DNA of 34,496 nucleotides, taken from assembly GCA_003153935.1 (NCBI GenBank), contig PMCA01000011.1, forward strand, positions 1 to 34,496. Reading direction: 5' to 3'. A program made the translations under genes and the position numbers. This DNA is from Elusimicrobiota bacterium (GTDB lineage Bacteria; CAYTYR01; UBA6262). The notes under the pieces were generated by a model. The model had not been told where the DNA came from. It ran no database searches and saw only the letters and a program-made list of their open reading frames with translations. Positions 1 to 34,496 of this stretch are shown here, piece after piece; the stretch's first letter is position 1; each line of letters starts with the position of its first letter.

Positions 1-422
1 ACGACCGGTACTTCATCTTCGAGTATTCCCCGGTAGCGACGCTCCATCATTTTAGGTTCGGCTGGCAGGTTTACCCACAACTGCAGTCCATGCATCATGC
101 CTTTCGTGGGTTGCGGCATCTCTTGGTGTATTACGCCGCCGCCGGCAGTCATCCATTGGATATCCCCCGGTCCGATCGTGCCGGAATTGCCGATATTGTC
201 TCCATGATCAACCGTTCCGCCAAGCATATAGGTCACTGTCTCTATCCCGCGGTGTGGATGCCAGGGAAAGCCTTTGATATAATCATCTGGATTGTCTGAG
301 CCGAAATGGTCCAAAAGCAGGAAAGGATCGGTCAGTTTTGTGTGGTCATGCGCGAAAACCCGGGTCAATTTGACGCCAGCACCGTCGTAAGTCGACTGTC
401 CTTCCATAATTGTTTTTTTCAT
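1..422 (-). CDS. Pirin family protein (3' end outside window)
   Basis: The first 140 codons of a pirin-type bicupin; the rest lies beyond the left edge. The start is ATG at 420-422, with a GGAGGA ribosome site at 426-431. Metal-site motifs of the family are visible: HPHRG at residues 55-59 and HQE at 99-101, which together correspond to the three His and one Glu that bind Fe in pirins. The N-terminal cupin reads GTVDHGDN and GPGDIQWMTAGGGV as in typical members. Family members are cytoplasmic; some oxidise quercetin and others act as redox-sensing regulators. Which of these applies here cannot be told from sequence. Confidence 0.93.
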   Translation of the reverse strand, partial: MKKTIMEGQSTYDGAGVKLTRVFAHDHTKLTDPFLLLDHFGSDNPDDYIKGFPWHPHRGIETVTYMLGGTVDHGDNIGNSGTIGPGDIQWMTAGGGVIHQEMPQPTKGMMHGLQLWVNLPAEPKMMERRYRGILEDEVPV

Positions 423-576
423 GTATCCTCCAACCCCTTAGAACCCTTTCCCCCAGTATTCCTAACCCGTTACTGTCCACTCCTCCAACAAGCTCTGGCG
501 GACTCCCTACGGTCGCGCAAACCTATTTTCCACCTACGCGGTGCCCTCCAGAGGACTTCCTTCGGTCGGAACGTGG
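423..576. repeat. Non-coding block with small direct and inverted repeats
   Basis: No credible gene. The block is strongly C-rich on the plus strand (G-rich on the minus strand). A 16-nt unit occurs twice with two differences, GGACTCCCTACGGTCG at 500-515 and GGACTTCCTTCGGTCG at 553-568. CTCTGG (493-498) and CCAGAG (548-553) form an inverted pair around the space between them. It starts right after the nucleotidyltransferase stop codon on the minus strand and ends at the pirin ribosome site. A dispersed repeat or remnant is the simplest reading. No pirin promoter could be picked with confidence. Confidence 0.45.
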
Positions 577-1110
577 TTACTTTTTCTTTTTCAACAAATA
601 TATGAATCTATTATATTTTTCTCTATTATTTTCGTTTTCTGACCACTTTTTAATGGCTGCTAAGTTGACCTTCTGTGTTCTTGCCACTAACATCGCCTGT
701 TCCAATGACTGTTCGTCATTCCAATGATAAAATGCCGCTAATCTATCTTTCACGCAATCAGTGGGAGTTAATAAAGTAATGGATGCTAATTCATTGTATT
801 TCTTTGGGAATTCATTTCCTATAGCGATCGGGCCGGGAGGGAATTCAATATAAAATGGACACTTCTCATTTGTAAAATGACGAAAATTACCCTTTTTTGT
901 AAAGCCTATCTTCTTCAAAGCCTCACTTATCTTTTCCGTAGAGTCAGGCGATATATAGTCAAGGTCTTGAGATTGGTATTTATTATGAGAATAGATCGAT
1001 ACGCAGGCGCCGCCGACTAGTACGGCATTTATATTATTATTTTTCAGCTCCCCGCTGATCAATTCGGCAAACTTCCTTAAAGTAACTTTTTCCCAGTCTA
1101 TTTTCGTCAT
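577..1110 (-). CDS. Nucleotidyltransferase-like protein (MNT/AbiEii type)
   Basis: A 177-residue protein with the minimal nucleotidyltransferase signature: a GG turn at residues 33-34 followed by SQDLDYIS, with acidic residues D49 and D51 that would bind the metal. The later LLTPTDCVKDRLAAFYHW segment is typical of single-domain nucleotidyltransferases encoded beside winged-helix proteins. Its ATG shares one base (1110) with the stop of the upstream regulator gene, so the two are translationally coupled. The C-terminus is Lys-rich (KKKK). Relatives include AbiEii-type toxins and MNT-type antitoxins that transfer nucleotides to RNA or protein. The gene is visibly more AT-rich than its neighbours, which hints at horizontal transfer. 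Substrate and toxicity are unknown. Confidence 0.72.
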   Translation of the reverse strand: MTKIDWEKVTLRKFAELISGELKNNNINAVLVGGACVSIYSHNKYQSQDLDYISPDSTEKISEALKKIGFTKKGNFRHFTNEKCPFYIEFPPGPIAIGNEFPKKYNELASITLLTPTDCVKDRLAAFYHWNDEQSLEQAMLVARTQKVNLAAIKKWSENENNREKYNRFIYLLKKKK

Positions 1111-1436
1111 TATACTTTGCCTTTGCGCCTGGGTCTGGTTCTCATCCTATAATACTTTTCTTGTTCATCTTCCTGGAGAGCATCCTTTGCTCTTTGCAGC
1201 AAAGCTTCCAGCTCTCTAATGAACGGATATCTGGGATTTAATGAATATATCCTTATTTTCCCTGCTGGCCTGCTGACAATGATCCCCCCGTTTTCCAGCC
1301 GATCCAACTGATTAACCAGGGTGCTCAAAGGAATACCGTATAGCTTTGCTATGCCTCTTATATACCCCGTTTTGTATACAAGCAAATAGAGCAGTATTCT
1401 TTCAACAATGATCGACCCGAATATAGCCTCTAACAT
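1110..1436 (-). CDS. Winged helix-turn-helix regulator of the nucleotidyltransferase pair
   Basis: A 108-residue protein. Residues 1-70 form an ArsR/MarR-like winged helix: an N-terminal LEAIFGS helix, a recognition segment GIAKLYGIPLSTLVNQLDRLE and a wing IIVSRPAGKIRIYSLN. A charged helical tail follows, ending in RPRRKGKV. The MLExxFGS...R start is typical of winged-helix proteins found next to nucleotidyltransferases. The start is ATG at 1434-1436 behind a GAGGGAGGG ribosome site (1441-1448). The two tandem palindromes at 1471-1510 overlap the promoter, so autorepression is likely. In a toxin-antitoxin reading this would be the AbiEi-like partner, but it is shorter than AbiEi and that role is an inference. 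Confidence 0.75.
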   Translation of the reverse strand: MLEAIFGSIIVERILLYLLVYKTGYIRGIAKLYGIPLSTLVNQLDRLENGGIIVSRPAGKIRIYSLNPRYPFIRELEALLQRAKDALQEDEQEKYYRMRTRPRRKGKV

Positions 1437-1470
1437 AGGTACCCTCCCTCAAGACCTGCGATTATTTCAA

Positions 1471-1510
1471 TGTACTACATTATAGTACATATGTACTATA
1501 TTATAGTACA
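1471..1510 (-). promoter_or_regulatory. Two tandem 19-bp palindromic operators
   Basis: The distal unit 1492-1510 is a perfect palindrome: TGTACTATA, one central base, TATAGTACA. The proximal unit 1471-1489 is the same palindrome with one changed base in the left arm. Centres are 21 bp apart, two helical turns, so two dimers would sit on the same face of the DNA. On the minus strand each unit contains TATAAT (1479-1484 and 1500-1505). They lie 35-75 bp upstream of the winged-helix gene, its likely ligand. Confidence 0.8.
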
Positions 1511-1531
1511 ATAAGCAGGGAGCGAAGTCAA
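1503..1531 (-). promoter_or_regulatory. Probable sigma-70 promoter of the regulator-nucleotidyltransferase operon
   Basis: On the minus strand TTGACT (1526-1531) is followed after 17 bp by TACTAT (1503-1508), which lies inside the distal operator. A TATAAT two to five bases further on is an alternative -10 at a less usual spacing. Operator occupancy would cover the -10 in either case. Confidence 0.5.
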
Positions 1532-1567
1532 GAAATACTTTCTAATTACTTATACTGTCAATGGAGG

Positions 1568-2542
1568 TCAGGCCTTTACTTTTGACATCTCTGGCTTGCT
1601 GTCAAAATACTCCTTAACCAGAACTAAATATTTATCGACACTCCTGGTCCTGGAAATTGCCTTAAAGAGCTTATCCCCACCGGCAAATGTCTTGGCCCAA
1701 TACTTCCAGAGTTCTTTCATCTTATTGGTTATAAAAACAGGCTTGCTTAATGTTTTTTGATACGCGTTAAAGATTTCATCATGGAAATTTATAAACCTAT
1801 TGAGTTTATCTTGAGCAGTCCCGCCGCGTAATTTCTTGATCTGCTCCGGCAGAAATGGATTAGTGATGCCACCGCGGCCGATCATCCACCCTCTAATATC
1901 CGGGAAACGGCTGACCAGCAGTTTAAATGTTGCCGGAGAATCAATATCGCCGCTATAAATGATCGCGTGTTTTGATAAAGAAAGGATTTCCGCGAAAGCC
2001 GTCAGATCAACTTCCCCTTCATACATCTGCCTGCCAATACGCGGATGGATAATGATCTCTTTCAGCGGCAGGTCATTAAGCAACGGGACCAGATCGATGA
2101 ATTCCCGGTTATTTTCGCTGCCCAGTCTCACCTTAATAGAGAGCTGATTGGGAATAGCCGGGATGATCGTATTCAGCATCCTCATGATCTCATCTGGGAA
2201 GGGCAGCATACCTGCCCCCCGGCGTTTATTTCTGATCTGCTTGATCGGACAGCCAAGATTCAAATTCACAGTCTTATAGCCCAGGCCAAATAAGGCTTTA
2301 GCCATGGAAATAAAATCACTCGGGGTATTGCTCAATATTTGCGGTATTAAGCCGAACCTTGTATCATTACTCTGAGGAAAAACATCCTGCAACGCCGTGC
2401 AGGTATTACTGGTGACAGCACAGCTCCTGATAAACGGCGTAACGGCAAAATCATATCCATCAAAGAGCAGGGAATAGGCATTGCGATACACGCAATTGGT
2501 TATACCCTGGATCGGCGCCATATATAGAATAGGTTTCTTCAT
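1568..2542 (-). CDS. tRNA-dihydrouridine synthase (Dus family)
   Basis: A flavoenzyme of 324 residues that reduces uridine in tRNA to dihydrouridine using NADPH. The N-terminal PILYMAPIQGITN is the FMN-binding start of the TIM barrel. NLNLGCPIKQ carries the catalytic Cys (about residue 98), followed by RGAGM. SIKVRLG, IIIHPRIGRQMYEG and MIGRGGITNPFL are the later phosphate and tRNA-facing motifs. I chose the ATG at 2540-2542 rather than a TTG 54 nt upstream, because the longer form only adds residues overlapping the methyltransferase gene. The ATG lies 4 nt after that gene's stop codon, so coupling is likely. The subtype (DusA, B or C) is not assigned. It is the last gene of the long minus-strand run; no clear terminator hairpin follows it. 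Confidence 0.93.
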   Translation of the reverse strand: MKKPILYMAPIQGITNCVYRNAYSLLFDGYDFAVTPFIRSCAVTSNTCTALQDVFPQSNDTRFGLIPQILSNTPSDFISMAKALFGLGYKTVNLNLGCPIKQIRNKRRGAGMLPFPDEIMRMLNTIIPAIPNQLSIKVRLGSENNREFIDLVPLLNDLPLKEIIIHPRIGRQMYEGEVDLTAFAEILSLSKHAIIYSGDIDSPATFKLLVSRFPDIRGWMIGRGGITNPFLPEQIKKLRGGTAQDKLNRFINFHDEIFNAYQKTLSKPVFITNKMKELWKYWAKTFAGGDKLFKAISRTRSVDKYLVLVKEYFDSKPEMSKVKA

Positions 2543-2546
2543 TCCG

Positions 2547-3110
2547 TTATCTCGTGAATACTTTGGCGCGGCTGGCGGTGACTTTTTGATCGGCAACAGG
2601 TTTCAAGCCACTGGCTATAGCGTTCTGGACCGTAGCGTCAAATTCCGCTGCTGAAACGTGGATGGTTGGTTCAACCAGCAAATATTTCGCCCCGGGCTTC
2701 AACATTGCGATGATCTCTTTAAAGAATGCCGGCTGGTCCTTAACCTCGTGCGCCATCCAGAAGGTTAAAATAAAGTCAACTTGCCCGGAATAGCCTATTT
2801 TATCAACGGTGGCGAGATGTACATCGACGATATTGGCGACCCGTTCCTTTTGCGCCCTTTTCAAAAGTATATTCAGGGATTTTTCCTGGACATCCACCGC
2901 GACCACCCGGCCGTCAAACCCCACCATCCTGGCCATGGCGATACTGAAGAACCCGAAGCCGCAGCCGATATCCATCACCGTCATCCCGGGCTTGACCAGG
3001 TCAGCCAGGATCTTCTCAGGTTTATGGATAAGGTGGCGCAGAGGATTATCAAAGCTGTATGTCAGCCACCAGGGGCATATTCTCTGGTTATCCAGGAATT
3101 TAAATACCAT
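2547..3110 (-). CDS. Class I SAM-dependent methyltransferase
   Basis: A 187-residue Rossmann-fold methyltransferase. Motif I is VMDIGCGFGFFS (residues 45-56), followed by an acidic residue in VVAVDV for the SAM ribose. LTFWMAHEV and LLVEPTIHVS correspond to the later strands. The ATG at 3108-3110 follows an AGGGA ribosome site. The short N-terminus (PWWLTYSF) resembles small methyltransferases of anaerobes, including those loosely related to the UbiE and arsenite enzymes, but the Cys residues of arsenite methyltransferases are not present. Substrate unknown. It sits between a zinc-ribbon gene and the Dus gene, with gaps of 9 and 4 nt. Confidence 0.88.
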   Translation of the reverse strand: MVFKFLDNQRICPWWLTYSFDNPLRHLIHKPEKILADLVKPGMTVMDIGCGFGFFSIAMARMVGFDGRVVAVDVQEKSLNILLKRAQKERVANIVDVHLATVDKIGYSGQVDFILTFWMAHEVKDQPAFFKEIIAMLKPGAKYLLVEPTIHVSAAEFDATVQNAIASGLKPVADQKVTASRAKVFTR

Positions 3111-3119
3111 ATTTCCCTA

Positions 3120-3578
3120 TTAATATCTTTTTTTGCGGAAGCCGAAGGGTTTTTTGCCGAAGCCGCCTTTATCGCCGCCAAAACGGGGCCTGCTATTGCG
3201 ATCCGGGCCAAAACTCCCTCTGGGTCTGCTGTCACGCCGGCCTTCGGATGAGCCGCCTTCGCGCTTGGAGAAACAATCCCGGCAATATACCGGACGGTCT
3301 CCGGAAGGCTTGAAGGGGATTTCGCATGACTGTCCGCATTCGGCGCAGATCGCTTTAAATCCCCTGTTACTGAACCCACCATCCCTGTCGCCACGGTCAT
3401 GCCGGTCATGTCCAAAAGAACGTTCAGGGCGTCTTTCCTGGGGCTGACTGCTGGATAAAGCGTCTACCTTCTTTTCCAAAAATATGAGCTGCTGTTTAAT
3501 TTGCTGTAGCAGAGTAACGACATCTGTTTCTTCTTCAACCATATCCTCTTGCTCTTTGCGCTTAAAAAACTTTTTCAT
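3120..3578 (-). CDS. CxxC-x17-CxxC zinc-ribbon protein (TIGR04272-like)
   Basis: A 152-residue hydrophilic protein. Residues 16-42 are a predicted short coiled coil (VVTLLQQIKQQLIFLEKKVD). A zinc ribbon follows with Cys pairs at 78/81 and 99/102, separated by exactly 17 residues (CAEC ... YCRDC), the pattern that defines the TIGR04272 family. The linker and C-terminus are rich in Arg, Gly, Asp and Phe (RGG-like, for example SRPRFGGDKGGFGKK), which suggests RNA or ribosome binding. An AGGAG site precedes the ATG at 3576-3578. The family is common in candidate phyla and has no established function. Confidence 0.82.
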   Translation of the reverse strand: MKKFFKRKEQEDMVEEETDVVTLLQQIKQQLIFLEKKVDALSSSQPQERRPERSFGHDRHDRGDRDGGFSNRGFKAICAECGQSCEIPFKPSGDRPVYCRDCFSKREGGSSEGRRDSRPRGSFGPDRNSRPRFGGDKGGFGKKPFGFRKKRY

Positions 3579-3593
3579 AGGTCTCCTTTTTAG

Positions 3594-4379
3594 TTATTTC
3601 TGGATGATGATATCGTTCACTTTGATTTCCGGGTGATGATAGCGCTTGCGCTCGGCTGTCTTACCCATTTGGATGGCTATCTGCGGGCACCACTGCAGGC
3701 AGGCCATGCATTGCTGGCAATGATGCAGCCATTCCGGTTTGCCGGCCGTCATTTTGATGTTGGCCACCGGGCAGACTTTCTCGCAGATGCCGCAGCTGTT
3801 GCATTTGCTATCGGCGATGAATTTCTTGTCTGAGCCGGGGATTTGTTTTGACCCATTGGGATAGATAAAACTCGATAGGATAGCATTAACCAGGAAGTTA
3901 TCGGAAGCGACTTTGTTGGTTTTCCTGGCTTTGACTGTCTCGGCTATTTCTTTTATCTGTTCCTGCTCCCTGATGAAGAACTTTTGCTGTTTCTCTACAG
4001 CGATAGCTCCGTACATAGGCGTATAGTTACCCGGCATCTTGATGCCAAAGCTGCTGGATAACTTCAGCCCTTTAGCTTTCAGCTCCCGGTCCAGCTGGAG
4101 CAAAGTCCCGGCTTTATTACCGCCGTAGTTGGCGACACCGAAGATATAGGCGGAGCTGTTGATTGCCAGCTTCTTGATGAAATCCGACATGATGAGCGGC
4201 ATTCCCCACATGTATACCGGGAAAACGATTCCGATGGCATCGGCTTTGGGATCGATGGATGGTTGCGTTACTGCCTTAGCGACTGGGATAAGAGTAGTAT
4301 CCCCTAAGGCCGCCGCGATATCCTTGGCGATCTTTAATGAATTACCGGTTCCGGTAAACCAATAGATAACTGTGTTCAT
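3594..4379 (-). CDS. EFR1-type flavodoxin/ferredoxin fusion
   Basis: A 261-residue redox protein. Residues 1-150 form a flavodoxin domain with the FMN-phosphate loop FTGTGNSLKIA at residues 8-18 and GVANYGGNKAGT further on. The C-terminal part holds two 4Fe-4S ferredoxin motifs, Cys 193/196/199/203 and Cys 221/224/227/231 (CxxCxxCxxxCP each), so two clusters are expected. The layout matches EFR1-family ferrodoxins of anaerobes, thought to shuttle low-potential electrons in the cytoplasm. Start is ATG with an AAGGAGGAG site. The partner enzyme is not identifiable; the gene sits between two zinc-ribbon genes in the long operon. Confidence 0.92.
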   Translation of the reverse strand: MNTVIYWFTGTGNSLKIAKDIAAALGDTTLIPVAKAVTQPSIDPKADAIGIVFPVYMWGMPLIMSDFIKKLAINSSAYIFGVANYGGNKAGTLLQLDRELKAKGLKLSSSFGIKMPGNYTPMYGAIAVEKQQKFFIREQEQIKEIAETVKARKTNKVASDNFLVNAILSSFIYPNGSKQIPGSDKKFIADSKCNSCGICEKVCPVANIKMTAGKPEWLHHCQQCMACLQWCPQIAIQMGKTAERKRYHHPEIKVNDIIIQK

Positions 4380-4391
4380 AACTCCTCCTTA

Positions 4392-4595
4392 TTACTTGCC
4401 CAATGGCTTGCCGCATTTGGGGCACTTCAGCGATGAAGCGCGGAAGCCAGCTTTATGTGGTATCTCTGTCTGGCATTTAGAGCATATCCCCGCGATATTC
4501 GCCTGGTTGCGGGAGACATTAACATCATCTGTCTTGCCGATATTGGTGTCGTAAGTCTTTTGCGCTTTGATCGGGTTCTGTCCGTTTCTTTGCAT
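4392..4595 (-). CDS. Small zinc-ribbon protein
   Basis: A 67-residue protein whose C-terminal half is a zinc ribbon: CSKCQTEIPHKAGFRASS followed by KCPKCGKPLGK, two CxxC knuckles 18 residues apart. The N-terminal 35 residues are polar and probably disordered. GGAGGA lies 11 nt upstream of the ATG at 4593-4595, a rather long spacing. No specific function can be assigned. It lies 12 nt upstream of the EFR1 gene in the same transcript. Confidence 0.7.
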   Translation of the reverse strand: MQRNGQNPIKAQKTYDTNIGKTDDVNVSRNQANIAGICSKCQTEIPHKAGFRASSLKCPKCGKPLGK

Positions 4596-4613
4596 TATGG
4601 GGCTTCCTCCATG

Positions 4614-5048
4614 TTATGATTTTATGTTACGCGCGATGGCGTCGTACAGTTGCTGTGGTTCATCGGTGCCTATCAGGTATCTCATGCCGTTCTTCATGGT
4701 GAGTTCTACGGTATCCAGCCCGGATACGTTTAGCAGCCAGCCTTTGCCGGGCCAGCCGTGGATGCCGAAGCCGCTATACCACTTGATGCGTCTTATCCTG
4801 GCGGAGACGACATTGGACATAGGTAATTTGTAGCGGATCAATCCAACGCCAAAGGCCAGCGTGACCAGTTCATTGGAGACATCTACGGTGAGTGACCAGA
4901 ATAGCGACATGAACGCTAATACAAAGACAGCAAGTCCCAGCACAAATGGACCCTTGCCGGCTAAGGGGCCGGTAAAAAAGCCCAGCAGGAAGAACATAAT
5001 GAAGAACGATATAATGATGACCCAGCCAACTTGCGTATGCCTGTACAT
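4614..5048 (-). CDS. Two-helix membrane protein with PH-like C-terminal domain
   Basis: A 144-residue protein with two transmembrane helices near the N-terminus (about residues 8-27 and 33-54), followed by a β-rich domain. The pattern VSNELVTLAFGVGLIRYKLPMSNVVSARI and MRYLIGTDEPQQLYDAI resembles bacterial PH-like (bPH2/YdbT-type) domains placed after membrane hairpins. The domain would face the cytoplasm. SD AAGGAG precedes the ATG. Function unknown; the PH-like assignment rests on pattern only. Confidence 0.62.
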   Translation of the reverse strand: MYRHTQVGWVIIISFFIMFFLLGFFTGPLAGKGPFVLGLAVFVLAFMSLFWSLTVDVSNELVTLAFGVGLIRYKLPMSNVVSARIRRIKWYSGFGIHGWPGKGWLLNVSGLDTVELTMKNGMRYLIGTDEPQQLYDAIARNIKS

Positions 5049-5057
5049 TTTAGCTCC

Positions 5058-5309
5058 TTATCTAGTGTTATCGTATTCGTGCTGGTCGGAGGCGATCTTT
5101 TTGTTCAGTTGATTTACGGTATCCTGGGCTGATTGTACCATACCCTGGGGGTTGGCTTTGATGCCCTGTTCAGACATGGCTTTCCTGGTCTGCTGGCTGA
5201 TACCGCTTGAGTCCTTAAACACGAATTTCATGTACAGATAGGCCAGCAGCATCACGATGATCAGTCCCACCATCATTTCTACCAGTCCAACGCCTTTATT
5301 ATTTCTCAT
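5058..5309 (-). CDS. Prepilin-like single-helix protein
   Basis: An 83-residue protein. After a short basic leader (MRNNKG) comes VGLVEMMVGLIIVMLLAYLY. Cutting after Gly6 would place Glu at position +5 of a hydrophobic helix, which is the class III prepilin signature (G then xxxxE). The rest is a polar helical tail. The ATG lies 1 nt after the stop of the upstream TPR peptidase gene and has no clear ribosome site, so it is probably coupled. No other type IV pilus or type II secretion gene is in the window. It could equally be a plain N-anchored membrane protein. Confidence 0.6.
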   Translation of the reverse strand: MRNNKGVGLVEMMVGLIIVMLLAYLYMKFVFKDSSGISQQTRKAMSEQGIKANPQGMVQSAQDTVNQLNKKIASDQHEYDNTR

Positions 5310-5310
5310 A

Positions 5311-6618
5311 TTAGTATTTCCCTTTCAGCCAGGAGAGCCAGCCCTGTTCAAATTGCTGCTGGTCAAGATAAAAAGTATCCTGCAGGGCCTGGTTTATGTT
5401 TTTGCCAGCTTTGAGTTTGTCTAATAGCATTAATACATGGTAAAAGCTATTCCGGTCCACCAGGTACAGGATGATGGTCTTGGCTTCTACGTAGGCCAGA
5501 TTAACTGCTTCCTGGTCCGCCCGGGCGGTAAAGGTGTTTTCCAGGTCAGCCAGGAGTATCATACTGTTGTTGACCAGGTGTTTGTTTAACAGCTGCTGCT
5601 CCGCGGCGGATAACTCGGCACCATCATTCGGTTCTTTGTATTGGGCCAGACCTTCATCCAGCCATTTGGCGATACGCAGGCCAACCTTGCGATAGAGCAG
5701 TATATGGGTGTATTCATGGTAAAGAACGTTTTCCAGCCGGTCTTCGTTTTTCTCGATGTCCTCGGCGGTTACTCTTATCATGCCGCCACCTTCTGACTGC
5801 CCAGGCAGCCAGTTAGGATTGCCGGTCACCTCGCCATACTGGCCCTGGGTATATATCATGACGGTCACTTTCTCTGTCGGATAGCAGTTAAAGTCGGCAC
5901 CCAGGCGGTAATAGGCCTCGTTCAGGATGATCAATAATTTGTTGGCCAGGTCCTGTCTTTCGTAGCCCTCATATTTGACTTCAAAGTGAGATAATCCCTG
6001 CTTGTTGAACTTCTCGCCTATCTTGTTCTCTTTCTGGAGCGCGGCTACTTTCTCTTTGACATCAGGGATATCGGGATGGAGGGCCAGGGCTTTCTGCCAG
6101 TAATTCACGGCCTCTTCCATATTCCCCTGCTGGTACATCAGGTTGCCGTAATTAACGTAAATGGTCCAGTTCCCTGTATCATATTTCAGGGCTTTGGCAT
6201 AATTTTCATTGGCTGATGCAAAATCGCCGGCTTTCATCTGGTAATAGCCGTAGTTGTTATAGCTGACGGCCAGGTTCTGGGCGGTGCGGATATTGGTATT
6301 ATCCAACTCGTAGGCTTTTTCACCGTAATTGATGGCGGCGGCCCAGTTCTCTTTCTCCGCGAATTGATAGGCCAGGCTGGTATAGGAGTTGGCCAGGTTC
6401 TTTTTGATGATCTTATTGCCGGGATCCAATTGATAGGCGGTCAGGAGATACTCGCTGGCTTTTTCATAATCGCCGGCATCCAGGTAATTAACACCCTGGT
6501 TATTGTATTCCTGCGCGTTCTCGGCAAAAGCGGGAACATATATAGCCAGCAAGAGTATAATTATTAATATTACCTGTCGTAGATATGAGATTGCCACGCT
6601 TCGCTCGCAATGACTCAT
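5311..6618 (-). CDS. Secreted TPR protein with gluzincin metallopeptidase domain
   Basis: A 435-residue protein with a signal peptide (hydrophobic core about residues 15-30, cleavage near AFA|EN). About four TPR units follow at residues 35-185 (for example EYNNQGVNYLDAGDYEKASE). The C-terminal domain carries HEYTH at 301-305 and a downstream Glu in LDEGLAQY (E322), the zinc site of gluzincins of the Peptidase_MA type. It should act outside the cytoplasmic membrane. The first 10 codons (MSHCERSVAI) are encoded by a dispersed repeat element at 6587-6614, so the true or ancestral start may differ. No ribosome site precedes the ATG, which lies 6 nt after the DUF190 gene. Confidence 0.85.
   Translation of the reverse strand: MSHCERSVAISYLRQVILIIILLLAIYVPAFAENAQEYNNQGVNYLDAGDYEKASEYLLTAYQLDPGNKIIKKNLANSYTSLAYQFAEKENWAAAINYGEKAYELDNTNIRTAQNLAVSYNNYGYYQMKAGDFASANENYAKALKYDTGNWTIYVNYGNLMYQQGNMEEAVNYWQKALALHPDIPDVKEKVAALQKENKIGEKFNKQGLSHFEVKYEGYERQDLANKLLIILNEAYYRLGADFNCYPTEKVTVMIYTQGQYGEVTGNPNWLPGQSEGGGMIRVTAEDIEKNEDRLENVLYHEYTHILLYRKVGLRIAKWLDEGLAQYKEPNDGAELSAAEQQLLNKHLVNNSMILLADLENTFTARADQEAVNLAYVEAKTIILYLVDRNSFYHVLMLLDKLKAGKNINQALQDTFYLDQQQFEQGWLSWLKGKY
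6587..6614. repeat. Short dispersed palindromic repeat inside a gene start
   Basis: The plus strand reads GAGATTGCCACGC, TTC, then GCTCGCAATGAC, an imperfect hairpin of the kind seen scattered through many bacterial genomes (it translates as SHCERSVAIS on the minus strand). It covers codons 2-11 of the TPR peptidase gene. Recognition is from memory of similar elements; only one copy is present in this window. Confidence 0.6.
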
Positions 6619-6624
6619 GTAAGA

Positions 6625-6969
6625 TTATTTTCCCTGTTGGCTGTGGCGGTATTTGATGACTTTAACTTTCTCCAGGGTGATCAGGCCCTCGGTCACCGTC
6701 TCATCCAGGAAAGGCATGAGCAGGTCCAACTTTTCCTGCACGTCCACCAGTTCTATCACAATCGGCATGTCGTTGGACAGCTGCAATATCTTGGAAGTAT
6801 GCATGCGGCTATCGGCGCCGAAACCCATGATGCCGCGCACGACTGTGGCTCCGGCCATGTTCAGCTCCCGGGCCTTGAGCACTATTTGTTCATACAGGGG
6901 CTTGCCCTGGTATTTATCGGTCTCACCGATGAATATCCTTAATAGCATGCCCTCTTCAGGCAGTTTCAT
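6625..6969 (-). CDS. DUF190 family protein
   Basis: A 114-residue cytoplasmic protein of the DUF190 family, which has a PII-like ferredoxin fold. Characteristic pieces are LLRIFIGETDKYQGKPLYEQIV, AGATVVRGIMGFG, and LPIVIE-type PIVIELVD. Family members are often encoded next to FluC fluoride channels, as here (22-nt gap), and are suspected of signalling or regulating the response, without a proven mechanism. A strong AGGAGGA site precedes the ATG. Confidence 0.93.
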   Translation of the reverse strand: MKLPEEGMLLRIFIGETDKYQGKPLYEQIVLKARELNMAGATVVRGIMGFGADSRMHTSKILQLSNDMPIVIELVDVQEKLDLLMPFLDETVTEGLITLEKVKVIKYRHSQQGK

Positions 6970-6991
6970 AGTTCCTCCTATGGGAAAACGA

Positions 6992-7378
6992 TTATTTCAG
7001 TGCCCAAGATAACATTTCCTTGGACAGCATCGCTCCGGCCACGACCAGTACCAGCCCCAGCATATTAGTGGCGATTATATTGATCAGGGCATACCCTGTT
7101 TCACCGGCGCGCAATAAAGTGATAGATTCCAGGGCGTAACTGGAAAAGGTGGTGAATCCTCCCAGGATACCCACCAGTACAAATACCCGCAGGTCTGGCG
7201 CGACGGAAACACGTTCGGATATCTCCCATAACACGCCGATGACGAAAGAGCCGATCAGGTTGACCCAGAGCGTGCCCCAGGGAAATACCCCGGCCACATG
7301 TTTGTGGGTCCAGTCGGTCATCAGGAATCTCAGTCCCGATCCTATCCCGCCGCCTATGATAGCGTAAACTAAAGGCAA
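6992..7378 (-). CDS. crcB: Fluoride channel FluC (CrcB)
   Basis: A 128-residue, four-helix membrane protein that exports fluoride as an antiparallel dimer. Diagnostic motifs are GGGIGSGLRF near the N-terminus, GTLWVNLIGSF with the pore Asn, and GGFTTFSSY with the Na+ and pore-lining residues. The start must be TTG at 7376-7378, because no ATG or GTG gives a complete first helix; an AGGAG six bases upstream supports it. It is co-transcribed with DUF190. No fluoride riboswitch is possible directly in front: the HD-GYP gene ends 12 nt upstream. Confidence 0.96.
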   Translation of the reverse strand: MPLVYAIIGGGIGSGLRFLMTDWTHKHVAGVFPWGTLWVNLIGSFVIGVLWEISERVSVAPDLRVFVLVGILGGFTTFSSYALESITLLRAGETGYALINIIATNMLGLVLVVAGAMLSKEMLSWALK

Positions 7379-7390
7379 TTAAATCTCCTT

Positions 7391-8647
7391 TTATGCCGGC
7401 CTGAAAACTTTTTCGTAATATTCTCTCACATACGCTTGTCTTCTCTTGGTCTCATCGGCTATATCGTCCAGGTTTTCTTCCAAGACATTGACCACTTTCA
7501 TGTCCAGTGCGCCTTTTTCCGCCATGTCCTTGATGATGCCCATGGCCTCGGTCATCTGCATGCCCGCGCGGTACGGACGATCCTCCAGGAGAGCGGTAAA
7601 GATATCGGCCACTCCCAGTATCCGGGATAACATGTTCAGTTTTCTATAGGTGAGGTGGAAAGGATAGCCGCTGCCGTCGAGTTTCTCATGATGGAAGGCG
7701 GCTGACTCCGCTATCTCCTCCAGGCCCCTTACTGTGCTCAGGACCACATAGGTGAAATAGCTGTGCTGTTTCATGACCGAGAATTCCTCCGCGGTCAGCT
7801 TGTCCTGCTTTTCCAGGATGCTGTTCGGCACTATCAGCTTGCCCAGGTCGTGCAGGTTGCCGGTTATCTCCATCAACTGAATTTCATAAAGGGTGAGACC
7901 GAAATACCTGGCTATTAACGCGCCCGAAGTTGATACGCCGGCTGAATGGGTCGCCGTAAAGCGGGAACGGAAGTCGATCAGGTTACGGAATACTTCCGAG
8001 ACATCCCTCAAGTCCGCCATGTCCAGGACAATGCCCCGGCTGGAGGCTTCATGCATCAGCAGGGAATAGAGCCGCGGGGACACGATGGTCAGCCAGAAAT
8101 CTTCTCTCTTGGACAAATCCTTTAAATTATCGATCAGCCCGGACTGGATCTCTTTATCAGCCAGGGGAGTGACCATATTAATGATAGTGTTTATCTGATG
8201 CAGGATATATTTGGAGCGGTTGATAGACCTTTCGACGATGTCCGCCAGGGATAGTATCTGGGCCTGAGCGGTCAGAGGCATCTCCACCGAAGGCGCCCAA
8301 TCCAGCCATTTATGATGATGCAGCCGCACGATCTTGGCCGCGGGAATAAATACCGGAACGTTTTGCAGTAGGTGCTCTCCCAATACGCAGTGCGCTTCGG
8401 TCTCCACCGTATCGGCCTGGTGCAGGTTGATCTTTTCCTCCGGGGTCAGGGCGCCAATGTCGTGCACCAGGGCGGCCACTACCAGGTTCTCTATGTCGTC
8501 TTTGTTCATGCCCGCCTCTTTGGCCAGCTCCATGGCGATATAGGCGGTCCTGATCTGGTGCTGGGCCAGCTCGGGGCTGGCCAGGTCTAGCGCGTCGGAA
8601 AATGACAGCACCAGGTTGAACAGGCTTACGGAAACACCTTTATACAT
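7391..8647 (-). CDS. Tandem HD-domain protein with C-terminal HD-GYP
   Basis: A 418-residue cytoplasmic protein with two HD modules. The N-terminal half has HDIGA (62-66) and HHHKW (110-114). The C-terminal half has the full HD-GYP set: H234, HDLGK (266-270), H285, and HHEKLDGSGYP (319-329), so it should hydrolyse cyclic di-GMP or a related dinucleotide. The N-terminal module keeps HD but lacks a GYP motif and may be regulatory. There is no receiver domain or membrane helix. It lies 12 nt upstream of the fluoride channel gene, behind an AGGAGA site. Confidence 0.9.
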   Translation of the reverse strand: MYKGVSVSLFNLVLSFSDALDLASPELAQHQIRTAYIAMELAKEAGMNKDDIENLVVAALVHDIGALTPEEKINLHQADTVETEAHCVLGEHLLQNVPVFIPAAKIVRLHHHKWLDWAPSVEMPLTAQAQILSLADIVERSINRSKYILHQINTIINMVTPLADKEIQSGLIDNLKDLSKREDFWLTIVSPRLYSLLMHEASSRGIVLDMADLRDVSEVFRNLIDFRSRFTATHSAGVSTSGALIARYFGLTLYEIQLMEITGNLHDLGKLIVPNSILEKQDKLTAEEFSVMKQHSYFTYVVLSTVRGLEEIAESAAFHHEKLDGSGYPFHLTYRKLNMLSRILGVADIFTALLEDRPYRAGMQMTEAMGIIKDMAEKGALDMKVVNVLEENLDDIADETKRRQAYVREYYEKVFRPA

Positions 8648-8669
8648 TTTTTCTCCTATTAGAAATACT

Positions 8670-9245
8670 TTACTTGTACTGTTCGGCTTTTACTTTGGCT
8701 TTGGCCGGGAGGTCTTCTTTCTTGACGCCGCCGGTCTTCACTGAGAATGAGGATACGATCTTGCCGCCTTTGGCCTCTATCTTCGTGCACAGGGCGTTAA
8801 TGGCTTCGTCGGCTTTACTGCCGCCCATGGTTACGAACACCACCACTGACTTGCCTTTGAAGTCGGTCTGCTCGATGTAGCTGTTGATCTCGGGAGCGGC
8901 TTTCCCCCACCAGATGGGAGCGCCGACAAATACCCGGTCATATTCCTTTAACAGGACATTAACGGTCTTAATGGGCCAGCCCTTTTCATTGCGGGCCGCG
9001 ATACCGCCGGAGATATAGGCTTTGAATTTGGAGGGCGTTTGCGCGTCCTCTATCTTTAAAACATCGGCTTTCAGGTCTTCAGCCAGCGCTTTGGCGACAA
9101 TCTCGGTATTGCCGGTATAGGAATAATATACTACCAGGTTTTTCATCTTTTTGGCTCCCTTCTTCTGCGCCCCATTAAGCGCCAGCGGCGAAAGTATCAA
9201 TAGGCCGACCATAAGGACTAACAGGCTCTTCATGATCTTGCTCAT
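8670..9245 (-). CDS. Flavodoxin with an N-terminal export signal
   Basis: A 191-residue protein. Residues 1-26 form a signal peptide (basic start, LLVLMVGLLILSPLAL core, cleavage near NGA|Q). The mature part is a flavodoxin of the short family: YYSYTGNTEIVAKAL is the FMN-phosphate loop, VFVGAPIWWGKAAPE and FVTMGGSKAD are the flavin loops. Export of a flavodoxin is odd, because FMN is normally bound in the cytoplasm and no twin-arginine motif is present. An internal ATG (MKNLVVYY) could give a cytoplasmic form, but the GGGAGGA site sits only in front of the upstream ATG. Confidence 0.87.
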   Translation of the reverse strand: MSKIMKSLLVLMVGLLILSPLALNGAQKKGAKKMKNLVVYYSYTGNTEIVAKALAEDLKADVLKIEDAQTPSKFKAYISGGIAARNEKGWPIKTVNVLLKEYDRVFVGAPIWWGKAAPEINSYIEQTDFKGKSVVVFVTMGGSKADEAINALCTKIEAKGGKIVSSFSVKTGGVKKEDLPAKAKVKAEQYK

Positions 9246-9264
9246 AAGTTCCTCCCTTTCTGCT

Positions 9265-9747
9265 TTACTTTGTAAATAGTTTAAGTTCGGCGGTAAAACT
9301 TCCTTTTATTTTTACAGCATATCCGTACCAGCCCCACGCTCCGCTCAGCTTGCCATCTTTGAAGATGCCGGTTAGGACCACGTTGTTATCCATCATATCA
9401 GGGTTCAGGTCCAGGTAGATCAGACCTGATTTCGGTTCCACACTGCCATGGATAGCGCCTTTGCCGTTTTGGGGCCCAGTCATTTCCTGCGGGGCTGCCG
9501 TCTTTATCTCCCAGGTACCGGTTACGGACGAGGGTGTGGCCGCGGTGATGTACAGTTCTCCGGCAGCTATCACCTTGCCTTCCTGGTCCAGGGCCGTATA
9601 TTTATAGGTGCCGATGGGGATTACTCCGGCCGGGGTAACTACTGGTGGGACTATTGCCGGCTGGGCTGCCTGCTTGACCGCTGCCGTACAGCCAGCCAGA
9701 ATCAGCATAGTAACAAAAATCAGCGCATAAGTAAGATACTTTTTCAT
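9265..9747 (-). CDS. Small lipoprotein
   Basis: A 160-residue lipoprotein. The N-terminus MKKYLTYALIFVTMLILAGC has a lipobox LAGC with the lipidated Cys at residue 20. A Pro/Val/Ala linker (PAIVPPVVTPAG) follows, then a β-rich domain with GTYKYTALDQEGKVIAAGEL and GTWEIKTA, which looks like a small β-barrel or calycin-type domain. I chose the ATG at 9745-9747 because of the GGAGG sites just upstream; a longer frame starting at 9873 would bury the signal peptide. It is the first gene of the 13-gene minus-strand run. Specific function unknown. Confidence 0.82.
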   Translation of the reverse strand: MKKYLTYALIFVTMLILAGCTAAVKQAAQPAIVPPVVTPAGVIPIGTYKYTALDQEGKVIAAGELYITAATPSSVTGTWEIKTAAPQEMTGPQNGKGAIHGSVEPKSGLIYLDLNPDMMDNNVVLTGIFKDGKLSGAWGWYGYAVKIKGSFTAELKLFTK

Positions 9748-9856
9748 ATTATCCTCCGACCTCCTTTTTACTCCAAAAACTCCCTTAAAATCAATGAAAA
9801 TCTGCAAAAAGAGGGGTAGCAGTGGAAAGATATCATTTAAAAGGGGAATCAGCCAA

Positions 9857-9884
9857 TTTACTTTCGCTGCCAAAGATATATAAT
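9857..9884 (+). promoter_or_regulatory. Sigma-70 promoter of the small secreted protein gene
   Basis: TTTACT (9857-9862), a 16-bp spacer, and a perfect TATAAT (9879-9884), about 60 bp upstream of the ATG at 9947. The leader ends in GAGAGGAG. The same 199-nt interval must also hold the promoter of the divergent 13-gene run; a weak candidate on the minus strand is TTGGCT with TATCTT 18 bp later. Confidence 0.65.
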
Positions 9885-9946
9885 AGAGTTGTAATTATCT
9901 TAGCTAAGGAAGGAGGATTAGCAATAAATTTGAGAGGAGCAGTAAG

Positions 9947-10225
9947 ATGAAAAAGATATTTGTTTCAATCGTGATCTTGATTATGTTTTATCCGGGGATA
10001 GTCTTCGCGCAAAAAGACCGGCCTACGGCGCTGGTAAAAAGCGTGAATGGGAATATTGAAGAGGTACTGATTAAACCGTTCTTCCGGCCAGTGCGCCCCA
10101 CAGCGGAGATCAGTGACTGGATGTTAGGAACTAAGCTCGTTTTGATCAGTCCTCCTGTGGCTGACACAGAAGTAGTGACCAATACGAGAGTTACTGATTT
10201 CCAGCTGGCCGAAAAGGCTAGATGA
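9947..10225 (+). CDS. Small secreted protein of unknown function
   Basis: A 92-residue protein with a clear signal peptide (MKKIFVSIVILIMFYPGIVFA, cleavage before QKD). The mature 71 residues include VKSVNGNIEEVLIKPFF and GTKLVLISPPVADTEVVTNTRV, alternating hydrophobic patterns that suggest a small β domain in the periplasm or on the surface. No Cys in the mature part. SD GAGGAG precedes the ATG. It is a single gene with its own promoter and terminator between two minus-strand operons. I do not recognise the family. Confidence 0.75.
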   Translation: MKKIFVSIVILIMFYPGIVFAQKDRPTALVKSVNGNIEEVLIKPFFRPVRPTAEISDWMLGTKLVLISPPVADTEVVTNTRVTDFQLAEKAR

Positions 10226-10263
10226 ACTGGGCTTGAAAAGAAAATTAATATTGCCAATTAAAA

Positions 10264-10300
10264 TGCCGGGCTATCTCAGCCCGACATTATTTTTTTTATT
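10264..10300. terminator. Bidirectional intrinsic terminator
   Basis: A 9-bp stem with one mismatch (TGCCGGGCT at 10264-10272, AGCCCGACA at 10278-10286) and a 5-nt loop. On the plus strand it runs into a T-rich tract (10287-10300) and ends the small secreted protein gene. On the minus strand it is followed by TTTTAATT and ends the convergent TIGR03545 gene. Confidence 0.88.
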
Positions 10301-10313
10301 GGCTTAAGTTGTC

Positions 10314-12257
10314 TTACTTGCCGAATAGCTTCTTAAGCTGGTCAGTGGCCTGATTCTTGATTTTCTCTGCGGCCTGCTTCACCGGAGCCGCCTGCCCTTC
10401 GGCTATCTGCTTGGTATAATCAGTGGCTTGCTTGGTCAGCCCATCTTTTTGCCCCTGCAGGTCAGCGAGTTTGCCGTTCACCAGGCCCATTAGCTCGGCT
10501 TTCCTCTGGTTGGCTTCAGCCAGCAACTTATCCTTCTCTACCTGGATCCTGGCGTCAAGTTCCGCCTTGACCCGGCCCTTTAGTTCTTCCATCTTACGGC
10601 CGTAGATGCCTTTGATCTTATCGCTGATGATATTATCCAGGTTGGAGTCTATGGTAGTTTGCAGGTTATCCGGCGCGCCGTAGATACGCGCGTTCAGGTC
10701 AATGGTCTGGATGCCGGAGAATATCTCGTTCAGCATCTGCTTAAGTTCGTTATTTGTTTGTTCCAGTTCGAACTGGATATCATGCATTTTTAATTGTATC
10801 TGGCAGTCCAGTTCGTCACCGGTGAGCTTGAACTGGGAAGCCACGTCATAGACGCCATGTTTGAACTTCGGCAGGAAACCATTGCCGCCCAGGTTCATTT
10901 CACCTATGGGGAAGTTCTTCACCCCGACGCCTATCGCATCGGTCGGGGTTTCTCCCGTATGGTCGAAGAGTCCGTCTAAATTATAGATACGGCTGGAGGC
11001 CTCGCCCTTGGCGTCAAAAGATGTGGGCTTGCCCCAGACTCTCTGGTCGGATGATAGATTGTTGACTACGCCGGCTACGGTAATAGCGCTGGCTTCGTCT
11101 TTACCCTCGCCACCGGTAGTGCCGGAGAGCGCTATCTTGCGCACGGAGAAGGTTGGCAGGGTTTCTTCTTTACGGAATTCTATATCCAGGCCTTTGGCGC
11201 GCGGCTTTACGGTCACGTTGGTAGCGGCTTTCTTCTTAGCCGGCATGTATTTGCGGGCCAGCTGTATATATCCCACAGTTTGGGTTACGCGGTTGTACCA
11301 CATCGGACCGAAGATGGCCTTGGCTATGCCGGCTTTACTGCCTAATCCCGGTATCTTTACTTTGTCCAAAATATTCTGGTAGTCGGCTTTGACCTGGTCG
11401 TCTATCTGTGAGGCCAGTCCCTTGGCGTCGGCATATTGCGTGGAGATGTCTTTCTGCAGGCTGGTTACCTTATTATAGGTTTCTTCAATGGCTTTCTTCT
11501 GAGTGTTGATCTTGGTGATGGCTTCCTGGACCTTTGGGATATCGGCTACGGAATTAACCTTGAGGCCCTGAACGTCCTGGATGACCTGCTTGGTGTCGGC
11601 TATCTGCTTCTCCACATTGAGGTTGGTGATGTCGCTCTTGTACTGGTTATATTTATCAGTGGAGCCTTTGTACAGTTCCTGGACCTTGGCGTAGGACTGC
11701 AGCTGCTCGCCGCTGACCAGTTTCTTGGCGTCAAAGTTCTTGATAGTGTCGCCGATATTCTGTATATCCGAAACCGCCGGCAGGGAGCCGACTTCCTGGG
11801 CAGCTTTGGCTTTCAGGGCTTCGTATAATTTGTCGGTCAGACCGGCTTTCTTTTCGTTCGCCTGCTGCTTGTTGTATTTCTTTTGTTTCCGCGGCGGTAA
11901 AGCGCCGGAAGTTGCGCGGGAAGTGCCCCACCGCAGGTTCTGTACGGTCATATTCTCAATAGCTACCTTCTTTTCCAGCAGAGGGAAGAAGCGCATATCA
12001 AACTTAATGAGGTCTATAGCCACCAGGTTCTTCATGACATCGTCTTTGTTGGCTACCTGCAGGTCCTTTATCTCCAGGGATGAATTCAGCAGGCTGGTTT
12101 TGAGCGAGGTCATCTCCACTTTGGCGCCCACTATCATCTCGCCGGTGGAAATGATGGTCCACTTGATGATGGCGTCGCGGAAGATCACCCCGACAACAAT
12201 GAATATTACCAGAACGACGGCTATTTTGATGAGTGAATTGCGCTGGAATTTAATCAT
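10314..12257 (-). CDS. TIGR03545 family AsmA-like envelope protein
   Basis: A 647-residue protein with one N-terminal membrane helix (about residues 10-29), after which ISTGEMIVGAKVEMTSLKTSLLNSSLEIKDLQV is the typical AsmA-like start of TIGR03545. A Lys-rich segment (residues 122-140), a long coiled-coil region (about 190-310) and a β-rich part (340-520) follow. The end is another coiled coil (about 545-645). The bulk should lie in the periplasm. Its ATG overlaps the stop of the TIGR03546 gene by 8 nt, and that pairing is the usual one for this family. AsmA-like proteins are linked to lipid transport and outer-membrane integrity; a role of that kind is an inference here. Confidence 0.9.
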   Translation of the reverse strand: MIKFQRNSLIKIAVVLVIFIVVGVIFRDAIIKWTIISTGEMIVGAKVEMTSLKTSLLNSSLEIKDLQVANKDDVMKNLVAIDLIKFDMRFFPLLEKKVAIENMTVQNLRWGTSRATSGALPPRKQKKYNKQQANEKKAGLTDKLYEALKAKAAQEVGSLPAVSDIQNIGDTIKNFDAKKLVSGEQLQSYAKVQELYKGSTDKYNQYKSDITNLNVEKQIADTKQVIQDVQGLKVNSVADIPKVQEAITKINTQKKAIEETYNKVTSLQKDISTQYADAKGLASQIDDQVKADYQNILDKVKIPGLGSKAGIAKAIFGPMWYNRVTQTVGYIQLARKYMPAKKKAATNVTVKPRAKGLDIEFRKEETLPTFSVRKIALSGTTGGEGKDEASAITVAGVVNNLSSDQRVWGKPTSFDAKGEASSRIYNLDGLFDHTGETPTDAIGVGVKNFPIGEMNLGGNGFLPKFKHGVYDVASQFKLTGDELDCQIQLKMHDIQFELEQTNNELKQMLNEIFSGIQTIDLNARIYGAPDNLQTTIDSNLDNIISDKIKGIYGRKMEELKGRVKAELDARIQVEKDKLLAEANQRKAELMGLVNGKLADLQGQKDGLTKQATDYTKQIAEGQAAPVKQAAEKIKNQATDQLKKLFGK

Positions 12258-12777
12258 GGATCGTGTCTCTTATCTTTTTGTATTTGTCATACCACTTGGT
12301 ATGGCCAAGGAAAGCTATAACCTTCCACTTGATGAGTTTGTCATGTACTTTGGTGCGATACAGGATGGTAAGCTTCTTGACTATCAGCCACACCGGTATG
12401 AACAGGACCAGGGAAATGATCAGACTACCCAAAACTACCGTATTATTGAAATGGGTAAAGGGCACAATGGGCATATTATATAGTTTGGTCCAGAAAGAAT
12501 TAAGCGAGGGCGTTTCTACCAGCAGTTTATAGCCTATCTTATTGGCAATGGGGTCAGTGAAGTAGCCGATGGCGCTAAAAACCGCTATGCCAATGGCGGC
12601 GGCGCCTTTGTTGACGTTGAGCAGGAACAGCAGGAACAGGATGACGTAATTATGCAGTGAGTTGAAGGGTGTGAGACCGATAATGGAGCCAAGAGCGAAA
12701 CCGGCCCCGATCTCGTCGGGGTCCTGTTTACCGCTGAATAGGCCGATGATCTGTTTTAGTGCTTTGATCCAGAACAT
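12250..12777 (-). CDS. TIGR03546 family membrane protein (DUF2062-like)
   Basis: A 175-residue protein with about four membrane helices. GAGFALGSIIGLTPFNSLHN is the conserved segment of TIGR03546 and DUF2062 proteins. A charged C-terminal tail (KWKVIAFLGHTKWYDKYKKIRDTIHD) would be cytoplasmic. It is nearly always found with TIGR03545, as here with an 8-nt overlap, so the two probably work as one complex. ATG at 12775-12777 with GAGGA eight bases upstream. Confidence 0.92.
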   Translation of the reverse strand: MFWIKALKQIIGLFSGKQDPDEIGAGFALGSIIGLTPFNSLHNYVILFLLFLLNVNKGAAAIGIAVFSAIGYFTDPIANKIGYKLLVETPSLNSFWTKLYNMPIVPFTHFNNTVVLGSLIISLVLFIPVWLIVKKLTILYRTKVHDKLIKWKVIAFLGHTKWYDKYKKIRDTIHD

Positions 12778-12796
12778 AAATATATCCTCTAGGTTT

Positions 12797-12825
12797 ATTT
12801 TACCATTAAGCGTTTATTTCCACAA
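12797..12825 (-). promoter_or_regulatory. Probable promoter of the TIGR03546-TIGR03545 operon
   Basis: On the minus strand TTGTGG (12820-12825), a 17-bp spacer, and TAAAAT (12797-12802), some 20 bp upstream of the ATG. The -35 is weak. No hairpin terminator separates it from the upstream 1955-residue gene, so read-through is possible. Confidence 0.5.
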
Positions 12826-12865
12826 CTGTCTTATTCCGCATTTTTCTGACTTTTATCTTCAGCGT

Positions 12866-15800
12866 TTATTCCACGTACCAGAATTTACCGTTCAGGGTCT
12901 TCTGGATCTTCGCTTTGCCCTTGGCGTCCACCGCCACTTCCTCGTTAACGCTGGATTTCTCTTCATGGCGGATATTATTATCATATATTTTACCCACGAT
13001 GGTCAGGTCATAACTGACCTGGCAGGTATTGTTCTTGCCCGGTTTCACGGTGAGACCGCTGATGGTGTACTTGATCTCGTCAAATACATTATAGCTGTTA
13101 TGCAGGTAATTACGCAGGTCAGTCAGCGTCGTGCCGTCTCCGGCATCCCATTCGGGGCTGATAAAGCTCATCACTTTGGCCTCGTTCTTGTATTCATAGG
13201 CTTTGGCAAAATCAGCGTACATCTGTTTCACGGTCGCTGTTACATCGATAGCCGTAGCTGTCGGCGCCGGTACCTTGACCGCAGCGGCCGCGGCTGCTGC
13301 GGCTGCCGCATCCGCTAAGGTCTTTTTAAGTGCAGCTATATGCGTCTCCAGCGGTTTCCGGCCGCTGAACGCGGGAGCGTAGATAGTCAGGGCTTTCTCA
13401 TACTGGGTAATGGCGCCTTTAAGGTCGCCCTTTTTCTCCAGTTTTTCCCCTTCCGCCTTAACAGTATCCCCGTTGAACTGGACTATAAGTTCATCCGTAT
13501 GCTTGCGCAGGTCAGCGTTCTTTAATAACTTAATGCTTTGCTCATAATCAGCGATGGCTTCCTTCAAGTCGCCCTTTTTCTCCGCAGCTTCGCCGTTCTT
13601 ACGCCACTCTTTAGCCGCGTTAACGATATTGCGCAGGTCCTGGGTCTGTATCTCCAGTTGTTTGCGGTCAGTATATCCGGGAGGATAGGCTGCTAAAGCT
13701 TTTTCATACTTGGCGATGGCCTCTTCCAGTAGTCCCTGGTCCTTTAATTTATCTCCTTCGCCGCGTATCTTGTCCGCCACAGCGCAGGCGTCCATATATT
13801 TACAGTTAGCGATCTGCTGGGCGATCACTCCGGGATCAGCCGGCGGATGGGTTTTGATGCTGTCCTCATATTTTTTGATGGCGTCCTGGTATTTTTTGGC
13901 AGTAGCTAAAGCATCTCCTTCTTTTCTTAATTTAGCGGCAGCCTCTTTGTCCGCGGCTTCTTTAATGGCTGCGGCATCAGGACCAGCTGGGGTTGTCTCA
14001 CCGGGTTTAACTTTTCCGGGTACCTCGGGTACCCCTGGGACTGCAGGAACGCCAGTGACGGGTTTCCCGGTCGCCGCTGCCTTTTTGTCGGCGGCAGCCT
14101 TATCCGCCGCGGCTTTATCCGCGGCAGCTTTCTTATCAGCAGCGGCTTTATCAGCAGCCGCCTTTTTGTCTGCAGCAACCTTATCGGCTGCGGCTTTGGC
14201 AGCTTTGGCGTCAGCCAATGTCTTGCCCATATCGATCACCGGCTGGTATTTGCCGTTAATAGCGACCGCGACGTCGTATTCCTTCTGCGCCTCGGCCATT
14301 TTGCCGGCAGATATCATATCCCGGGTCTTGCCTAATTGCGTATTGATCTTATCTTTATCAGCTTTGATCTTTTGCAGGTAAGAAGCTATCTCCTGGTTAG
14401 CAGGGTCATCTTTGGCCGCGTCTCCGGCCTGTGATATTGCTTCCTCTATTTTGCCCTGGGCGTAAAGCTCTTTGGCCTTGGCCAGTTTTTCCAGGGCCGC
14501 TTTTTTCTGTTTTTCTTCGCGGTCTTTATCCTTGGCTTTCTGGATATCGTCCTGGGAGATGCTGACGGAGAAACTGCCCGTGCCCGTACCCAGCAATACG
14601 CCGTTATTATTCTTAACCTCTACCTTGGCCTCAGCCGTGCCCTTCTCGCCGCGCTGGACCATTATTTCGCTGCCGGTACTGCCGCCGCCGAAAGAACTGC
14701 CGGAGTTCAAGGTCCAGTTATAGTTAACGGTATCTTTGGGTTGCGGATCGACGGTTACGCTGAGACGCACATTCTGGAAAGTGGCTATCTGGCCCTCGGC
14801 TTCTACCAGACCTTCCTTAGGATTCCAGATGAGCGGTTTCGGTCCGATCGGTCCTAATACTTTTACATCTATTTTATAGGCTTTAGCGGTTACGGACTCC
14901 GACACTTCTCCCAGGTCCTCACCGGAGTGCGGTACCCTGCCCCTGGCTGTTACTTTAATAGGTATGGTGTCCGTAGCGTAGAAAGTTCTCTCTTTAGCAT
15001 TCTGCGACTCGCTTAATAGTTTGGCGTTAGCCGGCATATCCCAGCGGAAATCTATAGCTTCCATCGCCGGTGTTTCCTCAACCACAGCTTTGATCTCGTC
15101 ACCGACCAGCGGAGTTTTAGGGGTGAGGGTCAGTTTTAATCCCGGCTTGGTTATGTCCATTTCAATCTGGTCGGAAGTCGCCAGAGTGGCCAGGGCGCCG
15201 TTTTTGGATTCAAGCACTTCAACCCATATTTTCATTTTGCCCGGCTTGGTGAATTTAGTACTTGTTGTTGGAGACCCGTTCTCCGTAGGATCGAACGTAA
15301 GCTCTGAATTGGGCTGCCAGCGGTAAGTGAAATTACCCGTTGCCGGTTTGCCGCCAACTAATACCGTGGCCGTGAATTTGGCCTCAGCGCCAACTATGGC
15401 GGAATTGCCCGCCGGCGCGGTTTTTTCTATTTTGGCGGCGACATCATCTACCTGGAAGGATACGGATGTGCTGCCGATGGAATATCTTTTTCCCGCCACG
15501 TTTACTGATAAAGACTGGCTGCCTGGAGCCGTGGCCATAAATGTAACTCCCGGGCCCTTGCCGGCGTAACTGCCGCTCCAGGTGTAGGTGAACGGAGCGT
15601 CCTCAGGTTCGGCGTTCTCCACCGTTACCAGGACCTCGGAGGTCTCGCCCTTGCGCAGTTTGGTTTTGTCCGCGGTTATTTTTAACGACGGCAAAACGAT
15701 CGGCTTCTTATCCGGGCCTTTTACTATTACCCCGTCGGGCTTTAAAGTGAGCCCCATGATAATGGCTTTGGCTTCTTCCTGGGCCGCTTTGGTTTCACCG

Positions 15801-18733
15801 AAGACGAACTGCGAGTCGTCCCACCAGTACTTGCCGCCCTCGCCGCCGCAGAACCCTCCTCCTGAAACTGAATAATCTATCTGCATGTAGAACTGGCCGC
15901 AGAACATCAGGGCCCGTCCCGCGGCGGATGCTTGCGGGTAACCGACATCAACCCAATCCGATCCTCCAACTCTCGTAGCCAGCTTGCTTTCGTAGAGCAT
16001 GCCGGTAAAATTACCCACTGTGATCTTCGTGCCCGGCGTGCCCCACCTGGCGCCAAGTTCATCGAAAGATTTCTGCATTTCTTTGGGACTATAGAAAGCG
16101 CTCGTGCCGCGGTCCATGACTACGGTCACAGTTCCGTCAACCGTGGCGCTGTTTATTTCCTTGCCGTCAGCCATTCTTTTACGTACTGCCGTGGTGCGTT
16201 TGAAATTATACGGGCCGCCGGTCCAGTTACCCGGAGTGGTGGTCCCGAACGAAACTGATTTCACCGTAATGGTTTTTTTGGCGATAGCCAGGGTATTGCC
16301 CTTGGCATCCTGCATGTAACACATTATATCCACTTTGTTACCTGCGCCGATCTGGTCATTGCGTATCTGCATCTTGACGCTGGAGGTCGTAGTTTTGCCC
16401 CATTCAGACCCGGAAATGATGCTGTCATACGGGCTCCAGTTATAGCTGGCTACCGCAGCCGGCATCTCCCCCGGAACGTTAGCGCTGACATCGAATATGT
16501 CCGTGGCATTAACGCTGTCCGGGCAGTTAATAGTGGCTGTGGGAACGACAAATATCGCTTTTTGGGTAGAAATAATTACATCGTTGTTGTTACTCTTGCC
16601 TTTTAGGGTAAAGGTCAGCGCGTATTCCCCGGCGGCTGTCGGCGCCGTGAAGTTGACGTTAACCTCAGAATTATATTTCAGGTTATCCGGGCCGAACCAG
16701 GAATCATTCCGCAGCATCTTACCCGTGGTTTCGTCCTTGACCGTGGTGGAGAGACTGCTGAAATATATCTTTTTGGTGGCGGCTATTATCCCCTTGATAT
16801 TACAGCTTTGCTGCGGACCGACGATAGTTTTGGCGGGGACAGTAAGGGTGATACCGTAATCGCCGGTGAGGTTGCTCACGGTTATCTTTTTCTGGAAGAC
16901 GCCCTTGTTGACCATGCCGTCCGGACTGGTAACCGTGCAGTATACCGTAGAAGCGCCAACCTGTGTCGGGGAAAAAGTAAAGGTTTTCCCTTCCCCGGTA
17001 GCTGACACGTCGGCCTGCCATTTCACTTTCAACTTGTCGGCCATTTCCGTGGCGGTGTCGAATTCGATGGTGTAAGTAGTTGGGCTCGCCACAGTGCAGG
17101 AGTCGGGACCGACGATATAGGCCTGAACCATGCCCTCAAAGGTTGGCTGCAGTTCAAAGGTCAGGTTTGTTTCCTTAACATCGCTTTTGCTGATAGGCTG
17201 GAATCCCTTAGCTTGGATGTAAACGCTGTAGGCTTTGTCCTTATGTATTACATGTCCGTAGGTGACTTCATTATCTCCCTTGCGCTTGAATTGCAGCGCC
17301 GGGTTGCTGTCTATGTCAATGGTTATATTGCCCAGCTTGGGTGAATCCGGCTTGGTTTTGATATCGCCGGTCACCGCCATCTCGCCGTAATATTTATAAC
17401 GGATGGCCTGCTCGTCGTTGCGGAACTGGTGGTTAAAATAGCAGAGGCCGCAGAACTCTTCCTCTTTCTGCATATAGATGCGGTATTCCATCAACCGGCC
17501 CGCTTCGCTGACCAGGTAATTATCGTCATTCACCCGCCCGGCGACCTTAAGTACGTTGATAAAATCGAAATTACTCGGGCCGTCGAAAAGCGCGTAGTCT
17601 TCCCGGAACCTTTTATCGTTGGCGGATAGGTCTTTGGTGCCGACCGCTCTGGCCGCGTTGATGAAGGCTTCGGGAGTGGCCAGTTTCTTGTTATCCGCGA
17701 TCGCGCTGTTTTTAAGAGCGACATAATATTTATATAAAATTTCAAAGGAAGCGCCATTAATGTAGGCTACCACCCCGTCACCGGAATCACTGCCGTAATA
17801 CAGCACAACATCCTTGTCCGACCAGCCGCGTATGGGAGCCAGGGCCGGATGCTCGCCGTTGTTGGAGAACCAGGTTAGGCCCTCATCAGCCGCTACTGCC
17901 GGGCATTCCGCGAATATCTTCTTTTTGATATCTATATCCACGCCGATCTGCCCGCCCAATGACCCTTGCCGGCTATCTTTTAATTTCTTATCCAGGTCGT
18001 CCAACGCGGCAACAAAATGGTCAGTAGCCTCGGCATAACCGGAGATGATCTTGCCGATCAAAGGGAATTCTTCCGTGAAACCACCCATATAATCCAGCAC
18101 GCCTTTGATCTTCTTCAGGCTGTTGGTTGGAGTGCCATCGCCGTTGGGATTGAAAGTATCGACGAACTCCACGGCTTTGTCAATGTTGCCCAGCAATTTC
18201 TCGCCGGCGTCGAACTGTTCTTTAATGGCTCCCAGTTTCTCATAAACGCCATTGTCGCGCAGCTTGCGGTCGTAAGAACTCAAGGTGTACATATAACCGT
18301 ATTTTTTGGCCTGGTCGGCGGTGAGGGATTTAAGGATCTTCGCGCTTAGCTTGCTCTTGATACCATCCGGTATGCTCTCCGGGATATCCACTCCGGTCAT
18401 TTCCTTGAGTTTTTCCGCCAGGGAATCGATCGCGCCCAGTTGTTCCTTGGTCATGTCCTGGATGTTCTCGATAGCCTCGTCCTGCATATCTTTACTGCAG
18501 GCCTTGCGCCATTGGCTCATGTTGCCGTTGAAGTTGCCGAAGAAATCCGTAGCTCCGTCAACTTTATCCTTGGTGCCTTTGAAAACTCCTTTAAAAGAGT
18601 CATAGGCGCCTTTGAAACTCTCGTAGGCTGCCTGGTCCGCCTCCGCCGCGTTGCTAATAGCAGGATAAAATAAAAAGAACGCCACACTGGTAATAAAGCT
18701 GGCGTTCAGTAACCGGAAGATGCGCGATTTCAT
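12866..18733 (-). CDS. Giant secreted multidomain protein (1955 residues)
   Basis: Not recognised as a whole. The order is: signal peptide (1-30, cut near SNA|AE); helical region to about 290; a mixed domain with a FCGLC motif near 430; a carboxypeptidase-regulatory-like or PEGA-like β unit (about 460-535); a chain of Ig/PKD-like β units (about 540-1395, with repeated YNW, FRW, YRW and YTW patterns), interrupted near 820-1000 by a Gly/Cys-bearing globular domain; a linker with TPR-like helices (1400-1500); an Ala/Lys/Asp-rich TolA-like stretch (about 1507-1556); a Pro/Gly hinge; three or four TPR-like units (1598-1815); a poly-Ala run; and an NTF2-like domain (1828-1955). I chose ATG 18731-18733, seven bases after AGGAG, over a TTG six bases earlier. 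It lies downstream of the β-barrel and 429-residue genes. A scaffold on the cell surface or in the periplasm is likely. Confidence 0.8.
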   Translation of the reverse strand: MKSRIFRLLNASFITSVAFFLFYPAISNAAEADQAAYESFKGAYDSFKGVFKGTKDKVDGATDFFGNFNGNMSQWRKACSKDMQDEAIENIQDMTKEQLGAIDSLAEKLKEMTGVDIPESIPDGIKSKLSAKILKSLTADQAKKYGYMYTLSSYDRKLRDNGVYEKLGAIKEQFDAGEKLLGNIDKAVEFVDTFNPNGDGTPTNSLKKIKGVLDYMGGFTEEFPLIGKIISGYAEATDHFVAALDDLDKKLKDSRQGSLGGQIGVDIDIKKKIFAECPAVAADEGLTWFSNNGEHPALAPIRGWSDKDVVLYYGSDSGDGVVAYINGASFEILYKYYVALKNSAIADNKKLATPEAFINAARAVGTKDLSANDKRFREDYALFDGPSNFDFINVLKVAGRVNDDNYLVSEAGRLMEYRIYMQKEEEFCGLCYFNHQFRNDEQAIRYKYYGEMAVTGDIKTKPDSPKLGNITIDIDSNPALQFKRKGDNEVTYGHVIHKDKAYSVYIQAKGFQPISKSDVKETNLTFELQPTFEGMVQAYIVGPDSCTVASPTTYTIEFDTATEMADKLKVKWQADVSATGEGKTFTFSPTQVGASTVYCTVTSPDGMVNKGVFQKKITVSNLTGDYGITLTVPAKTIVGPQQSCNIKGIIAATKKIYFSSLSTTVKDETTGKMLRNDSWFGPDNLKYNSEVNVNFTAPTAAGEYALTFTLKGKSNNNDVIISTQKAIFVVPTATINCPDSVNATDIFDVSANVPGEMPAAVASYNWSPYDSIISGSEWGKTTTSSVKMQIRNDQIGAGNKVDIMCYMQDAKGNTLAIAKKTITVKSVSFGTTTPGNWTGGPYNFKRTTAVRKRMADGKEINSATVDGTVTVVMDRGTSAFYSPKEMQKSFDELGARWGTPGTKITVGNFTGMLYESKLATRVGGSDWVDVGYPQASAAGRALMFCGQFYMQIDYSVSGGGFCGGEGGKYWWDDSQFVFGETKAAQEEAKAIIMGLTLKPDGVIVKGPDKKPIVLPSLKITADKTKLRKGETSEVLVTVENAEPEDAPFTYTWSGSYAGKGPGVTFMATAPGSQSLSVNVAGKRYSIGSTSVSFQVDDVAAKIEKTAPAGNSAIVGAEAKFTATVLVGGKPATGNFTYRWQPNSELTFDPTENGSPTTSTKFTKPGKMKIWVEVLESKNGALATLATSDQIEMDITKPGLKLTLTPKTPLVGDEIKAVVEETPAMEAIDFRWDMPANAKLLSESQNAKERTFYATDTIPIKVTARGRVPHSGEDLGEVSESVTAKAYKIDVKVLGPIGPKPLIWNPKEGLVEAEGQIATFQNVRLSVTVDPQPKDTVNYNWTLNSGSSFGGGSTGSEIMVQRGEKGTAEAKVEVKNNNGVLLGTGTGSFSVSISQDDIQKAKDKDREEKQKKAALEKLAKAKELYAQGKIEEAISQAGDAAKDDPANQEIASYLQKIKADKDKINTQLGKTRDMISAGKMAEAQKEYDVAVAINGKYQPVIDMGKTLADAKAAKAAADKVAADKKAAADKAAADKKAAADKAAADKAAADKKAAATGKPVTGVPAVPGVPEVPGKVKPGETTPAGPDAAAIKEAADKEAAAKLRKEGDALATAKKYQDAIKKYEDSIKTHPPADPGVIAQQIANCKYMDACAVADKIRGEGDKLKDQGLLEEAIAKYEKALAAYPPGYTDRKQLEIQTQDLRNIVNAAKEWRKNGEAAEKKGDLKEAIADYEQSIKLLKNADLRKHTDELIVQFNGDTVKAEGEKLEKKGDLKGAITQYEKALTIYAPAFSGRKPLETHIAALKKTLADAAAAAAAAAAVKVPAPTATAIDVTATVKQMYADFAKAYEYKNEAKVMSFISPEWDAGDGTTLTDLRNYLHNSYNVFDEIKYTISGLTVKPGKNNTCQVSYDLTIVGKIYDNNIRHEEKSSVNEEVAVDAKGKAKIQKTLNGKFWYVE
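14066..14215 (-). repeat. Low-complexity Ala/Lys/Asp codon repeat inside the giant gene
   Basis: About 50 codons made almost only of Ala, Lys and Asp in units such as AADKKAAADK. It resembles the TolA domain II helix, which spans the periplasm. The coding repeat is degenerate at the DNA level (several Ala and Lys codons are used), so it is kept by protein selection and is not a simple DNA microsatellite. Confidence 0.8.
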
Positions 18734-18756
18734 TGGCAACTCCTTTGTGATGTAAC

Positions 18757-18786
18757 AGGGCTGTCCCGAATGATCGGGACAACCCT
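18757..18786. other. Strong hairpin between two cotranscribed genes
   Basis: A 13-bp stem with one mismatch (AGGGCTGTCCCGA at 18757-18769, TCGGGACAACCCT at 18774-18786) and a 4-nt loop. On the minus strand it sits between the 429-residue and giant genes and is followed by GTTACATC, not a T-run. It is therefore better read as an mRNA-stabilising or partial-attenuation hairpin, or a dispersed repeat, than as a terminator. Confidence 0.75.
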
Positions 18787-18810
18787 GGTTGTATATATTG
18801 GAGAAATTAT

Positions 18811-20100
18811 TTAGTTAAAAGTCGCTCCGCTGGCGGAATATTTATATCTGAGCGTAGTCACCGGGATGGACACGCTGACGATCTCAATGACGCCGTAATC
18901 GCCGCCGGGCAGTTTAAACGCATAGCTATGGCCCGCTGCCACATGATGGTCGCCGCTGGAAGTACCGTAGCCCGAGGTCGGGACGCTGGAAACGCTGCTC
19001 AGGCTCTTCATCCCAAGGTCAATGAAACCTACGCCGGAGTTGGTCACCAGGTGGTGGTTGTCGCCGTAAATACCGAAGTCCCCGGTCAGGAAAGATGCGC
19101 CCCAGGATTCAGCAGTCTTGGTCCCAGTAGCGAAGGAGAAGCTGTCAAAGCTCCAGGCCCAGCCAACATTGACATAAGACATTGTAGTCACGCTGCCCGC
19201 GCTGGCGGTACCGCTGCTGCTGCCGAGCGAACCGCTATCGGACAGGCCTATCTTCACATCGCTATTGCCGACCGTAACATTACCGGTGGCGATATTGGAC
19301 GCATCGCTTAAGCCGAAAAGCAAGGGCGCTTTCATGGAATAAACTTTCGGGCCGTTGTCACTGAGACGGAAAACGAACTCGGTCATGCCGGTGTCGCTCA
19401 GGGTCTGTCCAGTCTGGGAAGAGGTCACTGTGCGGCTGAAAGTCAGGGACACGGAAACGTCGCCCTTTTTGTTGGTAGTGATGTTATTAATGGTGAAGCG
19501 CAGGCCTATCTTGTCGAAAGCGCTGAAATCTTTGCGCACTGCGCGGTCCAGGATGCTCTTGTCAGCGGCAAAATCATCGCTGATGTAGGTATCGAACTTG
19601 GGCGCGTTCTCAGTCTGGTAGGCGTCAACCAGGCCATTCAATACGCCCGTGACCAGGTCCCGCAGACTGCTGGCGGAAATGGTTACTTGCTTATAAGTTC
19701 TTTCTATATCATTGGTTTTGCCGCGAGTGTCCATGATCTTGACAAAAATATCATAGGTCTTGTCCATTTGAGGTACAAAGACGTAGTCAAAGGTGCCGTC
19801 TTTATCCAATTTGGCTTTTTCCCACTTTACTTTATTATTGGTGGAAATTTGCACGGCGCCGATCTTGGCAGTGCCAGCGCTGGCCTTGCCCTTGATCTCG
19901 ATCGCCCCATTAGGCAGCATCTCTTTGATCAGCATGACCTTCTGGCCGCCTTCATCGAAGGACACGCCGTTCAGGTAGAGATACTTGACGGTGATCTCGT
20001 CCTGGGACTGGCCGAATATCCACCATTTGGCCTCTGCACTGCCGCCGAGCAGCAGCACCGCCGTCATTACAATTAGCAACAGGTTTAATAATTTTTTCAT
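18811..20100 (-). CDS. Secreted protein with Ig-like and NTF2-like domains
   Basis: A 429-residue secreted protein. Residues 1-24 are a signal peptide (cut after SAEA). An Ig-like β domain (about 35-143) reads GAIEIKGKASAGTAKIGAVQI and ends with KTYDIFVKIMDTRGKTND. An NTF2-like domain follows (about 146-262) that lines up with the C-terminus of the giant protein in the next gene: both have a helix with VDAY/AKAY, then a (Y/F)IS-acidic-acidic-(F/W) turn, then FD(K/E)I and alternating strands. The Ser/Gly-rich C-terminus (280-429) is a further β domain. The gene lies 9 nt after the β-barrel gene. An AGGAGGA site precedes the ATG. I do not recognise a named family. Confidence 0.78.
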   Translation of the reverse strand: MKKLLNLLLIVMTAVLLLGGSAEAKWWIFGQSQDEITVKYLYLNGVSFDEGGQKVMLIKEMLPNGAIEIKGKASAGTAKIGAVQISTNNKVKWEKAKLDKDGTFDYVFVPQMDKTYDIFVKIMDTRGKTNDIERTYKQVTISASSLRDLVTGVLNGLVDAYQTENAPKFDTYISDDFAADKSILDRAVRKDFSAFDKIGLRFTINNITTNKKGDVSVSLTFSRTVTSSQTGQTLSDTGMTEFVFRLSDNGPKVYSMKAPLLFGLSDASNIATGNVTVGNSDVKIGLSDSGSLGSSSGTASAGSVTTMSYVNVGWAWSFDSFSFATGTKTAESWGASFLTGDFGIYGDNHHLVTNSGVGFIDLGMKSLSSVSSVPTSGYGTSSGDHHVAAGHSYAFKLPGGDYGVIEIVSVSIPVTTLRYKYSASGATFN

Positions 20101-20109
20101 CTTATCCTC

Positions 20110-21699
20110 CTAAAACTGGGTGCTTAAACCGGTTAAGAATCCGGTTTCGCGGAAATCGTTAGCGGTAGTGGTATAGCTATAGGAATTCACGAATACTTTG
20201 ACGTAAATGGTGCCTCTTACCTGCGCCAGGAAATCAGGACGGTAGTAAGCGTCGCCGCTGAAAAAGAATTTATTTGAATCCTCGGAGGAAACGCCGTTCT
20301 TCAACTGGTTCGCCCCAACGCGGGCATGCACCACGATGTTCTTGGCGGGCATTTCCAGAGCGGAACCGAGTGCGTATTCCAGGATGCTGTTGGACTTACT
20401 GGCCAGGCTATCGCTCATGTTCCATACGCCCAGGGAAACATTGGGCCGCAGGGTCATGTCCTGCATATTGTATTGGGTACCGATCATGGTATTGAAAGTG
20501 ATCTCGGAACTGTCTTTGATATTGTCTTCGGTGTTGTACTTGGTGTAGCCGAGATTGCTGTCAGTGTCAAAGTTGCCAAATCTGTCGCGATAATTGGCAT
20601 TAAGGATATTATCATTGGTTTTGACATTGCCGGTAGTCTGGTGGAAGAGTTGATAGACAAAATCGCCGGTGGCGGTAGAACGCATGAACAGGTTGCGGAC
20701 GGTCACGCCGGCTTCCGGTCTCATGGAATTAGTGGTGTCCGCCAGGGCAGCATCGAGGTTATTGCGGTACCACAACAGGCCCACGCGGGTGGTGACATCA
20801 TCGTTGTATTTATAGCGCCATTGGGTCTTGAATTTATCGCGGTCAGGGGTGGCCGCTCCTAATAAGGTAACGAACCTGGGAGTCACTCTCTCGAACTCCG
20901 CGGTGACCCGGCTGGGTCCGCCGGTGCCGACAGCGCCGATCTTGAACGCCGATCCGTGACGGGAATCATCAGAGGTATCCTTGATCTTGATGGTCGCGGC
21001 GGAAGTAGCCAGTTCGCTATTTAACAACAGTCCGGGTAAAGGATTGTATTCGGCGTCAATAGAGTAAACCCTGTTGGTGTAAGCCGGGTCGGTATCCACC
21101 ACCCGGGTGCCGGTATCGTCAAAGGCCCCAATAACGCTGAAGCCCGCGGTCCACTCGGGATTGAAAGTATGACGGATTGTACCGCCCAAGGCGTGACGGC
21201 GGATGGTTTTAACATCGTCAGCGCCCGCTAAACTGTCCCAGCGCGGATAAGCCATGCCATAGATCAGGCCGACGTTCTGCAATGCTGAATTGGCGTCGTT
21301 ATAACGGTAGGAAATACCCTTTAAAGCGCTGTTCAGGGTATATTGGGAATAATATTCCAGGACATCGCCCGCGGTATAAGTATGGATGTTATTGCTGTAG
21401 CGCGCCTGCAAATTGGTCAGTGAAACATTTTTGACGTCATTACGGATGTCATCGGTGAACTTGAAGCCGCCTAAATACTGGTATTCGTAACCGTTGGCCA
21501 GCTTGCCGCCGCCGTTTATGCCCAGCAGGTCCAGGTAACGGTACCCTTTGGACAGGGATGAATTGTCTTTGCCGTCTCCGGTAATGCTGGTGTAGCCAAG
21601 CTGCAATTCGTTGTTGAAGTGGATGTTTTCCAGCGCCTGGCCAACCGAAGCTATGGTCAGCAGAGCTGCGATGAGAAACAATAAGCGGGCAACCTTCAT
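20110..21699 (-). CDS. Outer-membrane β-barrel protein
   Basis: A 529-residue protein. Signal peptide MKVARLLFLIAALLTIASVGQA, then alternating amphipathic strands throughout (for example YEYQYLGGFKFTDD, KTQWRYKYNDDVTTRVGLLWYR) ending in a terminal Phe (LSTQF), which is the BAM recognition end of outer-membrane β-barrels. Length and strand density fit a barrel of roughly 18 or more strands, but no porin family is evident. I chose the ATG at 21697-21699 behind AAGGAG; a longer frame starting 42 nt upstream lacks a ribosome site. It heads a three-gene run with two secreted proteins, so it may be their export or anchoring partner. That link is an inference. Confidence 0.85.
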   Translation of the reverse strand: MKVARLLFLIAALLTIASVGQALENIHFNNELQLGYTSITGDGKDNSSLSKGYRYLDLLGINGGGKLANGYEYQYLGGFKFTDDIRNDVKNVSLTNLQARYSNNIHTYTAGDVLEYYSQYTLNSALKGISYRYNDANSALQNVGLIYGMAYPRWDSLAGADDVKTIRRHALGGTIRHTFNPEWTAGFSVIGAFDDTGTRVVDTDPAYTNRVYSIDAEYNPLPGLLLNSELATSAATIKIKDTSDDSRHGSAFKIGAVGTGGPSRVTAEFERVTPRFVTLLGAATPDRDKFKTQWRYKYNDDVTTRVGLLWYRNNLDAALADTTNSMRPEAGVTVRNLFMRSTATGDFVYQLFHQTTGNVKTNDNILNANYRDRFGNFDTDSNLGYTKYNTEDNIKDSSEITFNTMIGTQYNMQDMTLRPNVSLGVWNMSDSLASKSNSILEYALGSALEMPAKNIVVHARVGANQLKNGVSSEDSNKFFFSGDAYYRPDFLAQVRGTIYVKVFVNSYSYTTTANDFRETGFLTGLSTQF

Positions 21700-21730
21700 G
21701 CAGTGCTCCTTTCGGGATTTAGAGTGATTA

Positions 21731-21797
21731 CACAAATGCAAAAGCTGGGTTATAATACACCCAGCAGCCGATAAATTCCTTGGTAATGCTATTTGTG
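21731..21797 (-). other. Structured 5' leader of the β-barrel operon
   Basis: On the minus strand a 10-bp outer stem with a bulged A (CACAAAT-A-GCA pairing with TGCATTTGTG, outer arms 21731-21740 and 21788-21797) encloses a perfect 7-bp inner hairpin (GCTGGGT and ACCCAGC, 21744-21765). It ends about 30 nt before the ATG. No known riboswitch consensus (c-di-GMP, cobalamin, preQ1) was recognised. Confidence 0.5.
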
Positions 21798-21835
21798 CCC
21801 CCTAATATTTTATGAGTATAATATATAACAAATTA

Positions 21836-21876
21836 CAAAAAAAATCAACAAATTTTTTAGTTTTGTTGATCTTTTT
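21836..21876. terminator. Intrinsic terminator after the DEAD-box gene
   Basis: A perfect 9-bp stem, ATCAACAAA (21844-21852) and TTTGTTGAT (21862-21870). On the minus strand, in which the helicase gene ends at 21911, it is followed by an 8-base T-run (complement of the A-run 21837-21844). On the plus strand CTTTTTAT follows, so it may work both ways. Confidence 0.82.
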
Positions 21877-21910
21877 ATATCTTAGCGGAAATATGTATTT
21901 TTTATCGTTT

Positions 21911-23041
21911 TTACGGGTGTTTTGACACCGGTAAAGCGGTGCGGATCAGGTTTTCAATGGCGCGCACCTCTTTGCGCTGTTCCGGAGTGGCAAAAGCGAT
22001 GGCATGGCCCGGATGTCCCGCTCTTCCCGTGCGGCCGATGCGGTGAACGTAATTCTCCGCCTCGTCGGGCAGGTCAAAATTAATAACCAGCTCTATGCCG
22101 ATCACGTCAATGCCGCGGGCGGCGATATCGGTCGCTACCAATACGCGGTATTTTCCCGATTTAAATCCCTCCAGGGCTTCTTGTCTCTGCCCCAAACTGC
22201 GGTCGGAATGGATCTCCGCGGAATTAAAGCCCATACCGCGCACATTCCTGGAGATCTTGCGGCAGCCGTGACGCGTACGGCAGAATACCAGCACCGAACC
22301 GTGATACTGGTCCAGCACTTTTTTCAAAAGATGTACTTTTTCCTCTTTTTTAGCGAAGAATAGCTCGTGGGTTATCTTCTCCACCATGCTCCCGGCGCGG
22401 GCGATCTCTACACGCGTTGGCATTTTCATATGATGGGTAGCGATCTTTACGATCTCCGCCGGCATAGTCGCGGAAAAGAGCATGGTTTGGCGATCTTTGG
22501 GCACATTTTTAAGGATTCTTTCGATCTGCGGCTGGAAACCCATATCCAGCATACGGTCGGCCTCATCCAATACCAGGATAACGGCGTCATCGAGCCTAAT
22601 ATTCTGGCGATCGAGCAGGTCTATCAGCCGGCCAGGTGTGGCGATAATAACGCGCGGGTTCTTGCGCAGGTCGATTATCTGGTTGATGAGCGACGCGCCG
22701 CCTATCAGCACAGCGGTTCTCATATTGAACGGGTGGATTAGTTTCTGGAACACCTCATTCACCTGTATGGCTAATTCGCGGGTCGGCACTAAAATCAGGC
22801 CGCGGCCCGGTTTCTGGGCTAATCTCTGAAGCATGGGTATGGCGAAAGCCAGGGTTTTGCCTGTACCAGTCTGGGCAATACCTATCATATCATTGCCCTC
22901 CAGGGCAATGGGAATACCTTTAGCTTGGATTGGAGTAGGGGTTTTATACTTAAGACGGTCCAAGATCTCGAGTAGTTTGGGCGCAACGCCCATTTCAAAA
23001 AATGTGGTCTTTAGTGCATTATTGCTATTAGGTGTCATCAT
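21911..23041 (-). CDS. DEAD-box ATP-dependent RNA helicase (RhlE/CsdA type)
   Basis: A 376-residue core helicase with both RecA domains and almost no C-terminal extension. Motifs: Q motif with TPTPIQ (34-39), AQTGTGKT (56-63), PTREL, TPGR, DEAD (159-162), SAT (190-192), VLVATDIAARGID, and HRIGRTGR. It unwinds RNA in ribosome assembly, mRNA decay or cold adaptation. The short C-terminus is closer to RhlE-like enzymes of candidate phyla than to E. coli DeaD, so I give no gene symbol. The ATG at 23039-23041 has only a weak ribosome site, and a second ATG follows at once. A promoter and a long hairpin-rich leader lie upstream. Confidence 0.93.
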   Translation of the reverse strand: MMTPNSNNALKTTFFEMGVAPKLLEILDRLKYKTPTPIQAKGIPIALEGNDMIGIAQTGTGKTLAFAIPMLQRLAQKPGRGLILVPTRELAIQVNEVFQKLIHPFNMRTAVLIGGASLINQIIDLRKNPRVIIATPGRLIDLLDRQNIRLDDAVILVLDEADRMLDMGFQPQIERILKNVPKDRQTMLFSATMPAEIVKIATHHMKMPTRVEIARAGSMVEKITHELFFAKKEEKVHLLKKVLDQYHGSVLVFCRTRHGCRKISRNVRGMGFNSAEIHSDRSLGQRQEALEGFKSGKYRVLVATDIAARGIDVIGIELVINFDLPDEAENYVHRIGRTGRAGHPGHAIAFATPEQRKEVRAIENLIRTALPVSKHP

Positions 23042-23099
23042 AACCGTATTCTATCACATCTTGACGCTTTGGTCAACGTAATTAATCCTTAGTTAGTCG

Positions 23100-23181
23100 A
23101 AGGCAAGGATTTCACCGGCTTATTAGGGGGGACCCGGCAAAATCCTTGCCTTGGTGGCGCAGTGATGTAAGCTACTGCGCC
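23100..23181 (-). other. Two hairpins in the DEAD-box mRNA leader
   Basis: The larger one pairs 23100-23112 (AAGGCAAGGATTT) with 23140-23152 over 13 bp, with an inner CCGG/CCGG pair. The smaller pairs GGCGCAGT (23156-23163) with ACTGCGCC (23174-23181). They lie between the predicted transcription start (about 23194) and the ATG on the minus strand. No T-run follows either, so terminator function is not supported. Confidence 0.7.
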
Positions 23182-23200
23182 TATATATTATAGTAATTTC

Positions 23201-23229
23201 ATTTTATCCTTCAGGCTGTAATATGTAAA
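23201..23229 (-). promoter_or_regulatory. Sigma-70 promoter of the DEAD-box helicase gene
   Basis: On the minus strand TTTACA (23224-23229), a 17-bp spacer and TAAAAT (23201-23206). It would give a leader of about 150 nt. Confidence 0.65.
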
Positions 23230-23234
23230 TTGCC

Positions 23235-23300
23235 CTATTCCACTTTTTTTTGACCTATTTCGTGTGGAAATATGTCCATTAAAAGTGGGAATAGCCACTT
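23235..23300. other. Mutually exclusive inverted repeats between divergent genes
   Basis: CTATTCCACTTTT (from 23235) can pair with AAAAGTGGGAATAG (23281-23294, one bulge). The AAGTGG part (23283-23288) can instead pair with CCACTT (23295-23300) across a 6-nt loop. A further GTGGAA at 23264-23269 can also pair with TTCCAC (23238-23243). It lies upstream of both divergent genes. Confidence 0.5.
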
Positions 23301-23335
23301 CTACAAAAAAACGGTTCCTGTTAAAATAAGACAAT

Positions 23336-23341
23336 TATAAT
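23336..23341 (+). promoter_or_regulatory. Candidate -10 box of the 55-residue gene
   Basis: A perfect TATAAT about 50 nt upstream of the ATG at 23391. No good -35 is visible at 16-18 bp (GGTTCC at 17 bp), so the promoter is only tentative or depends on an activator. Confidence 0.4.
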
Positions 23342-23390
23342 AAACTAAATTCCTGATGAAGTTTGGTCTTTCGGGGGGAGGAGAAAGGAA

Positions 23391-23558
23391 ATGAAACAGA
23401 AAAATTTGCGTCAGGCAGCGGTCCTGAGCAATTCCAGCTGGTCTTTACTGGCAGGCTTGCTGTGGAAGGCTCACGACAACATGCTCCAGTCCAAGCCGGT
23501 GGAGAAATGTTTAGCGGACAAACTGGTTGACCAGTTAAGGGAAAGCGCGTTACTTTAG
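23391..23558 (+). CDS. Small 55-residue protein of unknown function
   Basis: An ATG behind an excellent ribosome site (GGGGGGAGGAGAAAGGAA) opens a 55-codon frame ending with TAG at 23556-23558. The protein starts MKQKNLRQAAVLSNSSWSLL and continues AGLLWKAHDN, with one Cys (C40) and a helical, amphipathic C-terminus (KLVDQLRESALL). There is no signal peptide. It is convergent with the YgiQ gene, sharing 4 nt at the ends. The strong ribosome site is the main reason to call it real; codon use looks normal. No family recognised. Confidence 0.6.
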   Translation: MKQKNLRQAAVLSNSSWSLLAGLLWKAHDNMLQSKPVEKCLADKLVDQLRESALL

Positions 23559-25237
23559 CAGGTGATTATCCGTTTTTGTTGTTCCTTTTGCCCTAATTCT
23601 TTCTCGACATAGATCTTATGGCCGTTGAACGGATCCAGGCCGGTGTAATACATCAAGGCGGAGTAAGTGGAAGGCAACGGCGTAAAAACCTGGACCTGTT
23701 CCGGATCAACCCTAAGCTCGCGACGGGCAAAGGTTTTCATTTTTCTCATATCCGCCAATTCGCAACCGGGATGCGCGGCGATCAAATAATAGGTCAGGAA
23801 CTGCTTCTTCCCGGCGGCTTTATTAAGGCGGTCAAATTCCTTTTTAAATGTTTTTAAATAATCGGATCCCGGTTTACCCATCAGTTTCAGGACTTTATCC
23901 TCAGTATGCTCAGGGGCGATCTTCAACTGCCCGGAAACATGCTCGTTCACTATCTCCTGCAAATAAGCCTCTCCATATTCCTTATCTTCCAAAACCAGGT
24001 CATACCTGATGCCCGACGCGACAAAAACCTTCTTTACACCTGGCACACGACTGATCTTTTTCAGCAAGTTAATCTGGCTGTGGTGGTTCGCAGGTAGTTG
24101 CCGGCATTTTTTCGGGAACAGGCATCTTTTATCCTTGCAGGAGCCTGTTTTCATTTTTTTCAGGCATTCCATATCGTACATGTTCGCGGTCGGGCCGCCT
24201 ACATCCAGTATATAGCCCCTGAACCCGGGAAGTTTGGTGATAGCGGTGGCTTCCTTAATAATAGAACCGGCGCTGCGGGAGATGACGGTGGTGCCCTGGT
24301 GCACAGAAATGGAACAGAAATTACATTCGCCGTAACAGCCGCGGTGTGTCATGAGGGAGAACTTGATGGTTTCCTGGGCCTTGACCGCTCCCTGCGCCTG
24401 GTAATAGGGATGAACCCCCCTTTCAAAACCCAGGTTGAAGATACTATCCAATTCGTCCGGTAAAAGATTGGTAGCCGGAGGATTGTGTATGAGATAACGG
24501 CTATCCTGCAGCTGGCATAATCCCTGCGCGGTCAGCGGGTCGTTATTCTGGTAGAACTGGTTGAACATTTCTATGAACTTGTTCTTATCATTGGCCGTTT
24601 CAGAGTATGAAGGCAGGTGCAAATATCCCGGTTTTGGCGTGCTGGCGGCGTAACAGATACCCCGAACACCGGTAAAGTCCTCTCCCAGCTTTATTTTGCG
24701 CGCCAGCTCGGTCAGGCTTTTCTCGGCCATACCGTAAACCAGGATGTCGGCTTTGGCGTCAAAAAGGATGGAACGCCTGACTTTATCGTCCCAGTAGTCA
24801 TAATGGGCGATGCGTCGCAGGCTGGCTTCAATGCCGCCCAGCACCAAAGGTTTAGTGTCTTTAAAATAGCGACGGATAAGGTTGGCGTAAGCGATAGTGG
24901 CGCGGTCGGGCCGTTTATTATTTTCCCCGCCTGGGGTCAGGTCATCCCGGCGGCGCCTTTTTTTGGCGGCGGTAAAGTTGGCTACCAGGGAATCAAGAGA
25001 ACCTGCGGTAATACCCCAGAACAGTTCCGGTTCCCCTAACCGCGTAATATCGGTATCTGAATTCACATCCGGTTGGGCGATCACCCCCACTCGGTAGCCC
25101 TGGCTGGCCAGCAGATTACCGATAACCGCCACGCCAATATAGGGGCTGTCAATATAAGTATCGCCGGTGACAAGGATGACGTCCAGCTTGTCCCAGCCAA
25201 ATTTTTGGAGTTCTTCGGCCGTGGTGGGCAAAAACAT
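23555..25237 (-). CDS. YgiQ family radical SAM protein
   Basis: A 560-residue YgiQ-type protein. The N-terminal DVILVTGDTYIDSPYIGVAVIG matches the UPF0313 start. A radical SAM core follows with CYGECNFC (Cys 301/305/308) that would bind a 4Fe-4S cluster, then GGPTANMY and KIAPEH. A Cys-rich segment (about 378-391, CKDKRCLFPKKC) may bind another metal. The family is widespread in anaerobes and its reaction is unknown. Compared with E. coli YgiQ it has a shorter C-terminus. It lies 8 nt after the KDPG aldolase gene as the last gene of the operon. Confidence 0.93.
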   Translation of the reverse strand: MFLPTTAEELQKFGWDKLDVILVTGDTYIDSPYIGVAVIGNLLASQGYRVGVIAQPDVNSDTDITRLGEPELFWGITAGSLDSLVANFTAAKKRRRRDDLTPGGENNKRPDRATIAYANLIRRYFKDTKPLVLGGIEASLRRIAHYDYWDDKVRRSILFDAKADILVYGMAEKSLTELARKIKLGEDFTGVRGICYAASTPKPGYLHLPSYSETANDKNKFIEMFNQFYQNNDPLTAQGLCQLQDSRYLIHNPPATNLLPDELDSIFNLGFERGVHPYYQAQGAVKAQETIKFSLMTHRGCYGECNFCSISVHQGTTVISRSAGSIIKEATAITKLPGFRGYILDVGGPTANMYDMECLKKMKTGSCKDKRCLFPKKCRQLPANHHSQINLLKKISRVPGVKKVFVASGIRYDLVLEDKEYGEAYLQEIVNEHVSGQLKIAPEHTEDKVLKLMGKPGSDYLKTFKKEFDRLNKAAGKKQFLTYYLIAAHPGCELADMRKMKTFARRELRVDPEQVQVFTPLPSTYSALMYYTGLDPFNGHKIYVEKELGQKEQQKRIITC

Positions 25238-25245
25238 GGGTGAGG

Positions 25246-25872
25246 TTATTCCAGTGGGATCTGTTTTATGTACTTCTTGATCTGGTTGCCGATACTTTCA
25301 AAGTCCCGCGTCTGCAGCCATTCCTGCTTGAAGACGCTGGCGCCGAAAGTGATGGCGTTGGCGCCGTTATAAAAATAGGATCTCATATTATCTGGAGTTA
25401 CTCCGCCGCAAGCTAAAAGTTCTATGTCCTTGAAGGGGCCTTTAATTTCCCGGAAATACTCCGGTCCTACGGTGCGGGCCGGGAAAACCTTGACCATAGT
25501 GGCGCCGGCCCGCCAGGCGTTGTAGATCTCTTGCGGCGTCAAAGCTCCGGGAAACACAGGTATCTTATTTTGCAGGCAATATTTCACTACTTCCGGCACC
25601 AGGGTCGGCAGTACGGCGAATGACGCCCCGGCGGCCTGCGCGGTCTGCATACTGTCAATATCCATGACCGTGCCCGCGCCTATGGTCATCCTGTTCGCGG
25701 CTACTTTTTTGGCCCGGGCGATCAGCCCCAGGGCGTTTTCCGAATTCATGGTGATCTCCAATGTTTCCAGACCCGATTCGTAGGCGGTTTCCACCAGGGG
25801 TTCGATCAGGTCCAGGCTGATACCGCGTAAAATGCCTATTACCGGTAATTTTTTAAACTTGGCAATATCCAT
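25246..25872 (-). CDS. eda: KDPG/KHG aldolase (2-dehydro-3-deoxyphosphogluconate aldolase)
   Basis: A 208-residue class I aldolase that splits 2-keto-3-deoxy-6-phosphogluconate into pyruvate and glyceraldehyde 3-phosphate, or acts on related keto acids. The Schiff-base Lys is in MVKVFPA (K128), the proton-relay Glu in LETLEITM (E39), and GAGTV, FPGALTP and CGGVTPDN are the phosphate and loop motifs. Its ATG follows directly after the stop codon of the upstream aldolase gene (no gap). With an aldolase of another fold next door, a role in a 2-keto-3-deoxy acid pathway other than Entner-Doudoroff is possible, since no edd is visible here. Confidence 0.9.
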   Translation of the reverse strand: MDIAKFKKLPVIGILRGISLDLIEPLVETAYESGLETLEITMNSENALGLIARAKKVAANRMTIGAGTVMDIDSMQTAQAAGASFAVLPTLVPEVVKYCLQNKIPVFPGALTPQEIYNAWRAGATMVKVFPARTVGPEYFREIKGPFKDIELLACGGVTPDNMRSYFYNGANAITFGASVFKQEWLQTRDFESIGNQIKKYIKQIPLE

Positions 25873-26823
25873 TTAATCCTCGTCAGTCCCCACCAGGCTC
25901 TCGTAAAATTCCCGGTAGTTCTCTTTTTTGTCGCCATTGCGCAGAGCCATGGCAGCGCGCGGGTGCTCATCCAGTATGCCGGTGATCATATAAGGAATAA
26001 TGTAGCCCCACTCTATTTTATCCCGTAAGGGAATGAATTCCGTGGAGATCAGGTCCAGTATCGGCCGGATATCATATTTAGGATTCTTCAGGAAACCCAT
26101 GATCAGCTCCAGCGGGCAATTGCCAGCCGCCCGGCCCAATCCGTAAATCGTACCGTCCACATAATTAGCGTCGTGGATTATAGCTTCTATAGTATTGCCA
26201 AAGCCCAACTGCTGATTGTTATGGGCATGTATTCCTATTTCTTTGGTCTTAACTATGCTCTTAGCTTTCTTAATGAGGAATTCGGTGGTCTCCTGGTACA
26301 GCGCGCCGTTGCTATCTACAATATAGATAACATTGGCCTTGCACTCTTTTTCCAGCTGGGTCAGCGCTTCGGTCAGCTCGTTATCCAGAGCCCGGGAAAT
26401 AGCCATGATATTGACCGTGGTCTCATAGCCTTTGTCAGCCAGGTGATTCACCATGTAGATGGCTTTATCTATATCCTTTACGTAAGAGGCTACTCTAACC
26501 ATGGCGACAGGACTTTCCTTCCGCGGCTTAATGTCCTCCAGTTCCACGCGGTCCACGTCCACCATAACGGAGATCTTGGTATTTGAATCAATACCGTCGA
26601 TCACTTTGCGGATATCATCGTCTTCGCAGAATTTCCAGATGCCATATTCCTTCGGATCGAATAATCTTTTGGAATTCTTGTACCCTATTTCCATATAGTC
26701 GACATTGGCTTCGGACAGTGCCTTATACACGGCGCGCACAAAACGGTGGTCGAAATCGTGGTTATTGATCAATCCCCCATCCCTGATGGTGCAATCCAAT
26801 ACTTTGATCTTCTCGCGAAACAT
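25873..26823 (-). CDS. DRE-TIM aldolase (HMGL-like, 4-hydroxy-2-oxovalerate aldolase type)
   Basis: A 316-residue TIM-barrel metal-dependent aldolase or lyase. The DRE-type motif is LDCTIRDGGL (residues 9-18). The divalent-metal His pair is IHAHNNQQLGFGNT, followed by GTIYGLGRAAGNCPLE. It lacks the C-terminal domain of isopropylmalate synthases. Relatives include 4-hydroxy-2-oxovalerate aldolase and aldolase-domain proteins of sugar or surface-polymer gene clusters. Substrate not known. It lies 23 nt downstream of the ABC permease gene; no terminator intervenes. Confidence 0.85.
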   Translation of the reverse strand: MFREKIKVLDCTIRDGGLINNHDFDHRFVRAVYKALSEANVDYMEIGYKNSKRLFDPKEYGIWKFCEDDDIRKVIDGIDSNTKISVMVDVDRVELEDIKPRKESPVAMVRVASYVKDIDKAIYMVNHLADKGYETTVNIMAISRALDNELTEALTQLEKECKANVIYIVDSNGALYQETTEFLIKKAKSIVKTKEIGIHAHNNQQLGFGNTIEAIIHDANYVDGTIYGLGRAAGNCPLELIMGFLKNPKYDIRPILDLISTEFIPLRDKIEWGYIIPYMITGILDEHPRAAMALRNGDKKENYREFYESLVGTDED

Positions 26824-26846
26824 GCGATCTCCTTTTGCTTTTTTTA

Positions 26847-27614
26847 TTATTTAATCATGCGTTTCTTCATGCGCCAGACGGCCCAGTAGAAGAGCCCGAT
26901 ACTGGGAATTATCAGGAACAATATATTGGTCACCGGCCGAGCCGGCACTGTGCCCATGACCAATGCCCGGGACAGCTCCACCGCGTGGGTCAGCGGGAAA
27001 ACCCCGGATAACCCCTGCACCCATCCTGGAAATTGGCTCAAAGGGAAAAATATACCGCAGAAGAAGAACATCGGTGTGATAACCAACTCCAGGAAATAAC
27101 TGAAATAATCAAAATTCGGGGCCATAGCCGTGATCAGCATGGCGAAACTGGCGAAATGGAAGCCCACCAGGAAAATAAGCACCGGAATTAACAAGGACCA
27201 CCAGGAATGCACCAGGCCAAAAGCGGCTACCACGATAAACATCATCAAGCCGCTGAGCATGGCTTTAGTGGCGCCCCAGACAACATCCCCGGCGACTACG
27301 TCCTCGATATTGACCGGGGTCACGATGATGGCGTCATAGGTCCTCAGGTGGATCATCTTCAGGAAGCTCTCAAAGGTGCATTCATAGACCGCGGCAAACA
27401 TGGCGGACGAAACAATAATGCCTGGAGCCAGGAATTGGACGTAGGACATTCCCTCTATCTTGTTGCCCAGGAAAGCGCCCAGGCCGAAACCCATAGCCAC
27501 CAGGTATAATATAGGATCGCCCAGGTTGCCAACCAGGTTCACGTAAAAGAATTTCAAGAAGGAAATATAGTTCCTATACCAGACTTTAATCCAGCGCTGC
27601 GATACCTTAATCAA
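26847..27614 (-). CDS. ABC-2 type exporter permease
   Basis: A 255-residue integral membrane protein with six predicted helices and the ABC-2 family pattern, including GNLGDPILYLVAMGFGLG, and the FFFCGIFFPLSQFPGWVQ segment before the last helices. It looks like the NodJ/DrrB-type permease. The start is TTG at 27612-27614, inside the end of the ATPase gene (8-nt overlap); the GGGAGGG site 6 nt upstream fits that start and no ATG gives the same N-terminus. The likely cargo is a lipid-linked or polyketide-like molecule; nothing in the sequence settles it. Confidence 0.9.
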   Translation of the reverse strand: MIKVSQRWIKVWYRNYISFLKFFYVNLVGNLGDPILYLVAMGFGLGAFLGNKIEGMSYVQFLAPGIIVSSAMFAAVYECTFESFLKMIHLRTYDAIIVTPVNIEDVVAGDVVWGATKAMLSGLMMFIVVAAFGLVHSWWSLLIPVLIFLVGFHFASFAMLITAMAPNFDYFSYFLELVITPMFFFCGIFFPLSQFPGWVQGLSGVFPLTHAVELSRALVMGTVPARPVTNILFLIIPSIGLFYWAVWRMKKRMIK

Positions 27615-28521
27615 CGAGATCCCTCCCGGTAAGTTTCAGGAAAACATCTTCCAGCGTCGCCGGTCGGCGCAGTATATGTTTGTATCCCTTGTCAGTGAGG
27701 TGGCTAAGCAACGGCCGGCAGTCCTGGCAGTAAAGATAACATTTTTGGCTGGTCTCTTCCAGGGTTACCAGGAACCCGGCGGCATCTTTTTTGAGTTTAT
27801 CCGCCGTCGTATCCAGGAGCATGACTTCCACCACTTCCTCGCCGATGTGTTCCCGGATCAGGTCCTTGGGCTTGCCCACCACCATTATCTTGCCTTTATC
27901 CATCACTGCCACACGGTCGCATAATTCCGTGGCTTCGTCCATGTAATGAGTAGTGATGATCATGCTGACATTCTGGCTCTTGAGTTCGCGCAGTCTATCC
28001 CAGATAAGATGCCGCGCCTGCGGGTCGAGGCCCACGGTCGGCTCGTCAAGGATGAGCAATTTAGGGTCATTGATGAGCCCGCGGGCGATCATAAGCCTGC
28101 GCTTCATGCCGGAAGAAAGCTCGGTAATTTTTACTTTTTCTTTTTCGGTTAATTGGACAAAAGCCAGCAGTTCCTTGGCCTTCACCCGGGCAATGCCATG
28201 TGGTATGTTGAAATAATTGGCGTACATGGTGAGGTTGGTAAAGACATTCAGGTCCTCATCCAGGTTGTTATCCTGCGGGACCACGCCTAGGTCGGCCTTG
28301 ACCATTTCCGGATGAATGCTGGGATCTTTGTCCAGCACCAGCAATTCGCCGCCGGTCCGCGGCACAAAACAATAAATCATCTTCATGGTCGTAGTTTTGC
28401 CGGCGCCATTGGGGCCGATAAAGCCGAAACATTCCTTTTCCTGCACGGCGAAGTCAATACCGTTGACCGCGACGGTATCTTTATATTTTTTGGTTAAATT
28501 TTTGGCTGTTACGGGTAGCAC
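27607..28521 (-). CDS. ABC transporter ATP-binding protein (NodI-like)
   Basis: A 304-residue ATPase that powers the adjacent permease. Walker A GPNGAGKT (36-43), signature LSSGMK (135-140), Walker B LLILDEP, and the H-loop IITTHYMDE. The C-terminal 90 residues (EEVVEVMLLD...YKHILRRPATLEDVFLKLTGRDL) form the regulatory domain seen in NodI and DrrA. The start is GTG at 28519-28521, two bases after the stop of the transferase gene, so translation is probably coupled. One member of the six-gene operon. Confidence 0.93.
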   Translation of the reverse strand: MLPVTAKNLTKKYKDTVAVNGIDFAVQEKECFGFIGPNGAGKTTTMKMIYCFVPRTGGELLVLDKDPSIHPEMVKADLGVVPQDNNLDEDLNVFTNLTMYANYFNIPHGIARVKAKELLAFVQLTEKEKVKITELSSGMKRRLMIARGLINDPKLLILDEPTVGLDPQARHLIWDRLRELKSQNVSMIITTHYMDEATELCDRVAVMDKGKIMVVGKPKDLIREHIGEEVVEVMLLDTTADKLKKDAAGFLVTLEETSQKCYLYCQDCRPLLSHLTDKGYKHILRRPATLEDVFLKLTGRDLVD

Positions 28522-28523
28522 GG

Positions 28524-29447
28524 TTATTTCAGGCCTCCGCCGAAGTTAATATAGTATTTGTCCACCAGGAACGCTGGGTTATATGAGAGCTTGGCGGCGC
28601 GCAGCCCGGTCTCGCCCAGATCCTCTTCCCGATTGAGATAAGCGACGTCGGCCCATTCGTTGATAACGTATTCGTTGTTGATCACGGAAGGCAAGCCGGG
28701 ATAATCGGGGTCCGCTTTTTCAAAATGAACCACGGCGGTATTCTTGTTAAGCCTTTCACCCAGGCTGAAAGCCACCACCTCTTTATCGATAACTATCACT
28801 CCGCCCTGCAGTTCCAGCGCTTTAAAGTTGGCTAGAGCGTCGCGGCAGGCCTCTGTCTCGCTTTTCAACGACAAGGAGCATTCCCAATGGTCGCAATGAG
28901 CGTGGTACCATTTCTCTAATAATAAGTGGCAGCCGTCCAGGTGCTTGGACTCCAGCTTATTGTAGGTGTAAGCATGCTCTTTCTTGAACCGCTTGATGTG
29001 GTTGCGTTTACCGTCGTATTTCTTGCCGCGCAAACTGATAAGATCGCTGGTCTTGTAGACATAATCGCTGGCGTCACGGTCCATCGTTATTTCCGCGGTA
29101 GGATAATAGAGCTTGAAAATCTCCAGCTGGTCCTGGGGGAACAGCCCAAAAACGACATCCTCCCAGTCCCTTTTAGCCAGGTTCAGGCAGGAATCGATCG
29201 AGGCTTTCAACAGCTGCCCGCCAACGAAAGGCGGGAAGATCCTCCTGCCGTGATAGTCCACCATCTGTATGCAGACATTTTCATAAAGCAGGGAGATCTT
29301 AATCTGCAGTATTTTGCGCCAGATATAAAGATTGGCGAAAGTAAACTCGCTGATCTCCGGCTGCATCAGTTTAAAATAATCGTCAAAAAGCTTCTTGTCT
29401 TTTAATTCGATCTCGCGAAATTGCGGAAAAACCGGTATCGGTTCCAT
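28524..29447 (-). CDS. Phosphatidylglycerol lysyltransferase-like acyltransferase (DUF2156)
   Basis: A 307-residue protein of the DUF2156 group, made of two GNAT-like folds. Family motifs include SEFTFANLYIWR, the substrate-side KRNHIKRFKK, ELQGGVIVIDKEVVAFSLGE, VHFEKADPDYPGLPSVINNE and GLRAAKLSYNP. MprF-type relatives move an amino acid from aminoacyl-tRNA to a lipid. This soluble form has no membrane domain, so the acceptor is unknown. The start is ATG at 29445-29447 with AAGGAGG; a longer TTG start is less likely. First gene of the ABC-aldolase operon, with a promoter just upstream. Confidence 0.85.
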   Translation of the reverse strand: MEPIPVFPQFREIELKDKKLFDDYFKLMQPEISEFTFANLYIWRKILQIKISLLYENVCIQMVDYHGRRIFPPFVGGQLLKASIDSCLNLAKRDWEDVVFGLFPQDQLEIFKLYYPTAEITMDRDASDYVYKTSDLISLRGKKYDGKRNHIKRFKKEHAYTYNKLESKHLDGCHLLLEKWYHAHCDHWECSLSLKSETEACRDALANFKALELQGGVIVIDKEVVAFSLGERLNKNTAVVHFEKADPDYPGLPSVINNEYVINEWADVAYLNREEDLGETGLRAAKLSYNPAFLVDKYYINFGGGLK

Positions 29448-29496
29448 AAAACGCCTCCTTAAAACATCCTGCGCCTGTGAAAGTTGCAAAAGTATG

Positions 29497-29525
29497 TTGA
29501 AATTGTACCCTAATTATGCTAAAAA
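29497..29525 (+). promoter_or_regulatory. Promoter of the AAA ATPase gene, giving a leaderless mRNA
   Basis: TTGAAA (29497-29502), a 17-bp spacer and TAAAAA (29520-29525). The expected start point, six or seven bases on, coincides with the ATG at 29532, and no ribosome site is seen in front of it. Confidence 0.5.
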
Positions 29526-29530
29526 TGCAA
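29502..29530 (-). promoter_or_regulatory. Promoter of the six-gene ABC-aldolase operon
   Basis: On the minus strand TTGCAT (29525-29530), a 17-bp spacer and TACAAT (29502-29507). It almost exactly overlaps the plus-strand promoter in opposite orientation, so the two should exclude each other. Confidence 0.65.
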
Positions 29531-29531
29531 T

Positions 29532-30632
29532 ATGATAAAACCTAATCCTTTTACGCCTCAATCCGGCTGGGAACCGAAGATATTCGGCGGTCGGCTGGAA
29601 CAAGTAGAGCACTTCGAAAAGACCCTGGCCGAAGCTGCCGCTACCCGCGCCAATCATATGGTAATTATCGGCCAATGGGGTATCGGTAAGACCACCCTGC
29701 TCAAGCAGTTCAAGAAAATAGCCCAGGCTAACGGCTATCCGGCCAGTTACTGCCCGATCAGCCAGGTCAAGGAACACTCTTCCGTCTCCAGCGCCATTAA
29801 CCTTATCTCCCAGGAGATAGTTAACGGACTGCCCCAACCGATCAAAGAACCCGGGCAGATTAAGCAAAAATTACAGCCGCAGGTGCAGTTCACCCGGTTC
29901 CTGCAGGAGCTCTGGCCCCAGTTAAAAGCCAAAGTGGCGGTCGTTTTGCTGGATGATGTGCAGAACCTGGCCACTGTTTCCAGCATCATCGACATGCTGC
30001 GAGCGGTCCTGAGCAAGGAAGAAATTATCAATGATACCCGTTTTCTGTTCGTCCTGGCCTCGACTACCGAGGGCTGGGACAATTTTGTCAATAAACACGA
30101 TCCGGTCGGCCGCTTTTTCCGCCGGCGGGAAATGATCGGCAAATTAACTTATCCGGAAACCGAGGCGGTCATCGCCAGTACCCTGGAAAAATCCGGAGTG
30201 GTCTTTGATCCCCGGGTGGTCGCGGAGATCTTCCGCTATACGCAGGGTCATCCTTATGAACTGCAGTTATTGGCTAGCCATCTATTCGAAGCCCAGCTGG
30301 AAGGCCGCGTCGGCCTGACCGAATGGGTACCGGCGTTCCGCAATACCCTGAGGGAACTGGGCAAAGATTACTTTGAAAGCCTGGCGGAAAGAGCCAGTGA
30401 CAGGGAAAAAGAGGTATTATTAGTATTGGCTGAAGCAAGGGGACCTTTAGCGCAGGGAGAGATCAGAAGGATAATGATCGTGGAAAAACATGCTAAGAAT
30501 TTCCCGGTGGCTAACATCAAAAACTTTCTTTATCGCCTGCAAAACAAAGGACTAATAAGACGCCTGGACGACGGCACTTTCCAGATATTAGACCCGATCT
30601 TCGGAGAATACATCCTCAGCAGCGCTCAATAA
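29532..30632 (+). CDS. Orc1/Cdc6-like AAA ATPase with C-terminal winged helix
   Basis: A 366-residue ATPase. Walker A is GQWGIGKT (47-54) and Walker B is AVVLLDDVQNL (136-146). A sensor region follows (FLFVLASTTEG), and an arginine-containing FRRRE. The C-terminal 70 residues read REKEVLLVLAEARGPLAQGEIRR and FLYRLQNKGLIRRLDDGTFQI, a winged helix. The layout is that of archaeal Orc1/Cdc6-like and STAND-type ATPases found in prokaryotic accessory regions. Its 3' end overlaps the convergent DUF4921 gene by 7 nt. DNA binding is likely; the biological role is unknown. Confidence 0.83.
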   Translation: MIKPNPFTPQSGWEPKIFGGRLEQVEHFEKTLAEAAATRANHMVIIGQWGIGKTTLLKQFKKIAQANGYPASYCPISQVKEHSSVSSAINLISQEIVNGLPQPIKEPGQIKQKLQPQVQFTRFLQELWPQLKAKVAVVLLDDVQNLATVSSIIDMLRAVLSKEEIINDTRFLFVLASTTEGWDNFVNKHDPVGRFFRRREMIGKLTYPETEAVIASTLEKSGVVFDPRVVAEIFRYTQGHPYELQLLASHLFEAQLEGRVGLTEWVPAFRNTLRELGKDYFESLAERASDREKEVLLVLAEARGPLAQGEIRRIMIVEKHAKNFPVANIKNFLYRLQNKGLIRRLDDGTFQILDPIFGEYILSSAQ

Positions 30633-31963
30633 CCCTGTCGCACCGCCGGATTATATTTTAAACTGTTCGGAATGCACGGACATTCGAAAGCAATGTTGAA
30701 CTTGGCGATCTTGCCTTGGTTCTTCAATTCAAACAGCCGCGGCACCATTTTATCCCGCAAACTGATCGGATCAATCGTATTAATGTAGATCTTGGTACCT
30801 CCTTCGAACCCGGCTGGTGTGTTCACCCGCCACTTTATCAAAATATGCCAGGGCATGGCAAAATCAGCATCTAAAGGTTTATAATACCATTCTTCGTTGC
30901 AGGGGATACGCGAACCCATGGCCGCGTGGCAACCGTGGACGATATCGCTGAACCCGCGCACTTCATCATCGCTCAACTCCCAAATATTGGAAAATTGGCT
31001 CTTGGAATAGACCGCGATGGTCGGATAACGGTGACCAAAGTCGGCAAAAGCCACCGCGTAATCGTTCTCCGCGAAGACCAGGTTCTGGTAACCGGCGTAA
31101 TTAGCCGCCAGTTCGTTATAAATATTGGCGTTACTGCGGACCAGTTCGCTTTCCTGTTCAATGGAGGTGCCCCATTCGTCGATAGCCACCAGCTGTTTAT
31201 GCAGATGGTCGAAGCTGGCGCCCGCGCTGGAGAGCCAGTTCTGGAAAACACTGATATAACGCACGTAACGATTGTTCTGGTGAATGGACTTGATGGCTTC
31301 AATAGTGAATTTTATGTATAGGAAGTGCTCTTCCGGGGTCAGTTCGCCGGAGGAACAGAGCTGTGAATCGAATTCCGCGTTCTCGCTGTAATGCTTGTTG
31401 GCGACCACCAGCTCGTGACTGCCGCCGAAAAAGGCGTCAGCCAGGACCAGCTTCTCATCGCGGGTGAATTTATTCGGGTCCTTGCCGAGTAAGGTGATCT
31501 TCATATCAATGATCTTGAATATATGGTTCTGTCCCTCCTGCGTGGACAGGTAGGAGTTCTTCCAGTTGACCATGTCCGGCGGCAGGAAATATGAATAGTT
31601 CTTCACCCAGTAGTCATAGGACACTATCTCAAACAGATTAGGAATGCGCCGCAGCAACGGGACGGTCTTACTCAAGTCCGTAGCTGGGACATTATAAAGG
31701 ATCTTGTAGTTATCCCCTTCTTTTACCAAACGGGATTTTTCCGGCGGAGTGTTCAGATAGTTGGTGGCGCAGAAATTGCAATAGTCCTCGGGTGTGTGCT
31801 TTTCTACTTTTTTGGCGTTCTTCGGTATCTCATTGGTTATGGGTTTACCAGCCCGGCCGGGAACCGTCCATACCTCTATCCCGGTGAAGGGATTGAGCTG
31901 TTTTATGGTGCCGTCCGGCATCTTGTCTATGTATTTTCCGGTTACAGGTCTGCCATCTGACAT
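30626..31963 (-). CDS. DUF4921 family GalT/HIT-like protein
   Basis: A 445-residue protein of the DUF4921 family, related to galactose-1-phosphate uridylyltransferases in the HIT superfamily. The N-terminus DGTIKQLNPFTGIEVWTVPG is typical. Key parts are the Cys pair YCNFC (C62, C65), which may bind zinc, and ASFDHLHKQL (H253, H255), the equivalent of the GalT active-site motif HPHxQ, with one His replaced by Asp-His-Leu-His. This would make it a nucleotide transferase or pyrophosphorylase on a sugar phosphate; the substrate is unknown. It has its own promoter. ATG follows GAAGGAG. Confidence 0.78.
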   Translation of the reverse strand: MSDGRPVTGKYIDKMPDGTIKQLNPFTGIEVWTVPGRAGKPITNEIPKNAKKVEKHTPEDYCNFCATNYLNTPPEKSRLVKEGDNYKILYNVPATDLSKTVPLLRRIPNLFEIVSYDYWVKNYSYFLPPDMVNWKNSYLSTQEGQNHIFKIIDMKITLLGKDPNKFTRDEKLVLADAFFGGSHELVVANKHYSENAEFDSQLCSSGELTPEEHFLYIKFTIEAIKSIHQNNRYVRYISVFQNWLSSAGASFDHLHKQLVAIDEWGTSIEQESELVRSNANIYNELAANYAGYQNLVFAENDYAVAFADFGHRYPTIAVYSKSQFSNIWELSDDEVRGFSDIVHGCHAAMGSRIPCNEEWYYKPLDADFAMPWHILIKWRVNTPAGFEGGTKIYINTIDPISLRDKMVPRLFELKNQGKIAKFNIAFECPCIPNSLKYNPAVRQGY

Positions 31964-32004
31964 GCTTGCTCCTTCTGGCCAATAGTTAGAATAATGACAA
32001 GTTC

Positions 32005-32033
32005 ATTCTACTTAAATTAGGGGTATATTTCAA
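32005..32033 (-). promoter_or_regulatory. Promoter of the DUF4921 gene
   Basis: On the minus strand TTGAAA (32028-32033), a 17-bp spacer and TAGAAT (32005-32010), about 40 bp upstream of the ATG. The spacer shares the ACCC(C)TAATT core with the AAA ATPase promoter at 29497-29525. Confidence 0.7.
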
Positions 32034-32046
32034 CTAAAAAGTGATA

Positions 32047-33435
32047 TTATTTTCCTAAGACGCAGAGCTTATTGCCATCGTCCACAAAACGGATCTTGCC
32101 GTCATGGCGCGCGGCCCGTTCATCGATCCAGGCCTGCGGGTCGGATACCGGGACGAATCCGCCTTTGACCAACACATCATCCGGCAGCTGGGAGTGTATG
32201 TAAATCTTGATATGAGAATCTTTGAATAGCTTCAAGACCCGGTCGGTTTTCCACATATATAATTTGAATTCCTTATCGACGTATTTGAGCCATTCCTCCA
32301 GCGGTTTATCCAGGAACTTAATCAGTGTTTCCCAGAACAGGTTCATCGATTCCCGGTCCGGGCAGATACCGCGTATCTTATCGGGAACATCCGGCCGGCC
32401 GCCACACGGAGCTATTACCAGGGCCTCACCCTTCTCCTGCAACGCCCCCTTAATGACCATGTCAAAACAGTTTTGCACGTAATAGAGCGTGTCGCTGGCG
32501 GGCGGTCCGCCGGGAGAAATAACCAGGTATTTGGTTTTTTCCACTTCAAAGCCGAGATATTTATCCACGGCCGCGGTCATATCCTGGCAAACTATATCAG
32601 GATCACCGCAGTCTATCCAGAATATCTTGTCTTTTAAACTGACCATATCCAGGCCAAAAGTTATGATCTTAGCATCGGTAAGCTTGCCGGAGTTGGGATC
32701 GAATATATAACGCTCGCTGATCTTCCGGGCCTGCTTATTATCCTGGGAAAACGGATTACCTTGGCGATAGATGTCTTTGTGCCAGGCGTTTTTGCCGGCG
32801 ATGGAGTCATGATGGTGCAGGGCCAGCTTATGATTGGCCTGTATCGATTCCTGGTAAGCCAGTCCCGGCAGGACCTGTTTATCGATGCAGGAATAACCGT
32901 TCATGTAATGGTACTTGGCTTCATGGCCGAACACGCGCACTTCGCAGGACATCCACATCTTGTGCACGTAAACCGGTGTTTTATAGGTAGTTTCGGTCAG
33001 GAATACATAATCGTGCTTCTGCGTGCAGTAATTCGGGAAGACCCAGTAATGCAGTTTAAGTTTTTCGGCGTATTGTCTGATCCAATCAACGATATTCTTG
33101 GCATAGATCTCGGGATGATGGGAACCGGTAGCCACAAAAGCGAAAACTTCCTTCGGTTGGCCCGCGGCGATCTCCGCCAGCAGGCAGGAAATGATCTGTT
33201 CCTGCAAGCCCACCCGCAGTTCATCCGATATAACCAGTCCCACTCTCTTGTCTTTTACGACCGAGCGCAACGGCTGTCGGCCCTTCGGATTCTGGAAACA
33301 ACCAGTGATGATATCGCAGTTGTTGCCCGAAATGGCTTCGCTCATTTTCGGTTTGATCAACGGACCGGCCAAAAAAGCATCTTCCACTTTAAAGTTTAAT
33401 CTGGTTTTACCGTAAGTCAGATCTATGCTGGTCAT
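32047..33435 (-). CDS. LarA-like nickel-pincer racemase (DUF2088)
   Basis: A 462-residue LarA superfamily protein. Aligning by motif, ATGSHHPE (H106/H107), KYHYMNGYS (H176), CIDKQVLPG (K186) and QANHKL (H202) fall near H108, H174, K184 and H200 of the Lactobacillus lactate racemase, which include the catalytic His pair, the cofactor-linked Lys and a nickel ligand. VISDELRVG matches the N-terminal substrate loop. It should therefore hold a nickel pincer nucleotide and epimerise or racemise a hydroxy acid or sugar acid. LarB, LarC and LarE, needed to make the cofactor, are not in the window. Longer than LarA (424 residues). Ends 9 nt after the GDPD gene. Confidence 0.82.
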   Translation of the reverse strand: MTSIDLTYGKTRLNFKVEDAFLAGPLIKPKMSEAISGNNCDIITGCFQNPKGRQPLRSVVKDKRVGLVISDELRVGLQEQIISCLLAEIAAGQPKEVFAFVATGSHHPEIYAKNIVDWIRQYAEKLKLHYWVFPNYCTQKHDYVFLTETTYKTPVYVHKMWMSCEVRVFGHEAKYHYMNGYSCIDKQVLPGLAYQESIQANHKLALHHHDSIAGKNAWHKDIYRQGNPFSQDNKQARKISERYIFDPNSGKLTDAKIITFGLDMVSLKDKIFWIDCGDPDIVCQDMTAAVDKYLGFEVEKTKYLVISPGGPPASDTLYYVQNCFDMVIKGALQEKGEALVIAPCGGRPDVPDKIRGICPDRESMNLFWETLIKFLDKPLEEWLKYVDKEFKLYMWKTDRVLKLFKDSHIKIYIHSQLPDDVLVKGGFVPVSDPQAWIDERAARHDGKIRFVDDGNKLCVLGK

Positions 33436-33444
33436 TAATTACCT

Positions 33445-34143
33445 CTATCGCAGTTTGTCAGGATAATTACCAATGACGCCGTCAACCATGGCCAGTCGGC
33501 AGCGCGCGGCAATTTGCCGGTCGTTTACCGTCCAGGCGAATACGTTCAGGTCTTGCTTGTGTGCCAGAGTGACTTTTTTCGGGCTAATCTCTTTTGTATT
33601 GGTAAATAGCCCCCAGGCTTTTATCTTGCCAGCAAATTTTAGTACGCTGGTGAAAGGTTTACGTATATGCAGGACTTCGATACCAATATTTTTATCACGT
33701 TTACGCAGGTACTCCAGGGCCGGCCAATTAAAAGAACAGATGACTGGCGGATATTTCATTTTCTGCCTGTCCCGCGTCTTTAGGAACGCGTTCACCAGCG
33801 GTTTATATTCCCCCTTCCCATGATACTTTAATTCTATGTATAATTGCGGCCCGTCCTTGAATTGTTTCAGTGTCTCTGCCAAGGTTGGTATTTTTTCCCC
33901 GCCGCCGGCGTCCAGCTTCTTTAATTCCGCCAGGGTTTTGCCCCCTACCAGGCCGGAGCCGTTGGTGGTGCGTTCCAGGGTCTCGTCATGAAAGACGATG
34001 ACTTTCTTATCCCGGGATAACTGTATATCCAACTCAAAGCCATCCACACCTAGTTTTTTAGCCTGGGCAAAAGCTAGCCGGGTATTCTCGGGATAACGGC
34101 CGGAAAAGCCACGATGTGCTACGAGTAACGGTTTATACTTCAC
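33445..34143 (-). CDS. Glycerophosphodiester phosphodiesterase
   Basis: A 232-residue TIM-barrel phosphodiesterase that releases glycerol 3-phosphate from glycerophosphodiesters. Catalytic and metal residues are visible: [14 protein letters not shown] (H10, R11, E19), FELDIQ (E37, D39), [11 protein letters not shown] (H52), and YIELKYHG. No signal peptide, so it should be cytoplasmic. The start is GTG at 34141-34143, overlapping the glmS stop (GTGA), so it is translated from the glmS message by coupling. Confidence 0.92.
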
Positions 34144-34496
34144 TCTACGGTCACCGACTTAGCCAGGTTTCGCGGCTGGTCCACGTCGCAGCCGCGCCGT
34201 ACCGCGATATGGTACGCCAGCAGCTGCAAAGGTATCACGTTCAGCAAGGGCGCTAATATCTCCAGGGTTTCGGGAACGTAAAACACATAGTCGGTTTTCT
34301 TTTTGATCTCTTCATCCCCCTCCGTAGCCAGGGCGATAATGATAGCGTCGCGCGCTTTGGCTTCGGCGATATTGGACATGACCTTGTCATAGATCTTGCA
34401 CTTAGTGGCAATAGCCAAAACTGGCATGTTTTCATCCAGCAAGGCGATCGGCCCGTGCTTCATTTCACCGGCCGGATAGCCTTCGGCGTGGATATA
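34140..34496 (-). CDS. glmS: Glutamine-fructose-6-phosphate aminotransferase GlmS, C-terminal part
   Basis: The last 118 codons of GlmS, cut by the right edge. The visible part is the end of the second SIS domain: [18 protein letters not shown], then [27 protein letters not shown], the invariant C-terminus that closes the fructose 6-phosphate site. GlmS makes glucosamine 6-phosphate for peptidoglycan and LPS. The 5' end and any glmS ribozyme lie outside the window. Confidence 0.96.

Follow-up and report, generated by a model that had tools for sequence, protein, structure and literature searches.

A three-gene cassette in the 34,496-nucleotide stretch of Elusimicrobiota DNA analysed here (the window) may be one lineage's own version of a barrel-NTF2 envelope module that recurs in other bacteria, in which periplasmic NTF2-like partners would hold larger envelope proteins to an outer-membrane β-barrel (probability about 0.45). 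The coupling of barrel and NTF2-like domain is itself well supported by sequence comparison: in distant bacteria the NTF2-like domain again stands next to related barrels, or is sometimes fused to them, and the pairing thus looks like a real envelope module. As the sequence-only reading had proposed, it also appears, provisionally, to be undescribed; no paper on the pairing was found in the open-access literature, a scope that mostly leaves out subscription journals and preprints.

The three genes run in one direction on the minus strand, as originally claimed, each with an AGGAG-type Shine-Dalgarno sequence upstream of its start and a Sec-type N-terminus recognised by inspection. The first (20110-21699, ATG at 21699) encodes the barrel, a protein of 529 amino acids with a signal peptide. 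After a gap of 9 nucleotides, the second ORF (18811-20100, start at 20100) encodes P429, a secreted protein of 429 amino acids with an Ig-like, an NTF2-like and a C-terminal β-rich domain. A further gap of about 77 nucleotides separates it from the third (12866-18733, ATG at 18733), which encodes a secreted protein of 1955 amino acids, here called the giant. The second gap contains a perfect 14-bp hairpin (18756-18787, minus strand; fold z -7.2) that has no T-tract, so the giant is likely to be co-transcribed with the upstream genes. The possibility that this hairpin is an abundant repeat was rejected, as just 4 sites in the genome have GTCCCG...CGGGAC stems, versus 3 for the control. Upstream of the barrel is a promoter-like site (21820-21848, minus strand), of a class found no more often than expected by chance (9 found versus 10.4 expected). 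Downstream of this site, the barrel leader carries a terminator-like hairpin with a T-rich tail (21744-21765); an Rfam search of the leader for a riboswitch returned no family.

TIGR03546 and TIGR03545 genes follow the cassette (10314-12777). In the sister genus this pair stays together without the cassette upstream. The gene upstream of the pair is M48 peptidase-like in genome G003 and a different one in G001. Elsewhere in the window, an AAA/STAND-type ATPase gene (AAA_16, nSTAND1; 29532-30632, plus strand) lies on the strand opposite its neighbours. At E 1e-3, neither the three same-family genomes searched nor the one same-class genome had a match to any of the three cassette proteins, so the cassette would have been either gained in the window's lineage or lost in its sisters. 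Conservation of the exact three-gene set is not supported: the cassette is missing from these three same-family genomes, and residues 1-1444 of the giant have no whole-length relative, the one homologous stretch among 366 genomes being 70 residues long. A contig scan with the giant sequence found no relative. Because the giant is unique, evidence for its role comes from a single locus.

The product of the first gene is probably an outer-membrane β-barrel. It has 22 amphipathic-strand peaks versus 9.5 in shuffles (z 4.9), and its terminal residue is F, as in its relatives; the AF2 model, with a pLDDT of 28, does not confirm the fold. There was no match to it in Pfam (E up to 1), NCBIfam or, by sequence, the PDB. 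At the same threshold, no Pfam domain of TonB-dependent receptors, two-partner secretion, ushers or intimins was found; membership among the autotransporters, ushers, TonB receptors or OmpA proteins was rejected because their domains are missing. By sequence homology, the window barrel belongs to a family of probable outer-membrane barrels that is uncatalogued: the Pfam and NCBIfam libraries searched contain no entry for it. An HMM of the G124 and G261 barrels matches the window barrel with an E-value of 1.5e-5 in a search that included about 2,000 decoys, and blastp aligns it with the G173 barrel at 25% over about 300 amino acids (E 1.2e-7, in a small database) and ties it also to the G274 and G022 barrels. 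These results are independent of the 16-row barrel-family profile (A4), of which the window barrel is one seed. With E up to 1e-4, the profile picks up members in 57 of the 366 bacterial genomes sampled, though its weaker matches may include other barrel types. Homologous barrels come from many families whose lowest rank in common with the window is the domain. Two Lindowbacteria-type barrels, L133 (from 141) and L134 (from 6), carry an in-frame TPSPQPSPSKEGEGANGSNPLPLGGEG stretch in a loop, missing in the other two aligned, that looks like a translated repeat element.

In P429, an Ig-like domain (residues about 45-140; 19681-19968, minus strand, as for all domains below) has weak similarity to Pfam Big_13/Big_6 and aligns with the Ig domains of relatives. 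The NTF2-like domain follows (residues about 143-268; 19297-19674), and then a C-terminal domain with a GHSY motif (residues about 277-429; 18814-19272) that was aligned with G090 and G231 and has weaker matches in G141 and G325. The full architecture of Ig, NTF2 and C-terminal domains is present in both G090 and G231. When 336 genomes were scanned with P429, six places covering the NTF2-like domain were found outside the window (two each in G124 and G261, one each in G072 and G090); the G090 match covered the C-terminal part of P429, in an ORF with all three domains. All six have a barrel gene close by, no more than about 6 kb off. P429 had no match among plasmids, and a PDB search by sequence gave nothing useful.

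The sequence-only reading had given the giant PKD-like units, TPR-like repeats and a TolA-like helix. The TPR repeats (residues about 1660-1785; 13379-13756; another at residues 1417-1453) score above the Pfam cut-off (PF07719, 36.9 bits versus 27), the PKD-like unit (residues 1316-1378; 14600-14788) falls below its own (PF00801, E 8e-4), and the likeness to TolA (phmmer E 4e-4) is that of a low-complexity, Ala/Lys-rich helix (residues 1511-1586; 13976-14203). Further Ig-like units are probable between residues of about 600 and 1400.

A second NTF2-like domain is found at the C-terminus of the giant (residues about 1834-1928; 12950-13234). Direct phmmer comparison of the P429 domain with this C-terminus is within the shuffle background (E 0.16), but the shared domain that had been aligned by eye is borne out by a family profile and by structure prediction. 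The profile was built from 16 relatives, none from the window; two of them (L082 and a 188-amino-acid L078 protein) were first noticed through their position at barrels, the rest through domain searches. Its E-values are 7.8e-17 for P429 and 8.9e-6 (24 bits) for the C-terminus of the giant, versus about 5,000 shuffles of which the best reached 0.06. The AF2 model of the last 131 residues of the giant, with element order H-H-H-E-E-E, is of moderate confidence (pLDDT 69, pTM 0.58) and is NTF2-like, having helices followed by a curved antiparallel sheet; its input alignment held P429 and Lindowbacteria rows, which could bias the model towards that fold. Foldseek matched the model mostly to NTF2-like domains among its best PDB hits (E about 4e-4); the CaMKII association domain and the Pgp2 NTF2 domain are among the hits. 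P429 is assigned to the superfamily by profile only. Together, the profile matches and the AF2/Foldseek results argue that the two domains are related at superfamily level: common family membership is supported by the profile, and a common fold is probable on the model.

Across genomes, the two components of the window arrangement, a barrel of the A4 family and an adjoining NTF2-domain protein, are found together far more often than expected. Within 29 barrel-bearing genomes, a count that takes in seed loci, 25 of 47 NTF2 matches have a barrel no more than 6 kb away, versus 0.43 expected under uniform placement. A neighbourhood survey had been named as a way to refute the proposal, and for the barrel-NTF2 pair its outcome is favourable. 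The other 22 matches are away from any barrel match, some of them at contig ends. Non-seed examples of linkage include fusions in G033 and G316 and NTF2 neighbours in G137 (C126), G072 (C119), G214 (C32) and G316 (C94). NTF2 neighbours of barrels are on the same strand in 18 of 20 cases, often within about 40 nucleotides. In all three genomes of family f31 (two Candidatus Lindowbacteria and one unclassified groundwater bacterium), a single ORF continues from the last barrel strand into the NTF2 domain. In G173, the barrel is followed after 11 nucleotides by an Ig-NTF2 protein and then by a large secreted protein with YadA_head repeats. Two NTF2 proteins at one barrel are not peculiar to the window: G022 (L078) has an NTF2 lipoprotein-like gene, the barrel and a FecR/Ig/NTF2 protein, and G033 (L092) has an NTF2-bearing 821-amino-acid protein followed by a barrel-NTF2 fusion. 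Among 58 locally annotated barrels, an NTF2 domain is fused or nearby in 23 and FecR is nearby in 25, proportions that are not population estimates because the 58 include the seeds as well as the loci through which the family was first picked up. By this sequence survey the barrel family is broader than the barrel-NTF2 module, many members going with FecR and CHASE2 genes instead.

Outer-membrane barrels usually have periplasmic ends, and NTF2-like domains commonly dimerise, although they are common domains and not all bind partners. If both ends of the window barrel face the periplasm, its NTF2 partners, and the domain fused to the barrel in other lineages, would act there. P429 would then lie where the barrel opens into the periplasm, and there its NTF2 domain could pair with the one at the end of the giant; this pairing would keep the giant, with its TPR repeats and Ala/Lys helix, attached to the outer membrane, where it would serve as a tether or docking platform. 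Other lineages may have FecR/Ig, β-helix or other large secreted proteins in place of the giant. The NTF2-NTF2 clasp, the role of the giant and any fibre are inferences; the surface scaffold or fibre suggested earlier has nothing in its favour, and a surface location of the giant is likewise unsupported. A bolder form of the idea is doubtful: an undescribed envelope machine in which an NTF2 copy at the barrel face, separate or fused, clasps the copy that ends a large exported protein, so that each lineage could attach an interchangeable surface or periplasm-spanning part. Through the NTF2 linkage and fusions, a barrel family without a Pfam or NCBIfam entry gains its first partner, and the linkage provides a testable hypothesis for how the outer membrane holds large exported proteins in little-studied phyla.

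The chief rival explanation, which we consider unlikely, is that the NTF2 domains bind peptidoglycan and not each other, in which case the barrel-NTF2 combination would be an OmpA-like tether of outer membrane to cell wall, with P429 and the giant as wall-bound periplasmic proteins. The OmpA-like layout of the Lindowbacteria fusion fits this explanation, as does the presence of Pgp2 among the Foldseek matches: there is precedent in the NTF2 domain of Pgp2, which binds peptidoglycan fragments, and in that of Bd1075, which targets Bd1075 within the periplasm (PMC8938487). However, the NTF2 domains in that precedent are joined to a peptidoglycan enzyme, whereas Pfam finds no such enzyme in the window proteins, and wall binding leaves the recurrence of two NTF2 proteins at one barrel unexplained.

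Less likely still is a role for the barrel as an export pore or as a FecR/CHASE2-type signalling receptor, with P429 and the giant as substrate and as the sensor part replacing FecR in the window lineage. FecR-domain genes do stand beside 25 of the 58 annotated barrels, six barrel neighbours that were checked are CHASE2 cyclases, and this wider setting points to a signalling function in part of the barrel family. In the window, however, the large ORFs gave no FecR hit, Pfam finds no FecR in the three genes themselves, and no cyclase is among the scanned neighbours; the nearest signalling gene encodes an HD-domain protein (7391-8647). As to a pore, the large secreted neighbours vary, and export is putative for all of them. 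That these are unrelated, ordinary envelope genes in an accidental order, with a generic superfamily likeness between their NTF2 domains, is very improbable. NTF2-like domains are indeed widespread, the direct comparison of P429 with the giant is not significant and sister genomes lack all three genes, but the 25 versus 0.43 enrichment and the barrel-NTF2 fusions make accident already unlikely for the barrel and P429.

The module reading can be set against several known systems. FecR/CHASE2-cyclase envelope clusters have been described in Campylobacterota (PMC9239204), so the wider context is partly known. At L117, L118, L122, L124, L129 and L086, from several sampled families, a FecR-domain gene, a family barrel and a CHASE2 adenylate cyclase adjoin one another. 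Barrels of the same family adjoin such genes in many sampled genomes, whereas the window cassette has NTF2 proteins and no FecR or CHASE2 found near. Intimin/invasin and two-partner secretion systems likewise combine a barrel with Ig-rich proteins, but here the Ig parts are on separate proteins and the barrel has no matching Pfam family. The predicted fold of the giant's domain resembles the NTF2-like superfamily of DUF4440/SnoaL-like proteins (PF14534), and a G072 relative of the P429 NTF2 domain has a sub-threshold match to DUF4440 (E 2e-4); unlike those, the domains here belong to exported proteins, are combined with Ig or TPR parts and are linked to a barrel. The Lindowbacteria fusion, a barrel and then a periplasmic domain, recalls an OmpA-type tether, but the barrel is long and NTF2 replaces the OmpA domain; Pfam did not find the OmpA peptidoglycan-binding domain in the cassette proteins. 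Bd1075, Pgp2 and Csd6 are likewise exported envelope proteins that end in a periplasmic NTF2-like domain (PMC8938487); the window proteins have no peptidoglycan carboxypeptidase domain, and they have a barrel partner.
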